Part shown: piece after piece, positions 1-64,000 of the stretch
Layout of the letters: each line of letters begins with the position of its first letter
Position numbering within the stretch: position 1 is the first letter of the stretch
From: Agarivorans sp. Alg241-V36
GTDB taxonomy: Bacteria; Pseudomonadota; Gammaproteobacteria; Enterobacterales; Celerinatantimonadaceae
DNA: 64,000 nucleotides
NCBI RefSeq assembly: GCF_900537085.1
Contig: NZ_UNRE01000001.1
Location: forward strand, 501,163 to 565,162
Direction of reading: 5' to 3'
Translations under genes and position numbers: made by a program
The notes under the pieces: generated by a model
Databases searched by the model: none
Told to the model about the DNA's origin: nothing
The model's input: only the letters and a program-made list of their open reading frames with translations

Positions 1-58
1 CACCATCTAAGGTGCATTGCCTAATGCAGGGCGAATCGATGAGTTTGTGTAATTCCAT
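1..58 (-). CDS. DUF1289 family protein, N-terminal fragment
   Basis: Reading the minus strand from an ATG at 56-58 gives 19 residues (MELHKLIDSPCIRQCTLDG) before the window edge. The SPCI-x-x-C-x-L-D signature is the start of the small cysteine-rich DUF1289 family, whose members are usually under 100 residues and are suspected metal or Fe-S binders. It lies 35 bases downstream of ygfZ on the same strand, so the two are probably co-transcribed. YgfZ itself supports Fe-S enzyme maturation, so the pairing is suggestive but proves nothing. The rest of the gene is outside the window, so the length and the remaining cysteines cannot be checked. Confidence 0.7.
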   Translation of the reverse strand, partial: MELHKLIDSPCIRQCTLDG

Positions 59-93
59 TTTGCTTAAAAGCTCCCCAAGGGTATTTGTTAAGT

Positions 94-1038
94 TTAGTCC
101 ACTAAACTGTATGGCAGTTGCGCTAAGGTATATAGGCTTTGCTCATCACCAGCTAAGCGAAACTTAGCTTCGGCGTCGGTATCGTTATTTAACACTGCTA
201 ATAGCTCTACGTAGCCAGGTTCTAATTGTACTGCTTGTAGTACAGTACCTTTACCGCGCCAATTGTCACCCATTTGCTGCTCTAGTCTGTCACCTGCTTT
301 TGGTAAGGTAGTGCCGTGACCGGCTAAACGTAAGGACGCTCGCTTATTGGCGCCGCGATACTTGGCTCGAGCAATGGTTTCTTGGCCGGTATAACAGCCT
401 TTAGAAAAGCTCAAGGCATTTAAATGCTGTAAGTTTAAAGCTTGTGGAATGAACTGCTGCTGAGTGGCTTGCTCAATGGTCGGTAAACCGGAAACAATCT
501 GCAGGGCGCGCCATAGTTCATTGGCATCTAAGTCACTGGCTGGTGCATCTGCTCCCCAGTTAGCCGCTTCTGTTATCACCAAGTAGCGACGTTTAGGGCC
601 ATCAATGTGTACACAAATGCCTTGTTCAATTAAGCCGCCATGGCTGGCTATTTCTTCACCAAATTTTTCAGCGATGTAATGAGGGGCTTCGGCGCCCATT
701 ACTGCAACAGTGTGCAAAGTGGTTTCAGTTTCTATAGTGACTTTCGAAAACACCGCATATTTCTTAAGCTCTTTTAACTGTGACTCAGCTAAAGAGGTTG
801 GTTGTAAGTAGAGGTAGTCTTGCTCCAAGCGCAGCAGACGCAATACCGACCACATTTTCCCGGTAGGGTCACAGTGTGCAGCCAAGCTTTGTTGGCCTGG
901 TAATAGGCTGTTTACATCGCAGCTAAGTTGGCCTTGTAAATAACTTTGGGCATCTTCGCCACTTACTCTAACTAGGTGCCATTGGTCCAAAGGTTGAACC
1001 AATAATGGAGGAAGAGTACATAAAGTTTGTTGAGACAT
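94..1038 (-). CDS. ygfZ: Folate-binding Fe-S/tRNA-modification protein YgfZ
   Basis: This 314-residue protein belongs to the YgfZ/GcvT-like family. It binds tetrahydrofolate and supports the activity or repair of certain Fe-S enzymes, including the tRNA thiolation enzyme MiaB in E. coli. The family hallmark K-G-C-Y-T-G-Q-E, with its essential cysteine, is visible near residue 215. Before it come the aminomethyltransferase-like N-terminal domain and a short C-terminal beta-barrel follows. It is transcribed divergently from sdhE, as in E. coli, which links two genes of Fe-S/flavin enzyme maturation. Length and start (ATG 1036-1038) fit the family. I see no defect. Confidence 0.93.
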   Translation of the reverse strand: MSQQTLCTLPPLLVQPLDQWHLVRVSGEDAQSYLQGQLSCDVNSLLPGQQSLAAHCDPTGKMWSVLRLLRLEQDYLYLQPTSLAESQLKELKKYAVFSKVTIETETTLHTVAVMGAEAPHYIAEKFGEEIASHGGLIEQGICVHIDGPKRRYLVITEAANWGADAPASDLDANELWRALQIVSGLPTIEQATQQQFIPQALNLQHLNALSFSKGCYTGQETIARAKYRGANKRASLRLAGHGTTLPKAGDRLEQQMGDNWRGKGTVLQAVQLEPGYVELLAVLNNDTDAEAKFRLAGDEQSLYTLAQLPYSLVD

Positions 1039-1193
1039 AGTCGGCTTCCGTTGAGAGCTAAGTCAAGCTTATAAGGGTGTAATTTTGTTGCTGAAATGGT
1101 ATCTTCGTCAATACTTTTACAGCACTACTTATAAGGCTTTTAGTCGAAATAAGTTGATGCTGACCAGTGTAACTCAAGTCTACAAGGAACAAC

Positions 1194-1439
1194 ATGCAGG
1201 AAAATAAATCACGTTTAAAATGGGCTTGTCGTCGTGGCATGTTAGAGCTAGATGTTTTGTTTATGCCTTTTGTTGATGAAGCATACGATGAGCTAAGTGA
1301 TGAGCAAAAACTTACCTTTAAACGCTTACTTGCTTGTGATGATCCTGATTTATTTGCTTGGTTTATGGGCCATAAAGAATGTGAAGATGCCCCTTTAGCA
1401 GCCATGGTTGAGCTTATCCTTAAGCGTGTCAAAGTGTAA
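1194..1439 (+). CDS. sdhE: Succinate dehydrogenase flavinylation factor SdhE
   Basis: An 81-residue protein of the SdhE/YgfY (Sdh5) family. These small cytosolic helical proteins promote covalent FAD attachment to SdhA and FrdA. The flavinylation motif R-R-G-M-L-E-L-D is visible at residues 13-20, and the length is typical. The ATG is preceded by an AAGGAAC-like ribosome site. The gene overlaps or abuts ygfX at its 3' end, the same pair found in E. coli, where the two were once proposed to act as antitoxin (CptB) and toxin (CptA). The flavinylation role is the better supported one. Confidence 0.93.
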   Translation: MQENKSRLKWACRRGMLELDVLFMPFVDEAYDELSDEQKLTFKRLLACDDPDLFAWFMGHKECEDAPLAAMVELILKRVKV

Positions 1440-1824
1440 TTTCTCGGCCAGTCGCTCGCGCAGCTACTTGTATTTGGTAGCTGCTAGTGTGCTTTTTCAA
1501 GGCTTGGTGTTAAGCCTCTTTCCCAAGTTAATCCCCCTCGTTGTTTTTTGCCTTTTAAGCAGTGCCGTGCTTATCTCTCATTGGTGGCGTTACCAACCTA
1601 GTGGCTACTTTAGCCCTGACAAAGTAGTTTTTAAACGACAAGACGAACCCCTTGAATGCACCTGGTCAAATTACTCACGAGTAGCATTTGGCTGTTGTTT
1701 AGTGATTGTATTTGAGCAAGGTGTACCTAGATGTAGACTGATTTTTGCCGACAGCTTACCGGAGCATGTTTATCGCAAGCTGTGTTTTGTAATTAATTTC
1801 CCTAAGGCGGAAGTAAGGCTCTAA
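1426..1824 (+). CDS. ygfX: YgfX (CptA-like) inner-membrane protein
   Basis: About 132 residues. A short polar N-terminus with the sequence SKCNFSASRSRS leads into two hydrophobic segments around residues 14-50, followed by a tryptophan- and aromatic-rich cytosolic tail. This is the layout of YgfX, a divergent family described in E. coli as a membrane partner or toxin paired with sdhE. I chose the GTG at 1426, which overlaps the sdhE stop; a TTG at 1408 would add six residues. Identification rests on position and topology more than on motifs. It is translationally coupled to sdhE and ends just before the nadB terminator. Confidence 0.7.
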   Translation: MSKCNFSASRSRSYLYLVAASVLFQGLVLSLFPKLIPLVVFCLLSSAVLISHWWRYQPSGYFSPDKVVFKRQDEPLECTWSNYSRVAFGCCLVIVFEQGVPRCRLIFADSLPEHVYRKLCFVINFPKAEVRL

Positions 1825-1848
1825 TTTGCCAAAGCCACAGCTAGAAAA

Positions 1849-1870
1849 AAGGCTTACTCTTGTAAGCCTT
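1849..1870 (-). terminator. nadB terminator
   Basis: A 9-bp perfect inverted repeat (AAGGCTTAC / GTAAGCCTT) with loop TCTT is flanked on its left by an A-run, which is a T-run for the minus strand. It sits just past the nadB stop and also lies downstream of ygfX. Confidence 0.85.
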
Positions 1871-1877
1871 GTATTGA

Positions 1878-3491
1878 TTACCTTTCGCTATCGTCTTCCT
1901 GATAGAAAGTGTTGGGGTCAAGAATGGTGGGTTTTATCTTATCCAACTTATCTGGGTAATCTAGGTTGTAATGTAGGCCACGGCTCTCATGACGGCGCAT
2001 CGCACAGCCCACTATTAGCTCTGCCACTTGCAATAAATTACGCAGCTCTAGCAGATTATTGCCCACTTTAAAGTTTGAGTAATACTCAAAAATCTCTTGT
2101 TGAAGCAAGTGGATGCGACGCATTGCGCGCTGTAGGCGTTTGTTAGTGCGAACAATGCCTACGTAATCCCACATAAATAAGCGCAGTTCATGCCAGTTGT
2201 GGTTAATGATGACTTCTTCGTCAGAGTCGCTTACTTGGCTGTCATCCCATGGCTGAATGCTGTTACATAGCTCTACATCGTTTAAGTGTTGCTTAATGTG
2301 TTCACTAGCTGCGTGGGCGAATACCACACATTCCAATAAGGAGTTGCTGGCCATGCGGTTAGCACCATGCAGGCCGGTGTAAGCTACTTCACCAATGGCG
2401 TATAAGTTGGCTAGGTCGGTTTCGCCTTGCAGGTTGGTTACAACGCCACCACAGGTATAGTGAGCGGCAGGCACCACCGGGATGGCTTGCTTGCGGATAT
2501 CGATGCCTAGCTCTAAACAGCGTTTAAGAATAGTGGGGAAGTGGAGTTCAATAAACTCATCATCTCGGTGACTAATGTCGAGATAAACACAATCTGCGCC
2601 CAAACGCTTCATCTCGTAGTCGATAGCGCGTGCCACTACGTCGCGCGGTGCTAGCTCTTCACGTGAATCGAAGTCGGGCATAAAGCGGCTGCCATCGGGG
2701 CGTTTTAATAAAGCGCCTTCGCCACGTAAAGCTTCGGTAAGCAAAAAGTTGCGTGCTTCTGGGTGAAATAAACAGGTTGGGTGGAACTGGTTAAATTCCA
2801 TATTGCCTACCCGACAGCCCGCGCGCCAAGCCATAGCAATGCCATCGCCGCTACTTACGTCTGGGTTACTGGTGTATTGGTAAACCTTACTCGCACCACC
2901 CGTAGCCATGGCCACAAACTTGGCTTTAACGACTTCTACTCGCTCTTTATTACGGTTCCACACATAAGCACCAACCACTTTTTTCTGCTCGTTGTTTGTT
3001 TCGGTAATTAAATCAACGGCGTTGAAACGCTCTAGTAAAGTGATATTAGGGTGGCTTAGTACCGCACGTACTAAAGTTTTTTGTACCGCTTTACCGGTGG
3101 CATCAGCGGCATGCAAAATACGGCGTCGGCTGTGCCCGCCTTCACGGGTTAGGTGGTACTTGGCTTCGCCATTGGTGGCGGTTTCTTGGTCGAACGGCAC
3201 GCCCAAGTTAATTAGCCAGTCAATGCATTGCTTGCTGTTTTCTGCGGTAAATTTAACCGCGTCTTCGTCACATAAGCCATCACCCGCGATCAAGGTGTCA
3301 TTGACATGTTCTTCTACGCTGTCATTCTTATCAAATACAGCAGCGATGCCTCCTTGAGCATAATAAGTGGAACCTTCTTTGAGAGGACCTTTGCTCAGTA
3401 CGTGGACTTTGGCATAATCAGCTAAGTTTAAGGCCATAGTTAAGCCTGCAGCGCCACTGCCTATTATTAGAACATCGCTAGTGTATTCCAT
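1878..3491 (-). CDS. nadB: L-aspartate oxidase NadB
   Basis: This 537-residue FAD enzyme converts L-aspartate to iminoaspartate, the first step of de novo NAD synthesis, with NadA acting next. The N-terminal dinucleotide-binding motif G-S-G-A-A-G is at residues 12-17. The succinate dehydrogenase/fumarate reductase-like flavoprotein motifs E-F-N-Q-F-H-P-T and R-R-H-E-S-R-G (near residue 500) are intact. The length matches E. coli NadB (540). It is divergent from rpoE, an arrangement conserved in enterics. The intergenic region carries the sigma-E promoter of rpoE, and the nadB promoter must lie there on the other strand, though I could not define it. Confidence 0.96.
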
Positions 3492-3606
3492 TAGATGCGC
3501 TCTTATACGTAGTTAAAAGAAAAATTGGAGTATAAGCTAGTTTAACTGAAACTTACGCAAGTTTGCAGTGTCTCACAGAGGCGCAAAAATTTTATTTGGT
3601 TGGAAG

Positions 3607-3634
3607 AGAACTTTTTTGAAAACAAGCAGTCTGA
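3607..3634 (+). promoter_or_regulatory. Sigma-E-type promoter of rpoE
   Basis: AGAACTT at 3607-3613 and TCTGA at 3630-3634, separated by 16 bases, match the sigma-E consensus (GGAACTT, 16, TCTGA), 60 bases before the rpoE start. This implies autoregulation of the rpoE operon, as in E. coli. Confidence 0.75.
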
Positions 3635-3693
3635 AGAGATGTGCCGCCAAAAAAGCTACCGAATCTCAAGCATTAGGGGGACGGTAGTTACAG

Positions 3694-4272
3694 ATGTCAG
3701 AACAGTGGACAGATCAAACGTTGGTCGAAAGGACGCAACGTGGCGATAAGGCGGCATTTAATTTGTTGGTACAAAAGTATCAACATAAGGTAGCAAACCT
3801 TATATCACGCTACATAGTGAATCACGGGGACGTAGCCGATGTAACGCAAGATGCGTTTATTAAAGCTTACCGTGCACTACCAAACTTTCGAGGAGAAAGT
3901 GCGTTTTATACATGGTTATACCGAATTGCAGTAAATACTGCTAAAAACCACATTGTTGCTCAAGGTCGCAGACCCCCAGCAAATGATGTGGATGCTGATG
4001 AAGCAGAGTTCTATGATGGTGCAGAAGCTTTGAAAGAAGCAGACACTCCAGAAACTTTGTTGTTATCCGAAGAAATAAAAGAGGTAGTTTTTGCTACAAT
4101 GGAAGGACTACCTGATGATTTGCGCACAGCAATTACTCTTCGTGAGATAGATGGTTTAAGCTACGAAGAGATTGCCAATGTAATGGATTGTCCTGTCGGG
4201 ACCGTGAGATCACGGATTTTCCGAGCAAGGGATGCAATTGAAAAGCGAATACAACCGCTTTTAAGTAGGTAA
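3694..4272 (+). CDS. rpoE: RNA polymerase sigma factor RpoE (sigma-E)
   Basis: A 192-residue group 4 (ECF) sigma factor that directs the extracytoplasmic stress response to misfolded outer-membrane proteins. Region 2 carries the aromatic, helical core-binding and -10 recognition segment (D-V-T-Q-D-A-F-I-K-A-Y ... F-Y-T-W-L-Y-R-I-A). Region 4 carries the helix-turn-helix L-S-Y-E-E-I-A-N-V-M-D-C-P-V-G-T-V-R-S-R. Length matches E. coli RpoE (191). It is the first gene of rpoE-rseA-rseB-rseC and follows a GGGGGAC ribosome site. The sigma-E promoter upstream indicates positive autoregulation, balanced by RseA. Confidence 0.97.
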   Translation: MSEQWTDQTLVERTQRGDKAAFNLLVQKYQHKVANLISRYIVNHGDVADVTQDAFIKAYRALPNFRGESAFYTWLYRIAVNTAKNHIVAQGRRPPANDVDADEAEFYDGAEALKEADTPETLLLSEEIKEVVFATMEGLPDDLRTAITLREIDGLSYEEIANVMDCPVGTVRSRIFRARDAIEKRIQPLLSR

Positions 4273-4284
4273 CTTTGGGGATTG

Positions 4285-4830
4285 ATGACTAATATGGCAA
4301 ATAAAGAACAGTTATCCGCACTGGTTGATAACGAATTAACCGACGCAGCACTGTTAGATCTGTTAGCCAATGAGCCGGAGCACGCAGAGCAGTGGAGTCA
4401 TTATCACCTAATTGGTGATGTACTTCGCGGAGAAACTCCCAAGCAAATCGATATAGATATTGCTGGCGGTGTAGCTGCTGCCTTGGAGCAAGAGCCAGCG
4501 ATTGTAGCCCCTAAACCTCAGGCGGCCGAACAAAAAGAGTCGTCTGTACGTGTGGTTCGATTCTTCAAATATGCTGGGCAATATGCAATTGCAGCATCGG
4601 TAGCGGTAGCCGCTATTATTGGTGTTCAGCAATACTCATTCCAAGCCAACGATGCTGACCAACCTTTACCAGTATTTAATACTGTTCCGGTAGGTGGAGC
4701 TGTAGCACCAGTGAGCTTACAGTCTAATCCGCAGCCTCGTGAGCTAAGCGAAGCTGAAATTATGGAACAACGTAAGCGTATTAGCGCCTACTTACAGGAC
4801 CATCGCTTCCAGCAACGAATTGTAGAGTAA
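4285..4830 (+). CDS. rseA: Anti-sigma-E factor RseA
   Basis: About 181 residues. The N-terminal cytosolic anti-sigma domain has the family pattern KEQLSALVDNE and W-x-x-Y-H-L-I-G-D-V-L-R. A single transmembrane segment lies near residues 95-115 (alanine/valine-rich), and the remainder is a periplasmic tail that would bind RseB. RseA holds RpoE at the inner membrane and is cut in turn by DegS and RseP under envelope stress. I chose ATG 4285, four bases after a GGGG ribosome site; TTG 4282 or ATG 4294 are alternatives. It lies 12 bases after rpoE, so it is translated from the same message. Confidence 0.93.
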   Translation: MTNMANKEQLSALVDNELTDAALLDLLANEPEHAEQWSHYHLIGDVLRGETPKQIDIDIAGGVAAALEQEPAIVAPKPQAAEQKESSVRVVRFFKYAGQYAIAASVAVAAIIGVQQYSFQANDADQPLPVFNTVPVGGAVAPVSLQSNPQPRELSEAEIMEQRKRISAYLQDHRFQQRIVE

Positions 4831-4841
4831 ATAATTAGCCT

Positions 4842-5876
4842 ATGCGCTTAAAGACTATCTCGATGCCAGTAATCTTATTACTGGCATCTTTTTCTGTTTC
4901 AGCAGAGTCCTCTGTAACCACCTCTGATGCCTCGGCTACTTCTGTTAGCCAAACTAGCCCAGCGGTGAGTTTGTTACAAAACTACCAACAGGCTTTTCAT
5001 CAGCGCCAATACGAGCTTTCGTTCATTGTGGTTCGCCAAGGGCACATAGAGCCCGTGCGTTTAATCCACGGCGTGGTTAACGGTGTCGAAGTTGCCCACC
5101 GTGTTTACTTAAATGGTCCCGCTAATGAAGCTGTTTACCGAGATGGTACGGTAGCCTTTTTTGAACCTGGGCAATCACCTTACAGTTTGGCTTCAAGTCG
5201 TTTACCCGGCATGTTTGGCAATTTAGCCGCGGTAAAACTAGATGAATTACAAAGCAACTTTGACTTAGTGATTGCGGGTAAAAGTCGCGTTGCTGGGCGA
5301 CCCGCTCAGGTGATGCGTATAGTGCCAAAGTCTTCCGATTTATACGGATTGTACCTGTGGATTGATTACGCATCTCACTTACCCTTGCGCTTGGATGTGG
5401 TCGATCAAAATGGTGAGCTGATTGAACAACACATGGCAGTGACGCTTGCTGAATATGAGAAGCCTAGCGAGTGGATGACAGAATTAGCCAGCTTAGAGTT
5501 GCCTAGTACTGTGATGGGTAAAGAGTCAGCAGATACACAAGAGCACCAAATTAACTGGCGTTTGGGTTGGTCACCCAAAGGTATGAAAGTTGCTCAAAAG
5601 GAGCAGCATTCTTTAGCGGCAATATCCGAGTCGGTTGATTACATAAAACTTAGTGATGGCCTGTTTGATATTTCGGTTTATGCCAATGCCGTTGGTAAAA
5701 CTAACCCCTTACGTGAGCAATTGGTTCGCCAAGGTGCTACCAGCTTACATACAGTAGTACGCAAAGGCATAGAAATCACCGTTGTTGGTGAAATCCCACC
5801 AGAAACTGCCTCAAAAATGGCAGATTCAGTGACTATTGGTCCTTACTTTGAGAAGCCCGTTGAGCCGGCACAGTAA
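4842..5876 (+). CDS. rseB: Sigma-E regulatory protein RseB
   Basis: This 344-residue periplasmic protein has an N-terminal signal peptide (about residues 1-22, ending S-V-S-A-E). The N-terminal lipoprotein-carrier-like (LolA/LolB-fold) MucB/RseB domain follows, and then a smaller C-terminal domain. RseB binds the periplasmic part of RseA, shields it from DegS, and releases it on sensing mislocalised lipopolysaccharide. It sits 11 bases after rseA and overlaps the rseC start. Length is slightly above E. coli RseB (318). No catalytic residues are expected. Confidence 0.93.
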   Translation: MRLKTISMPVILLLASFSVSAESSVTTSDASATSVSQTSPAVSLLQNYQQAFHQRQYELSFIVVRQGHIEPVRLIHGVVNGVEVAHRVYLNGPANEAVYRDGTVAFFEPGQSPYSLASSRLPGMFGNLAAVKLDELQSNFDLVIAGKSRVAGRPAQVMRIVPKSSDLYGLYLWIDYASHLPLRLDVVDQNGELIEQHMAVTLAEYEKPSEWMTELASLELPSTVMGKESADTQEHQINWRLGWSPKGMKVAQKEQHSLAAISESVDYIKLSDGLFDISVYANAVGKTNPLREQLVRQGATSLHTVVRKGIEITVVGEIPPETASKMADSVTIGPYFEKPVEPAQ

Positions 5877-6324
5877 TCCCGCTTTAATCATTGAAACAGC
5901 CAAGGTTGTTGAGGTGGGCGACGGATACGCAAAAGTTGAATGCGTAAGCAAAAGCGCCTGTGGCAGTTGCGCCAGTGCCGATAATTGCGGCAATAGCGCC
6001 ATAGCTAAAGCGTTTCCGACCCGGGTTCACCAGCTTCAAGTAAAGCTTACTGAAGCTGTTGAAGTAGGGGATCAGATAGAGTTAGCCTTGAACGCCAAAA
6101 ACATGCTGCAAAGTGCAGTGCTTGTTTATCTTGTCCCCATCGCTATGTTGATAATTGGTGCTGCTGTAGGCAAGTTTGTCACTATGCAAGGTTTTGCTGG
6201 TGAATGGATTATCGCCATTAGCACCTTATTGGGCTTAGCTTTAGGCTTTTTATTGGTGCGTGGTTTTACCCGCTATTTTGCTCGACAGACACGATATCGT
6301 CCCAAAATGCATGCAAAGCATTAA
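5860..6324 (+). CDS. rseC: RseC/MucC-like redox membrane protein
   Basis: About 154 residues from a TTG at 5860, which has GAGAAG upstream and overlaps rseB by 17 bases. The N-terminal part contains the cysteine cluster C-V-S-K-S-A-C-G-S-C-A-S-A-D-N-C-G, typical of RseC and thought to hold an Fe-S cluster or serve in redox. Two transmembrane helices follow (about residues 90-110 and 115-135), then a basic tail. RseC is a weak positive modulator of sigma-E in E. coli and works with the SoxR-reducing/Rnf system. Further in-frame TTG starts exist at 5836 and 5848, so the start is uncertain. Confidence 0.88.
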   Translation: MSRHSNPALIIETAKVVEVGDGYAKVECVSKSACGSCASADNCGNSAIAKAFPTRVHQLQVKLTEAVEVGDQIELALNAKNMLQSAVLVYLVPIAMLIIGAAVGKFVTMQGFAGEWIIAISTLLGLALGFLLVRGFTRYFARQTRYRPKMHAKH

Positions 6325-6337
6325 ACATCTTCTAGAC

Positions 6338-6362
6338 AAACGCCCTGTAATGGGCGTTTTTT
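6338..6362 (+). terminator. rpoE-rseABC terminator
   Basis: An 8-bp stem AAACGCCC / GGGCGTTT with a 6-base loop, followed by a run of six T. It lies 14 bases past the rseC stop and separates the sigma-E operon from lepA. Confidence 0.88.
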
Positions 6363-6424
6363 GATTTTGGGTAGCGTAAAACAATTGCTAATTTAGGCCT
6401 GCATTTTTTTTGGTTCTGAGTGGA

Positions 6425-6454
6425 TTGTGGTAGTATCCGCGTCAACGATATAAT
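6425..6454 (+). promoter_or_regulatory. Candidate sigma-70 promoter of lepA operon
   Basis: TTGTGG (6425-6430) and a perfect TATAAT (6449-6454), spaced 18 bases apart, lie 70 bases before the lepA start and after the rseC terminator. The -10 is convincing and the -35 is moderate. Confidence 0.45.
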
Positions 6455-6524
6455 GCGCGATTGCTGCATTTTTAAGAAAAGCGAACTCCAATTCGCTTAT
6501 AGATGATTTTTTATAGGTAAGCTC

Positions 6525-8324
6525 TTGATAAATAAGAATATTCGTAACTTTTCGATTATTGCCCATATTGACCATGGCAAATCGACCTTATCTGATCGCC
6601 TGATTCAACACTGTGGTGGATTAAGCGCGCGCGAAATGGAAGCGCAAGTTCTTGACTCTATGGATTTAGAGCGTGAACGCGGAATTACCATTAAAGCACA
6701 AAGTGTAACTCTGGATTACACCGCAAAAGACGGTGAAACCTATCAGCTTAACTTTATTGATACCCCAGGACACGTGGACTTCACTTATGAAGTATCACGT
6801 TCATTGGCGGCATGTGAAGGTGCTTTACTGGTTGTTGACGCGGCACAAGGCGTAGAAGCACAGACCTTAGCGAACTGTTACACCGCTATGGAAATGGATC
6901 TTGAAGTGATTCCAGTGCTAAACAAAATTGATTTGCCACAGGCCGATCCCGATCGCGTAGCTGAAGAAATTGAAGATATCGTAGGTATTGACGCTACAGA
7001 TGCAACGGTTTGTTCAGCTAAAACCGGCCTAGGTATTGAAGACGTGCTAGAAACCATTGTACGTGACGTGCCGCCGCCCGAAGGTGACGATACTGCGCCA
7101 GTTCAAGCGCTAATTATTGATTCATGGTTTGATAACTACCAGGGCGTAGTGTCACTAGTACGTATTAAAAGTGGCGAGCTCAAAGCTGGCGAGCGTATGA
7201 CGGTAATGTCTACTGGCCAAGTTCACGTGATTAACGAAGTGGGTATCTTCACACCTAAGCAAACCAGCACCGGCGTGCTGAAAACAGGTGAAGTAGGTTA
7301 CGTTATCGCCGGTATTAAAGAGATTTTGGGTGCGCCAGTAGGTGATACGCTAACTACCCAGAAGAATGGAGCTACCGAAGCTTTACCAGGCTTTAAGAAA
7401 GTAAAACCACAGGTTTATGCTGGCTTGTTCCCAACCAGCTCTGATGAGTATGAAAACTTCCGTGATGCACTAGCTAAGTTAAGCCTTAACGATTCATCAT
7501 TGTTTTATGAGCCGGAGAACTCTACTGCATTGGGCTTTGGTTTCCGCTGTGGCTTCTTAGGCATGCTGCACATGGAAATTATTCAAGAGCGTTTAGAGCG
7601 TGAATACGACCTTGATTTAATTACCACTGCACCTACCGTAATCTACGAAGTAGAGATGAACAAAGGTGAGGTTATTTATGTTGATAGCCCAGCCAAACTA
7701 CCACCTACTAACAACATTGCTGAAATTCGTGAGCCAATTGCGGAAGTAAATATTTTGGTTCCTCAAGAGTACTTAGGTAATGTAATTACCCTGTGTGTTG
7801 AGAAACGCGGCGTGCAAAAAAACATGGCTTACCACGGTAAGCAAGTGGCTTTAACTTACGAAATTCCTATGGCTGAAGTAGTGTTGGATTTCTTCGATAA
7901 GCTTAAGTCTACGAGTCGCGGATACGCTTCATTGGATTACAACTTCAAATACTTTAACGCAGCTAACATGGTGCGTGTAGATATCATGATTAACGGCGAT
8001 AGAGTTGATGCTCTGGCCTTGATTACTCACAAAGATCACTCTGAATCTCGTGGGCGTCAGGTGGTTGATAAGATGAAAGAGCTGATCCCTCGCCAAATGT
8101 TTGATATCGCGATTCAAGCCTCAATTGGCATGCATATTATTGCCCGTTCTACGGTTAAACAGCTGCGTAAAAACGTTATTGCCAAGTGTTATGGCGGTGA
8201 CGTAAGCCGTAAGAAAAAGCTGTTAGCTAAGCAGAAAGAAGGTAAAAAACGCATGAAGCAAGTTGGTAATGTAGAAGTGCCACAAGAAGCCTTCTTAGCC
8301 GTACTTCATATTGGTAAGGATTAA
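6525..8324 (+). CDS. lepA: Elongation factor 4 (LepA), ribosomal back-translocase
   Basis: This 599-residue translational GTPase acts on ribosomes under stress and during initiation or biogenesis. The G1 motif A-H-I-D-H-G-K-S-T is at about residues 13-21, G3 D-T-P-G-H-V-D-F near 77, and G4 N-K-I-D near 132. EF-G-like domains II, III and V follow, and then the LepA-specific basic C-terminal domain ending in a lysine-rich stretch ([19 protein letters not shown]). Length equals E. coli LepA (599). It uses a TTG start preceded by TAGGTAAG. It is the first gene of the lepA-lepB-rnc-era-recO-pdxJ-acpS block and ends one base before the lepB start. Confidence 0.97.
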
Positions 8325-8325
8325 C

Positions 8326-9240
8326 ATGGCCACTATATTTCCGCTAATCCTGGTTATTGCTACCTTTGTCACGGGCATAATCTGGGCCTTAGACAAGTTT
8401 CATTGGGAAAAGCAACGCGAACTTAAACTGCAAAGCGCCCGCACTGCTGCGGGTGGCGAATTGCCTAATGACGCCGAAGAGAAAATCACAACGCCGCCAA
8501 GCTGGATTGAGAATGGTCGCTCGGTATTTCCGGTCATCGCCATTGTAATGGTATTACGCTCGTTTATTTACGAGCCTTTCCAAATCCCATCGGGCTCTAT
8601 GATGCCAACCTTGTTAGTGGGTGACTTTATCTTGGTAGAGAAGTTCGCTTACGGCATAAAAGATCCGGTGACTCGCAGCACTATTGTGGAAACTGGTTCA
8701 CCTGAGCGTGGCGATATCGCGGTGTTTAAATACCCTCAAGATACTCGTATTGATTACATTAAGCGCATTGTTGGCTTACCTGGTGACCGAGTTATTTATC
8801 GTGGTAAGCAGCTGTTTATTCAGCCGAAGTGTGAAGCAAAGCCTTGCCCTGAGTTAAAATCGGTACCGCTAGATTTTGAAGTGTCCGGACGCTTTAAACA
8901 AGGTCCAATGGCTTTAGAGAACTACCGTGAGAGCTTAGCTGAAGTTGAACACGAGATTTTAATCAACCCTGCAGCACCTGATCGTGTGCAATACTTTTAT
9001 CAACAGCCAGGCACGGCTCAAGATGAGTGGATTGTGCCTGAAGGCCACTATTTAGCCTTTGGTGATAACCGCGATAACAGCACCGACAGCCGCTACTGGG
9101 GTTTTGTATCTGATGACCACTTAGTGGGTAAAGCAGTAGCAATATGGATTAGCTTTGAATTTGAGCGTGCTGAAGATTCAATATTACCGGGATGGATACC
9201 CACAGGTGTTCGATTTAATCGCATTGGCGCGATCAAGTAG
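8326..9240 (+). CDS. lepB: Signal peptidase I LepB
   Basis: About 304 residues from ATG 8326, which has GGTAAGGA just upstream; an in-frame start at 8311 would lie inside lepA. LepB is the inner-membrane serine-lysine endopeptidase that cleaves signal peptides of exported proteins. One transmembrane segment is at the N-terminus, and a second lies just before the catalytic domain. The catalytic serine is in P-S-G-S-M-M-P-T-L and the general-base lysine in Y-I-K-R-I-V-G-L-P-G-D. The late box G-D-N-R-D-N-S-T-D-S-R is intact. Translational coupling with lepA is likely because the stop and start nearly touch. Confidence 0.96.
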   Translation: MATIFPLILVIATFVTGIIWALDKFHWEKQRELKLQSARTAAGGELPNDAEEKITTPPSWIENGRSVFPVIAIVMVLRSFIYEPFQIPSGSMMPTLLVGDFILVEKFAYGIKDPVTRSTIVETGSPERGDIAVFKYPQDTRIDYIKRIVGLPGDRVIYRGKQLFIQPKCEAKPCPELKSVPLDFEVSGRFKQGPMALENYRESLAEVEHEILINPAAPDRVQYFYQQPGTAQDEWIVPEGHYLAFGDNRDNSTDSRYWGFVSDDHLVGKAVAIWISFEFERAEDSILPGWIPTGVRFNRIGAIK

Positions 9241-9244
9241 GTAG

Positions 9245-9922
9245 ATGATGATTAGCTCAAACCCAGAACGCTTACAGCGTGCCATAGGGTATACATTTAA
9301 AGATGACAGTTTATTGCACCTAGCGCTCACTCACCGCAGTGCCGGTGGCGTGCACAATGAGCGCCTAGAGTTTTTAGGCGATGCTGTGCTTAGTTGGGTA
9401 ATTGCCGACGAATTGTATCACCGCTTTCCTAATGTATCGGAAGGCGATTTAAGCCCGATGCGCTCAACCTTAGTAAAGGGAAAAACCTTGGCTGAGTTAG
9501 CGCGCAGTTTTGAATTAGGCGAGTACATCAAGCTTGGGCCAGGTGAATTGAAAAGCGGTGGTTTTCGCCGTGAGTCAATTTTGGCCGATGCCGTAGAAGC
9601 AATTATTGGTGCGGTGTATTTAGATAGCGGTAACGATAGCGCAAAAGAATTGTTATTGCGTTGGTATAAAGATCGCCTAAACACTATCGAGCCGGGCCTT
9701 AGCCAAAAAGATCCTAAAACTCGATTACAGGAAATACTGCAATCTAGAAAGCAAGCCTTACCAGACTATCAAGTGGTTGAAATTAAAGGCGAAGCACATA
9801 ATCAGCAATTTACCGTAAGCTGCGCAGTAGAAGGCTTAGATAAGCCAGTTATTGGTATCAGCACTAGCCGCCGTAAGGCCGAGCAAGTGGCGGCCGAATT
9901 GGTATTGGAGCGTTTAGTATGA
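9245..9922 (+). CDS. rnc: Ribonuclease III
   Basis: 225 residues. The N-terminal catalytic domain carries the RNase III signature [12 protein letters not shown], and a second acidic site ([10 protein letters not shown]) lies near residue 117. The C-terminal double-stranded-RNA-binding domain (about residues 155-225) ends in a typical A-x-x-x-A-A-x-x-x-L helix. The enzyme processes rRNA precursors and structured messages. Two adjacent ATG codons (9245 and 9248) can start it. It overlaps era by four bases (ATGA), an indication of coupled translation, as in the E. coli rnc-era-recO operon. Confidence 0.97.
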
Positions 9923-10818
9923 ACTATGATACACGGTGTGGCTTTGTCGCCATTGTTGGTCGCCCAAATGTGGGTAAATCAACCTTACTAAATTCCATTT
10001 TAGGCCAAAAGGTAAGCATTACCTCTAAAAAGCCTCAAACTACGCGCCACCGTATTTTGGGCATCGATACCGATGATATTTATCAAACCATCTTTGTTGA
10101 CACGCCGGGTTTGCACATTGAAGAGCAACGCGCAATTAACCGCTTAATGAACCGAGCGGCGACCAGTTCGCTGGGTGATGTTTCGATGGTGATCTTTGTG
10201 GTTGAAGGCACCAAGTGGAACCCCGACGATGAGTTAGTCTTAGGTAAATTACGTCACTTGAAAGTGCCAGTGGTATTGGCCATTAATAAAGTGGATAACG
10301 TGCAAGAAAAAGAAGAACTGTTCCCGCATATGAAAATGATGCAGGAGAAATTCGATTTTTCTCATATTTTGCCTATTTCTGCCAAGCAGGGTAAAAACGT
10401 TGAGCAACTACGCGAGTGGGCTCAACAAACCTTGCCAGAGAACGTGCACTTTTTCCCTGAAGATTACATTACCGATCGTTCATCACGCTTTATGGCGGCA
10501 GAAATTGTGCGCGAAAAGCTGATGCGATTTACTGGCCAAGAACTGCCATATTCTACTACCGTAGAAATTGAGCAGTTTAAAATGCAAGAAAATGGTGTTT
10601 ACCAAATTAACGCGCTTATTTTGGTAGAGCGTCCTAGCCAAAAACGCATGATCATTGGCAACAAAGGCGACAAGCTAAAAACCATTGGTAGAGAAGCCCG
10701 TCTAGATATGGAGCGTTTGTTTGATAACAAAGTGTTCTTGGAGATGTGGGTGAAAGTTAAATCCGGCTGGGCTGACGACGAACGCGCCTTGCGTAGTCTA
10801 GGTTACGGAGACGAATAA
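9919..10818 (+). CDS. era: GTPase Era, 16S rRNA maturation factor
   Basis: 299 residues. The N-terminal GTPase domain has G1 [10 protein letters not shown]3 D-T-P-G-L-H and G4 N-K-V-D. The C-terminal KH domain (about residues 205-295) has the [18 protein letters not shown]-binding loop. Era binds the 3' end of 16S rRNA during 30S assembly. Length matches E. coli Era (301). It overlaps rnc by four bases and is followed two bases later by recO. Confidence 0.97.
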
Positions 10819-10820
10819 GC

Positions 10821-11528
10821 TTGCCTGAACAGGCACTCACACCGGCGTTTGTTATTCATACGCGGCCATATCGAGAAACCAGTTTGCTAGTACAACTGTT
10901 TACCCTTGAATATGGCAAAGTGAGTGCTGTGGCCCGCGGAGCGCGAGCTAAACGCTCTAAGTGGCGAGGCATATTGCAACCCGGTGTGCCGTTACTAGTT
11001 GAGCTTAGCGGTAAAGGCAGCTTACTTAACTTTAAACAGGTGGAAGCCAGTAACTTAGCGCTGCCTTTGTTTGGCCAATACCTTTACAGCACCCTTTATC
11101 TCAATGAGCTGCTTTATTACTTGCTGGAAGAAAATACCGCTTATCCAGCCTTGTATCACCATTATCAAGACAGCTTAATGGCCTTGGCCAAACAACAGCC
11201 TTTAGAAGCATGTTTACGTGAATTTGAATTGCTGTTGGTCGCAGAACTCGGTTTTGCCTTAACCGAGCCCGAAGAATTTGCGCAAGGGCGAAGTTACCAA
11301 TACCACTTGGGCGAAGGTTTTGTTTTGAGTATGAGCCGCTATTCTAATGTGGAATTTAGCTACCAAGAAGTACTTATGCTATTAGCTTTTGACCCGCAGC
11401 AAGCACAACATCTATTATGTGCAAAACGATTTTGTCGAATTGTGATTGCTCAATTGCTAAATGGCAGAGAATTGACCAGTCGCAAATTGTTCAGCCAAAT
11501 TAAAACTACCAATAGAGCCTTTAATTAA
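10821..11528 (+). CDS. recO: DNA repair protein RecO
   Basis: 235 residues starting at a TTG two bases after era, with ACGGAGACG as ribosome site. RecO, with RecR, loads RecA onto SSB-coated single-stranded gaps and anneals DNA. The N-terminal OB-fold (A-F-V-I-H-T-R-P-Y-R-E-T-S-L-L-V, then K-V-S-A-V-A-R-G-A-R) and the helical C-terminal domain are visible. The zinc-binding cysteines of Gram-positive RecO proteins are absent, as is normal for enterobacterial-type RecO. The operon position after era supports the call. Confidence 0.94.
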   Translation: MPEQALTPAFVIHTRPYRETSLLVQLFTLEYGKVSAVARGARAKRSKWRGILQPGVPLLVELSGKGSLLNFKQVEASNLALPLFGQYLYSTLYLNELLYYLLEENTAYPALYHHYQDSLMALAKQQPLEACLREFELLLVAELGFALTEPEEFAQGRSYQYHLGEGFVLSMSRYSNVEFSYQEVLMLLAFDPQQAQHLLCAKRFCRIVIAQLLNGRELTSRKLFSQIKTTNRAFN

Positions 11529-11552
11529 GGCCTTGTTGAAAAAGGAAAATAC

Positions 11553-12293
11553 GTGAGTGAAATTTTATTAGGCGTAAATGTTGACCATATCGCCACTCTT
11601 CGCCAAGCACGCGGCACAACTTATCCAGATCCCGTTTTGGCAGCAGGGATTGCTGAGATGGCAGGCGCTGATGGTATTACTATTCATTTAAGGGAAGACC
11701 GCCGCCATATTGTTGATCGTGATGTTGCTATCATGAGTCAAACTGTGCAAACCCGCTTAAACTTGGAGATGGCGGTTACTGACGAAATGGTAGCAATTGC
11801 CTGTGAACACAAACCTCATTTTGTGTGTTTGGTGCCAGAGAAGCGTGAAGAGTTAACCACCGAAGGTGGACTAGACGTAGTTGGTAATCTTGAAAAAATT
11901 AGCGAAGCAGTAACCAAGCTCAGCCAGGCTGGCATCTTAGTTTCGCTGTTTATCGATGCAGATGATGAGCAAATTGATGCCTCTATTGCCTCTGGCGCAC
12001 CTTTTATTGAGTTGCATACTGGCCATTATGCCGATGCAGCTGATGAAGCGGAGCAGCAAGCAGAGCTGAAAAAAATAGCCGCAGCGGCAAGTTATGCTGC
12101 CGACAAAGGCTTAAAAGTAAATGCTGGCCATGGCTTGCATTACCATAACGTACTGCCTATTGCTGCCATGCCAGAGATCATTGAGCTCAATATCGGTCAT
12201 GCGATTATTGCTCGTGCAGTAATGGTTGGGATGGATGCGGCCGTACGCGAAATGAAAGCTTTAATGGTTCAAGCGCGTCAAGGCGAAGCGTAA
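11553..12293 (+). CDS. pdxJ: Pyridoxine 5'-phosphate synthase PdxJ
   Basis: This 246-residue TIM-barrel enzyme condenses 1-deoxy-D-xylulose 5-phosphate with 3-amino-2-oxopropyl phosphate to make pyridoxine 5'-phosphate in vitamin B6 synthesis. The N-terminal motif [15 protein letters not shown] and the later [10 protein letters not shown] and N-A-G-H-G-L-H-Y signatures, with catalytic histidines and glutamates, are intact. It starts at GTG 11553 with AAAGGAAA upstream. It is followed three bases later by acpS, the classic pdxJ-acpS pair. Confidence 0.97.
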
Positions 12294-12296
12294 ACC

Positions 12297-12671
12297 GTGG
12301 CAATAGTAGGCTTAGGTACCGACATCGTTCAAGTAGAGCGAATAGCCAATAGCAAGCAAATGCATGCTTTGGCTAAGCGAGTATTAACCCAAGTCGAACT
12401 TGCTCGCTTTGAGCAACACGCTGCTCCAGCGCGTTTTTTGGCGAAGCGATTTGCAGCCAAAGAGGCAGCGGCAAAAGCGCTGGGAACTGGGATTGCTAAA
12501 GGTGTTGGTTTTCAGCAAATAGAAGTATCTAATAACCAATTTGGTAAACCCGAGTTGGTATTTAACGGCGCTGCGCTAGCTTTGTGTGAGCAACTTGGGG
12601 TGAGTAGCCAGTTTATTAGTATAAGTGATGAGCGTGATTACGCGGTGGCTACCGTGGTATTAGAGCGCTAA
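12297..12671 (+). CDS. acpS: Holo-[acyl-carrier-protein] synthase AcpS
   Basis: This 124-residue phosphopantetheinyl transferase moves the 4'-phosphopantetheine arm from CoA to apo-ACP for fatty-acid synthesis. The two family motifs, G-L-G-T-D-I-V-Q-V-E-R and F-A-A-K-E-A-A-A-K-A-L-G-T-G, carry the Mg-binding Asp and Glu. Length is typical (126 in E. coli). It starts at a GTG three bases after pdxJ. Confidence 0.96.
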   Translation: MAIVGLGTDIVQVERIANSKQMHALAKRVLTQVELARFEQHAAPARFLAKRFAAKEAAAKALGTGIAKGVGFQQIEVSNNQFGKPELVFNGAALALCEQLGVSSQFISISDERDYAVATVVLER

Positions 12672-12685
12672 TTAGGAGAAGAACA

Positions 12686-12985
12686 TTGGTTGAACGATAT
12701 CGCGTTCAGTTAGACTTATTTGGTCTAATGAAGTTATTGGCTTTAGTGGGGTTTGGCGTGGGTGTTATTGCCGGCTTGGCATTACTCATATATACCGTAA
12801 TGAATGGTGGCAATATTATTCAGGCTGTATTGCCAATGATTATTTCGCCCTTTAGTAATGCCTTAGTGACAGCCTTATTTGGTTTGGTCAGTTACCCCTT
12901 CTACAACTGGTATTGTAACCGTAATCGCGGCCAAATATTAACTGGACGCTTTCTTAAAGAGCAAGAAGCTAATCAAGACATTTAA
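12686..12985 (+). CDS. Small two-helix membrane protein of unknown function
   Basis: 99 residues from TTG 12686, preceded by AGGAGAAG. I do not recognise the family. A short charged N-terminus (VERYRVQLDLF) precedes a strongly hydrophobic helix at about residues 14-38. A second hydrophobic segment at about residues 48-72 contains proline and glycine. The tail is basic and then acidic. The pattern suggests an inner-membrane protein with both ends in the cytosol. It is the last gene of the lepA-to-acpS run, 14 bases after acpS, and a strong terminator follows it. The ribosome site, coupling and amino-acid composition support a real gene. Confidence 0.75.
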   Translation: MVERYRVQLDLFGLMKLLALVGFGVGVIAGLALLIYTVMNGGNIIQAVLPMIISPFSNALVTALFGLVSYPFYNWYCNRNRGQILTGRFLKEQEANQDI

Positions 12986-13013
12986 GTAGTCTGCTTATTA
13001 TTGCTGGATAAAC

Positions 13014-13045
13014 AAAAAAGCCGCTTTTATGCGGCTTTTATTTTG
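13014..13045. terminator. Bidirectional terminator between lepA operon and barA
   Basis: An 8-bp stem AAAGCCGC / GCGGCTTT with loop TTTTAT, A-rich on the left and T-rich on the right. It can therefore stop transcripts arriving from both the acpS side and barA. Confidence 0.88.
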
Positions 13046-13064
13046 TTTGTAGGCTAGTGATTGT

Positions 13065-15842
13065 TTAACTGAGCTGCTGGTTTAACTGCACGGCAGCCTG
13101 TTTGACCTTTTCGATTTCATCACTTAATTCCAATAGTTCAGGCTCCACTTGGGCAACATCACCGTGTTGGCGCAGGCTATCTTCAATGGTGGTTGTTAGT
13201 GACTCTAAGCGTTTGCAGCCACTATAAGCACAGCCTCCGCGGAAGCGATGAACCGATAGAACAAATTCATCGGCGTTTATTTGTTGGTTCAATATTTGCT
13301 CTATCGCGGCTTCTATCTCTACGAAGCTTTCTTGCAGCATGCTAAACATATCTATGGCTAAAGCTTGGTTATTGTTGGCGCGTTGCATGGCCAGTTGCCA
13401 CGACAAGCTAGCATTCTCAAATTCTATAAGCTTGGGTTGCTCTAGGGGGGCTGCTAGATTTTCTCTACTTAACAGTTTAGCGTTGGGCTGCCAACGGTGA
13501 ATCAGCTTTTCTAATGATGATTCATCAATGGGTTTGGCTAAGTAGTCATCAACGCCTTGGCCCAATAACTGCTCTTTTTCTCCAGCTAGAGCATGAGCAG
13601 TAACTGCGATAATTGGGGTTTGCTCATTTTTACTGTCTTGGCGAATTTTTTGGGTAGCGCTAATGCCATCTAAAATAGGCATTTGGATATCCATTAAAAT
13701 GAGGTCGTAGCTCTCTTCTTCAGCTTTAGTGATGGCCTCTAAACCATTGGTACAAGTATCAACTTGGGTAACTAGTTCATGCAACATCGCTGAAATCAGT
13801 TTTAAGTTGGCTGCGTTATCGTCCACTGCTAGTACCTTAAGCACGAGCTTTGAACGGGATACTTTAGCCATAGGCGTAACTGTTGCGGCAGCGGCTATCT
13901 TTTCATCTACCAAGGCCTGAGCGAGCTTGCGGTGGTTAATCGGCTTGCTAAGGCAGTGTTTGGCACCCGCTTCGATGATTTGCTGGTGAATATCTGGGTC
14001 GTTTGAGTTAATTAAAACAATCACTTCAGAATTACGTTCTAAAGCTTCACTTATTTTCTTCTCTAGTGGACTCAGAGTTTGCCAGTCGCTATGACCAATA
14101 ATGACGGTGCCAGAGAAGTCTTTGATCAGTGACTGCCACTGCGTTTCGTCTGTTGCTGTTTTCAAGGGCAGTTGCCACTGTTGAGCTAAACCTCTAACAA
14201 CCGATAGGCTTACTTGATGCGGTTCAAACATCAATACCGACTGCTGGCTAAGCGCGGTTAATGGTAGCGGCGCGCCCAATACCATGTTGGCTGATTCTAG
14301 GTGAATATCGAAACTAAACACCGCGCCTTGTTCTGGCTCTGAGCTCAGTTTGATATCACCGCCCATGTGTTGAACTAGCTTCTGAGTAATCACTAGCCCT
14401 AGGCCAGTACCGCCGTATTCGCGGTTAATACTGGTATCAGCTTGTTTAAAGGCTTGGAACAATTGTGATTGTTGTTCTTTCGAAATGCCGATGCCGGTAT
14501 CTTTTACCGACGCGTTCAATACCACTTGCTGGCCTTGTTGTTTTACTAAGCTAATCGCAACGGTTATTTCACCTTGGTGAGTGAATTTGATAGCGTTGCC
14601 CAGCAGGTTAGTAAACACCTGTTGCAAGCGGAGTGGGTCGCCACGCAGGCCTTCTGGCACCTCAGGATCTATGAGTAAGTTAAGTTCTAGGTTTTTGTCT
14701 TGAGCGCTAGGAGCGAGCAGGGTGACTACATCGTTAATGGTATCGCGAAAGTTAAACTCAATGCGCTCTAGTTTGAGCTTGCCAGCTTCCAATTTAGAGA
14801 AATCAAGAATGTCGTTGATGATAGCCAGTAGGTTATTGGCTGACTTTTCAATAGTTAGTAAGTAGTCCGCCTGATTGCTGTTTAACTGGGTTTTTAATAG
14901 CTGACGGGCAAAACCAATTACACCATTTAACGGTGTTCTTAACTCATGGCTCATATTGGCTAAGAATTCAGATTTAGCTTTAGCGCCTTGTTGGGCTTCT
15001 TTCTTAGCAATATCTAACTCGATGTTTTGGATCTCAATCTGCTCGAGAGTTTCACGCAAATCACTGGTTGCCTGGTCAATGCTTTGGTGCATTTCTTCAT
15101 GGTATTCGGCCAGCGATTTGGCCATTGAGTTAATACCGTGTTTTAGCAAACCTAGCTCACCGGTGTAGCTGCCATCAACACGCGCATCTAAGCGCCCTTG
15201 GCGGATCCGGTCAACAATATTCACCATGTTAGTAATCGGTTGGGTCACTTGCTTACTTAATTGGAAGGCGAATAGCACACTAATCAGTACGCCAAATAAC
15301 ACAATAAACAGGGCTACCGTGGTATCTCTAAATTGCAGCAATAAAGCGCGGTCTTTGTTGTATTGCATTGAGATGTAGCCAAGCAGTTCTGGCTTACCGT
15401 TACTAAATGCAGCAAAACTGCCTTCTGCTTCAGCCCAAATAGGCGCACGCAAAATAATCCGGTTAGGGTAAATCTCAACTTGGGTTGATTGAGGTAGTGG
15501 CAACTCTGGATCACTTTGCAGTAGTCGTATATTGCGATGGTAGTTGCTGGTTACAAACAGCTGATTGTGTTTGTCATATACCGCAATGCTTTTGATCAGC
15601 GGAGACATTTTGCGGTGAGTAACACTAATTAGTGATTTAACTTTTTCGCGATTATAGCGGCTTAGGCCTACTTCGCTGGCAATGGCGAGAGGCTCAATAA
15701 CATTCACACCCTGTTCAATAACAAAGTTATCTAATTGCTGGTTGCGGTTAAAGGTGAAATAACTCGCTAACAAGATACCAACAAAAAGAGTAGGTATAAT
15801 GGTGAGAATATATACGCGGGCGCGTAAGCCATACTTGGTCAT
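13065..15842 (-). CDS. barA: Hybrid sensor histidine kinase BarA
   Basis: This 925-residue inner-membrane phosphorelay kinase normally phosphorylates UvrY and so drives the Csr small RNAs that titrate CsrA. In order it has: a transmembrane helix (about 9-30), a periplasmic sensor (30-170), a second helix (172-195) and a HAMP domain (195-250). Then come a HisKA domain with His299 in [10 protein letters not shown] and a HATPase with D-T-G-I-G and G-G-T-G-L-G-L (about 445-485). A receiver-like region lacking a clear phosphoacceptor (about 535-645) precedes an intact receiver with Asp718 (L-M-D-I-Q-M-P). The protein ends with an Hpt domain with His865 in V-H-R-F-R-G-G. It faces rlmD-relA, as in E. 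coli. Its target csrA is also in this window at 38.4 kb. Confidence 0.95.
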
Positions 15843-15936
15843 AAACGTTTCTTATGGGAAAATGACATGGTTCCAATCGCTTATGATGACATAAGCCCAT
15901 CCTTTTTTGTATTCACCGAGTAAATAAGTCTCTTCT

Positions 15937-17247
15937 ATGGCCCAATTTTTTAAAGCAAAAGCAAAAACAACGTCGATAAAGGCAATTAGGGACGCTCAAG
16001 TTCACGCACTTGACCACCATTTAAAGGGGGTGGTTAAACACCAAGGGCAGGCTTATTTTGTTGACGGTGTATTGCCTGGAGAGCGAGTTGACCTATTGCC
16101 TAGCGCAAAATCTGGTCCGGCTAAATTACTCAAACGCTTGAGTGATTCTTCCCAGCGAGTAAAACCGGCTTGTCAGTTCTATCAGCAATGTGGTGGCTGT
16201 AGCGCTCAGCACTTGTCGTCGCAGGCGCAGCGTGAATACAAACTAAAGGCAGTAGGGGAGTTGATAAGCCGTCTATCGGGCTACCAAGACCTACCCGAGT
16301 TTAGCGTGCTTAGCAGTGAAGACTGGCAATACCGCCGCGCTACTCGCCTAAGTACATGGTTTGACAAACAGCATGGTTGGCAGCTGGGTTTTAGGCAAAA
16401 ATCTAGCAAGCAAATAGTCGCAATATCAGAGTGTTTGGTACTGAAGCCTCAACTGTCTGCTTTATTACTGCCATTACAACAGCTGGTAAAAAGCTGGCCT
16501 AAGTCCGCAGGCCTTGGCCATGTGGAGTTGATTGACTGCCAACCAATAAATGTCTGCCGTATCAGGCTGAGCAAAGCACCCTCGGACAAGATTAAAACCT
16601 CCTTGCTCAACTTCGCTAAACAACATGAGCTAGCGCTAGCAATCGCCACAGATGAGGAATCCAGTTATCTGGTGGGCGAGCAAGCCTACTATATCTTGCC
16701 TGAGCAAAATCTGCGTCTAGCCTTTACTCCTGGTGATTTCATTCAAGTTAATGAGGCTATGAATCAAGCGATGGTCTCTCAGGCGCTGGCTTGGTTAAAG
16801 CCCAGCATAGAAGACCAGATTTTGGACTTGTATGCGGGGATTGGTAACTTTAGCTTAGCTCTCGCGCAACAAGCCCAACATGTGATAGCAGTAGAAGGCG
16901 TTGCTGCGATGAGCAAACAAGTGCTAAGAAACGCTGAAGCCAATGGCTTAACCAATATAAGCGCCTTTAGTGGTGATTTAGAGCAGGCAGAAACCGCTAA
17001 AGCTTGGCAGAAGACTAAAATTAACAAAGTATTGCTCGACCCAGCCCGAGCAGGGGCAAAACTGGCCATTTCGCAGGTTGCCAAGCTTAGCCCAAGCACC
17101 GTAGTATATGTCTCATGTAATCCTGCTACCTTAGCGAGAGATGCCAAGGTGCTTAAACAAGCGGGTTATCGTTTAAGTCAACTCGCCTTAGTCGACATGT
17201 TTGCACACACTGAGCATGTAGAAACAATGGCCTTATTTGAACGATAA
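15937..17247 (+). CDS. rlmD: 23S rRNA m5U1939 methyltransferase RlmD
   Basis: 436 residues. The N-terminal TRAM domain (about residues 15-70) is followed by the Fe-S cysteine cluster C-Q-F-Y-Q-Q-C-G-G-C, with the fourth cysteine at A-I-S-E-C. The C-terminal SAM-dependent fold has I-L-D-L-Y-A-G-I-G-N-F. The catalytic cysteine lies in S-C-N-P-A-T-L-A-R-D and the base glutamate in H-V-E-T-M-A-L-F. It methylates U1939 of 23S rRNA. It is divergent from barA and directly precedes relA, as in E. coli. Confidence 0.96.
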   Translation: MAQFFKAKAKTTSIKAIRDAQVHALDHHLKGVVKHQGQAYFVDGVLPGERVDLLPSAKSGPAKLLKRLSDSSQRVKPACQFYQQCGGCSAQHLSSQAQREYKLKAVGELISRLSGYQDLPEFSVLSSEDWQYRRATRLSTWFDKQHGWQLGFRQKSSKQIVAISECLVLKPQLSALLLPLQQLVKSWPKSAGLGHVELIDCQPINVCRIRLSKAPSDKIKTSLLNFAKQHELALAIATDEESSYLVGEQAYYILPEQNLRLAFTPGDFIQVNEAMNQAMVSQALAWLKPSIEDQILDLYAGIGNFSLALAQQAQHVIAVEGVAAMSKQVLRNAEANGLTNISAFSGDLEQAETAKAWQKTKINKVLLDPARAGAKLAISQVAKLSPSTVVYVSCNPATLARDAKVLKQAGYRLSQLALVDMFAHTEHVETMALFER

Positions 17248-17298
17248 TCGTTAATGGAAAACCCGTGTTTGTAGCATTTATAAAGGAAATTTTGTTGT

Positions 17299-19518
17299 AT
17301 GGTTTCGGTACGAGAAACACATCTAAATGAACAACTTTTATTTGATGAAAACCAGTGGGTTGCTAGCCTTGATATTGCGGTAGACGATCAACAGCATTTA
17401 TTTGCCGCCAGCAACTACTTTCGTGCTTTAGAAGCAGATAAAGACCAAGTCCATGCTTGTTTAACCAAGGGCAAGGAGATGGTAGAAATCCTCGTTACCT
17501 TAAACATGGATTTACCCACCTTAGAAGCTGCTTTGCTGTTTCCCTTCGTTGATGCCAATTTGCTTGCAGAAGAAAAGCTAAGTCCTCAGTTTAGCGATGA
17601 GGTGATAAAATTGCGCCACGATGCGTCGCAAATGGACGCTATGAAAGCGCTGCGAACGGGGCAAAATAAAAGCCTGTCTTCAGGGCAAATTGATAATGTT
17701 CGACGGATGTTATTGGCAATGGTGGGCGATGTGCGAGCTATTGTGATTAAGCTTGCCGAACGGATTTGTTTTTTACGAGAAGTAAAAAATGAAGAAGAAG
17801 ATGTTCGTGTACTTGCTGCTAAAGAAAGCCAAGACATTTATGCGCCATTGGCGAATCGCTTGGGTATTGGTCAATTAAAATGGGAGCTCGAAGATTTCAC
17901 CTTTCGCTATTTGCACCCGGCAACTTACAAGCAAATTGCTAAGCAGCTAGATGAAAAACGCCTTGCTAGAACCCAATACATCGACGACTTTGTTGCCAAG
18001 TTACAACAAGATATCTCTGGCGCCAGTATCCAAGCTGAGGTTTATGGGCGACCAAAACACATTTATAGCATTTGGCGGAAAATGCAGAAGAAGGACTTAT
18101 CTTTCGATAAGTTGTTTGACGTGCGAGCAATTCGAATTGTTGCCGAGCAGCTACAAGACTGTTATGCCATTTTAGGCATTGTGCATACCTCTTGGCATCA
18201 CATCCCCAGTGAGTTTGATGACTATGTGGCTAACCCTAAACCCAATGGCTACCAATCTATTCATACCGTAGTGATTGGGCCAGAAGGTAAGTCGATAGAA
18301 GTGCAAATTAGAACCAAGCAAATGCATGAAGAGTCAGAGCTTGGGGTCGCTGCTCACTGGAAGTATAAAGAAGGTGGTAGCGGTGGTAGAAATGACTTTG
18401 AAGACAAAATTGCATGGCTGCGTAAACTATTAGCTTGGCAAGATGATATAGCAGAAAACGGTGCAATGCTTGAGGAGCTGCGCTCTCAAGTATTTGACGA
18501 CCGAGTTTATGTATTTACCCCCAGCGGTGAAGTGATTGATTTACCCGCCGGTTCTACGCCTTTAGATTTTGCCTACTATGTGCATAGCCAAGTGGGTCAT
18601 CGTTGTATTGGTGCTAAAATTGGCGGCAGAATTGTGCCCTTCACCTACCAGCTGCATACGGGTGAGCAAGTCGAAATTATCACTCAAAAAGAATCTAGCC
18701 CCAGCCGCGATTGGCTCAACCCTAACTTGGGTTATGTTAAGTCTTCACGTGCACGCAATAAAATCGCCACTTGGTTCAAGAAACAAGACAAAGATAAAAA
18801 CCAAGTTGCTGGTAAAGATCTGCTTGAAACTGAGTTGCATAAGCATGGCTTTAAATTAAGTGATGCAGAGCTGTGTGTTGAGCGTTTCAATGTTAAAAAC
18901 CTTGATGATTTACTGGCCGCTGTCGGCGCCGGTGACGTAAAACTGAGTCAATTAATTCATCATCTTCAGGCTACATTGAATAAGCCAACCGCAGAAGAGG
19001 AAGATCGCCAAGCCTTAGAAACTATTGCCAAAAAGGCTGAGCATCACGGGCAAAAGAAAAAGCGGGCTAAAGATTCCATCGTGGTAGATGGGGTTGGCAA
19101 CCTGATGACCCACATTGCTAAATGCTGTCAGCCTATTCCTGGCGACAGTATTAAAGGCTTTATTACTCAAGGCCGAGGTATCTCTATACATAGTGTAGAT
19201 TGTGAACAGTTAGCCGAATTAGTAAGTCGCACGCCTGAGCGAGTAATTGATGCTGTTTGGGGCGACAATACCGCGAGCAGTTATAGTTTAACCATTCGCA
19301 TTGTTGCCAATGACAGAAGCGGTTTGTTACGTGACGTCACCACTGTGTTGGCTAACGACAAAGTGAACGTAATGGGTATGCAAAGCCACTCAGATGTAAA
19401 AAGCCAAACCGCTACCATTGATATGGAAATAGAGATTTATAACTTGGAAACCTTATCGCGGGTATTGGCCAAAATAAATCAGCTCAACCACATTATTGAA
19501 GCGCGCCGTTTACGTTAA
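17299..19518 (+). CDS. relA: (p)ppGpp synthetase I RelA
   Basis: This 739-residue ribosome-associated alarmone synthetase makes (p)ppGpp when uncharged tRNA enters the A site. The N-terminal hydrolase-like domain lacks the His-Asp catalytic pair (F-V-D-A-N-L-L-A-E-E instead of H-D), so it should be synthetase-only, as in E. coli RelA. The synthetase domain has Y-G-R-P-K-H-I-Y-S-I-W-R-K-M and D-Y-V-A-N-P-K-P-N-G-Y-Q-S-I-H-T. The TGS domain starts near residue 405. The helical and zinc-finger region carries C-C-Q-P-I-P-G-D, and the C-terminal ACT domain covers about residues 660-739. Length is close to E. coli RelA (744). A mazEF pair, present between relA and mazG in E. coli, is absent here. 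Confidence 0.97.
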   Translation: MVSVRETHLNEQLLFDENQWVASLDIAVDDQQHLFAASNYFRALEADKDQVHACLTKGKEMVEILVTLNMDLPTLEAALLFPFVDANLLAEEKLSPQFSDEVIKLRHDASQMDAMKALRTGQNKSLSSGQIDNVRRMLLAMVGDVRAIVIKLAERICFLREVKNEEEDVRVLAAKESQDIYAPLANRLGIGQLKWELEDFTFRYLHPATYKQIAKQLDEKRLARTQYIDDFVAKLQQDISGASIQAEVYGRPKHIYSIWRKMQKKDLSFDKLFDVRAIRIVAEQLQDCYAILGIVHTSWHHIPSEFDDYVANPKPNGYQSIHTVVIGPEGKSIEVQIRTKQMHEESELGVAAHWKYKEGGSGGRNDFEDKIAWLRKLLAWQDDIAENGAMLEELRSQVFDDRVYVFTPSGEVIDLPAGSTPLDFAYYVHSQVGHRCIGAKIGGRIVPFTYQLHTGEQVEIITQKESSPSRDWLNPNLGYVKSSRARNKIATWFKKQDKDKNQVAGKDLLETELHKHGFKLSDAELCVERFNVKNLDDLLAAVGAGDVKLSQLIHHLQATLNKPTAEEEDRQALETIAKKAEHHGQKKKRAKDSIVVDGVGNLMTHIAKCCQPIPGDSIKGFITQGRGISIHSVDCEQLAELVSRTPERVIDAVWGDNTASSYSLTIRIVANDRSGLLRDVTTVLANDKVNVMGMQSHSDVKSQTATIDMEIEIYNLETLSRVLAKINQLNHIIEARRLR

Positions 19519-19540
19519 CAATTCAGGGATTTTCATTTCA

Positions 19541-20356
19541 ATGTCACAACGCCCTTATAGCATAGAGACGCTGTTAAGCATTATGGCGCGCCTACGCGAC
19601 CCCGATACGGGTTGCCCTTGGGACCAAAAGCAAGATTGGCAAAGTATTGTTCCTTATACTATTGAGGAAACTTACGAGCTGGCTGACGCAATTAACCATG
19701 CCTTAGAGCAAGCTGACTTTTCAGAAGTGAAGCTTGAACTGGGTGATGTATTGTTTCAAGTGGTGTTCTACGCACAGTTTGCTAAAGAGCAGGGCGATTT
19801 TGATTTTGCTGATGTGGTGGACGGCATTTGTGAAAAGCTTATTCGCCGTCATCCCCATGTTTTTACTGATCAAGCCTTTATCGACGAGGCAGCCATTAAA
19901 GCAAATTGGGAATCAGAAAAAGCCAAAGAGCGCGCTAATAAAGCGCAATCGAGTAATTTAAGTGTATTAGATGATGTTCCTTTGGCACTTCCTGCATTAA
20001 GTCGTGCTCAAAAACTGCAAAAGCGTTGTGCCAGCGTGGGTTTTGATTGGCCAGATGTGGCACCTGTTATTGATAAAGTAGAAGAAGAATTAGTTGAAGT
20101 GAAGCAGGCCATTGCTGAGAACAATCAGCAAGATATTGCTGAAGAAATCGGTGATTTGTTGTTTTCTTGCGTAAATTTAGCCCGAGCTTGCGATTTGGAC
20201 GCTGAAGATCTACTCCGCGCAGCTAACCAAAAGTTTACCCGTAGATTCCAGGGTGTTGAAGCACTGGCAAGGGATTCGGAGAAAAACTTAGAAAATATGA
20301 GCCTTACAGAAATGGATTCGCTGTGGGATAAAGTGAAAGAAAATTACAAAAATTGA
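19541..20356 (+). CDS. mazG: Nucleoside triphosphate pyrophosphohydrolase MazG
   Basis: About 271 residues from ATG 19541; an upstream in-frame TTG at 19496 lies inside relA and is not needed. MazG hydrolyses nucleoside triphosphates and, in E. coli, can lower ppGpp levels. Two tandem MazG domains are visible. The first has C-P-W-D-Q-K-Q-D-W and E-E-T-Y-E-L-A-D-A-I with the metal-binding E-x-x-E-x-x-x-D pattern. The second has K-V-E-E-E-L-V-E-V and E-E-I-G-D-L-L-F-S near residues 180-220. It follows relA closely, so both ends of alarmone control may share a transcript. Confidence 0.95.
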   Translation: MSQRPYSIETLLSIMARLRDPDTGCPWDQKQDWQSIVPYTIEETYELADAINHALEQADFSEVKLELGDVLFQVVFYAQFAKEQGDFDFADVVDGICEKLIRRHPHVFTDQAFIDEAAIKANWESEKAKERANKAQSSNLSVLDDVPLALPALSRAQKLQKRCASVGFDWPDVAPVIDKVEEELVEVKQAIAENNQQDIAEEIGDLLFSCVNLARACDLDAEDLLRAANQKFTRRFQGVEALARDSEKNLENMSLTEMDSLWDKVKENYKN

Positions 20357-20402
20357 TTTACAACAAAACCACTAAATCTTAGTCTTGATAGAGTGACATT
20401 GA

Positions 20403-20431
20403 TTGTGGTGTTAAAGAGGCTTTGCTATACT
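20403..20431 (+). promoter_or_regulatory. Candidate sigma-70 promoter of pyrG
   Basis: TTGTGG (20403-20408) and TATACT (20426-20431) with 17-base spacing lie 60 bases before the pyrG start. A run of five C follows the -10, so transcription could start in a C/G-rich stretch. Confidence 0.5.
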
Positions 20432-20466
20432 ATGCCCCCGTCCAAGTATCGCAGATACGCCCTTAA

Positions 20467-22122
<1,656 letters not shown>

Positions 22123-22173
22123 ACTGAATTAGCGGGTAACGTTTTTTAGAGAGTTAGAAGTTCATTTATATAG

Positions 22174-23484
<1,311 letters not shown>

Positions 23485-23514
23485 TTCTTTTTGAATTAAA
23501 CCAATAGCTTTATA

Positions 23515-23542
23515 AATCCTCGCTTCGGCGGGGATTTTTTTT
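23515..23542 (+). terminator. eno terminator
   Basis: A 9-bp stem AATCCTCGC / GCGGGGATT (one G-T pair) closed by a stable TTCG tetraloop and followed by an eight-base T-run. Confidence 0.92.
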
Positions 23543-23621
23543 GCCTAGGATTTGGATAAATCACGTGCTGCTTATGGAGTAACAAACGGCTTTATGGGAT
23601 TATCTCTGTCAGGGAGGAACC

Positions 23622-23909
23622 ATGCGTTCGTTTAAGATTTTACTCATATTGATTGTTTTGCTGTTGCAGTATCAACTGTGGTTTGGCAAAAACTCGCTCA
23701 ATGACTATTTTGCATTGCGCGAGCAGGTCTCTAATCATGACCTAGCAAATCAAGAATTAGCTCAACGAAATTCGGTATTAGCAGCCGAAATTACCGATCT
23801 ACGCAGTGGCTTAGATGCGGTAGAAGAGCATGCGCGTAACGAACTTGGAATGATCAAACAAGGTGAAACCTTTTATCGTATTATTCCTTCTTCCGACATA
23901 GAACAATAA
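23622..23909 (+). CDS. ftsB: Cell-division protein FtsB
   Basis: This 95-residue bitopic protein has an N-terminal transmembrane helix (about 4-20), a periplasmic coiled coil with leucine/alanine heptads (about 28-70), and a short C-terminal region with E-H-A-R-N-E-L-G-M-I-K-Q-G-E-T-F-Y. This is the DivIC/FtsB pattern. FtsB forms the FtsQLB complex that activates septal peptidoglycan synthesis. A GGGAGG ribosome site lies just upstream. It precedes ispD by 23 bases, the conserved ftsB-ispD-ispF order of gammaproteobacteria. Confidence 0.93.
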   Translation: MRSFKILLILIVLLLQYQLWFGKNSLNDYFALREQVSNHDLANQELAQRNSVLAAEITDLRSGLDAVEEHARNELGMIKQGETFYRIIPSSDIEQ

Positions 23910-23932
23910 GTGGTTCCGAGAATTAACATTTC

Positions 23933-24637
23933 ATGAATTCTGAAGATAAACAGTACACTGCGCTGTTACCCGCTGCAGGTATTGGTAGCCGCATGCAAGC
24001 CTCTGTTCCTAAACAATATTTGTGTTTAGGAGAGTTGACCATTTTGGAGACTACTGCCAAGGTATTCTTGTCCCACCCTGCGATTAAGCAGGTTCTTATC
24101 GTATTACACCCCGAAGACAAATGGTTTAGTCAATTATCACTAGCTAAGGATTCGCGAATTCACACAGTGACAGGCGGTGATGAACGTGCGGATTCAGTAC
24201 TCGCTGGACTACAAGCCGCTAATCAAAATGAGTGGGTACTCGTCCACGATGCCGCTAGGCCGTGTATAACTCAAGGTGATATCAGCAAATTGATTAGCAG
24301 TGTAGAGAAACAGCAATGCGGTGGACTTTTAGCAACGCAGGTGCGCGATACCATGAAGCGTGGAGCAAAAGACAAAGTTGCTGAAACCGTCTCTAGAGAG
24401 CAGCTTTGGCATGCATTAACTCCGCAAATGTTTAAAGCGAGAGAGTTAAAAGAGAACATTCAAAACGCCTTGTTATCGGGCGCTGCTATTACCGACGAGG
24501 CCTCGGCGATGGAGTGGGCTAACAGCCCCGTCAGTTTGGTTACCGGGCGTAGCGATAATATTAAAGTCACCTGTCCAGAAGACTTAGCCTTAGCTAAGTG
24601 GTTTATTAGTCAGCAAAAAAGTGAAGAGGTAGTTTAG
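23933..24637 (+). CDS. ispD: 2-C-methyl-D-erythritol 4-phosphate cytidylyltransferase IspD
   Basis: This 234-residue enzyme of the MEP isoprenoid pathway joins MEP with CTP. The nucleotide-binding N-terminus [20 protein letters not shown] and the [10 protein letters not shown] motif are visible, as is the catalytic region T-D-E-A-S-A-M-E. It overlaps ispF by one base, so the two consecutive-pathway enzymes are translationally coupled. Confidence 0.96.
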
Positions 24638-25116
24638 TGAGTATTCGCATTGGCCACGGTTTTGACGTACACAAGTTTGGCGGAGAAGGCCCACTAATTG
24701 TTGCCGGGGTAGCGATTCCTTATGAGCAGGGTTTTGTGGCTCACTCTGACGGCGATGTTGCCCTTCATGCTTTATGCGACGCTTTATTGGGTGCTTTGGC
24801 CTTAGGTGATATTGGCCATCATTTCCCCGATAACGACCAAGCCTATGCGGGCATAGACTCAAGAATTCTATTACGCCAGGTCGTAGAGCAAGTAACAGAG
24901 CGTGGTTATAAACTAGGAAATTTAGATTTAACGATTGTAGCGCAAGCGCCGAAAATGGCGCCTCATATTGACGCTATGCGAGCAAATATCGCAGAAGATT
25001 TACAAGCCGATGTGAGCCAAATTAATGTAAAAGCCACCACAACTGAAAAGCTCGGCTTTGAAGGGCGTAAAGAAGGCATTTCTAGCCATGCGGTTGTGTT
25101 ATTGGAGAAGTGCTAG
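24637..25116 (+). CDS. ispF: 2-C-methyl-D-erythritol 2,4-cyclodiphosphate synthase IspF
   Basis: A 159-residue trimeric zinc enzyme that cyclises CDP-methylerythritol phosphate in the MEP pathway. The metal ligands are in G-H-G-F-D-V-H-K-F and the S-D-G-D-V-A-L-H-A motif; the later D-I-G-H-H-F-P-D and [10 protein letters not shown] motifs are intact. It starts at a GTG overlapping the last base of ispD and is followed immediately by truD. Confidence 0.97.
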
Positions 25117-26172
25117 GTGAGCGATTATTTACAAGAGATCAACCAGCTTAATTACTTACATGGTCAACCTCAGAGCAGTGGAATACTGAAACAGCAAGCT
25201 AATGATTTTTGTGTGGACGAAGTATTGCCCTTTGAGTTTAGTGGCGACGGCGAGCACATGATGGTGAAGGTAGAAAAAACCGGTGAGAATACCTCATGGG
25301 TGGTTAAAATGTTGGCCGAAGCCTGCCAAGTAAGTCCTAAGGTGATTAGCTACGCGGGCCTAAAAGACAGGCATGCAGTTACCACCCAGTGGTTTAGTAT
25401 TCAGTTGCCAGGTAAACCCAATATCGATCTGCCTGAGGACTTAGGCGAGGGCGTTAAAGTTATTGCCATAGAACGCCATAACCGCAAATTAAAACGTGGC
25501 GCTCTTTCGGGAAACAATTTTCGGATCCGTTTGCGTGACGTTTCAAACATGCAAGATGCCATCGCGCGCGCCGAGTCAGTCGCCCAAGCTGGGGTACCAA
25601 ACTATTTCGGTGCCCAGCGCTTTGGTCGAGGCGCTAGTAATATTGACAGCGCCTTAGCGATGTTTGCTGGTCAGCGAGTAAAGAATCGAGATAAACGCAG
25701 TATCTACCTTTCTGCTGCGCGCAGTTTGGTGTTTAACCGCGCAGTGAGTGAACGTATTGCTCAGCAACATTTCTCAGAGGTCTTAACTGGAGATGTGATG
25801 AAGTTTGCTAGCAGCAATGCATACTTTGTTGCTGAACAAGTGGATGCCGATATCCTAGCGCGTTTTCAACAAGGTGAGATTGAGCTGTCTGCGCCAATGG
25901 TGGGCAAGGGCGTGCTTGCCAGCTTAGGTGATGCTTTAGCGTTTGAGACTAGTGTTCTTGAGACTTCCCCAGAGATAATTTCAGGCTTAAGTGAAGCAGG
26001 CTTAAAGATGGAACGTAGGGCTTTAGCCCTTAAACCCCAGCAGTTTAGTGCCAAGGCGGATGGGAATGATCTTGTGCTGAGCTTTTATCTGAGTGCTGGT
26101 AACTATGCCACCAGTATTTTGCGTGAAATTGTAAACTGTCAAGGTGAAGGTCATGACCATATTAGTGAGTAA
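25117..26172 (+). CDS. truD: tRNA pseudouridine(13) synthase TruD
   Basis: This 351-residue protein modifies U13 of tRNA-Glu. The catalytic aspartate lies in the TruD motif [13 protein letters not shown]. The N-F-R-I-R and [11 protein letters not shown] motifs and the inserted TruD domain (about residues 155-305) are present. It starts with a GTG directly after the ispF stop and overlaps surE by 20 bases. This is the E. coli order ispF-truD-surE. Confidence 0.96.
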
Positions 26173-26908
26173 TGACGACGGTATTCACGCGCCTGGAATT
26201 CAATGCTTAGCCGAATGTTTGAAGCAACTCGCGCCAGTACTAACTGTTGCACCAGATAGAAACTGTAGCGGAGCCAGTAATTCTTTAACGCTAGAGAATC
26301 CTCTGCGCATCGTGCATTTAGATGAGCAAACTATCTCCGTAAAGGGCACTCCCACTGATTGTGTACACCTAGCAATTAATGAGTTAGTGGATGACTTACC
26401 TGAATTAGTGGTCGCAGGTATTAATGCTGGTGCTAACCTCGGTGATGATGTGCTGTATTCAGGCACCGTTGCTGCCGCAATGGAAGGAAGAAACTTGGGT
26501 TTGCCTGCAATTGCTGTATCGTTAGTAGGCAGTGAAGGGAAGCACTATCAAACTGCAGCAGAAGTAACCTTAAAGTTAATCAAGCAACTGCGCGAGCATG
26601 CCCTACCGAGTAATCAAATTCTTAACGTGAATGTTCCAGACTTACCTCTTGAGCAGATCAAAGGTCTTAAGGTTACTCGGGCTGGCAGCCGACATCGCGC
26701 CGAAGTGATGGTTAAACAGCAAGATCCACGTGGTCATGACATATATTGGCTTGGTCCACCAGGAGCAAAGCAAGATGCAGGAGAAGGCACAGACTTTCAT
26801 GCTGTAGCTCAAGGCTACGTATCAATAACACCCTTAACAATAGATATGACAGCCCACAGCTTTATTGGCAAACTAGACACATGGATCAAGGATTGGGAGG
26901 CAAGGTAA
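26153..26908 (+). CDS. surE: 5'/3'-nucleotidase SurE
   Basis: About 251 residues from ATG 26153; GTG 26144 is an alternative three codons upstream. SurE is a metal-dependent phosphatase acting on nucleoside monophosphates and short polyphosphates in stationary-phase survival. The metal-binding start [10 protein letters not shown], the loop [10 protein letters not shown] and the [24 protein letters not shown] motif are intact. The start lies inside truD, and its stop overlaps the pcm start (TAATG). Confidence 0.96.
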
Positions 26909-27549
26909 TGCAATTTGGCGAAAGCCCAAATAGTGTGAAATTGGTGAATCAACTGCGTCAACACGGTATACAAAATCAAGCCGTTTTGAACGCTATCGCT
27001 AAGTTACCGAGGCAGTATTTCATAGACGAAGCGCTTGCACATCAAGCTTGGGATAATACCGCTTTGCCAATTGGGCAGGGACAAACTTTATCTCAGCCTT
27101 ATATTGTGGCAAAAATGACCGAAATTTTGCTACAAACTAAGCCGAAAAAAGTTCTCGAAATAGGGACCGGCTCAGGCTATCAAACAGCAGTTTTGGCCTC
27201 TTTGGTTGAGCAAGTTTACTCGGTTGAGCGAATCAAAACCTTGCAGTTTCAAGCCAAACGTCGTTTAAAAGTGCTCGACTTACATAATGTTGCAACAAAA
27301 CATGGCGATGGTTGGCAAGGTTGGGCAAGCAAAGGGCCGTTTGATGCCATTATTGTTACCGCAGCTGCAGCCGCCATTCCTGAAGCGTTAATCGAGCAGC
27401 TTAGCGTTGGTGGCAGAATGATTATTCCTGTCGGTGAGCAACAGCAGCAACAAGCTCTAATCTTGATAGAAAAACAACCCCAAGGTTTTACCCAACATAA
27501 CCTTGAACCTGTTCGTTTTGTTCCTTTAATTAATGGTGAATTAGCGTGA
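26908..27549 (+). CDS. pcm: Protein-L-isoaspartate O-methyltransferase Pcm
   Basis: 213 residues from ATG 26908, which overlaps the surE stop and has GGGAGG seven bases upstream. A longer reading frame opens far upstream inside surE, but that extension is not homologous to Pcm. The enzyme methylates isoaspartyl residues to start repair of aged proteins. The SAM motif [13 protein letters not shown], the substrate region [15 protein letters not shown] and the C-terminal V-R-F-V-P-L match E. coli Pcm closely. It overlaps the next gene by four bases. Confidence 0.96.
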
Positions 27550-28124
27550 AAATATTTAGTGCCTTATACGATAGAGTGATGACGTGGTCTGAGCACCGCC
27601 ATGCTGTGCGTTATCTTTCAGGGATGAGTTTTATTGAATCTATCTTTTGGCCTATTCCGGTAGACGTTATGCTCGCGCCAATGGCGCTCTCTCGTCCCAA
27701 CAAAGCCTTACGCTTTGCTATGTTAGCCACGATCTTCTCGGTTTTGGGTGCTGCATTAGGTTACGCCTTAGGTCAATTCTTCTATGAGCCTTTAGTAGAG
27801 CCCTTCATTCAGTCAGTAGGCTATCAGCACAAAATGGATGTAGCTTTTGAATGGTTTGAGAAATGGGGAGTATTGGTTATTTTTGTCGCTAGCTTCACCC
27901 CAGTGCCTTACAAAGTATTCACCCTAACTGCCGGTATTCTTAATATGGCATTTATCCCATTTTTGCTTATCTCCTTGGTTGGGCGTGGAATGCGCTTCTA
28001 CTTGGTTGCTGGCTTGATGATGTGGGGCGGAGAGAAAATGGAAGCACAACTTCGTAAATACGTAGAAATTTTGGGCTGGTTGGTAGTGGCTTTAGCAGTG
28101 GTTGCATATTTACTGCTTCGCTAA
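27546..28124 (+). CDS. VTT-domain (DedA/YqaA-like) inner-membrane protein
   Basis: A 192-residue multi-spanning membrane protein of the VTT/SNARE-associated family. The diagnostic stretches are [13 protein letters not shown] near residue 35 and the later [14 protein letters not shown], with an arginine-containing G-R-G-M-R-F-Y motif. About five hydrophobic segments are visible. DedA relatives help recycle lipid carriers or keep membrane energetics, but for this YqaA-like branch no function is firmly known. It overlaps pcm by four bases and is four bases from nlpD, so it is embedded in the surE-pcm-nlpD-rpoS run. A second, shorter VTT protein (yqaA) lies at 44.4 kb. Confidence 0.85.
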
Positions 28125-28128
28125 ATAA

Positions 28129-28932
28129 ATGAATCACCTGCGTTATTTAAGTGTTTTATTGCTCTTATGCTTACTACAAGCTTGTAGTCGAGAGGGTGGT
28201 CCTGCACCAGTTACTAATGCAGGAACCTATAACCCAGAGACGCGTGGGGTACTAAACAGTTCTAGCTACAAAGTCAAAAAGGGTGAAACCCTTTACTCTA
28301 TTGCTTGGCGAGCTGGGATAGACCCCGAACAATTGGCAAAAAGAAATAATATTCCGGCTCCTTACACAATTTATGTTGGACAAACCATCAAACTGAAAAG
28401 TAGCGGTGTTAAGTCTGGTAATGCCAAAACTAATAAGCATAAAACTGTGAAGTCGCAAGTTAAAGATGTTAATAAATCGTCAAAAGAACTTGAATCAACG
28501 TCAACAAAGGCATACGCTAAAAACTCGCCAAAAGTTATTGCGAAATCCCAATCTGGCCCCGTTAAAGGCTGGGTTTGGCCAACAAAAGGCAATGTTATCA
28601 AAGGGTTCTCTAATAAAGAGAATGGTAACAAAGGCTTAGATATTCGCGGTAGGCAAGGCCAAAAAATAGTAGCTTCAGCACCGGGTCGAGTGGTGTATGC
28701 GGGCAGCGCATTAAGAGGTTACGGAAAACTAATAATAATAAAACACAATGACGATTATTTAAGTGCTTACGCCCATAACAGTCGTTTACGTGTTAAAGAA
28801 AAACAGCAAGTAGTAGTAGGGCAACATATCGCCGATATGGGCGATACAGGAACAACAGATACGCGATTACATTTTGAGATCCGTTTCAAAGGAAAGTCAG
28901 TAGATCCAGCTAAGTATCTACCGGCACTCTAG
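28129..28932 (+). CDS. nlpD: Murein hydrolase activator NlpD, lipoprotein
   Basis: 267 residues. A lipoprotein signal with lipobox L-L-Q-A-C (cysteine near residue 19) is followed by a LysM domain (about 44-88, Y-K-V-K-K-G-E-T-L-Y-S-I-A). A low-complexity Lys/Ser linker leads to a C-terminal LytM/M23 domain (about 140-267). The first metal histidine of active M23 enzymes is replaced in N-K-G-L-D-I-R-G, so the domain is degenerate. This is normal for NlpD, which activates the amidase AmiC rather than cutting murein itself. It precedes rpoS by 55 bases, and the main rpoS promoter in enterics lies inside nlpD. Confidence 0.95.
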   Translation: MNHLRYLSVLLLLCLLQACSREGGPAPVTNAGTYNPETRGVLNSSSYKVKKGETLYSIAWRAGIDPEQLAKRNNIPAPYTIYVGQTIKLKSSGVKSGNAKTNKHKTVKSQVKDVNKSSKELESTSTKAYAKNSPKVIAKSQSGPVKGWVWPTKGNVIKGFSNKENGNKGLDIRGRQGQKIVASAPGRVVYAGSALRGYGKLIIIKHNDDYLSAYAHNSRLRVKEKQQVVVGQHIADMGDTGTTDTRLHFEIRFKGKSVDPAKYLPAL

Positions 28933-28987
28933 CCTAGATTGCATATAACAATAACAGCAATCAGGTCTTGTTCAGGGAGGTTATGCT

Positions 28988-29938
28988 ATGACCCAAGTAA
29001 AAACTGCTGTAAAACTAAAAAGCGTTTCAACAGAAGGTTCTAAGAATCAAACTGTTGACAAAAAAACAGACAAAGATGACATCATGCAAGCCGATGTTTC
29101 CAAGAGTTTAGATGCTACCCAGCTCTATCTTGGTGAAATTGGTTTCTCTCCACTACTTACCGCAGAAGAAGAAGTTCTGTATGCCCGGCGAGCCTTAAGA
29201 GGTGATGAAGCTGCGCGTAAACGAATGATTGAAAGTAATCTTCGCTTAGTAGTGAAAATTGCTCGCCGCTATAATAATCGGGGTTTAGCACTGTTAGATT
29301 TGATCGAGGAAGGGAACCTTGGTTTGATTCGTGCAGTGGAGAAATTTGACCCAGAACGCGGTTTCCGCTTCTCAACCTATGCCACCTGGTGGATTCGTCA
29401 AACGATTGAACGTGCGATCATGAATCAAACACGAACCATTCGTTTACCTATTCATGTGGTCAAAGAACTAAACGTATATTTGCGAACCGCTCGTGAATTA
29501 GCACACCGTTTAGATCATGAACCTACCGCCGAAGAAATTGCTGAAACTCTAGACCGTCCGGTCGAAGATGTTACCAAGATGCTGCGTTTAAACGAACGTA
29601 TTAGCTCTGTAGATACGCCTATCGGCGGAGACAATGACAAAGCCTTGCTTGATATCATTTCTGACGAAAACGATCACGGTCCAGAGCATAAAACTCAAGA
29701 CGATGATATGAAAAACAGCATCGTTGGTTGGTTAGGTGAGCTTAATAGTAAGCAACGTGAAGTTTTAGCTCGTCGTTTCGGACTACTCGGCTATGAAGCG
29801 TCTACGCTGGAAGATGTGGGACGCGAGATAGGCTTAACACGTGAGCGAGTAAGACAAATTCAAGTTGAAGCGCTGCGTCGTTTACGGGATATTCTTTCTC
29901 TACAAAACTTATCGATAGACTCGCTATTTAAAGTGTAG
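28988..29938 (+). CDS. rpoS: RNA polymerase sigma factor RpoS
   Basis: This 316-residue group 2 sigma factor governs stationary phase and general stress. Region 1.2 starts near residue 40 ([21 protein letters not shown]). Region 2 contains [17 protein letters not shown]. Region 3 and region 4 follow, the latter with the helix-turn-helix [20 protein letters not shown]. The N-terminal tail is lysine/threonine-rich and not conserved. A GGGAGG ribosome site precedes the ATG. A bidirectional terminator separates it from convergent mutS. Confidence 0.97.
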
Positions 29939-29958
29939 AAAACCAATTCTCAGAAAGT

Positions 29959-29986
29959 AAAAAAGGAAGCTTAGGCTTCCTTTTTA
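29959..29986. terminator. Bidirectional terminator between rpoS and mutS
   Basis: A stem AAAAGGAAGC / GCTTCCTTTT closed by a TTAG loop, with A- and T-runs on the two sides. It lies between the convergent rpoS and mutS genes. Confidence 0.9.
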
Positions 29987-30009
29987 GTTTAGTGGGGTAA
30001 GTTAAATGC

Positions 30010-32574
30010 TTAATGGCTTTGTTGTTTAAGCTTGAATAGCAAGTCTAAAGCCGCTTTAGGTGATAGCTCATTGGGGTCTAGCTGATTGAGCTGTACTAAA
30101 ACTGGATGAGGCTCAGGCTCGCCTAAGTCCATGTTTAGCTGTGCAGCTAAGTCTCCATTTACTGCTCCAGAGGCAGCAGGTTCAATCGCTTCAAGTTGTT
30201 TAAGCTTTCGTTTTGCTTGGTTAATGACTGCTTTTGGAATGCCAGCAAGAGCGGCTACCTGCAAACCATAGCTTTTGCTCGCTGCACCATCTTGAACTTG
30301 ATGCATAAATGCGATGGTATCCTGATGCTCAACCGCGTCTAAATGTACATTGGCTACTCCTTCCAATAGCTCTGGAAGTTGGGTTAACTCAAAGTAATGG
30401 GTGGCAAATAGTGTTTGTGATTTTAGCTTTGCGAGGGCTTGTGCTACCGCCCAGGCTAGCGACATACCATCGTAAGTGCTGGTGCCTCTGCCAATTTCAT
30501 CCATTAGCACTAGGCTATTGGCAGTGGCATTATGCAAAATATTCGCAGTTTCAGTCATCTCAACCATAAAGGTCGAACGACCGCTTGCCAGATCATCTGA
30601 GGCACCAATGCGCGTGAAAATCTTATCAATAGGTCCTAATTCCGCATCATCAGCAGGTACATAACTGCCAATATAAGCCAGCAAACAAATAAGCGCTGTT
30701 TGGCGCATGTAAGTCGACTTACCACCCATGTTGGGACCCGTAACTATTAATAGCTGGCGCTGCTTATTTAGTTGAACCGGGTTGGCAATAAAAGGTGTGT
30801 CATTTACCTGTTCTACAACAGGGTGACGGCCGCCTTGGATATTAATACCCGAGCTTTTTTTAAAGCTTGGGCGAGAGTAGTTTAAGCTTTCTGCTCTTTC
30901 CGCCAGACAAGCTAGCACATCCAATTGAGCAATGGTTTGGGCGCTTTGCTGCATTTTGCTAAGCGCTGGCATTAGTAAGTCGAGTAATTGTTCGTATAGC
31001 TGTTTTTCTAGTGCGAGCGCTTTACCCTGGCTAGAAAGCACTTTTTCTTCGTGCTCTTTTAGCTCGGCGATGATGTAGCGCTCCATATTTTTTAAGGTTT
31101 GGCGGCGAATATAGTGTTCTGGAACTTGTTCTGCTTGTGTTCGGCTAACTTCAATATAAAAACCATGTACTTTGTTGTAGCCAATTTTTAGGTTCGCAAT
31201 ACCGGTTTGTTCTCGCTCGCGTTGCTCAATATCACTTAGAAACTGAGTTGCACCCTCGCTTAGGTTACGCCACTCATCTAGTTCTTGGTTATAACCTGGC
31301 GCAATAACTCCTCCATCGCGAATAAGTACTGGAGGATTATCGATTATGGCACTTTGCAGCAACGCTAGCGTATTTGGAAATTCGCCGATGGATTTGGCTA
31401 AGGGAGCCAAGGCTTGGCTATTGTGCAAGTAAGTTTGTAGTTCTGGTAGCTGCTCAAAAGCATTTCGCAAGCGAGCAAGGTCGCGAGGGCGAGCTGAGCG
31501 CAGTGCTAAACGCGCTAAAATACGCTCAATATCCCCGATTGATTTAAGAATGCTTTGTAGCTGCGGGTAGAGGTCTGTACTTAGTATCTCAGCAATGCAA
31601 TCTTGGCGAGCGACAACCTCTTGTTGATTACTGAGCGGCTGGTGAATCCAACGGTTGAGCAAGCGACTGCCCATGGCTGTTGCGCTGCGATCAAGTATCG
31701 CGCTGAGAGTGTTGTCGTAAGTGCCGGCTAAGTTTCGAGTAAGTTCTAAGTTCTTGCGACTAGCAGCATCTAACTGAATAAACTGGCTTTGGCTTTCAAT
31801 AATAATGGCATTGATATGTGGCAATGCGGTGCGTTGGGTATCTTGCACGTATTGCAACAAGCAACCCGCTGCAGATAGGGCGAGTGGATATTCACTTACA
31901 CCAAAACCATCTAGGTGACGAGTGCCAAACTGCTGGTTCAGTACTTTTTCAGCTGTGGCTAAATCAAACTCCCACTCACCGCGTCGGCGTAAACCCTTAT
32001 AGCCTTGTAGGCTCGGGTAGTATTCAAAATCATCGGGGTAGAGCAATTCGGCTGGGTTTAATCTTTGCAGCTCAGCTTGAAGCTGATCCTCGCCATTAAA
32101 CTGATTAATAACGAAGCGACCACTAGCAATATCCAGATAAGCGAGGCCAATTTGCTGCTGTTGATTCACAACGCTAACCAATAGGTTGTCGTGTTTCTCC
32201 TCTAATAGCGCTTCGTCACTTACTGTGCCCGGAGTAATAATCCTAACAACTTTACGTTCAACCGGCCCTTTGCTGGTAGCAGGGTCGCCTATCTGCTCAC
32301 AAATTGCTACCGACTCACCTAATTGTACTAAACGTGATAGGTAGTTTTCAGCTGCGTGATAAGGAATGCCCGCCATGGGAATAGGAATACCAGCGGATTG
32401 CCCACGTTTGGTAAGCGAAATATCCATTAACTCAGAGGCGCGTTTAGCATCATCGTAAAACAATTCATAGAAATCGCCCATTCGATAAAACAGCAAAATA
32501 TCGGGATGTTGCGCCTTTAGGTTGAGGTATTGGCGCATCATTGGCGTATGTTTTTCTAGGTTTGTTTCAGTCAT
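30010..32574 (-). CDS. mutS: DNA mismatch repair protein MutS
   Basis: This 854-residue ATPase recognises mispairs and recruits MutL. The mismatch-binding motif [11 protein letters not shown] (Phe-x-Glu) is near residue 34. The connector, lever and clamp domains follow. The C-terminal ABC-type ATPase has Walker [11 protein letters not shown], the signature region [14 protein letters not shown], and Walker [13 protein letters not shown]. Length is near E. coli MutS (853). It is divergent from recA, an arrangement seen in Vibrio and Shewanella relatives, and convergent to rpoS. Confidence 0.98.
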
Positions 32575-32674
32575 CGGCGTAATCGAATAATTGCTAATTA
32601 GTTAAACGAAGCTGCAAGGATAAAAGCTGCCAGCAAATTAGGCAAAACTCTTTTAGGAATTTTATGGAATAAAC

Positions 32675-32702
32675 TTGATACTGTATGAACATCCAGTATA
32701 CT
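32675..32702 (+). promoter_or_regulatory. recA promoter with LexA-binding SOS box
   Basis: TTGATA (32675-32680) and TATACT (32697-32702) are spaced by 16 bases. The sequence TACTGTATGAACATCCAGTA (32679-32698) between and overlapping them fits the LexA consensus, with CTGT at one end and CCAG (in place of ACAG) at the other. Bound LexA would block polymerase directly. Confidence 0.9.
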
Positions 32703-32743
32703 ACTGGTCAACAAGATAGTTAAAAGCACCTAACGAGGGCGAT

Positions 32744-33787
32744 ATGGATCAGAACAAACAAAAGGCATTAGCTGCGGCCCTAGGCCAAATTGAGAAGCAA
32801 TTTGGTAAAGGCTCAATCATGAAGCTTGGTGATAACCGTACCATGGATATCGAAACCATTTCTACTGGTTCTTTATCAATTGATATCGCCTTGGGTGCCG
32901 GCGGCTTACCAATGGGCCGTGTGATTGAAATCTATGGTCCTGAAAGTTCTGGTAAAACTACTCTTACTCTTGAAGCGATTGCGCAAGCGCAGAAAGTGGG
33001 CAAGGTATGTGCCTTTGTGGATGCAGAACATGCTCTAGATCCTATTTACGCTAAAAAGCTGGGTGTAGATGTAGATAACCTATTGGTATCTCAGCCGGAT
33101 ACCGGTGAGCAAGCCCTAGAAATTACCGATATGCTAGCGCGCTCTGGCGCCGTAGATATGATTGTTATTGACTCAGTTGCAGCATTAACACCAAAAGCTG
33201 AAATCGAAGGTGACATGGGTGATAGCCACGTTGGCCTGCAGGCACGTTTAATGTCGCAAGCTTTACGTAAGCTAACTGGTACCCTAAAACAAACTAACTG
33301 TATGTGTATTTTCATTAACCAAATTCGTATGAAAATTGGTGTAATGTTTGGTAATCCAGAAACTACCTCTGGTGGTAATGCGCTTAAGTTTTATGCATCT
33401 GTACGCCTTGATATTCGCCGCATCGGCGCAGTAAAAGCTGGAGATGAAGTAGTGGGTAACGAAACTCGCGTTAAAGTGGTTAAAAACAAAATTGCTGCGC
33501 CATTTAAGCAAGCTGAATTCCAGATTATGTATGGCGAAGGCTTTAACCGTTACGGTGAACTAGTTGATTTAGGTGTTAAAGAAAAACTTGTAGATAAAGC
33601 CGGTGCTTGGTTCTCTTATAAAGGCAACAAAATTGGCCAAGGTAAAGCAAATGCTTCTACCTACTTAAAAGAACATCCAGAAGTGGCTCAAGAAATTGAG
33701 ATGACTATTCGTAACAACCTTCTAAACAAGGTTGAGCTCGAGGAGCAAGAACCTGCCGCTGAAGCTCCAGCAGACCAAGAAGCATAA
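32744..33787 (+). CDS. recA: Recombinase RecA
   Basis: This 347-residue ATPase forms the presynaptic filament, drives strand exchange and activates LexA self-cleavage. Walker [10 protein letters not shown], Walker B M-I-V-I-D-S-V-A, the L1 and L2 DNA loops (E-G-D-M-G-D-S-H-V and [13 protein letters not shown]) and the acidic C-terminal tail (E-E-Q-E-P-A-A-E) are intact. Transcription should be under LexA control through the upstream SOS box. A hairpin terminator lies just after the stop and in front of recX. Confidence 0.99.
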
Positions 33788-33794
33788 GCGAGAT

Positions 33795-33818
33795 AAAGGA
33801 GCCTAATGGCTCCTTTTT
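33795..33818 (+). terminator. recA terminator / recX attenuator
   Basis: A 9-bp stem AAAGGAGCC / GGCTCCTTT with a TAAT loop and a five-base T-run lies seven bases past the recA stop and ends four bases before the recX start. Partial read-through would keep RecX much lower than RecA, as known in E. coli. Confidence 0.88.
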
Positions 33819-33821
33819 GTT

Positions 33822-34271
33822 ATGACCAACCGTAGCGCCTTACATACCACCATCGACTTGCTATCAAGACGCTCTTATAGCCAGCAGCAGCTAGTGCAGA
33901 AGCTGCGGCAAAAAGGCTACCAGGATGAAGAAGTTAGTGATGCCCTCGAATACGCTCAACAAAATGCTTGGTTAGATGACAAAAGTTATGCAGCATCCTT
34001 AACCCGCGCTCGGATTAGCAAAGGGTACGGAAAAAACTATATCAAACAGTACTTACAAACTAAGGGTATTAGTGGCGATTTAGCCAATGAGGTACTGGAA
34101 CAGGATGACTGGGATTGGTACCAAGCCATCGAGCTTTGTTTCGCCAAGAAATTTAAGCAAGGTATACCCAGCGACAGAATGCAAAAGCAAAAATGTACCG
34201 CTTATTTGTTTCGTCGGGGCTTTGATTTTGAACTGATTAATATCCTGTATAGCGAACTACAACAGCAATAA
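33822..34271 (+). CDS. recX: Recombination regulator RecX
   Basis: A 149-residue helical protein that caps and destabilises RecA filaments. The family patterns L-L-S-R-R-S-Y-S-Q-Q-Q-L (N-terminal), the central W-L-D-D-K-S-Y-A-A-S-L-T-R-A-R and the C-terminal Y-L-F-R-R-G-F-D-F-E-L-I are present, and the length is typical. The start lies only a few bases after the recA terminator hairpin and has no recognisable ribosome site except bases inside that hairpin, so translation as well as transcription should be weak. Position and motifs make the call secure. Confidence 0.93.
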   Translation: MTNRSALHTTIDLLSRRSYSQQQLVQKLRQKGYQDEEVSDALEYAQQNAWLDDKSYAASLTRARISKGYGKNYIKQYLQTKGISGDLANEVLEQDDWDWYQAIELCFAKKFKQGIPSDRMQKQKCTAYLFRRGFDFELINILYSELQQQ

Positions 34272-34354
34272 GCCTTGAACACTTTGCCTGCAAAGGTCTG
34301 CGTGATATATTGTCGCGATTAATAACGGTTTCACCTTTTTTAGCGCTTATCGAC

Positions 34355-34373
34355 GCGAAACTTTAGGTTTCGC
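34355..34373 (+). promoter_or_regulatory. Inverted repeat in the alaS leader
   Basis: GCGAAAC (34355-34361) and GTTTCGC (34367-34373) flank a TTTAG loop, 40 bases before the alaS start. No T-run follows, so it is more likely an operator or leader stem than a terminator. In E. coli AlaRS can bind a palindrome at its own promoter; whether this is comparable is unknown. Confidence 0.4.
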
Positions 34374-34413
34374 CGCTATGTCGAGTTGCAACAAACCCCC
34401 AGGAAAGAGTTTC

Positions 34414-37038
34414 ATGAAGATGACTTCAGCTGAAGTAAGAAATGCATTTTTAAGCTTCTTTAACAGCAAAAATCACCAAGTAGTTGCCAGTAGTTCATTA
34501 GTCCCTCACGACGATCCTACCTTACTATTTACCAACGCGGGTATGAATCAGTTCAAAGACGTATTTCTTGGCATTGATAAGCGTAATTACAGCCGAGCCA
34601 CTACGTCACAACGTTGTGTACGTGCCGGCGGTAAGCACAATGATTTAGAAAACGTAGGTTACACGGCGCGTCACCACACTTTTTTTGAAATGTTAGGTAA
34701 CTTCAGCTTTGGCGATTACTTCAAAGAAGAAGCTATTGGTTATGCATGGGAGTTCTTAACTGAAGTTGTTAAGTTACCTAAAGAGAAGCTTTTAGTTACT
34801 GTTTACCAAACCGATGATGAAGCGTTTGATTTGTGGGCTAATAAAATTGGTGTGCCTAAAGAGCGCATCATTCGCATCGGCGACAAGTCTCCCGAGAAGA
34901 AGTTCGAGTCTGATAACTTCTGGCAAATGGGTGACACCGGTCCTTGTGGCCCCTGTACTGAAATCTTTTATGACCATGGCGAGCATATCTGGGGCGGTCC
35001 TCCAGGTAGCCCTGAAGAAGATGGCGACCGTTTCATCGAAATTTGGAACGTAGTCTTCATGCAGTTCAACCGTCAAGCAGACGGAACCATGGATCCCTTA
35101 CCAAACCCTTCAGTTGATACCGGTATGGGCTTAGAGCGTATCGCAGCAATTTTGCAAGGTGTGCACTCTAACTACGAAATCGATATTTTCCAAAACCTGA
35201 TTGCAGCCGCCGCAAAAATCATTGGCACCAATGATTTGGAAAACAAATCCTTGCGGGTAATTGCAGACCATATTCGTTCATGTGGCTTCTTGATCGCAGA
35301 TGGCGTAATGCCGGCCAATGAAGGCCGTGGTTATGTATTACGCCGCATTATTCGTCGTGCAGTACGTCATGGTAATAAGCTTGGCGCTACAGATGCGTTC
35401 TTTTACAAGCTTCTGCCGGCGCTAATCGCCGAAATGGGAGAAGCCTACCCAGAGTTGCAAACTCAATTACCTGTTATTGAGCGTGTGCTTAAGCTAGAAG
35501 AAGAGCAGTTTGCCAAAACGCTTGATCGTGGTTTGTTAATTTTGGATGAAGCACTTAGCGAGTTAGATGGTTCGGTTATTCCTGGTGACTTAGTTTTCAA
35601 GCTTTATGATACTTATGGCTTTCCTGCGGATTTGACCGCGGATATTGCTCGTGAGCGAGAGCTAAGTGTAGATGAAGCTGAATTTGAAGCTGCTATGCAG
35701 GCTCAACGTGAGCGGGCTAAGCAAGCCAGTAATTTTGGCACAGATTATAACGACAATTTGATTATCGATAGCGCCACCGAATTCTTGGGTTATCAACACC
35801 TAGAAGCTGATGTGAAAATTGTTGAAATGTACAAAGATGGTGAAGCGCAACAAGTGCTAACCGGTGGCGACCATGCCATTATTGTGCTTGACCAAACGCC
35901 GTTTTATGCAGAATCTGGTGGTCAAGCTGGTGATGCTGGTGAGCTTATGTATCAGGGCGGTAGCTTTGTCGTTCAAGATACACTAAAAGTGGGCAAAGCT
36001 TTTGTACATAAAGGATATGTGCAAGGTGGCGATTTAAATGTTCAGCAGTTGGTTCAAGCTAAGGTTGACTCTCGCCGTCGCTGGAACACCGCACTAAACC
36101 ACTCTGTAACGCACTTATTGCACGCTGCATTGCGTCAAACACTTGGTGAGCACGTTACCCAAAAAGGTTCTTTGGTCGAAGCTGCACGTTTACGTTTTGA
36201 CTTCTCACACTTTGAAGGTGTATCAATGCGCTCATTGCGCCAGGTTGAGCATCTAGTAAACCAACAAATTCGTCGCAACTTGCCAGTTGAGACTAAAGTG
36301 ATGAACCTTGACGAAGCTAAGCAAGCAGGCGCGATGGCTTTGTTTGGAGAAAAATATGATGACGACGTACGCGTAGTTAGCATGGGCGATTTCTCAACCG
36401 AGCTATGTGGTGGTACTCACGTAAATCACACCGGTGACATTGGCTTCTTTAAAATCACCAGCGAAGCAGGTATTGCTGCTGGGGTTCGCCGTATCGAAGC
36501 GGTAACTGGTCAGTTTGCTATCGATTTGATTCACCGCTTAGCCGAAGAAACAGAAAAAGCCGCCAATTTAGTTAAAGGTGACCAATTCAATATCGGCGAG
36601 AAGGTGATTCAGCTAGTGGATCGTAACAAAATGCTCGAGAAAGAAGTCACTCAGCTAAAAGCTAAGTTAGCTAGCGCCGCTAGTAATGATGCTGCAGATC
36701 AAATACAAACCATTAACGGTGTGAAAGTATTAATTGCCTTCTTAGATGGTGTAGAAGGTAAAGCCCTGCGCAGCAGCGTAGATGAGCTAAAAGTGAAACT
36801 TGAAAGCGGCGTTATTCTGCTCGGCACAGTAAACGATGGTAAAGTCAGCTTGGTTGCTGGTGTGACTAAAGATCTTACTGGTCGTGTTAAAGCGGGTGAG
36901 ATGGTGAACATCGCTGCCCAAGGTGTTGGCGGTAAAGGCGGTGGTCGTCCTGACATGGCTCAAGCAGGTGGTTCTAACCCTGACGGTTTGCCAAAAGCCC
37001 TAGCTGATGTGAAAGAGTGGCTTGTTGAAAAGCTTTAA
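34414..37038 (+). CDS. alaS: Alanyl-tRNA synthetase
   Basis: 874 residues from ATG 34414, preceded by AGGAAAGAG; an upstream start at 34378 adds 12 residues with no homology. The class II catalytic core begins [13 protein letters not shown] and [19 protein letters not shown]. The tRNA-recognition domain follows. The editing domain has its zinc-binding H-S-V-T-H and C-G-G-T-H motifs (about residues 560-680). The C-terminal C-Ala domain ends with a glycine-rich [15 protein letters not shown]. It charges tRNA-Ala and clears mischarged Ser/Gly. The recA-recX-alaS order matches E. coli. Confidence 0.97.
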
Positions 37039-37076
37039 ATAGTTATGCATTAAGTGTTAAAGAAAAAGGAAAGCAA

Positions 37077-38291
37077 GTGGCACTAATTGTTCAAAAGTAT
37101 GGCGGCACTTCGGTGGGTACCTTAGAGCGTATTCAAGCCGTAGCAGACCGCGTTATTCGCTGTAAAGAAGCGGGTGACGATATTGTAGTTGTTCTTTCAG
37201 CGATGTCTGGTGAAACCAATCGCTTGCTGGGTTTAGCTAAAGAGATTGACGAAAACGCTAGTGAGCGTGAAAAAGATGTATTGGTATCTACCGGTGAGCA
37301 AGTCACCATTGCCTTGCTAAGCATTGCTTTGCAGAAGAAAGGCTGTGATGCGATTTCGATGACGGGCGATCAGATCCGCATGCATACCGATAAAGCACAC
37401 GGTAAAGCGCGTATTACTGATATTGACGACCATAATATTCAATCGCACTTAAAAGAGAATAAAGTTGTAGTGATTGCCGGTTTCCAAGGCAGGAGCCCAG
37501 ACAACTACATTACTACTTTAGGGCGTGGCGGTTCAGATACTACCGCAGTGGCTATTGCAGCTGCGCTTAAAGCTGATGAGTGTCAGATATATACAGATGT
37601 TGATGGTGTATACACCACTGACCCGCGAGTAGAGCCAAAAGCTCGCCGTTTAGAGAGCATTACTTTTGAAGAAATGCTAGAAATGGCCAGTTTAGGCGCA
37701 AAAGTGTTACAGATCCGCGCTGTAGAGTTTGCCGGAAAATATAATGTGCCGTTGCGTGTTCTATCAAGTTTTACTGAAGGTAATGGCACCTTAATTAGTT
37801 ATGAGGGAAATAAAATGGAGTCACCCGTAATATCAGGCATCGCTTTTAATCGTGATGAAGCAAGTTTAACTATTCTGGGTGTACCTGATAAACCTTCCGT
37901 TGCCGCATCAATATTGGCGCCTATTGGCGATGCAAACATCGATGTTGATATGATTATTCAGAACTCGATGGGTGACAACACCGCAGACTTTACCTTTACG
38001 GTTCATCGTAATGACTACAAGCGTGCCAAAGAGTTACTTGAAGAGACCTCAAGTAAGTTAGGTGCGCGTGAAGTTCAAGGTAAAGATTCCTTGGCAAAAA
38101 TTTCTATCGTTGGGGTGGGGATGATGAATCACCCTGGCGTTGCTAAAACCATGTTTGAAACCTTAGGGGACGAGGGCATTAATATGCAACTTATCTCGAC
38201 TTCTGAGATCAAAGTATCGGTTGTAGTAGATGAAAAATATTTAGAGTTGGCTGTACGTGCTTTGCATAGTGCATATAACCTAGAGCAATAA
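37077..38291 (+). CDS. lysC: Aspartokinase, monofunctional
   Basis: A 404-residue enzyme phosphorylating aspartate, the first step toward lysine, threonine and methionine. The N-terminal kinase domain starts with V-Q-K-Y-G-G-T-S-V-G and has the G-R-G-G-S-D-T-T-A-V-A phosphate loop. Two ACT domains cover about residues 265-404 and would bind the feedback inhibitor. The length and internal start M-E-S-P-V-I-S-G-I-A resemble the alpha/beta-type aspartokinases of Pseudomonas and Bacillus rather than the 449-residue E. coli LysC, so the symbol is by function. It starts at GTG 37077. It lies between alaS and csrA, which are adjacent in E. coli. No lysine riboswitch fits in the 38-base gap upstream. 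Confidence 0.93.
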   Translation: MALIVQKYGGTSVGTLERIQAVADRVIRCKEAGDDIVVVLSAMSGETNRLLGLAKEIDENASEREKDVLVSTGEQVTIALLSIALQKKGCDAISMTGDQIRMHTDKAHGKARITDIDDHNIQSHLKENKVVVIAGFQGRSPDNYITTLGRGGSDTTAVAIAAALKADECQIYTDVDGVYTTDPRVEPKARRLESITFEEMLEMASLGAKVLQIRAVEFAGKYNVPLRVLSSFTEGNGTLISYEGNKMESPVISGIAFNRDEASLTILGVPDKPSVAASILAPIGDANIDVDMIIQNSMGDNTADFTFTVHRNDYKRAKELLEETSSKLGAREVQGKDSLAKISIVGVGMMNHPGVAKTMFETLGDEGINMQLISTSEIKVSVVVDEKYLELAVRALHSAYNLEQ

Positions 38292-38398
38292 TAATGACTC
38301 TTTGACTTAAACAAGCTAGTCTATACGCTTAATAGCAGAAAAATAATAGCTTAGATAAGTCGCTAAAGAACAAGAATATGAATTTAAGGAGATAATGA

Positions 38399-38578
38399 AT
38401 GCTAATTTTGACGCGCCGTGTAGGCGAAACGTTAATGATTGGGGATGAAGTAACCGTAACTGTATTAGGTGTTAAAGGTAACCAAGTACGTATCGGCGTA
38501 AATGCACCAAAAGAAGTATCTGTGCACCGTGAAGAAATCTACATGCGCATTCAAGCAGAGAAAAGTGCTGGGGCTTAA
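38399..38578 (+). CDS. csrA: Carbon storage regulator CsrA
   Basis: A 59-residue RNA-binding dimer, starting [20 protein letters not shown] and carrying the C-terminal helix [10 protein letters not shown]. The conserved RNA-contact residues L4, R6, R7 and R44 are present. CsrA binds ANGGA sites in leaders and changes translation or stability; the Csr small RNAs that antagonise it are made under BarA-UvrY control, and barA is also in this window. An AAGGAG ribosome site lies seven bases upstream. The overlapping out-of-frame ATG at 38395 is closer to that site but opens only an 18-codon frame. The stop is followed by a terminator and then the tRNA array, as in E. coli. Confidence 0.98.
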
Positions 38579-38605
38579 GTAAGCTTACATCGCCAAGATT
38601 TATCT

Positions 38606-38636
38606 TTAGGAAGCCTCTGGCTTCCTTTTGTTTTTT
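38606..38636 (+). terminator. csrA terminator
   Basis: An 8-bp stem AGGAAGCC / GGCTTCCT with a three-base loop, followed by TTTTG and TTTTTT. Confidence 0.88.
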
Positions 38637-38775
38637 GGGCTTTTGCTGGCAATGAGCAATGGCCACAAATCCACCGCTCAATTGCCAGAACGTTTGCTTT
38701 GTAGTCAGTTGCTAAACAAATACATAGCCAACTGTTCGAAAGCTGAACGAACAAAAGAAAAGTAACAAAAAAGGT

Positions 38776-38803
38776 TTGACTATATTTTTGGAAGCAGTAA
38801 TAT
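38776..38803 (+). promoter_or_regulatory. Promoter of the tRNA array
   Basis: TTGACT (38776-38781) and TAATAT (38798-38803), 16 bases apart, lie 17 bases before the first tRNA-Ser. The position and strong -35 fit a stable-RNA promoter. Confidence 0.7.
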
Positions 38804-38819
38804 CTGCATCCGAAATCGC

Positions 38820-38912
38820 GGTGAGGTGGCCGAGTGGCCGAAGGCGCTCCCCTGCTAAGGGAGTATAGGGTTTGTAGCCCTATCGAGGGTTCGAATCCCT
38901 CCCTCACCGCCA
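38820..38912 (+). tRNA. serV: tRNA-Ser(GCU), copy 1
   Basis: A 93-base cloverleaf with acceptor GGTGAGG/CCTCACC, an anticodon loop containing GCT, the long variable arm of tRNA-Ser, GGTTCGAATCC T-arm and encoded CCA. It corresponds to E. coli serV, which likewise follows csrA. Confidence 0.97.
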
Positions 38913-38923
38913 TCGATTTCAAC

Positions 38924-39000
38924 GCGCGTGTAGCTCAGCTGGATAGAGTACCTGGCTACGAACCAGGCGGTCGGAGGTTCGAATCCTTCCACGCGCGCCA
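38924..39000 (+). tRNA. tRNA-Arg(ACG), copy 1
   Basis: A 77-base cloverleaf: acceptor GCGCGTG/CACGCGC, D-arm AGCTCAGCTGGATAGAGT, anticodon ACG in CTGGCTACGAACCAG, and encoded CCA. The anticodon A34 is normally edited to inosine by TadA to read CGU, CGC and CGA. Confidence 0.97.
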
Positions 39001-39047
39001 TATTTTAAAAGAACGATTTATCGTTTTTATTACAAAGTGTTTTCTGC

Positions 39048-39124
39048 GCGCGTGTAGCTCAGCTGGATAGAGTACCTGGCTACGAACCAGGCGGTCGGAG
39101 GTTCGAATCCTTCCACGCGCGCCA
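39048..39124 (+). tRNA. tRNA-Arg(ACG), copy 2
   Basis: Same 77-base sequence as copy 1, by eye without a difference. A 47-base spacer separates them. Confidence 0.97.
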
Positions 39125-39177
39125 TTATTTAAAAAGCTCATAGTTATGTGAGCTTTTTTTATTGAAGTGTTACCTGT

Positions 39178-39254
39178 GCGCGTGTAGCTCAGCTGGATAG
39201 AGTACCTGGCTACGAACCAGGCGGTCGGAGGTTCGAATCCTTCCACGCGCGCCA
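39178..39254 (+). tRNA. tRNA-Arg(ACG), copy 3
   Basis: Same 77-base sequence as copy 1. The 53-base spacer before it contains a hairpin (AAGCTCA / TGAGCTT) with a long T-run, which could terminate or process part of the transcript. Confidence 0.97.
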
Positions 39255-39303
39255 TATTTTTAAAAGAACGATTCGTCGTTTTTGTGTTCAAAGTGTTTTC
39301 TGC

Positions 39304-39380
39304 GCGCGTGTAGCTCAGCTGGATAGAGTACCTGGCTACGAACCAGGCGGTCGGAGGTTCGAATCCTTCCACGCGCGCCA
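39304..39380 (+). tRNA. tRNA-Arg(ACG), copy 4
   Basis: Same 77-base sequence as copy 1. Its upstream spacer (39255-39303) is a diverged copy of the spacer at 39001-39047, showing that a tRNA-plus-spacer unit was duplicated. Confidence 0.97.
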
Positions 39381-39425
39381 TTCTTCTTAAGTTTGCCCTA
39401 GGGCGAGCTTGCTGAAGGAAATCGA

Positions 39426-39518
39426 GGTGAGGTGGCCGAGTGGCCGAAGGCGCTCCCCTGCTAAGGGAGTATAGGGTTTGTAGCCCTATCGAGGGTTCGA
39501 ATCCCTCCCTCACCGCCA
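39426..39518 (+). tRNA. tRNA-Ser(GCU), copy 2
   Basis: Same 93-base sequence as the first tRNA-Ser, including the variable arm. It is followed by the same 11-base spacer and another tRNA-Arg, so the Ser-Arg pair is an intact second copy. Confidence 0.97.
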
Positions 39519-39529
39519 TCGATTTCAAC

Positions 39530-39606
39530 GCGCGTGTAGCTCAGCTGGATAGAGTACCTGGCTACGAACCAGGCGGTCGGAGGTTCGAATCCTTCCACGC
39601 GCGCCA
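39530..39606 (+). tRNA. tRNA-Arg(ACG), copy 5
   Basis: Same 77-base sequence as copy 1. It forms the second half of the duplicated Ser-Arg block. Confidence 0.97.
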
Positions 39607-39665
39607 TTTTCTGTTTTTATTTGATGCATTGTCTTTTCTCTTCTAGGCTTTGTTTCATACCCCAC

Positions 39666-39742
39666 GCGCGTGTAGCTCAGCTGGATAGAGTACCTGGCTA
39701 CGAACCAGGCGGTCGGAGGTTCGAATCCTTCCACGCGCGCCA
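39666..39742 (+). tRNA. tRNA-Arg(ACG), copy 6
   Basis: Same 77-base sequence as copy 1. It is the last gene of the array; no clear terminator hairpin is visible immediately after it, only a T/C-rich stretch. Confidence 0.97.
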
Positions 39743-40005
39743 TTTTCTCTGTTTCTATCTATTCTCTTTCACGCCCTAGATCACTATTCACCTCTTATTC
39801 ATCTTCAAATTATATCTCTTGTGATCGCCATTACTACTTTTGAGGTAGCTTAGCTGCTAGATTAGTTAATGAATTTGGCTGTCGTGCAGCTGTAAATCAG
39901 TTGTTAACTAAATGTTATCATTTGGCGGTTTAAGCTGTGTAAGCTGCGATGTGGCGTATAATTGCGAATTTTGTCATTGGCAAAATAAAGTTAACAATAC
40001 CAAGG

Positions 40006-40025
40006 TTTTGAATAATTATTCAAAA
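40006..40025. promoter_or_regulatory. ARG-box-like operator before oadGAB
   Basis: TTTTGAATAATTATTCAAAA is a perfect 20-base palindrome. Its inner 18 bases (40007-40024) fit the E. coli ArgR consensus WNTGAATWWWWATTCANW at every position. It lies 69 bases before oadG and just after a TTGTCA-16-AACAAT candidate promoter, where a bound repressor would interfere. Only one full box is visible; ArgR sites usually come in pairs. Confidence 0.55.
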
Positions 40026-40042
40026 ATCAAGTTTGATTTTTG
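40021..40042. repeat. Inverted repeat in oad leader
   Basis: CAAAAATCAA (40021-40030) and TTGATTTTTG (40033-40042) are perfect 10-base arms separated by GT. It overlaps the ARG-box palindrome. It could be a second degenerate operator half or a weak hairpin in the leader. Confidence 0.5.
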
Positions 40043-40093
40043 TTGTTTAGCATGTAATTCTTACGCCAATCTCAAAGGATGTGGATTAATAAT

Positions 40094-40336
40094 ATGATGG
40101 ATTTGACTGAGCTGTTAGTGGAAGCAGCAACGTTAATGGGGGTCGGGATGATCGCCGTATTCGCTTTTTTATCGCTACTTATTGTTGCGGTAAATGGCTT
40201 AGCTAAGTTAGCGCCACCGCTAGCTGAAGTAGCGGAACCAAAACAAACCTCGTCTCCAACTCCCCAACCTGCCAATAACGCCACTGTAGTAGCCGCTATA
40301 TCAGCTGCTGTTCAACAGTACCGGAAGGCTCAATAA
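40094..40336 (+). CDS. oadG: Oxaloacetate decarboxylase gamma subunit OadG
   Basis: About 80 residues. One N-terminal transmembrane helix (about residues 12-35, beginning [13 protein letters not shown]) is followed by a proline/alanine-rich soluble tail. This is the usual OadG layout; the tail holds the zinc-binding, assembly role. It anchors OadA to OadB in the Na+-pumping decarboxylase of the inner membrane. Starts at ATG 40094 or 40097 fit the family; an ATG at 40079 lies directly on the ribosome site and is unlikely. It is followed 20 bases later by oadA. Confidence 0.9.
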
Positions 40337-40356
40337 CTAAAAGAGGATTTAACGCA

Positions 40357-42138
40357 ATGTCTAAACCACTTGCATTAACCGATGTTGTATTGCGCGACGC
40401 GCATCAATCATTATTAGCAACTCGTCTTCGCCTTGAAGATATGTTGCCTATTGCTGAGCAACTCGACCAAATTGGTTATTGGTCTCTAGAAACCTGGGGT
40501 GGCGCAACCTTTGATGCTTGTATTCGTTATCTTGGCGAAGATCCTTGGGAGCGTTTACGCGCACTTAAGAAGGCAATGCCTAATACTAAGCAGCAAATGC
40601 TATTACGTGGCCAAAATTTACTTGGTTACCGCCACTATGCAGACGACGTAGTAGAGCGCTTTGTAGAGCGGGCGGTTAAAAATGGTATGGATGTATTCCG
40701 TATCTTTGACGCGATGAACGACCCGCGTAACTTCCAAACAGCGGTAAAAGCTGCTTTAGATTGCGGCGCACACGCTCAAGGTACTATTTCTTATACTACC
40801 AGCCCAATTCACACTACCGACAACTGGGTAGACCTAGCTAAGCGTTTGGAAGACATTGGCTGTCACTCTATCGCCATCAAGGATATGTCGGGTTTATTAA
40901 AGCCTTATGAAGCTGAAACCCTTATTAAGCGTCTTAAAGCCGAAACTGATGTAGAAATTGCATTGCACTGCCATGCGACTACCGGCTTAAGCTTACCTAC
41001 CCACATTAAAGCGATTGAAGCTGGCGTAGACATCATCGACACTGCAATCTCATCAATGAGCTGTACTTATGGTCACAGTCCAACAGAGACCATTGTAGCG
41101 ATGTTAGAGGGCACTGAGCGCGAAACTGGCTTAGACCTTAGCAAACTAGAATCTATCGCAGCTTACTTCCGTGAAGTACGAAAGAAGTACGCTAAATTTG
41201 AAGGCAGCCTAAAAGGTGTTGATTCGCGCATCTTAATTGCTCAAGTTCCGGGCGGCATGTTAACCAACATGGAAAGCCAGCTTAAAGAGCAGGGCGCAGC
41301 CGATAAGATTGATGAAGTACTAGCCGAAATTCCTAAAGTACGTAAAGACCTAGGTTACATTCCTTTGGTAACTCCAACCTCACAAATTGTGGGTACTCAA
41401 GCAGTTATCAATGTATTAACTGGCGAGCGCTACAAAACTATTACCAAAGAAACGGCCGGAATTTTAAGTGGTCAGTATGGTAAAGCGCCTGGCGAGTTGA
41501 ATGCAGAATTGCAAGCGCGTGTTCTTGATGGATCAGAAGCAATTACCTGTCGCCCTGCAGATTTACTGCAAGCGGAGATGGAGCGCCTTGAAACTGAAGT
41601 AGAGCAACTAGCCAAAGAAAAAGGTTTTGCTTTAGCTGAAGACAAAATTGATGACGCTTTAACGTACGCATTGTTCCCACAAATTGGCCTTAAGTTCTTA
41701 GAGAACCGTGGCAACCCAGATGCATTTGAACCGGTACCAAGCGCTGACGACGTTAAAGTTGCAGCTCCTGCTAAAGCTGGCGCAGTAGAAACCTACTCAG
41801 TACGTGTAGACGGTCAGTTATACACCGTAGATGTTGGTCCTGAAGGCTCTATTGATGGCGTAGCGCCAGTAGCTAGTTCAGCGCCAGCCGCAGCCGCCCC
41901 AGCAGCACCTGCTACCAGTGGTAAAGGTGAAGCCTTACCAGCGCCTTTAGCGGGTAACATCTTTAAAGTTCTCGCTAAGCCTGGTGCTAATGTGCAAGAA
42001 GGCGATGTATTGCTGATTATGGAAGCAATGAAAATGGAAACCGAAATCCGTTCCGCTAAAACCGGGGTTGTTGACGAGGTATTAGTTAGAGAAGGTGATG
42101 CGGTTGCAGTGGGCGAAGTCCTACTTAGCATCGCATAA
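40357..42138 (+). CDS. oadA: Oxaloacetate decarboxylase alpha subunit OadA
   Basis: This 593-residue biotin-dependent carboxyltransferase removes CO2 from oxaloacetate and passes it to biotin. The N-terminal TIM barrel opens with [16 protein letters not shown] and has the metal-binding H-C-H-A-T-T-G. The conserved carboxyltransferase helical domain follows to about residue 450. A Pro/Ala linker (about 505-525) leads to the C-terminal biotinyl domain with Lys559 in E-A-M-K-M. It pairs with OadB, which couples decarboxylation of carboxybiotin to Na+ export. The biotin protein ligase is not in the window. Codon use is that of a well expressed gene. Confidence 0.97.
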
Positions 42139-42150
42139 GGGAGCGAGAAC

Positions 42151-43281
42151 GTGGAAGGAATTACTAAGCTATGGTCGGAAACCGGCCTAGCTAACTTCGA
42201 ACCTGCACAATTAGTGATGATGGCAGTAGGTTTACTGCTATTGTATTTGGCCATTGTGCGTAAATTTGAGCCTTTATTGCTGCTACCGATTGGTTTTGGT
42301 GCGGTGCTGGCCAATATTCCGAATGCTGGGTTTAACGATGAAGGCGGTTTGCTTTACTACGTTTACCATGTAGGAATTGAAACCGGTGTTTTCCCACTGC
42401 TGATTTTTATGGGTGTTGGCGCGTTAACAGACTTTGGTGCGCTTATCGCAAACCCAAGAATGTTACTGCTAGGTGCTGCGGCTCAGTTTGGTATTTTTGC
42501 GACGCTATTTGGTGCCATTCTACTAAACATGATCCCAGGCTTTGATTTTACCCTGGCTGATGCTTCTGCGATTGCAATCATTGGTGGTGCAGATGGGCCT
42601 ACGGCTATCTTCCTTGCTTCCAAGCTTGCACCAGATTTATTAGGTGCGATTGCGGTAGCTGCTTATTCATACATGGCACTGGTTCCAATTATTCAGCCGC
42701 CGATTATGAAGGCCTTAACCTCTAAAGAAGAACGCGAAATTCAAATGGAGCAATTGCGTCCGGTTAGCGTGCGAGAAAAGATTATTTTCCCTATCGCTGT
42801 ACTTGGCTTAACCATTTTGTTCTTACCAGCGGCAACACCTCTAGTGGGTATGTTCTGTTTAGGTAACCTAATGCGTGAAAGTGGCGTGGTTGATCGTTTA
42901 AGCAAAACTGCACAAAACGAACTCATCAATGTTGTTACCATCTTCTTAGGTTTAGCGGTAGGTTCTAAGTTATCTGCTGACAAGTTCTTAACGGTAGAAA
43001 CGCTAGGTATTCTTGGCTTAGGTGCTGTGGCATTTGGTATTGGTACTGCTTCTGGAGTACTTATGGCTAAGTTAATGAGCCGCTTAAGTGGCGGTAAGAT
43101 TAACCCACTGATTGGTGCTGCTGGTGTTTCAGCGGTGCCAATGGCCGCACGTGTGGTAAACAAGGTTGGTTTGGAGTCAAACCCTCATAACTTCTTGTTA
43201 ATGCATGCTATGGGACCAAACGTTGCTGGGGTACTAGGTAGTGCCGTAGCTGCGGGTGTACTACTGTCTTTGGTTGGTTAA
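42151..43281 (+). CDS. oadB: Oxaloacetate decarboxylase beta subunit OadB (Na+ pump)
   Basis: A 376-residue polytopic membrane protein. It performs the decarboxylation of carboxybiotin and exports Na+. The very conserved loop [15 protein letters not shown] with its Asp, and the [18 protein letters not shown] segment, are intact. Roughly nine to eleven hydrophobic stretches are visible. It starts at a GTG 12 bases after oadA and is preceded by GGGAGCGAG. It ends just before a bidirectional terminator. Confidence 0.97.
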
Positions 43282-43297
43282 TTCCTATCAGCGAAAT

Positions 43298-43325
43298 AAA
43301 AAGCTTGCCTCGGCAAGCTTTTTTT
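43298..43325. terminator. Bidirectional terminator after oadB
   Basis: An 11-bp stem AAAAAGCTTGC / GCAAGCTTTTT closed by CTCG. It is flanked by A-rich and T-rich runs, so it can end both oadB and the small convergent gene at 43334-43501. Confidence 0.92.
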
Positions 43326-43333
43326 ATGTCTAG

Positions 43334-43501
43334 CTAATGGGTTAGCCAAATCATCAATGAGAAGAATCCAATCAATGCGGTGCTAATCCCAATAATCCAA
43401 TAGTAACCTTTTAAACCTTGTTTAAAGCTTAAACCGTAATGGAATAGAAACAGTGTCCATAAAACGGTTAATAACAAGGGCAACAAGAAAAATCGCACCA
43501 T
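43334..43501 (-). CDS. Small membrane protein, 55 residues, unknown function
   Basis: Translating the minus strand from ATG 43499-43501 gives a 55-residue protein that starts MVRFFLLPLLLTVLWTLFLF and ends with two further hydrophobic stretches to a TAG. A hydrophobic N-terminal helix (about 3-20), a short polar loop with H-Y-G-L-S-F-K-Q-G-L-K-G and a second helix (about 32-53) predict a hairpin inner-membrane protein. A purine-rich GTAGGTAG lies four bases upstream as ribosome site, and the oadB terminator also serves this strand. I do not recognise the family with certainty. It is convergent with oadB. Confidence 0.65.
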   Translation of the reverse strand: MVRFFLLPLLLTVLWTLFLFHYGLSFKQGLKGYYWIIGISTALIGFFSLMIWLTH

Positions 43502-43749
43502 AATTCTACCTACTGGGTCACTTAAGTAATTGAAGAACTTTTAGTTTACCTTTATTACTTATAAATTGAAGAGAGCGAATCAGTAACTTCGCTACGCTTC
43601 ACACAGATTGCTCGGTTTCCAACAGTTAATTTGGTTACTCGCTTTACGAATCACCGCGCGTTACAAAATATTCTAGTTAAATGGCCGCTTATTGGTATGA
43701 TGCAGGCTAAATCGGCTGCTGTTCAGTCCGACCGCATTCAGAGTAGATT

Positions 43750-44355
43750 ATGAATTTCCACGATTACCAACACTATGCCGCTTTTATTTTTGATATGGAT
43801 GGAACCTTGATTGACTCCATGCAGCATCATCAGAACGCATGGCAGTCTGCTCTCGATCAGTTTTCTATTCCTTTTAGCTCTGCGCAAATGCTGGCAATGA
43901 GTGGATGGCCTACCTTACAAACAGTTGAAAACTTGCTTGCCGATGCCCATATAAAGGGGATAAATGTTCAGCAAGTGGTTGATGCTAAAGAGCTGCGTTA
44001 TCACCAACTAGTGAATAGTGAAATACAGCCGACACCTTTAATTAAAGTGTATGAGCATTTTTTAGGTGAAAAGCTAATGGCTGTGGGCACCGGTGCTAGC
44101 CAGCAGCAGGCAGAGATGATACTGAGTAAATTAGGTATAGCCGATAAGTTGCAAGCGATTGTTGGGGCTGATTTAGTGGCAAAGCATAAGCCAGCGCCTG
44201 ACACCTTTTTAAAGTGTGCAGAATTGATGCAGATTGAACCTCAGGCATGTCTAGTATTTGAAGATGCCGATGCCGGAATAGAGGCTGCAAAAGCCGCTGG
44301 AATGGCAGTGGTTGATGTAAGAAGTTTGTGGCCAGCGAACTATTTTGTTGATTAG
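43750..44355 (+). CDS. yqaB: HAD-superfamily phosphatase, YqaB-like
   Basis: A 201-residue HAD hydrolase of the beta-phosphoglucomutase/sugar-phosphatase type. Motif I is F-I-F-D-M-D-G-T-L-I-D-S, with the nucleophile and acid-base aspartates. A cap of about 70 residues follows. Motif II is at V-G-T-G-A-S, motif III at the K-H-K-P-A-P-D-T-F lysine and motif IV at V-F-E-D-A-D-A-G-I-E. E. coli YqaB acts on fructose 1-phosphate and similar sugar phosphates. The gene order tRNA-Arg array, yqaB, yqaA, gshA, luxS is the E. coli order, with oadGAB and a peptidase gene inserted. The exact substrate cannot be read from sequence. Confidence 0.88.
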   Translation: MNFHDYQHYAAFIFDMDGTLIDSMQHHQNAWQSALDQFSIPFSSAQMLAMSGWPTLQTVENLLADAHIKGINVQQVVDAKELRYHQLVNSEIQPTPLIKVYEHFLGEKLMAVGTGASQQQAEMILSKLGIADKLQAIVGADLVAKHKPAPDTFLKCAELMQIEPQACLVFEDADAGIEAAKAAGMAVVDVRSLWPANYFVD

Positions 44356-44364
44356 GCGGTTCTA

Positions 44365-44796
44365 TTGTTAGTCATACTGTTTTTTAGCGCCTTTGTATCT
44401 GCCACCTTATTACCCGGCAGCTCAGAAGTAGTTTTGCTAGGTTTGGCCAGCCAAGTTCCTGAGCAGTGGCTTAGCTTGTTAGTTGTGGCTACCTTGGGCA
44501 ATACCCTAGGTGGCTTAGTAACCTTTGCCATGGGCTGGGGTGCTTTTTACTTTGGTAATCGCCACTTTAGTTGGTTACCTAAGCTGAATGAACAAGCCAA
44601 GGCGAAGCCTTGGTTGGCCAAATACGGCGCCTGGAGCTTATTAATGAGTTGGGCACCTGTAATTGGCGATGCGCTTTGTTTTGTTGCGGGTGCTGCTAAG
44701 CTTCCGGTTTGGCAAAGCACCGTTGCCATGCTTATTGGCAAAGCGATCCGTTACGCTTTGCTATTGGCATTAGGTAATGCAGTTGTGAGTATTTAA
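44365..44796 (+). CDS. yqaA: YqaA, VTT-domain inner-membrane protein
   Basis: 143 residues from a TTG nine bases after yqaB. A VTT/SNARE-associated-type membrane protein with S-A-T-L-L-P-G-S-S-E-V-V-L near residue 15, a second helix with T-L-G-N-T-L-G-G-L and a W-A-P-V-I-G-D-A-L-C segment. These match E. coli YqaA in order and spacing. About four hydrophobic segments are seen. Function is unknown; DedA-type relatives are linked to membrane lipid flipping. Together with the VTT protein at 27546-28124 it makes two such genes in the window, from different subfamilies. Confidence 0.88.
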   Translation: MLVILFFSAFVSATLLPGSSEVVLLGLASQVPEQWLSLLVVATLGNTLGGLVTFAMGWGAFYFGNRHFSWLPKLNEQAKAKPWLAKYGAWSLLMSWAPVIGDALCFVAGAAKLPVWQSTVAMLIGKAIRYALLLALGNAVVSI

Positions 44797-44820
44797 ATAA
44801 TGATTAGAGAGGTCAATATA

Positions 44821-47667
44821 GTGCTTAGATGGTTAAGTGTGCTTAGCATTCTGTGGTTAGCTGCTTGTACTCAGATAGACCCTAAATCTTCGCTTGAGCT
44901 ACCCAAGGGTGTCGAGTTAATTGAAACCTCGCAGGCCAATAATAGCGACATTCAGATAGCCTATAAAAAGTATCGTTTAGCCAATGGCCTAACAGTATTG
45001 CTCTACCAAGATGACAATGCACCGCTAGCCCATGTAGATATTACTTATCATGTAGGTTCTAATCGAGAAGAACCGGGTAAGTCTGGCTTTGCTCACTTCT
45101 TTGAACACATGATGTTTCAGGGCTCAAAACACGTCGGCGACCAAGAGCATTTCCGCATTATTAACGAAGCGGGTGGAACCATGAATGGCTCCACAACTAA
45201 AGACCGCACAAATTACTATCAAACGGTGCCTGCTAACCAGCTAGAAAAAGTGCTGTGGTTAGAAGCCGACAGAATGGGCTTTTTGCTTGAAGCGGTAAGC
45301 CAACGAAAGTTTGAAATTCAACGTGATACAGTAAAAAATGAGCGCGCTCAACGCGTAGATAACGCACCTTATGGTTTGTTATCTGAGCGAGTAGACGAAG
45401 CGCTCTATCCTCGAGAACATCCGTATTCTTGGCAACCTATTGGCTACATTGAAGACCTTAATCGGGTAGACGTAAACGACCTTAAGGCGTTTTTCCTACG
45501 CTGGTACGGACCAAATAATGCTGTGCTAAGCATTGGTGGCGATATCGATGAGGCTCAAACCTTAGAATGGATTAGTCAGTACTTTGGCGGCATTCCTCGC
45601 GGACCTGAGATCCCAGAGATTACGCCAGAGCCCGCGACCCTGAGTGAAACCCGTTATATCTCCCTAGAAGACCGTATTCATATCCCTCTGCTGTATATTA
45701 GTTATCCAACGGTGTATGCTGGCGCTGAAGACGAAGTTGCTTTAGATATGTTTTCAGAGATCTTAGGTGGCGGCAAGAGCTCGTTACTGCATCAATCGTT
45801 GGTTGAATCGGGTAAAGCTTTATCTGCAGGCAGTTCACATTACTGCCGCCAAATGGCCTGTACCTTGTCGATATACGTGCGGGCTAATCCTCAAGCAGGG
45901 TTGACCTTGGCTCAGTTAGAACAAGATGTTGACCAAGCGATTAACGACTTTGCAGAGCGTGGCGTGAATGCAGAAGACTTGCAGCGCGTTCGCTCATCGC
46001 TTAAAGCTTCTACTATCTACAGTTTAGAGAGTGTTTCTGATGTGGTGACTCAGCTTGCCTTTGGCGAAACGTTCTTTGAGCAGCCCTTGTATATCAGTGA
46101 AGTATTACAACAGTTTCAAAATGTTAATGACCAGCAGGTGCAACAAGCTTATCAGCATTACATATTGAACAAACCTCGAGTGGTGATGAGTGTTGTGCCG
46201 AGAGGGCAAACTCAATTGATTGCAGCTAAAGACAACTTTACACCTGCGCCGCGCACGCTGCCTGAGCAGCAACACATTGAAGACAGTGAGCTGGCACTTC
46301 GTGAAGTAAAAGATGACTTCGACCGCAGTATTGAACCGCCTTCAGGTCCCGCGGTGGCGGTAAAGTTGCCTGAGTTATGGCATGCAGAGTTAACTAACGG
46401 CTTACAAGTATTAGGCACCTCTGAGCAGCCAACTCCCACGGTTACCCTGCAGTTCAGGCTGCCCGGTGGCAGTATTTCAGAACCTAAAGGTAAAGAAGGT
46501 CTGGCTAAGCTGACAGCGCAAATGTTGATGCAAAGCACCCAGCAAACTGTTGCCGCTGAGTTATCAGATCAACTTACCGAGTTGGGCGCGTCGGTTAGCT
46601 TTAGTGGCGGGCTGTATAGTCAAAATATTAGTCTGTCGTCATTAACCGAGAACTTACCGCAGGTGATGGAAATTTTGCAGCAGCGTTTACTAAGCCCTGC
46701 CTTTGATAAAGCAGAATTTGAACGTGAAAAAGCGCGCCACTTGCAAAGTATTGAGCAGAAGTTTAATCAGCCGAATTGGCTCGCCAGCATTGCTAGTCAA
46801 AGTCTGTTCTTTGGCGAGGGCAGCCGCCTCGCAATCTCTAGTTGGGGGAGCCGCGACAGTGTGGCAGCGCTTACACTTGAAGATGTGAAGCAGTTTTGGC
46901 AGCAGCATTACCAACCCAAGGGCAGTCAGCTAGTTGCCGTAAGCAATCTTAAGCAAGCAGAAATTGAACAAGCTTTGCAGCCTTTACAGCAGCAATGGCA
47001 AGGCGACGCCAGCTCTGCTGCTCATTTAACCGCGAAACCTTCTGCACAGAACAACACCATTTATCTTTTAGATAAACCGGGCGCGGTGCAGTCGGTGATT
47101 CGAATCGGCCGTTTAGCTATGCCTTACGATGCTACCGGTGAGTATTTTAAAGCCAATTTGATGAACTTTAATTTTGGCGGCAACTTCAATAGTCGAATCA
47201 ACATGAACTTACGCGAAGACAAGGGTTATACCTATGGCGTAAGCAGTGGTTTTGGTGGGTTTAAAGATAGCGGTAGTTTTGTTATCTCAACCGATGTGCG
47301 TCAAGATGCTACCGCCTCAGCGATTCAAGAGCTGTTGGCCGAGTTGGAAGCTTACTCAATAAGTGGTCCAAGTGACGAAGAGCTGTCTTATATGCGCAGT
47401 GCTGTCTCCCAGCAAGAGGCGTTAGCCTACGCAACGCCATCGCAGAAAGCGTCGTTTTTGATGCAAATGTTGGCCTTTGACTTGGGGCCAGAGTTTGTCG
47501 CCACTCAAAATCAAATTACCGCTAATATTAGCCAAGCTGAATTACAGCAATTGGCGGCGAAGTATTTTTCACCCAAAGAAATGATCGTGGTGGTAGTGGG
47601 CGATAAACAGCAGCTATTACCAGAGCTAAAGAAAATAGGTATGCCAGTTCAAGAACTTGCATTGTAA
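44821..47667 (+). CDS. M16-family zinc metallopeptidase, outer-membrane/periplasmic lipoprotein
   Basis: About 948 residues from GTG 44821 (GAGAGG upstream); an ATG at 44800 would add seven residues in front of the signal. The N-terminus is a lipoprotein signal with lipobox L-A-A-C. Two pitrilysin/insulinase halves follow. The first carries the inverted zinc motif H-F-F-E-H with a downstream glutamate in V-K-N-E-R-A-Q-R. The second, from about residue 520, lacks a zinc motif and should be the structural half. A typical C-terminal R-x-x-x-Y pattern (K-G-Y-T-Y-G-V-S-S) is present. It likely degrades peptides in the envelope. It lies between yqaA and gshA, which adjoin in E. coli. Substrate unknown. 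Confidence 0.9.
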   Translation: MLRWLSVLSILWLAACTQIDPKSSLELPKGVELIETSQANNSDIQIAYKKYRLANGLTVLLYQDDNAPLAHVDITYHVGSNREEPGKSGFAHFFEHMMFQGSKHVGDQEHFRIINEAGGTMNGSTTKDRTNYYQTVPANQLEKVLWLEADRMGFLLEAVSQRKFEIQRDTVKNERAQRVDNAPYGLLSERVDEALYPREHPYSWQPIGYIEDLNRVDVNDLKAFFLRWYGPNNAVLSIGGDIDEAQTLEWISQYFGGIPRGPEIPEITPEPATLSETRYISLEDRIHIPLLYISYPTVYAGAEDEVALDMFSEILGGGKSSLLHQSLVESGKALSAGSSHYCRQMACTLSIYVRANPQAGLTLAQLEQDVDQAINDFAERGVNAEDLQRVRSSLKASTIYSLESVSDVVTQLAFGETFFEQPLYISEVLQQFQNVNDQQVQQAYQHYILNKPRVVMSVVPRGQTQLIAAKDNFTPAPRTLPEQQHIEDSELALREVKDDFDRSIEPPSGPAVAVKLPELWHAELTNGLQVLGTSEQPTPTVTLQFRLPGGSISEPKGKEGLAKLTAQMLMQSTQQTVAAELSDQLTELGASVSFSGGLYSQNISLSSLTENLPQVMEILQQRLLSPAFDKAEFEREKARHLQSIEQKFNQPNWLASIASQSLFFGEGSRLAISSWGSRDSVAALTLEDVKQFWQQHYQPKGSQLVAVSNLKQAEIEQALQPLQQQWQGDASSAAHLTAKPSAQNNTIYLLDKPGAVQSVIRIGRLAMPYDATGEYFKANLMNFNFGGNFNSRINMNLREDKGYTYGVSSGFGGFKDSGSFVISTDVRQDATASAIQELLAELEAYSISGPSDEELSYMRSAVSQQEALAYATPSQKASFLMQMLAFDLGPEFVATQNQITANISQAELQQLAAKYFSPKEMIVVVVGDKQQLLPELKKIGMPVQELAL

Positions 47668-47684
47668 CGTAGCAACGCACAGTG

Positions 47685-47721
47685 GTGGCAAAACATGGGC
47701 GTTCTCGCTATGCTTTGCCAC
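47685..47721. repeat. Inverted repeat between M16 gene and gshA
   Basis: GTGGCAAA (47685-47692) and TTTGCCAC (47714-47721) are perfect arms around a 21-base loop, 32 bases before the gshA start. No T-run follows. It may be a message-stabilising stem or leader structure. Confidence 0.45.
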
Positions 47722-47753
47722 ATTACGCGTTTTAACAAGATAGTGAGTTCAAC

Positions 47754-49331
47754 TTGACTCAACAGTTTACTACTCGGCTGACGCAATTGAGCGCAGCAAT
47801 GGCAGATACCGGTGTGCTTGGCATTAAACGCGGTATTGAACGTGAAGCTTTACGTATTTGCGAACAGGGAAATCTTGCATCCAATGGTCACCCTAAAGCT
47901 CTAGGCGCAGCGCTAACTCATCCCCTCATCACTACCGATTACGCGGAAACCTTGTTGGAGTTTATTACTCCGGTTTCTGACAGTGTTGAGCAGGTATTAT
48001 CACGCCTTACTGATATTCACCACGAAACACTAAAGCAGCTTGACGGACAACGTTTGTGGCCTTTGAGCATGCCTTGTTACATTGGTGACGAGCAAGACAT
48101 TGTATTGGCTGATTATGGCCAATCAAATATAGGTAAGATGAAACACGCTTATCGACAGGGGCTTCGTCACCGCTATGGCAGCGCCATGCAGGTGATCTCT
48201 GGCGTGCACTATAACTTCTCTTTGCCGCAAAGTTTTTGGCAACAACTACAACAAGTAGATGGCGACCAACAGCCTTTGTCAGATTATATTTCGCAGCGCT
48301 ATATGGGCTTAATTCGTAACTTTTATCGTTATGGTTGGATGGTAGCTTATCTCTATGGCGCTTCGCCGGCGCTGTGTGGTTCATTCATGAATGCTGGCGA
48401 GAGCCAACTGGCCTTCCAAAAAATGGGTAAAGGAACACTATATTTACCTTACGCTACGTCATTGCGTTTGAGTGATTTAGGTTACACCAGCTCGGCCCAG
48501 CACGACTTAGATATCAACTACAACAGCGTGAGTGAGTACGTACAAAGTGTGCGCAAAGCGGTGAGTTCTCATTCGGAAGAGTTTGCCAATATTGGGGTTA
48601 AAGTGGATGGTGAATATCGTCAGCTAAACGCCAATATATTGCAGATAGAAAATGAGTTGTATGCGCCTATTCGCGCTAAGCGAGTGGCTAAGTCAGGTCA
48701 AACGCCTTCTCAAGCCTTAGCTGAAGATGGTATCGAATACATCGAGATTAGAGCATTGGATGTTAACCCCTTTGATGCTGTAGGCGTAACTGAGGCGCAA
48801 GTGAGAGTGATAGATAGCTTGTTGCTTGCCTGTGTAATGATGGACTCTCCCGAAATGTGCAAAGCAGAGTTGCAAGCCTGTCGTGACAACTTTAATGCTG
48901 TAGCCATTGAAGGGCGCAACCCTGAATTGTCTCTAACTATTGCTGGTGAACAACAAAGCTTGCCGGTGCATATTGAAAGCTTGCTAGCTAAGATGCAACA
49001 GGCCGCTCAACTACTTGATACTCAGCGCCCAGAACCAGACTTTAGCGCATCGCTAGAGCAGGCGATTGCCGATGTAGCAAATGACAATACCTACTCTTCA
49101 CGTTTTCTGCGTTTGTTAAAATCACAATCAGTAGATAACAGCAACTTGGGCTTGCAATGGGCTGCACAATATCGCGAAGAGATGCTTGGTCATAAGGCTA
49201 ATAACTGGCAAGATCAAGACTTTAGCGAGATGGCTGAACAAAGCTTTGCTGAGCAACAAGCAATAGAAGCTAGTGATGACCTCGATTTTGATCACTTTTT
49301 AACGAAGTATTTTGAGAATGCCAATAAGTAG
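47754..49331 (+). CDS. gshA: Glutamate-cysteine ligase
   Basis: A 525-residue type 1 enzyme that joins glutamate and cysteine as the first and regulated step of glutathione synthesis. The N-terminal G-I-K-R-G-I-E-R-E-A-L-R, the Y-A-E-T-L-L-E-F-I-T motif, the central I-S-G-V-H-Y-N-F-S-L and Y-I-E-I-R-A-L-D-V-N-P-F are typical of the E. coli-type family (518 residues). It starts at TTG 47754 without a strong ribosome site, so translation may be modest. It overlaps the following lipoprotein gene by 14 bases. gshB is not in the window. Confidence 0.97.
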   Translation: MTQQFTTRLTQLSAAMADTGVLGIKRGIEREALRICEQGNLASNGHPKALGAALTHPLITTDYAETLLEFITPVSDSVEQVLSRLTDIHHETLKQLDGQRLWPLSMPCYIGDEQDIVLADYGQSNIGKMKHAYRQGLRHRYGSAMQVISGVHYNFSLPQSFWQQLQQVDGDQQPLSDYISQRYMGLIRNFYRYGWMVAYLYGASPALCGSFMNAGESQLAFQKMGKGTLYLPYATSLRLSDLGYTSSAQHDLDINYNSVSEYVQSVRKAVSSHSEEFANIGVKVDGEYRQLNANILQIENELYAPIRAKRVAKSGQTPSQALAEDGIEYIEIRALDVNPFDAVGVTEAQVRVIDSLLLACVMMDSPEMCKAELQACRDNFNAVAIEGRNPELSLTIAGEQQSLPVHIESLLAKMQQAAQLLDTQRPEPDFSASLEQAIADVANDNTYSSRFLRLLKSQSVDNSNLGLQWAAQYREEMLGHKANNWQDQDFSEMAEQSFAEQQAIEASDDLDFDHFLTKYFENANK

Positions 49332-49962
49332 GGATGTATCGCTTGTTCAGTGGGCTAAAGTAGCCTTGGTAGTTTTGGGTTTCGGGGTATTGGCGGGGTG
49401 CAGCAGCGCGCCGCCAAAGGATCCTGAGAACCTATGTAGCATTTTTGAAGAAAAGCGCGATTGGTATAAATCGGCCAAAAAAATGAACAAGAAGTGGGGC
49501 ACGCCGGTGCATGTTCCCATGGCTATGATGTATCAAGAATCTAGCTTCAAGCATAATGCCCGCCCACCAATGCAATACTGGTTTGGTTTTATTCCCGTAG
49601 GGCGTGCTAGTAGTGCTTATGGTTATAGCCAAGCTAAAACCATGACCTGGGATGATTACGTGCGCGAAACTGGGAATTCCTGGTCGTCACGAACTAATTT
49701 TGATGATGCCATCGATTTTATGGGTTGGTTTACCAATAAAACCCACAAGATTAATGGTGTATCGAAATGGGATGCGCGCAATCAGTATTTAAACTATCAC
49801 GAAGGCTGGGGCGGCTATAAGCGTGGTACTTACCATCAGAAACAATGGTTGGTGAAAGTCGCGGGTACAGTAGACCAGCGATCGAAACGCTATGCGGCCC
49901 AGTATAATAAGTGTAAAGAGGATCTAGATAGTAGCTGGCTATGGCGACTATTCTTTGCTTAA
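49318..49962 (+). CDS. SLT-like lytic transglycosylase lipoprotein
   Basis: About 214 residues from ATG 49318, inside the gshA tail. A lipoprotein signal peptide ends in lipobox L-A-G-C near residue 28. A goose-lysozyme/SLT-type domain follows. M-A-M-M-Y-Q-E-S-S-F-K-H carries the probable catalytic glutamate, A-Y-G-Y-S-Q matches the G-Y-S-Q SLT motif, and an aromatic segment L-N-Y-H-E-G-W-G-G-Y follows. It should bind or cut peptidoglycan at the envelope. Its coupling with gshA and its position before luxS are not those of E. coli. The family is recognised by motifs only; activity is inferred. Confidence 0.75.
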   Translation: MPISRDVSLVQWAKVALVVLGFGVLAGCSSAPPKDPENLCSIFEEKRDWYKSAKKMNKKWGTPVHVPMAMMYQESSFKHNARPPMQYWFGFIPVGRASSAYGYSQAKTMTWDDYVRETGNSWSSRTNFDDAIDFMGWFTNKTHKINGVSKWDARNQYLNYHEGWGGYKRGTYHQKQWLVKVAGTVDQRSKRYAAQYNKCKEDLDSSWLWRLFFA

Positions 49963-50014
49963 ATACACCCAAATAATGAGTCTCAGCTAAGCTGGGATAT
50001 GAAGAGAGAAAATC

Positions 50015-50524
50015 ATGCCTTTATTAGATAGTTTTACCGTAGACCATACCCGCATGCATGCGCCAGCAGTGCGCGTAGCCAAAACTATGTCTACTCCGAG
50101 CAAAGACACTATTACTGTATTTGATCTACGTTACTGTGTGCCAAACGAAGAGATTTTGTCTGAGAAAGGCATTCATACCTTAGAGCACTTGTATGCTGGC
50201 TTTATGCGCGAGCATTTAAACTCAGCTGCAGTAGAAATCATCGACATTTCACCAATGGGTTGCCGTACCGGTTTTTACATGAGCTTAATTGGTAGCCCTA
50301 ATGAGCAGCAAGTTGCTGATGCTTGGTTAGCATCTATGAAGGATGTACTTGGGGTAGCTAATCAAAATGACATTCCAGAGCTTAACGAGTACCAATGTGG
50401 TACTTACGCTATGCACTCTTTAGATGAAGCTAAGAGCATTGCTAAAAACATCATCGATCGTGGGATCAGCGTGAACAAAAATGATGAACTAGGATTATCT
50501 GACGAGATCCTTGGTAAGCTTTAA
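50015..50524 (+). CDS. luxS: S-ribosylhomocysteine lyase LuxS
   Basis: A 169-residue iron-dependent enzyme that splits S-ribosylhomocysteine into homocysteine and DPD, the precursor of autoinducer-2. The metal motif H-T-L-E-H (His54, His58), the catalytic Cys83 in M-G-C-R-T-G-F-Y and the third-ligand region N-E-Y-Q-C-G-T-Y are intact. Length matches E. coli LuxS (171). A GAGAGAAA ribosome site is near. The neighbourhood gshA-luxS links two sulfur-metabolism genes. A terminator follows. Confidence 0.98.
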
Positions 50525-50540
50525 GCCGCAACTAGCGAAT

Positions 50541-50569
50541 AAAAAAGCCAGCGTTAAGCTGGCTTTTTT
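50541..50569. terminator. Bidirectional terminator between luxS and corC-like gene
   Basis: A 12-bp stem AAAAAAGCCAGC / GCTGGCTTTTTT with loop GTTAA. The A- and T-runs are part of the stem. Confidence 0.92.
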
Positions 50570-50588
50570 GTGTCTTCAATTCGCGAGC

Positions 50589-51866
50589 TTACTTTTTAGG
50601 CTTGCTGTAAAACGCTGGAATTACTCGAGCCAAGCTCACGGTATTATTTTCTATCTCGACAATTTCGATAGGGTAGCCTGCTAAGCGCAAGCACAAGTTA
50701 GCCTCGGGAATGTCTTCTAAGTGTTCCACAATCAGGCCGTTAAGCGTTTTAGGGCCGTCTATGGGTAAGCTCCAGCTCATTTCCTTATTCAAGTCACGAA
50801 TGTTCACTGTGCCGTCGATTAAGTAGCTGCCATCAATTTGTGGATGGATTTCTTCACTAGGGGCTGGCGCAATGCTGGTGGTAAAGTCGCCAACAATTTC
50901 CTCAAGAATATCTTCTAAGGTCACTAAGCCTTGAATGTCGCCGTATTCATCAACAATAAGGCCAATACGCTCTTTACGGCGCTGAAATTTTAATAACTGA
51001 ACATTTAGCGGTGTGCCTTCTGGGATAAAGTAAATTTCCTTGGCAGCGCGTAGCATAGAGGTTTTATCAAACTGCTCTCGAGACAATAGTCGCAATGAAT
51101 CTCTAGAGTGAACAAAGCCTACTGAGTCATCAATGGTGTCGCGAAATAGCAAAATCTTAGTATGGGTACTTTGCGTAAGCTGGCGCAAAATACTGTCCCA
51201 ATCATCGTTAATGTCGATGGCGGCAATTTCGTTGCGCGGGATCATAATGTCGTCAACCGTCACCTTTTCTAGGTCTAAAATGCTCAGTAGCATATCTTGG
51301 TGACGTTTTGGTATCAGCGTGCCGGCTTGGTCAACAACGGTACGTAACTCTTCTGGGTTTAAAGCTTCATCGTCTTTGTTAGTTGGGTTTACCCCTAATA
51401 AACGCAGCAAACCATTAGTGACGCCATTGGTGGCCCATATAAATGGGAACAATAGCTTCATCAATGGTCTTAGCAAAATAGACGCTGGAAAGGCAATTTT
51501 TTCAGGGTAGAGCGCAGCCATGGTTTTTGGCGTGACTTCAGCAAAAATCAAAATTACAAAAGTTAGCGCAAGCGTAGCAATCGCCACTCCTACATCACCA
51601 AATAAGCGTAAACCAATAATAGTGGCAATCGCCGAGGCAAAAATGTTCACTAAGTTATTGCCGATAAGAATTAAACCAATCAGCCGGTCGGGGCGTTCCA
51701 GAAGTTTATCAACTCGACTAGCAGCCTTGTGCTTGGTATTAACCAAATGGCGCAGACGATAGCGGTTAAGCGACATCATGCCAGTTTCGGAGCTAGAAAA
51801 GAAAGCAGAGCAAATTATGAGGAACGCGAGAAGTAGCAATAAGCTACTCGTAGATATGTCGTCCAA
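50589..51866 (-). CDS. CorC/CNNM-family transporter, YfjD-like
   Basis: 425 residues. The N-terminal DUF21/CNNM membrane domain (about 1-180) has three or four hydrophobic helices and the E-T-G-M-M-S-L-N-R-Y motif. Two CBS domains follow (about 205-330; one ends I-V-D-E-Y-G-D-I-Q-G-L-V-T-L-E-D-I-L-E-E-I-V-G). A CorC_HlyC C-terminal domain spans about 345-420. Relatives act in Mg2+/Co2+ efflux; E. coli YfjD (CorE) occupies the same place next to ypjD and ffh. Ion specificity cannot be read from the sequence. Confidence 0.9.
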   Translation of the reverse strand: MDDISTSSLLLLLAFLIICSAFFSSSETGMMSLNRYRLRHLVNTKHKAASRVDKLLERPDRLIGLILIGNNLVNIFASAIATIIGLRLFGDVGVAIATLALTFVILIFAEVTPKTMAALYPEKIAFPASILLRPLMKLLFPFIWATNGVTNGLLRLLGVNPTNKDDEALNPEELRTVVDQAGTLIPKRHQDMLLSILDLEKVTVDDIMIPRNEIAAIDINDDWDSILRQLTQSTHTKILLFRDTIDDSVGFVHSRDSLRLLSREQFDKTSMLRAAKEIYFIPEGTPLNVQLLKFQRRKERIGLIVDEYGDIQGLVTLEDILEEIVGDFTTSIAPAPSEEIHPQIDGSYLIDGTVNIRDLNKEMSWSLPIDGPKTLNGLIVEHLEDIPEANLCLRLAGYPIEIVEIENNTVSLARVIPAFYSKPKK

Positions 51867-51937
51867 AAAGGAGAGTCCTTGATTAATATAACAGGGCTAA
51901 TTTATATGCAGCCCCAAAGGACTGTCAAGGTATCATT

Positions 51938-52729
51938 TTAGTTGAGGATGATTTCCTTAACAAAGCGTGAGCCAAAATAGGCCAAACTCAGCAAGATAGA
52001 ACCAATTACCGTCAAGATCACCACTAACTTACCTCTCCAACCGCGATAGTGGTGGCCCCACAGCAAGCTTGCGTAAATAAACCAAGCAATTAGGCTAAAA
52101 ATGGCTTTATGGCCGCGGCCGTGGGCGAAGAAGTCGGTTAAAAAAACAAAGCCACTTAATAAAGAAATGCTTAGTAACACTAAGCCCACTCTAATTAAGG
52201 TGAACAGCTGCTTTTCTATGCTCATTAGTGAAGGCATTGCCGGGTGAATCGCACCGGGTTTATGCCGTTTTAGAGTCCAATCTAAATAGGCCATCTGTAG
52301 AGAATATAAGCTGGCAATCATCAATACCGTAAATGCGGCTAAGGCAACGCTAATATGAATCAGTACTTGAGGCTTTAGCTCTAAGTGAATGATGTAGTCA
52401 CTGGGTATCATTACCGCTAACAGCATGCTAACGATGGAAAATAGGTAAACCACCGGCAATACAAACCACAGCTTGAAGGGTTTCGCTAAGGCTGTCACGG
52501 TAAGTGCAATTAACAAACTAACTAAGCCGGCAACGTTAAATAGGCTTAAATCTTGACCTTGGGCTAAAAATAAATGCTCTACTTCCCAAATACCATGCAG
52601 CAACATAGCGCAGCCAGCGCTTAGCCATAGCCATTTGTTGGCACCGCTTTGTTTATTCAGCAAGCCGGTAATACATACGTAGGCGGCTAGCAGATAAAAC
52701 ACGGTGGTAGGAAGTACCAATAGATTCAT
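51938..52729 (-). CDS. ypjD: YpjD, CcsA/HemX-like cytochrome c assembly membrane protein
   Basis: A 263-residue protein with about eight hydrophobic helices. It belongs to the CcmC/CcsA-like superfamily: conserved histidines appear in Y-I-I-H-L-E (about 130), in H-G-I-W-E-V-E-H-L, and in L-L-W-G-H-H-Y-R-G-W-R-G near residue 230, a HemX/YpjD hallmark. Its role is probably haem handling, but this is not established for YpjD. It is divergent from ffh, as in E. coli. Confidence 0.87.
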   Translation of the reverse strand: MNLLVLPTTVFYLLAAYVCITGLLNKQSGANKWLWLSAGCAMLLHGIWEVEHLFLAQGQDLSLFNVAGLVSLLIALTVTALAKPFKLWFVLPVVYLFSIVSMLLAVMIPSDYIIHLELKPQVLIHISVALAAFTVLMIASLYSLQMAYLDWTLKRHKPGAIHPAMPSLMSIEKQLFTLIRVGLVLLSISLLSGFVFLTDFFAHGRGHKAIFSLIAWFIYASLLWGHHYRGWRGKLVVILTVIGSILLSLAYFGSRFVKEIILN

Positions 52730-52871
52730 GATTTGAAGCTAACTATCTGATTGTTTGGGTTCAGTATACTCGCCCTACACAGTCAGGGCTAGAATTAGCT
52801 TTTAGAATATCAGCGCTTCGGTATAATGTGGCGGCTAAACAGTGCTCGCTATATGATCAACAGGAAAAAGC

Positions 52872-54269
52872 ATGTTTGAAAACTTATCTGATCGACTCTC
52901 GAAATCCTTAAAAAATATCAGCGGCCGCGGCCGACTGACCGAAGACAACATTAAAGATACCCTACGCGAAGTGCGTATGGCCCTGTTGGAAGCGGATGTC
53001 GCCTTACCCGTAGTTCGCGAGTTTGTTAAAAAAGTAAAAGAACGTGCTTTAGGCCAAGAAGTTAATAAAAGCCTAAGCCCAGGCCAAGTATTCGTTAAGA
53101 TTGTTCAGCAAGAACTTGAATCTGCCATGGGCGAATCTAACGAAAGCCTAAACCTTGCCGCTCAACCTCCTGCGGTTGTAATGATGGCGGGTTTACAAGG
53201 TGCCGGTAAAACCACCTCTGTAGCTAAGTTAGCCAAGTACCTAAAAGAGCGCGAAAAGAAAAAAGTAATGGTTGTGAGCGCCGATGTTTATCGCCCTGCT
53301 GCGATTAAACAGCTTGAGACGCTAGCCACTGAAGTTGACGCTATTTTCTTTCCAAGTAACGAAAAGCAAAATCCGGTTGATATTGTAAATGGCGCAATAG
53401 CCGAAGCCAGAACTCAGTTTGCCGATGTATTGTTAGTAGATACCGCGGGTCGTTTGCATGTTGATGAAGACATGATGGACGAAATTAAGGCCCTTCATCA
53501 GGCAGTTGAACCGGTAGAAACCCTGTTTGTGGTAGATGCCATGACCGGCCAAGATGCTGCCAATACTGCTCAGGCCTTTAATGAAGCCCTACCACTTACC
53601 GGTGTTATCTTAACTAAAACCGATGGTGATGCGCGCGGTGGTGCAGCTTTATCGATTCGTCATATTACCGGTAAGCCAATTAAATTTATGGGTGTGGGTG
53701 AGAAAACCGACGCCTTAGAACCGTTCCATCCTGATCGTATCGCTTCGCGTATCTTAGGCATGGGCGATGTGCTTTCTCTTATTGAAGAAGTAGAGCGCAA
53801 AGTTGATAAAGACCAAGCCCAAAAACTGGCTAAGAAAGTTCAAAAAGGTAAAGGCTTCGATTTAGAAGACTTCCGTGAGCAATTAGTGCAGATGAAAAGC
53901 ATGGGCGGCATGATGGGCATGATGGATAAGCTGCCTGGCATGGGGCAAGTACCCGACAACGTTAAAGACCAAATGAACGATAAGCTTACCAACCAAATGG
54001 AAGCGATTATCAACTCTATGACGCCAGGTGAGCGCCAACGTCCAGACATTATTAAAGGCTCGCGTAAGCGCCGAATTGCTGCTGGTTCTGGTACCCAGAT
54101 CCAAGATGTGAACAAATTGCTTAAGCAGTTCACGCAGATGCAAAAAATGATGAAGAAGATGTCGGGCAAAGGCGGCATGCGCAAAATGATGAGCCAAATG
54201 AAGGGCATGATGCCTCCAGGCGGTATGGGTGGATTTGGCGGCGGTGGCCGTGGACCAGGTCGCTTCTAG
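52872..54269 (+). CDS. ffh: Signal recognition particle protein Ffh
   Basis: A 465-residue SRP54 GTPase that binds signal sequences and 4.5S RNA and docks with FtsY. The N-domain (1-85) precedes the G-domain with G-L-Q-G-A-G-K-T-T, D-T-A-G-R-L and T-K-T-D-G-D-A. The methionine-rich M-domain (about 300-440) has M-G-M-M-D-K-L-P-G-M and the RNA-binding S-R-K-R-R-I-A-A-G-S-G-T. The tail is glycine- and proline-rich. In E. coli ffh precedes rpsP-rimM-trmD-rplS by a short gap. Here it ends in a terminator and is convergent to pheA. Confidence 0.98.
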   Translation: MFENLSDRLSKSLKNISGRGRLTEDNIKDTLREVRMALLEADVALPVVREFVKKVKERALGQEVNKSLSPGQVFVKIVQQELESAMGESNESLNLAAQPPAVVMMAGLQGAGKTTSVAKLAKYLKEREKKKVMVVSADVYRPAAIKQLETLATEVDAIFFPSNEKQNPVDIVNGAIAEARTQFADVLLVDTAGRLHVDEDMMDEIKALHQAVEPVETLFVVDAMTGQDAANTAQAFNEALPLTGVILTKTDGDARGGAALSIRHITGKPIKFMGVGEKTDALEPFHPDRIASRILGMGDVLSLIEEVERKVDKDQAQKLAKKVQKGKGFDLEDFREQLVQMKSMGGMMGMMDKLPGMGQVPDNVKDQMNDKLTNQMEAIINSMTPGERQRPDIIKGSRKRRIAAGSGTQIQDVNKLLKQFTQMQKMMKKMSGKGGMRKMMSQMKGMMPPGGMGGFGGGGRGPGRF

Positions 54270-54292
54270 GCCAAGTGAAGAACTCTTATTAT

Positions 54293-54322
54293 AAGCCCAG
54301 CATCTAGCTGGGCTTTTTTATT
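54293..54322 (+). terminator. ffh terminator
   Basis: A 9-bp stem AAGCCCAGC / GCTGGGCTT with loop ATCTA, followed by TTTTATTTTT. Confidence 0.92.
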
Positions 54323-54392
54323 TTTGTATTTGGCCTTACTTAGAGCTTTCCGCAGATTGAGGGGAAACATTGTTAACAGCAAGTCGCATATT

Positions 54393-54422
54393 AAAAAGCC
54401 CAGTCAACAATTGCCTGGGCTT
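54393..54422 (-). terminator. pheA terminator
   Basis: An 8-bp stem AAGCCCAG / CTGGGCTT with an 11-base loop. The A-run on its left is a T-run for the minus strand. It lies 15 bases past the pheA stop. Confidence 0.82.
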
Positions 54423-54437
54423 GTCGTTTGGACGGCT

Positions 54438-56441
54438 TTAGTACAGCTCGCTCATCAAGCCTTGTAGTTGTTTAAAATCTAGCGATTTATCGGCATCTAC
54501 ACTGGCATCGCTAGGAGAGGGGTGAGCACAAAGTACAATACCGTCTGCGCCTAACAATTTAGCGGCCTTGGCCATTGGTGCGACAGCACTTAGTTCTTCC
54601 ACTGCTTCGCCAGGGTTTACTACGATTGGCAGGTGAGTGCGTTGGCGAAGTAAGCTAATTGCACCCAAATCTAAAGTGATTTTGTTTTTACCTTCCAGGG
54701 TTCTTACACCAGCTTCACACAAAATAACCTGTTGATTACCTTGAGCTAGTATGTAATCCGCAGCGTGTAACCACTCATCGATAGACGCCATGTTATTGCG
54801 CTCTAACAGGATAGGGCGAGTAGACTTGCCCAACTCTTTTAACAGATTAAAGTTTTTCATATGGCGCGAGCGAACATGCAGTATGTCTGCTTTTGCAGCT
54901 AGAGTGACAACCTGATCCACCGAGCTTACTTCTGTCATGGTTGGCAGTTTGTACTTTTTGCCAGCAGCATTTAAGTAATTTAAGCCCTCTTCACCCAAGC
55001 CTTGGAAACTGTATGGCGAGCTGCGGGGTTTAAAACAGCCAGCTGCTAATACTGCAGCGCCGCTTTCTTTGGCTGCGCCAGCACAAGCTATAACCTGTTG
55101 TTCAGATTCAACCGCACTAGGACCTGCAAAGGTAATGAAGCCGCCGTCACCAATTTTTACATCGCCAACACGAACTACCGTGGCGGTAGCTTTGTGTGAG
55201 CGGCTAGACAAGGCGCCATCTTCTTGCACAGTGCTAATTAAACTCGGTGCTCCAGCTTTGTTTACATCTTTATTGGCTAGTGCTTCTAGTGGGATTAGCG
55301 TTGGGTCAACATTCTCACTTGGGTAGCATCCAAGCACTTTAATGTAACGAGTAAGGCGAGTTAATTCTGCCAGTGCTGATTGCATTTGGCTGGACTTAAC
55401 ATTGGCCGAAACATCAACATAAAACATCTCTTCCCAAGGGTTGCCTTGCACTGGACGAGACTCGAGTTTGCTCATGTTAATCTCGTGCTCGCGCAAAACC
55501 AACAGCGCTTCTACCAACGAACCTGCTTGCTGTGCTGTTGACATAATAAAAGTCGTTCTCGCTGGCACTTGCTCAGCAACTTCCACCGGCTTGCGAGAAA
55601 CAACAATGAAGCGAGTGTAGTTTTGTTGCTGGTTAGCGATATCGGTTTTTAAGGCTTGCAAGCCATACATTTCGCCGCCCACTTTGCTGCCAATAGCGCC
55701 AACCGTTAAATCATCACCTCCAGCAACCACTTCCATGGCCTTGGATGAGCTATCTACAAAATCGACTCGAGTATTGGCTAAGGTACGTAAATATAGGCTG
55801 CACTGGGCATAAGGCTGCGGGTGTGCGTATAAAGTGGTGATTTGCTCCAGCTTGGCCTTGGGGTGAGCCAGAATACAATGATCAATAGGTATAGATAATT
55901 CACCTACAATCGACAAACTTGTGTGTTGCAAAACATCGTATACTTCGTTGATGCTGCCAGAGCTCGTGTTCTCAATGGGCAGCATGCCGTAGTCAGCTTG
56001 GCCGGATTCCACTGTATCTACAATGTCTTGGAAAGCGCTGCATCCAAACTCAACAATTTGCTTTTTATAGCGTGAGAAGTATTGGTGGGTGGCAATATTG
56101 CTGTAAGAGCCCTTGTTACCTAAAAACGCCACTCGCACTGCTTGAGCATGAATATCTGGGTTAGTAATGCCTTGCAAAAATGCCTGTTGCGATAGCACCG
56201 AATCTTCAATAATTGTGTGATACAGCTGAGTGACATAGTGTGCGTCTAGGCCTAGTTCTCTGCCTTTATTAATTAGCTTAACCAGTAATAACTGTTCACG
56301 CTCTTGGTCGCGAATGGCTTTGGGGTTTTCTATTTTACTTTTTGCTACTTCAACACTGAGTTGGCGACGCTCAGTTAGTAGTGTTAATAATGATTGGTCG
56401 AGCGCTGTTATTTTTGTTCGGATCTGCTCTAAATCTGCCAT
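54438..56441 (-). CDS. pheA: Chorismate mutase/prephenate dehydratase fused to a degenerate DAHP-synthase domain
   Basis: A 667-residue multidomain PheA. Residues 1-95 are an AroQ chorismate mutase, keeping the active-site Arg, Lys, Asp-x-x-Arg-Glu and Ser/Gln positions. Residues 103-285 are the prephenate dehydratase with T-R-F at 276-278. Residues 295-375 are the ACT domain, with E-S-R-P and G-C-Y-P-S-E-N, that binds phenylalanine. These match E. coli PheA, which ends here. Residues 425-667 form an added type I-beta DAHP-synthase-like domain. It keeps G-P-x-A-V-E-S and F-K-P-R-S-S-P-Y-S-F-Q-G-L-G but has lost most catalytic residues (listed separately). The first two steps from chorismate toward phenylalanine are intact; the tail is probably regulatory. 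It is behind a pheL attenuator. Confidence 0.95.
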   Translation of the reverse strand: MADLEQIRTKITALDQSLLTLLTERRQLSVEVAKSKIENPKAIRDQEREQLLLVKLINKGRELGLDAHYVTQLYHTIIEDSVLSQQAFLQGITNPDIHAQAVRVAFLGNKGSYSNIATHQYFSRYKKQIVEFGCSAFQDIVDTVESGQADYGMLPIENTSSGSINEVYDVLQHTSLSIVGELSIPIDHCILAHPKAKLEQITTLYAHPQPYAQCSLYLRTLANTRVDFVDSSSKAMEVVAGGDDLTVGAIGSKVGGEMYGLQALKTDIANQQQNYTRFIVVSRKPVEVAEQVPARTTFIMSTAQQAGSLVEALLVLREHEINMSKLESRPVQGNPWEEMFYVDVSANVKSSQMQSALAELTRLTRYIKVLGCYPSENVDPTLIPLEALANKDVNKAGAPSLISTVQEDGALSSRSHKATATVVRVGDVKIGDGGFITFAGPSAVESEQQVIACAGAAKESGAAVLAAGCFKPRSSPYSFQGLGEEGLNYLNAAGKKYKLPTMTEVSSVDQVVTLAAKADILHVRSRHMKNFNLLKELGKSTRPILLERNNMASIDEWLHAADYILAQGNQQVILCEAGVRTLEGKNKITLDLGAISLLRQRTHLPIVVNPGEAVEELSAVAPMAKAAKLLGADGIVLCAHPSPSDASVDADKSLDFKQLQGLMSELY
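54441..55169 (-). other. Pseudo-DAHP-synthase domain of PheA
   Basis: Residues 425-667 of the fused PheA, compared from memory with type I-beta DAHP synthases such as B. subtilis AroA(G). Metal ligands: Cys is Ser442 (G-P-S), His is Glu612 (N-P-G-E for x-x-x-H), Glu is Cys638 (L-C-A-H-P for x-E-V-H-P); only Asp649 is kept. Phosphoenolpyruvate contacts: Arg of L-R-G-G is Ala466, Lys of L-L-K-R-G is Glu547, Arg of C-E-R-G is Ala577. Lys471, Arg473, Arg526 and Arg580 remain. The scaffold (about 240 residues, with no gaps in these motifs) is preserved, so it should fold but not catalyse. Confidence concerns both fold and loss of catalysis. Confidence 0.85.
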
Positions 56442-56461
56442 CTGTTGTATTCCCTGTTAAC

Positions 56462-56488
56462 AAAAAAGCCTCCTAAGAAGGAGGCTTT
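56462..56488 (-). terminator. pheA attenuator terminator
   Basis: In minus-strand sense, AAAGCCTCC (56480-56488) and GGAGGCTTT (56465-56473) form a 9-bp stem with a six-base loop, followed by T-rich sequence, 21 bases before the pheA start. A GGGAGGC segment just after the pheL stop can pair with GCCTCC of the first arm as antiterminator. Confidence 0.9.
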
Positions 56489-56534
56489 ATGGATTCTGTG
56501 TGTTTTCGTTTTTACACCAATTCCGTCCGCCTCC

Positions 56535-56591
56535 CTAAAAGGGTGGAGTAAAAAAGAAACCAAACAAAAATCGAGTGTTGAATATTTTCAT
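56535..56591 (-). CDS. pheL: PheL leader peptide of the phenylalanine attenuator
   Basis: An 18-residue reading frame on the minus strand, MKIFNTRFLFGFFFTPPF, with seven phenylalanines, three of them consecutive. It lies 94 bases before pheA and is followed by mutually exclusive stems and a terminator. It has the same place and logic as E. coli pheL. When charged tRNA-Phe is scarce the ribosome stalls on the Phe codons, the antiterminator forms and pheA is transcribed. No clear ribosome site precedes the ATG. The raiA-pheL-pheA order is that of E. coli. Confidence 0.9.
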   Translation of the reverse strand: MKIFNTRFLFGFFFTPPF

Positions 56592-56597
56592 GTCGTC

Positions 56598-56626
56598 AGA
56601 CTAAAAAGCAATCAGGGGAAAGTCAA
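56598..56626 (-). promoter_or_regulatory. Candidate promoter of pheL-pheA
   Basis: On the minus strand, TTGACT (56621-56626) and TAGTCT (56598-56603) are 17 bases apart. The -10 ends only six bases before the pheL ATG, so a transcript from it would begin nearly at the start codon. Either pheL is leaderless or a different start is used. Confidence 0.5.
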
Positions 56627-56627
56627 G

Positions 56628-56657
56628 TAATACCAAGCGATTAGTTGCTTGGTATTA
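56628..56657. repeat. Palindromic hairpin between raiA and pheL
   Basis: TAATACCAAGC (56628-56638) and GCTTGGTATTA (56647-56657) are perfect 11-base arms around an 8-base loop. In the plus direction it is followed by TTTTT, but raiA is on the minus strand, where the T-run is missing on the correct side. It resembles short intergenic palindromic units seen in marine gammaproteobacteria. Confidence 0.6.
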
Positions 56658-56673
56658 TTTTTAGTTTAAGCCT

Positions 56674-57048
56674 TTATGCGGCTTGTTCATCCTCGGAGCT
56701 AGGCTCGCCGTCGTCAATATCAGTGGGCGAACGTAAGAAATCTTTTCCAGAGCGGCTAGCGCGGTGCGCATTTGGCTTATCTTGGAAGCGGTGTAGCTGG
56801 CGTTCTAGTTTCTGCCCTAAATTATTAATGGCAACGCTCAGGTCTTGATGTTCATCGCTGGCAAACAGTTGTCCGTTTGGCAGATTGATCTTCGCTTCTA
56901 CTTTTACCTTTTTATTGTCGGTGGTGATAATCACTTTTGGTGATATGAGCGGAATTTGGTTTTTTTCCAGTTTCTCAAAGCGCGCGGCAATGTGCTCACG
57001 AATGGTTGGGGTAATAGAAATTGTCTTGCTAGTAATATCAATAATCAT
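56674..57048 (-). CDS. raiA: Ribosome-associated inhibitor RaiA (HPF family)
   Basis: A 124-residue stationary-phase factor that binds in the 30S decoding channel. The S30AE/sigma-54-modulation domain starts M-I-I-D-I-T-S-K-T-I-S-I-T-P-T-I-R-E-H and covers about residues 1-95, with conserved basic residues (K-K-V-K-V-E-A-K). The C-terminal tail of about 25 residues is acidic and resembles RaiA (YfiA) more than long HPF. A GGGAGG ribosome site lies five bases before the ATG. It directly precedes pheL-pheA, as in E. coli. Confidence 0.93.
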   Translation of the reverse strand: MIIDITSKTISITPTIREHIAARFEKLEKNQIPLISPKVIITTDNKKVKVEAKINLPNGQLFASDEHQDLSVAINNLGQKLERQLHRFQDKPNAHRASRSGKDFLRSPTDIDDGEPSSEDEQAA

Positions 57049-57308
57049 AAGCCTCCCAAAGACTGTCTAGTAATTATTTCAAGTTCAGAATACGACTTTC
57101 ATAAATAAAAAACCAGATCTAGATCACTATTTCTTAAGGGTTAGTTTGGCTTAGCCTGCGAATGTGATTACTTAGCGAAAAGTACTATTTATTACTTAAA
57201 ATCGCTTGAATGTTCTGGTGAACTTGGGCACATTGGAGTGAATAACAAGCGCTTGGTGTTAGCAATTAGTTTATTAATTAATCATAAGCCACAGGATGCC
57301 TTGCTTCA

Positions 57309-59528
57309 TTGTTGACCACTATGGACAATTCTCAGCCCACAACCGCCCTTTCGAATTCCCCAGCGTCTTCTTTCGACATTACCACGGCCCTTGCCGAGCT
57401 CGCTCTCGCCTTAGCAGCCAAACCTAGCGAAAGTTTTTTTGATGAACTGATTAGCCGTTTGTCTCTGCAAGTTGGCGCCTACGAAAGCTATATCGCCCAT
57501 TTTGATTCTCGAATGCCGAGTTTGCCTTGTATCCGTTACTGGCGAGAAGGCCAGTTTATTGGTGGAAAGCTGAGCCCGGTCTCGGCCAATTTGTTGGCTG
57601 AAATTAGGGCCCAAAAAGTGGTTCAAATTACCGAGCTGCCAAAGGCCCATCCCGATTACGCCAGTACTCAAGCAGAAATTTCGCAAGCTCCGCGAGGCTT
57701 TTGGTCTCATCAAATTGTTAAACAGCAGCGGGTGATTGGCTATATTGCCTTTAGCTTTGCGCAAGCAACATTTGACCACGCTATACTCGAGCAATTATTA
57801 GCACCCTTTGTGGCGCGTTTAAATTCAGAGTTTGAGCAACAGCAACAACGCGAAGCTTTAAGTTTGTCGGCGGTAGCCTTTGACAGTAACGAGGGGCTAA
57901 TTATCACCGATGCGAATTATCGCATCGTAAAAGTGAATAAGGCCTTCAGCCAAATAACTGGCTATCAACAAAATGAAGTTTTAGGGCATGAGCTCACCGA
58001 AGTGTTTGGCAACCCGAGCCCAGTTTTTATGGAAGCGATTGATGGTACGGTTAGACGTAAAGGCGAAGTTGAGCGGCAGCGTAAGAACGGCCAGTCTTAT
58101 ACCCAACTAGAAACCATTACTGCAGTTCGTAATGAGGTGGATTCTTTAACTCACTATGTTGTGTGCATTCAGGATATATCTGCAAATAAAGCCACCGAGC
58201 AACAAATTCAGCACTTAGCCTATTTCGACGAGCTTACCGGCCTACCTAATCGGCGTAAGTTGCGTGAAGAGTTAAGCCAGTGTTTTGCGCGGGCTAAGAA
58301 GCAACATGCTATTGGCGCATTGTTGTTTATCGATCTCGATCATTTTAAGCATATTAACGATTCCTTAGGCCATGCTGCTGGCGATTGGGTGTTGCAGCAA
58401 GTGGCAACGCGTTTGCAGGGGCTGATTCGAGAAGGAGACCTGCTGGCCCGCTTAGGGGGAGATGAGTTTGTACTGTTGCTGGCTGATTTAGGTGAGAGCC
58501 CACCACATGCAGAGCAGCAAGCCAATATTGTGGGTAAACGCCTAATAAAAACCATTTCTGCTCCTTACCCTTTTGATGGCCAGTCGCTGCATATTGGTGC
58601 CAGTGTTGGCATCACCTTGTTTCCTGGTAAGGGGCAAACTGCTGAAGACCTATTGAAGCAAGCTGATACGGCGATGTATCAAGCAAAGTCAGCTGGGCGA
58701 CGCACCGTTATCTTTTTTGACGATGGCATGCAAAAGCAAGCTGATAAGCGTTTAAAACTACATAACGCTTTACGTGGAGCATTGGCTAACGATGAGTTAC
58801 TGCTGTATTACCAGCCCCAGCACATGATCTCTACCGGAGAGTTAGTGGGGGCTGAAGCCTTAGTACGTTGGCAGCCAGAAGGTAAAGCCTTAGTTTCGCC
58901 TACCGAGTTTATCCCAATTGCCGAAGAGTCAGACTTAATCATCGATATTGGTATGTGGGTATTAGAGCAAAGCTGCATACAAATGGCTAAGTGGCAAAAA
59001 GAGGGGGTATTGCTGCCGGAACTTTCGGTTAATGTGAGTGCCAAACAATTTCATCACCCAGAGTTTGCCGATCGAGTAGAGGAGTTAATGACTCAATATC
59101 ACATCGAAGGTTCGATGCTCAACCTCGAAGTCACAGAATCAGTCGTGTTGGGTCATGCCGAAGATACTATTCGAAAAATGGCTCAATTAAAGGAAATGGG
59201 GTTACGTTTTTCCATTGACGATTTTGGCGCTGGTTATTCTTCTTTAAGTTACTTAAAACGATTACCGGTGGATGAGTTAAAGATTGATCGTTCGTTTATC
59301 CGCGATATTCCGCGTGATAGCCGAGATATGGCGATTGTAGATGCCGTGCTGGCAATGGCCAACCATTTGGGGTTCACCGTTACTGCCGAAGGTGTGGAAA
59401 CGCGCCAGCAATTAGCATTTCTTAAACAGCAAGGGTGTACCTTTTATCAAGGTTATTTATCCAGCAAAGCGATTACTGCAGAAGCCTTGGAGAGATATAT
59501 TCAGCGTTTTCAGGGCAAAATTGGCTAA
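57309..59528 (+). CDS. GAF/PAS/GGDEF/EAL cyclic-di-GMP protein
   Basis: About 739 residues with no transmembrane segment. Residues about 20-175 resemble a GAF-type sensor. A PAS domain follows at about 182-295 (D-A-N-Y-R-I-V-K-V-N-K-A-F-S-Q-I-T-G-Y). The GGDEF domain (about 300-465) has D-E-L-T-G-L-P-N-R and G-G-D-E-F at 383-387, with an R-x-x-D inhibitory site at 374-377. The EAL domain (about 485-735) has E-A-L at 516-518 and D-D-F-G-A-G-Y-S-S. Both catalytic signatures are intact, so it could make and break cyclic di-GMP; usually one activity dominates. The start is uncertain (TTG 57309 or ATG 57321). It is followed by yejA. Confidence 0.9.
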   Translation: MLTTMDNSQPTTALSNSPASSFDITTALAELALALAAKPSESFFDELISRLSLQVGAYESYIAHFDSRMPSLPCIRYWREGQFIGGKLSPVSANLLAEIRAQKVVQITELPKAHPDYASTQAEISQAPRGFWSHQIVKQQRVIGYIAFSFAQATFDHAILEQLLAPFVARLNSEFEQQQQREALSLSAVAFDSNEGLIITDANYRIVKVNKAFSQITGYQQNEVLGHELTEVFGNPSPVFMEAIDGTVRRKGEVERQRKNGQSYTQLETITAVRNEVDSLTHYVVCIQDISANKATEQQIQHLAYFDELTGLPNRRKLREELSQCFARAKKQHAIGALLFIDLDHFKHINDSLGHAAGDWVLQQVATRLQGLIREGDLLARLGGDEFVLLLADLGESPPHAEQQANIVGKRLIKTISAPYPFDGQSLHIGASVGITLFPGKGQTAEDLLKQADTAMYQAKSAGRRTVIFFDDGMQKQADKRLKLHNALRGALANDELLLYYQPQHMISTGELVGAEALVRWQPEGKALVSPTEFIPIAEESDLIIDIGMWVLEQSCIQMAKWQKEGVLLPELSVNVSAKQFHHPEFADRVEELMTQYHIEGSMLNLEVTESVVLGHAEDTIRKMAQLKEMGLRFSIDDFGAGYSSLSYLKRLPVDELKIDRSFIRDIPRDSRDMAIVDAVLAMANHLGFTVTAEGVETRQQLAFLKQQGCTFYQGYLSSKAITAEALERYIQRFQGKIG

Positions 59529-59583
59529 TAGCCCTTTATCTTTTACTTTCGAGTCGGTTATAACTAGAACTAGATATTAGTTA

Positions 59584-59599
59584 AGTCGATGATTCGACT
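59584..59599. repeat. Inverted repeat before the yej operon
   Basis: AGTCGA (59584-59589) and TCGACT (59594-59599) flank a TGAT loop, 24 bases before yejA. It could be a small operator or leader stem. Confidence 0.3.
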
Positions 59600-59622
59600 C
59601 ACTCAATAAGGATCCGCCTATC

Positions 59623-61395
59623 ATGAAATGGCTGTTATCGGCTTTTGCACTTTTGGTTTTAAACGTAGCTCATGCCGAAGATTTTGTTCGCTCTCACGCC
59701 CTAGTGATGCACGGTGAACCTGCCTTAGCTGCAGATTTTAGCCACCTACCTTATGTAAATGTTGATGCGCCCAAGCAGGGCAGTATGACCCATGAGGCGC
59801 AAGGAACCTTTGATACTTTTAACCCCTTTATCGTGAAAGGTAACGCCGCTGCTGGGGTTGGCCAAATCTACGATACCCTATTAACCAGTAACAACGATGA
59901 AGCGTTTGCTCAATACGGTTTGCTGGCCGAGAGCATCGATTTACCAGCTGATCGCTCTTGGGTGCGTTTTAATCTTCGCCCCGAAGCGCGCTTTCATGAC
60001 GGCAAGCCTGTAACTGCTGAAGACGTAGTATTCACCTTTAACTTATTGATAGAAAAAGGCGCACCATTTTACCGCGCTTATTATGGCAGCATCAAAGAGG
60101 TAAAAGCCGAGTCTGCATCGAGTGTGCGTTTTACCTTTGCCGATGGTACCAATCGCGAGCTACCACTTATTTTGGGGCAACTGCCAATATTGCCTAAGCA
60201 CTTTTGGCAAAATCATGACTTCTCCAAGGCTGATTTAACTGTCCCGCTTGGTTCGGGCCCCTATAAATTGGGCGAGTTTGATACCGGCCGTTCGATTAGC
60301 TACCAACGAGTAACAGACTATTGGGCAAAAGACTTACCGATTAATCGCGGACGTTATAACTTTGCTGAAATTAAGTATGAGTATTACCGAGACTCGTCGG
60401 TGGCCTTAGAAGCATTTAAGTCGGGTCGCATTGATTACCGCATTGAAACTAGCGCTAAAGACTGGGCAACCGCTTATACGGGCCCAATGTTCGACAGCGG
60501 AAAAGTACACACCGATACCCTGCAGAACGAAAATCCTCAAGGCATGCAAGGCTTTGTATTTAATACCCGTCGTGATTTGTTTAAACAAAGTGATGTGCGC
60601 AAGGCGATTGGTTTGCTGTTTGATTTTGAATGGACTAACGAGCAATTGTTTTACGGGGCCTACAAACGTACCAATAGTTATTTTGCTGCATCGGAACTGG
60701 CATCAACCGGTTTACCTGAAGGCGGCGAGCTGGCTTTACTAGAGCCCTTTAAAAAGCAGCTACCAGAAGAGGTATTCACTAAAGAGTTCACTTTAGACAA
60801 AACCCGCGGTGACGGCAATATTCGTCCACAAATGCGTGAAGCTTTGGCTTTGTTAAAAGGTGCCGGCTGGAGCTTAGATAAAGGCAAGCTAGTGGATGCA
60901 AATGGCAAGCAAATGCATATCGAGTTTTTGTTGTATCAAAAAACCTTCGAGCGCATCGTGTTGCCATATACCCGTAACTTGCAAAAAATTGGTATTAGCA
61001 CCGAAGTTCGCGTAGTGGATGTCTCTCAGTATGTGAATCGGGTGCAGAACTTTGATTTTGATATGGTGGTGGGCAGCTTTGGTCAATCTTCTTCTCCAGG
61101 TAATGAACAGCGCGATTTTTGGGGAAGCAAGGCGGCAGAGCATGTTGGTTCGCGCAATATCATTGGCGTAAACAGTCCGGTGGTAGACAGCCTTATTGAA
61201 GAGATTATTGCTGCTGATGACCGACAAGCACTTATCGACGCTACCCGTGCCTTAGATCGGGTATTGTTGTGGTCATATTATGTGGTGCCGCAGTGGCACT
61301 TAAATGCTTGGCGAGTTGCCTACTGGGATAAGCTTAAGCGTCCGGCGCGTAATCCTAAGTATGCGCTTGGATTAGATAGCTGGTGGGTTGAATAG
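59623..61395 (+). CDS. yejA: Peptide ABC transporter substrate-binding protein, YejA-like
   Basis: A 590-residue periplasmic binding protein. The signal peptide is about residues 1-18, ending N-V-A-H-A. The mature part is a family 5 (DppA/OppA/YejA) solute-binding protein, with [11 protein letters not shown] and G-T-F-D-T-F-N-P-F near the start and the [21 protein letters not shown] hallmark. Partner genes yejB, yejE and yejF follow. E. coli YejABEF imports microcin C and some peptides; the natural ligand here is unknown. AAGGATCC precedes the ATG. Confidence 0.92.
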
Positions 61396-61402
61396 TTACC
61401 CA

Positions 61403-62494
61403 ATGACTAGCTACATTCTTCGTCGTTTATTATTGATGATCCCCACCTTGCTGGGGATCATGACTCTTAACTTTCTTATTATTCAATCGGCGCCCGGTGG
61501 TCCGGTTGAACAAGCCATTGCTAAGATTCAGGGCATTGATACCTCGGCTACTCGTCGTGTCGATTCTGGCGTGGATACCGAGGTTATTCAAAGCAATAAC
61601 GGGGGTAACTCCAGCCAATATCGAGGTGCGCAAGGTTTACCGCCAGAGCTGGTAGAAGAGTTAGAGCAGCTCTATGGTTTTGATAAACCCTTACATGAGC
61701 GCTATTTCGAAATGCTAGGTAACTACCTGCGCTTTGACTTTGGCGATAGTTTTTATCGAGATAGCTCGGTGGTGGACCTTATTCTCGAAAAAATGCCGGT
61801 GTCGATATCTCTGGGTTTATGGACCACCTTGTTGGTCTACGGTATTTCTATCCCCTTGGGGATCCGCAAAGCGGTACAGCATGGCAGCCGCTTTGATGTT
61901 TGGAGTTCAACCCTTGTCACCATTGGCTTTGCTATTCCCAACTTCTTATTCGCGATTATGCTGATTGTTCTTTTTGCTGGGGGCAGTTATTGGGATTGGT
62001 TCCCTCTGCGTGGTTTAACCTCTAGCAACTGGGACGAACTGAGCTTATTAGGCAAAGTGGGTGATTATTTTTGGCATCTCACCTTGCCGGTAACGGCAAT
62101 GGTAATTAGCAGTTTCGCCACCCTAACTATGCTTACCAAAAACTCTTTCCTGGATGAGATTAATAAGCAATATGTACTTACTGCTCGCGCCAAGGGTTTA
62201 AGCGAAAATCGGGTACTGTATGGTCATGTTTTCCGTAATGCTATGTTATTGGTTATCTCTAGTTTGCCCGCCACTTTAATCAGTATTTTCTTAACTGGCT
62301 CATTTATGATTGAAGTTATTTTCTCCCTAGATGGTTTGGGTTTGCTGGGCTTTGAAGCGGTGGTTAACCGTGATTACCCAGTTGTGTTTGGTACCTTGTA
62401 CATGTCTACCTTAATTGGCTTGGTGCTTAAACTGATTAGTGACATTACCTATACCATGATTGACCCTCGGATTAACTTTGAGGGGAGGCAGTAG
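61403..62494 (+). CDS. yejB: ABC transporter permease YejB
   Basis: About 363 residues from ATG 61403, eight bases past yejA; an upstream TTG at 61388 is inside yejA. An N-terminal transmembrane helix ([16 protein letters not shown]) is followed by a periplasmic region. Five further helices carry the permease EAA loop ([15 protein letters not shown]), which contacts the ATPase. Motifs [10 protein letters not shown] and the overall layout match YejB/OppB. It forms the membrane channel with YejE. Confidence 0.94.
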
Positions 62495-62495
62495 C

Positions 62496-63548
62496 ATGGG
62501 AGTTGTTGCTCAATGGAAACGCGCTAAAGCTAGCCCTTTAAACCAACGTCGTTGGTTGCAGTTTAAAGCTAACCGACGTGGTTATTGGAGTTTCTGGTTA
62601 TTCTTAATATTATTTTTCACCAGCTTATTTGCTGAGTTTATCGCTAACGATAAACCGGTACTTATCCGCTATCAACAGCAATGGATGATGCCGGTAGTCA
62701 GTGACTATACCGAGCTCGACTTTGGTGGAGATTTTGATTTAGCCGCCGATTATTCCGACCCTTATATTCAAGAGTTAATTGAGGAACAAGGCGGTTGGAT
62801 GCTTTGGCCGCCGGTGCGTTTTTCCTATGGCACCATCAATTACAATTTAAATGTTCCATCGCCTTCACCACCTACCCCGGTTAATTGGTTAGGTACCGAC
62901 GACCAAGGCAGAGATGTATTTGCTCGCTTGTTATACGGCTTTCGCTTATCGGTATTGTTTGCCTTAGTGCTGGCCATAAGCAGCTCGGTGATTGGCGTAG
63001 CGGTGGGAGCCATGCAAGGTTATTTTGGTGGGCGAGTTGATTTGTTTGGCCAGCGCTTTATTGAGATTTGGTCAGGCATGCCACAGATGTTCTTGCTAAT
63101 CATTCTTTCTAGCTTGGTACAGCCAAACTTTTGGTGGTTATTAGGCATATTGCTGTTATTTAGCTGGATGAGTTTGGTAGACGTAGTTCGTGCAGAGTTT
63201 TTGCGTGGCCGAAATCTTGAATATGTAAAAGCCGCTCGAGCGCTTGGCGTGGGCGATAGGGCAATAATGGCGCGGCATATATTGCCTAATGCGATGATAG
63301 CAACATTAACTTTTATGCCGTTTATTTTTATCGGTGGCTTAACCGCTTTAACCGGCTTAGATTACCTAGGTTTTGGTTTGCCACCTGGCTCGCCATCTTT
63401 AGGTGAAATGGTCGCCCAAGGCAAAAATAACCTGCAAGCGCCGTGGCTAGGCATCACCGCGTTCTTCTCAATGTCGATTATTCTTATTTTGCTGGTATTT
63501 ATTGGCGAAGCCGCCCGTGATGCCTTTGACCCTAGAAAACGTGTGTAG
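62496..63548 (+). CDS. yejE: ABC transporter permease YejE
   Basis: About 350 residues from ATG 62496, one base past the yejB stop, with GAGGGGAGGCAG just upstream. An N-terminal helix (about 30-50) precedes a long periplasmic loop. G-T-D-D-Q-G-R-D-V-F-A-R begins the membrane core of five helices. The EAA loop is at Y-V-K-A-A-R-A-L-G-V-G-D-R-A-I-M-A-R-H. It resembles OppC/YejE and should pair with YejB. Confidence 0.94.
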   Translation: MGVVAQWKRAKASPLNQRRWLQFKANRRGYWSFWLFLILFFTSLFAEFIANDKPVLIRYQQQWMMPVVSDYTELDFGGDFDLAADYSDPYIQELIEEQGGWMLWPPVRFSYGTINYNLNVPSPSPPTPVNWLGTDDQGRDVFARLLYGFRLSVLFALVLAISSSVIGVAVGAMQGYFGGRVDLFGQRFIEIWSGMPQMFLLIILSSLVQPNFWWLLGILLLFSWMSLVDVVRAEFLRGRNLEYVKAARALGVGDRAIMARHILPNAMIATLTFMPFIFIGGLTALTGLDYLGFGLPPGSPSLGEMVAQGKNNLQAPWLGITAFFSMSIILILLVFIGEAARDAFDPRKRV

Positions 63549-63558
63549 GTAGCTGAGC

Positions 63559-64000
63559 ATGAACAAGTTATTAGAAGTAAAACAGCTATCGGTGTGTTTT
63601 GGTCTACCAGAGCCCGTTGTTAAGCAAGTTAGTTTTGACGTACACGCTGGAGAAATTCTCGCTTTAGTTGGGGAGAGTGGCTCGGGTAAGTCCGTCACAG
63701 CGTTATCGGTATTGTCTTTGCTGGGCGATAAAGCCGAGGTTAAGGGCGAGATTTTATTGCAGCAAAAGTCGGTACTTAATCAACCGAAGAAATTGCTGCA
63801 AGCGCTGCGTGGCGATCAAATTGCGATGATATTTCAAGAACCGCTCACATCGCTCAATCCCTTACATAGTGTTGAAAAGCAAATCAGCGAAGTGCTTTGT
63901 GCTCATCGAGGCATGCACAAACAACAAGCCCGCGACCGAGTGCTGGAACTGCTTAATTTAGTTGGTATTGTAGAACCAGAAAAGCGTTTAAATAGTTTTC
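63559..64000 (+). CDS. yejF: ABC transporter ATPase YejF, N-terminal part
   Basis: A reading frame from ATG 63559, 10 bases after yejE, that runs off the window end with 147 codons visible. The sequence has Walker A G-E-S-G-S-G-K-S at about residues 36-43 and a Q-loop F-Q-E-P-L-T-S-L-N-P-L, the typical peptide-transporter ATPase sequence. YejF normally carries two ATPase domains (about 530 residues). The rest is beyond the window, so the second domain, signature motif and Walker B are not seen. Confidence 0.93.
   Translation, partial: MNKLLEVKQLSVCFGLPEPVVKQVSFDVHAGEILALVGESGSGKSVTALSVLSLLGDKAEVKGEILLQQKSVLNQPKKLLQALRGDQIAMIFQEPLTSLNPLHSVEKQISEVLCAHRGMHKQQARDRVLELLNLVGIVEPEKRLNSF

Follow-up and report, generated by a model that had tools for sequence, protein, structure and literature searches.

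An apparently dead DAHP synthase barrel, maintained on PheA of Agarivorans after a single ancestral fusion

In Agarivorans sp. Alg241-V36 the phenylalanine branch enzyme PheA runs on into a DAHP synthase barrel, a form of the first enzyme of the aromatic pathway, and the active site of this barrel appears to be destroyed. The locus raises the question of where such a tail came from and why it is still carried. The window is the whole stretch of 64,000 nucleotides that was analysed (contig NZ_UNRE01000001.1, positions 501,163 to 565,162), and coordinates are counted from its first letter. The gene, its domains and its leader were placed as follows.

54438..56441, minus strand: pheA-aroA(I-beta) fusion gene, 667 aa, ATG start
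56184..56423, minus strand: chorismate mutase domain (AroQ, type II), residues 7-86; CM_2 65.9 bits, cut-off 27
55590..56132, minus strand: prephenate dehydratase domain, residues 104-284; Pfam PDT 189 bits; TRF at 276-278
55302..55571, minus strand: ACT domain, residues ~291-380; Pfam match weak (E 0.14); GSLV at 307, ESRP at 327
55185..55301, minus strand: linker, residues 381-419, evolving faster; 390-408 at pLDDT < 50 in the model (part disordered)
54438..55184, minus strand: residues 420-667 and stop, a (beta/alpha)8 barrel of type I-beta DAHP synthase, apparently dead, from Pfam, TIGR01361, residue scoring and the model
54612..54824, minus strand: residues 540-610 (beta5-beta7), where the barrel evolves most slowly, a range picked post hoc from conservation
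56459..56587, minus strand: Phe_leader attenuator (RF01859) upstream of pheA, 72.3 bits (gathering 55)
56535..56591, minus strand: leader peptide ORF MKIFNTRFLFGFFFTPPF, read off the sequence

An earlier note, made from the letters of the window, had described intact chorismate mutase, prephenate dehydratase and ACT domains followed by a type I-beta DAHP synthase tail, and this layout was confirmed as a real 667-residue ORF by Pfam, TIGR01361 and structure matches. CM_2 and then PDT were matched above their curated cut-offs, as in PheA; the prephenate dehydratase model NF008865 scored above its cut-off (224.1 bits vs 219) and the full-length model NF007910 below it (549.5 vs 577). The TRF at 276-278 is presumably the prephenate dehydratase motif, and GSLV and ESRP carry the names of the Phe-site motifs. 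The ACT domain was accepted despite its Pfam E-value because the PDT-ACT structures 2qmx and 6vh5 align to the model from end to end of both structures. In the tail, Pfam DAHP_synth_1 was matched at residues 427-661 (174 bits, cut-off 25.5) and the curated TIGR01361 cut-off was exceeded (276.3 vs 267.75 bits). The AlphaFold model contains a full barrel, with tail pLDDT mostly near 90 and a TM score of 0.93 to Pyrococcus furiosus DAHP synthase (1zco/4c1l), and the nearest solved sequences are the P. furiosus and Thermotoga maritima type enzymes, so that both sequence family and barrel fold are those of type I-beta. The fusion is a single open frame in 12 of 12 genomes examined of Celerinatantimonadaceae, which rules out an effect of chance or assembly.

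Ten residues were scored in the tail, four metal ligands and six further active-site columns. Roles at the metal, PEP and E4P sites were taken from a published type I-beta list (PMC6362186), to which the Arg of the IRT motif was added by us. Asp649 was placed by residue alignment, and Ser442, Ala466, Ala577, Glu612 and Cys638 by residue alignment together with the listed roles.

55116..55118, minus strand: Ser442, replacing a metal-ligand Cys
55044..55046, minus strand: Ala466, replacing a PEP-binding Arg
54801..54803, minus strand: Glu547, replacing a PEP-binding Lys; all 12 family members and all 26 rows of the genus Shewanella have Glu here
54711..54713, minus strand: Ala577, replacing a PEP-binding Arg
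54615..54617, minus strand: Asn609, replacing the Asp of DPSH; all 12 family members and all 26 rows of the genus Shewanella have Asn here
54606..54608, minus strand: Glu612, replacing a metal-ligand His
54528..54530, minus strand: Cys638, replacing a metal-ligand Glu; Trp in Aliagarivorans
54495..54497, minus strand: Asp649, the sole metal ligand retained

Only one of the four metal ligands (Cys, His, Glu, Asp) is thus left. Among the PEP-binding residues given in PMC6362186 (Arg60, Lys65, Arg120, Lys141, Arg171, in its numbering), Arg60, Lys141 and Arg171 correspond to A466, E547 and A577, and Lys65 and Arg120 are retained as K471 and R526. The six replacements that the earlier note had named (S442, E612 and C638; A466, E547 and A577) all fall on metal or PEP positions, and its description of the domain as catalytically dead fits this pattern: with three metal and three PEP ligands gone, the domain is apparently inactive. 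Residue conservation was judged against standalone enzymes, since the intact fused rows described below were chosen by having all residues; in 10 of 10 standalone type I-beta enzymes of the same order (Enterobacterales) every scored position was canonical. The E4P half of the pocket (K471, R473, S474, D649) is retained in 9/9 Agarivorans and Aliagarivorans, and the destruction in these genera is therefore limited to the metal/PEP half. Elsewhere in the family, the genus Celerinatantimonas lacks R473, and genus g2 (L016) lacks both R473 and K471. Within the pocket, positions 442 (S/G), 466 (A/Q) and 638 (C/W) vary.

The same fusion was found with its active site in every state of repair. In 63 of 112 fused tails examined all ten scored residues were intact (63 again after realignment), and the other 49 had lost at least one. 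Intact fusions occur mostly in Ignavibacteria and relatives, and also in Planctomycetota, Acidobacteria and five genomes of Enterobacterales; with all ten residues present these are probably trifunctional enzymes, an activity that we infer from the residues. The Agarivorans tail belongs to the same fused group and lacks the full catalytic set. At three intact fusions (L055, L121, L065) no pathway-related gene was found among the neighbours, which were an acyl-CoA dehydrogenase and MlaE, two proteins without a match, and a TPP enzyme, respectively. By residue scoring the tail of L136 counts as damaged; the split of fused and standalone tails does not depend on this. Apparent N-terminal extensions at L060, L118 and L120 (278-380 extra in-frame residues) were set aside, as by eye they look like non-genic open frames.

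In a tree of the tails, 32 fused tails were separated from 33 standalone type I-beta enzymes by one split (SH-aLRT 99), which was unchanged when six Shewanella and f25 tails were added (38 vs 33). Because the fused tails form a single group against the standalone enzymes, the PheA-DAHP synthase fusion is, on these sequences, the product of one event. In a tree of the PheA part (76 rows) fused and unfused proteins were intermixed, with 11 changes of state of which at least five are forced by strong branches; a tree including E. coli K-12 (56 rows) gave 10 changes, at least four of them forced, and the deepest branches of the group were all fused. A single fused clade and a single unfused clade were both rejected by AU tests on 51 rows (p 2e-7 and 1e-7). 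All trees were quick searches on rows chosen by hand. They indicate, for the gene sequences compared, that several lineages have lost catalysis and that the tail has been deleted repeatedly. They also reverse the framing of the earlier note, which spoke of PheA joined to a degenerate domain, and point instead to a domain that was live at the single fusion and died later.

Tail loss is unevenly spread. The genus Shewanella has an open pheA frame of at least 622 aa in 122 of 123 genomes (hand count); in the genus Ferrimonas frames are shorter than 470 aa in 6 of 14 genomes; PheA of Aeromonas simiae and of E. coli has no tail. The loci named here are the best 80 of 530 matches and are biased towards full length. 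A tblastn search with eight tails for remnants 3' of unfused pheA at 34 loci gave one match, at L029, on the pheA strand ~0.7 kb downstream and within another long ORF; at E 0.07 it was taken as chance. This search is weak for loci fetched by place, because those span only a few hundred bases past pheA. The P-protein of E. coli K-12 (CM-PDT-ACT, 386 aa) is 56% identical over 378 residues (7-381 of the window protein) and shares the raiA-pheL-pheA order with Agarivorans. Unlike the Agarivorans protein it lacks the tail, and since it nests among fused as well as unfused PheA proteins it is probably a stripped descendant of a fused ancestor.

The earlier note had guessed that the fusion exists in relatives, which is correct, but one case was already in print: Song et al. 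(2005, PMC1173090) describe AroQ-PheA of Shewanella oneidensis with a fused aroA(I-beta), in the same domain order, and call this a 'bizarre' pseudogene whose origin was unknown. Four tails of that genus, S. oneidensis not among them, lie on the fused side of our tree. Compared with that description the Agarivorans copy is less eroded and strongly constrained, and intact versions occur in other phyla. What is new is the intact fusions, the one origin, the repeated loss and the constraint in Agarivorans; in a search of the open-licence literature no intact trifunctional PheA-DAHP synthase and no function for a dead tail were recognised. The T. maritima enzyme (1rzm, 1vr6) shares the barrel fold, the motifs and an ACT-like regulatory domain ahead of the barrel, whereas in Agarivorans the active site is apparently dead, the preceding ACT domain is that of prephenate dehydratase, and PF18152 is unmatched. 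PF18152 lies ahead of the barrel in 2/2 standalone enzymes scanned (L222, L223) and is absent from 3/3 fusions scanned (Agarivorans PheA, the intact fusion L058 of Stygiobacter electus, and L114); the ~270 residues preceding the FXD domain in L222 and L223 had no family match. In the bifunctional enzymes of Bacillus subtilis, Listeria monocytogenes and Geobacillus (3nvt, 5j6f), chorismate mutase and type I-beta DAHP synthase share one chain, as in Agarivorans, but with no PDT or ACT in between and with DAHP synthase as the active, regulated partner, the mutase-like domain being its regulator (PMC5526877).

Selection on the tail was estimated with a home-made codon-likelihood fit (kappa fixed at 2.5, ranges from a coarse grid), which replaced NG86 dN/dS because the latter was saturated (2 usable Agarivorans tail pairs). 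Omega was 0.03 (0.02-0.03; 3 pairs) for the Agarivorans tail and 0.01 for its prephenate dehydratase domain; live tails gave 0.03 in Ignavibacteria (3 pairs), 0.01 in f8 and 0.10 in f14, each set resting on 1-6 pairs. The Agarivorans fit against omega 1 gave 2dlnL = 498. The dead tail is thus under purifying selection that equals in strength what most of the live fusions show. Catalytic residues are lost while fold and frame are kept and omega is far below 1, and the omega near 1, stops and frameshifts of a pseudogene are not seen; the tail is open in all 12 family genomes, which also disposes of its absence in close relatives with random decay, the outcome that would have spoken against the earlier note. 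By these sequence measures the Agarivorans tail is a maintained pseudoenzyme domain, in line with the non-catalytic retention proposed before. In f25 and Shewanella the rate of the tail taken whole is almost that of the linker, which is closer to slow erosion. Residues 540-610 may mark only rigid structure: they were picked post hoc, two of the three live sets are slow there too, and for Agarivorans, Aliagarivorans and Ferrimonas the ranges of this stretch and of the entire tail overlap.

The reading we favour, and hold to be somewhat better than an even bet, is that Agarivorans PheA descends from the single-fusion trifunctional enzyme and keeps the dead barrel as an assembly or allosteric module. 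It draws on what was computed: the homology of the parts, the lost residues, the single origin of the fusion, the repeated deletion of the tail, the predicted fold and the purifying selection. One fusion of pheA with a type I-beta DAHP synthase would have given a chorismate mutase-prephenate dehydratase-ACT-DAHP synthase chain. The ACT domain would then sit directly ahead of the barrel, where standalone relatives have a ferredoxin-like regulatory domain, and from this position a single Phe-binding domain could have regulated the entry enzyme and the branch enzyme alike. In the Celerinatantimonadaceae lineage the DAHP synthase reaction may have become dispensable beside other enzymes; the separate DAHP synthase that the earlier note proposed to look for exists twice in the Agarivorans genome, once as a type II gene and once as a type I-alpha gene that precedes tyrA. 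The metal site and PEP ligands would then have been lost and the barrel retained, folded, for assembly and allostery of PheA, with the beta5-beta7 half most constrained. L592, in that half, aligns with the interface residue I181 of P. furiosus DAHP synthase, an argument from one residue whose label comes from the PDB title of 4c1l. An oligomerisation or allosteric role, which we infer, is most likely, yet the tail is dispensable in Ferrimonas, Aeromonas simiae and E. coli, and the constraint also fits a jobless passenger that is obliged to fold. Such a barrel, on which PheA has come to depend since the fusion for folding or solubility, which is therefore hard to remove and is kept purely as a fold, is a possible though clearly less probable account. 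Retention of the scaffold while pocket positions drift agrees with it, as do the lineages without a tail, the eroding tails of Shewanella and f25 and the slowness of 540-610 in live enzymes. It sits less well with a constraint in the range of live enzymes and with Glu547 and Asn609 fixed in two families despite the eroded Shewanella tail around them; PheA also persists in many tail-less lineages, so dependence on the tail is not general.

The same two fixed residues, one of them a glutamate in place of the PEP lysine, and the E4P half kept in all nine Agarivorans and Aliagarivorans proteins (roles as in PMC6362186) would suit a pocket that signals to PheA when it binds a metabolite (E4P, some other phosphate or an amine). 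We consider this rather unlikely, as K471 and R473 are lost in g2 and R473 in Celerinatantimonas, further pocket residues vary, and binding is read from residues. Its specific form, in which the E4P half with the fixed Lys-to-Glu and Asp-to-Asn changes reports an E4P-like input through ACT and E. coli PheA is a stripped descendant, is similarly doubtful; if true, a dead entry-enzyme site would relay the level of a shikimate-pathway input (e.g. erythrose 4-phosphate) to the phenylalanine branch. A tail of decaying DNA whose frame merely happens to be read is very improbable in Agarivorans. The erosion or loss of tails in several lineages and the pseudogene label that Song et al. gave the Shewanella case would fit it, but the selection data make that label a misfit here, nearly all Shewanella frames are open, and the tail of Shewanella canadensis is still modelled with confidence as a barrel. 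Equally remote is a site that still works, making DAHP without metal or running a different aldol-type reaction; the barrel, KPRS motif, R526 and D649 are retained, against which the PEP lysine is glutamate throughout the family and the metal set varies within it (Cys638 to Trp in Aliagarivorans).

For the aromatic pathway, these results describe one fusion, found in several phyla, that joined the first enzyme to the phenylalanine branch enzyme and after which catalysis or the whole domain was lost repeatedly. A trifunctional enzyme is predicted in Ignavibacteria and relatives, where one Phe-binding ACT domain may control both ends of the pathway. Live, half-dead, dead-but-constrained and deleted versions coexist within one bacterial order, which makes it testable when and why a dead enzyme domain is retained.

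The pheA gene that carries the tail, the domains of its product and its upstream neighbours were located as follows.

54438–56441, minus strand: open reading frame of pheA with tail, 667 residues
Residues 7–86 of the window protein: chorismate mutase domain (profile match)
Residues 104–284 of the window protein: prephenate dehydratase domain (profile match)
Window protein: ACT domain (weak profile match)
Residues 427–661 of the window protein: DAHP_synth_1 domain (profile match)
56459–56591, minus strand: complete Phe_leader transcription attenuator (RF01859, 72.3 bits, gathering cut-off 55) with its leader peptide, just upstream of pheA
56674–57048, minus strand: RaiA-like gene, next upstream of pheA (50% identity to E. 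coli K-12 RaiA, 103 residues)

A Phe-rich leader peptide (MKIFNTRFLFGFFFTPPF) was read from the sequence before pheA with the Phe leader, the order raiA-pheL-pheA is common to the window and E. coli K-12, and residues 7–381 share 56% identity with E. coli PheA; the window gene is thus an ordinary regulated pheA plus a tail. A tyrA and an aroF-like gene lie elsewhere in the genome (locus L004), away from raiA-pheL-pheA.

The tail passed the curated score threshold of the model for DAHP synthases of the B. subtilis type, and its closest solved sequences are DAHP synthases of the P. furiosus and T. maritima type. PMC6362186 assigns metal binding in type I-beta enzymes to C36, H206, E232 and D243, phosphoenolpyruvate (PEP) binding to R60, K65, S119, R120, K141 and R171, and E4P binding to R67, T68 and D243. 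By alignment, three metal positions are S442, E612 and C638 in the window protein, with D649 retained, and the positions of R60, K141 and R171 are A466, E547 and A577, with K471 and R526 retained; the list of replaced metal and PEP residues in the earlier note was therefore correct against the published roles. The canonical residues were present in all ten standalone I-beta enzymes of the window's order.

A full-length model (mean pLDDT 86.5, pTM 0.75) placed the barrel mostly near pLDDT 90, with two blocks at 68–69, and linker residues 390–408 below 50. In Foldseek it matched P. furiosus DAHP synthase over 256 columns (TM 0.93, rmsd 1.6) and the T. maritima enzyme over ~370 columns at rmsd 8 to 15, a length suggesting that the ferredoxin-like domain of the latter matches the ACT domain in a different orientation. 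The FXD regulatory domain (PF18152) was found in the N-terminal part of both standalone enzymes scanned and gave no match in the three fusions scanned, so the ACT domain of the prephenate dehydratase occupies the former place of the DAHP synthase regulatory domain. Two standalone enzymes (L222, L223) have ~270 residues before the regulatory domain, without a family match, which may be mere open frame. The eroded tail of Shewanella canadensis was also modelled as a confident barrel (best barrel matches TM 0.82–0.83), although that outcome may owe something to the homologues with which it was aligned.

The fusion was a single open frame in 12/12 genomes of the window's family. In a scan of named genomes covering the best 80 of 530 relatives it was found in 77 loci and not in three (Aeromonas simiae and two Moritella), Ignavibacteria/Melioribacteraceae being foremost among these fusion taxa, followed by Planctomycetota, Acidobacteria, Acidimicrobiia, 'Alpha proteobacterium Q-1', Ferrimonas, Paraferrimonas and Shewanella. 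Of the 112 distinct fused tails scored, 63 retained the complete set of four metal ligands together with six other active-site residues (including the Arg of IRT, our own addition), two retained all four ligands and five of the six, and 47 had lost one ligand or more, the alignment columns of the most eroded tails being uncertain. Among the intact fusions, five come from genomes of the window's own order (L023, L146, L131, L133, L135). Damaged tails included all 12 of the window's family and every Shewanella and Paraferrimonas tail scored, and outside Proteobacteria those of Planctomycetota (L116, L128, L129) and Ignavibacteriaceae (L106); in these last four loci catalytic loss was apparently independent. 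By hand count, 122 of 123 Shewanella-genus genomes had an uninterrupted frame of 622 residues or more, the remaining one (G516:C1:4927423-4929338) having pheA in two frames with a break at about residue 256, and 14 Ferrimonas genomes had eight long and six short pheA frames.

In a barrel tree, 32 fused tails, live and damaged, were parted from 33 standalone I-beta enzymes by a single split (SH-aLRT 99), which indicates one fusion event. Addition of six Shewanella and f25 family tails gave the same single split (38 vs 33, support 99), with a program warning of long branches meeting within the fused side. In a 76-row tree built on the PheA portion, PheA proteins of the window's type formed one group (support 100) apart from the CM-PDT proteins that other families of the class carry, with fused and unfused members mixed inside it (11 changes needed, at least five forced). 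With E. coli K-12 PheA included (56 rows; 10 changes, at least four forced), group support was again 100, the deepest branches were all fused, and the E. coli protein was nested among unfused relatives. Two unfused rows of family f3 were basal in the larger tree and inside in the smaller, which leaves the order at the root unsure. By AU tests (51 rows), a single fused clade was rejected (p 2e-7), as was a single unfused one (p 1e-7). A single fusion and a mixed PheA tree together indicate that the tail was lost repeatedly. The gene probably also moved between phyla. In two genomes pheA and a standalone I-beta gene lie ~1.4 kb apart on the same strand (G529:C34:14042-17232, L175 and L191; G624:C1:2359992-2363227, L176 and L190), possibly the pre-fusion arrangement.

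A search for separate DAHP synthases, as the earlier note had proposed, recovered an I-alpha gene of the aroFGH type (TIGR00034, 506 bits), with a chorismate mutase-prephenate dehydrogenase gene after it, and a type II gene (L232, G000:C7:150651) in the window's genome; two more PF00793 matches are two different KDO8P synthases (L005, G000:C1:643691; L006, G000:C1:835158). Type II enzymes were present in 4/4 family genomes tested and in genome G030; the one Shewanella-genus genome tested (G016) was without one and had three strong I-alpha-like matches. Most checked genomes with intact fusions also have another DAHP synthase, so a role as sole supplier does not account for the choice of copies that are still live.

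Glu547 and Asn609, which are Lys and Asp respectively in live enzymes, were fixed in the 12 family members and 26 Shewanella-genus rows compared (a set that left out loci L130, L148 and L170), in which the lost metal ligands and the two lost arginines were variable. Since the two families are separate in the PheA tree and Ferrimonas balearica retains the lysine, this change may have arisen in parallel or by transfer. Across 58 aligned live and dead tails, G538, P543, R548, L558, G568, N569, Q571, L574, C575, E576, G578, D591, H603, L604, P605 and G634 were invariant, nearly all within beta5-beta7. The nearly invariant L592 aligned, by residue count on the sequence alignment, with I181 of P. 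furiosus DAHP synthase, an interface mutant position per PDB entry 4c1l.

Codon-likelihood estimates of dN/dS (omega) on close pairs showed that constraint on the tail is tight in the window's family, whereas in other groups the tail erodes. Tail omega was 0.03 in Agarivorans (three pairs, 27/744 residues differing; linker 0.07, prephenate dehydratase 0.01), 0.005 in Aliagarivorans and 0.02 in Celerinatantimonas (one pair each); intact tails gave 0.03 in Ignavibacteria (three pairs), 0.01 in family f8 and 0.10 in family f14 (one pair each). Tail and linker values were 0.10 vs 0.20 in Shewanella (six pairs), 0.10 vs 0.14 in f25 (three pairs) and 0.07 vs 0.03 in Ferrimonas (two pairs). In an initial likelihood fit the tails of Shewanella and f25 came out close to the linker; a pair-count method gave the same direction from only two usable Agarivorans tail pairs and yielded nearly equal values for f25 tail and linker (0.45 and 0.46). 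Residues 540–610, picked after the alignment had been inspected, were slower than the whole tail in 6/6 damaged sets (Agarivorans 0.01, Aliagarivorans 0.002, Celerinatantimonas 0.005, Shewanella 0.04, f25 0.03, Ferrimonas 0.05), although in several of these the ranges overlapped. The same held for two of the three live sets, so the stretch appears to be a rigid part of the fold constrained after catalytic loss and not peculiar to dead tails.

The S. oneidensis fusion was seen by Song et al. 2005 (PMC1173090), who labelled it a pseudogene whose origin was unknown; selection on the tail in the window's family does not fit that label. The main rival is a pure passenger domain, and a bolder reading makes the tail a metabolite sensor. 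Such domains can regulate each other in the chorismate mutase-DAHP synthase pairs of B. subtilis and Listeria (PMC5526877). The evidence best supports a dead barrel that descends from a trifunctional enzyme and, as a pseudoenzyme domain, would now serve PheA in assembly or allosteric coupling.
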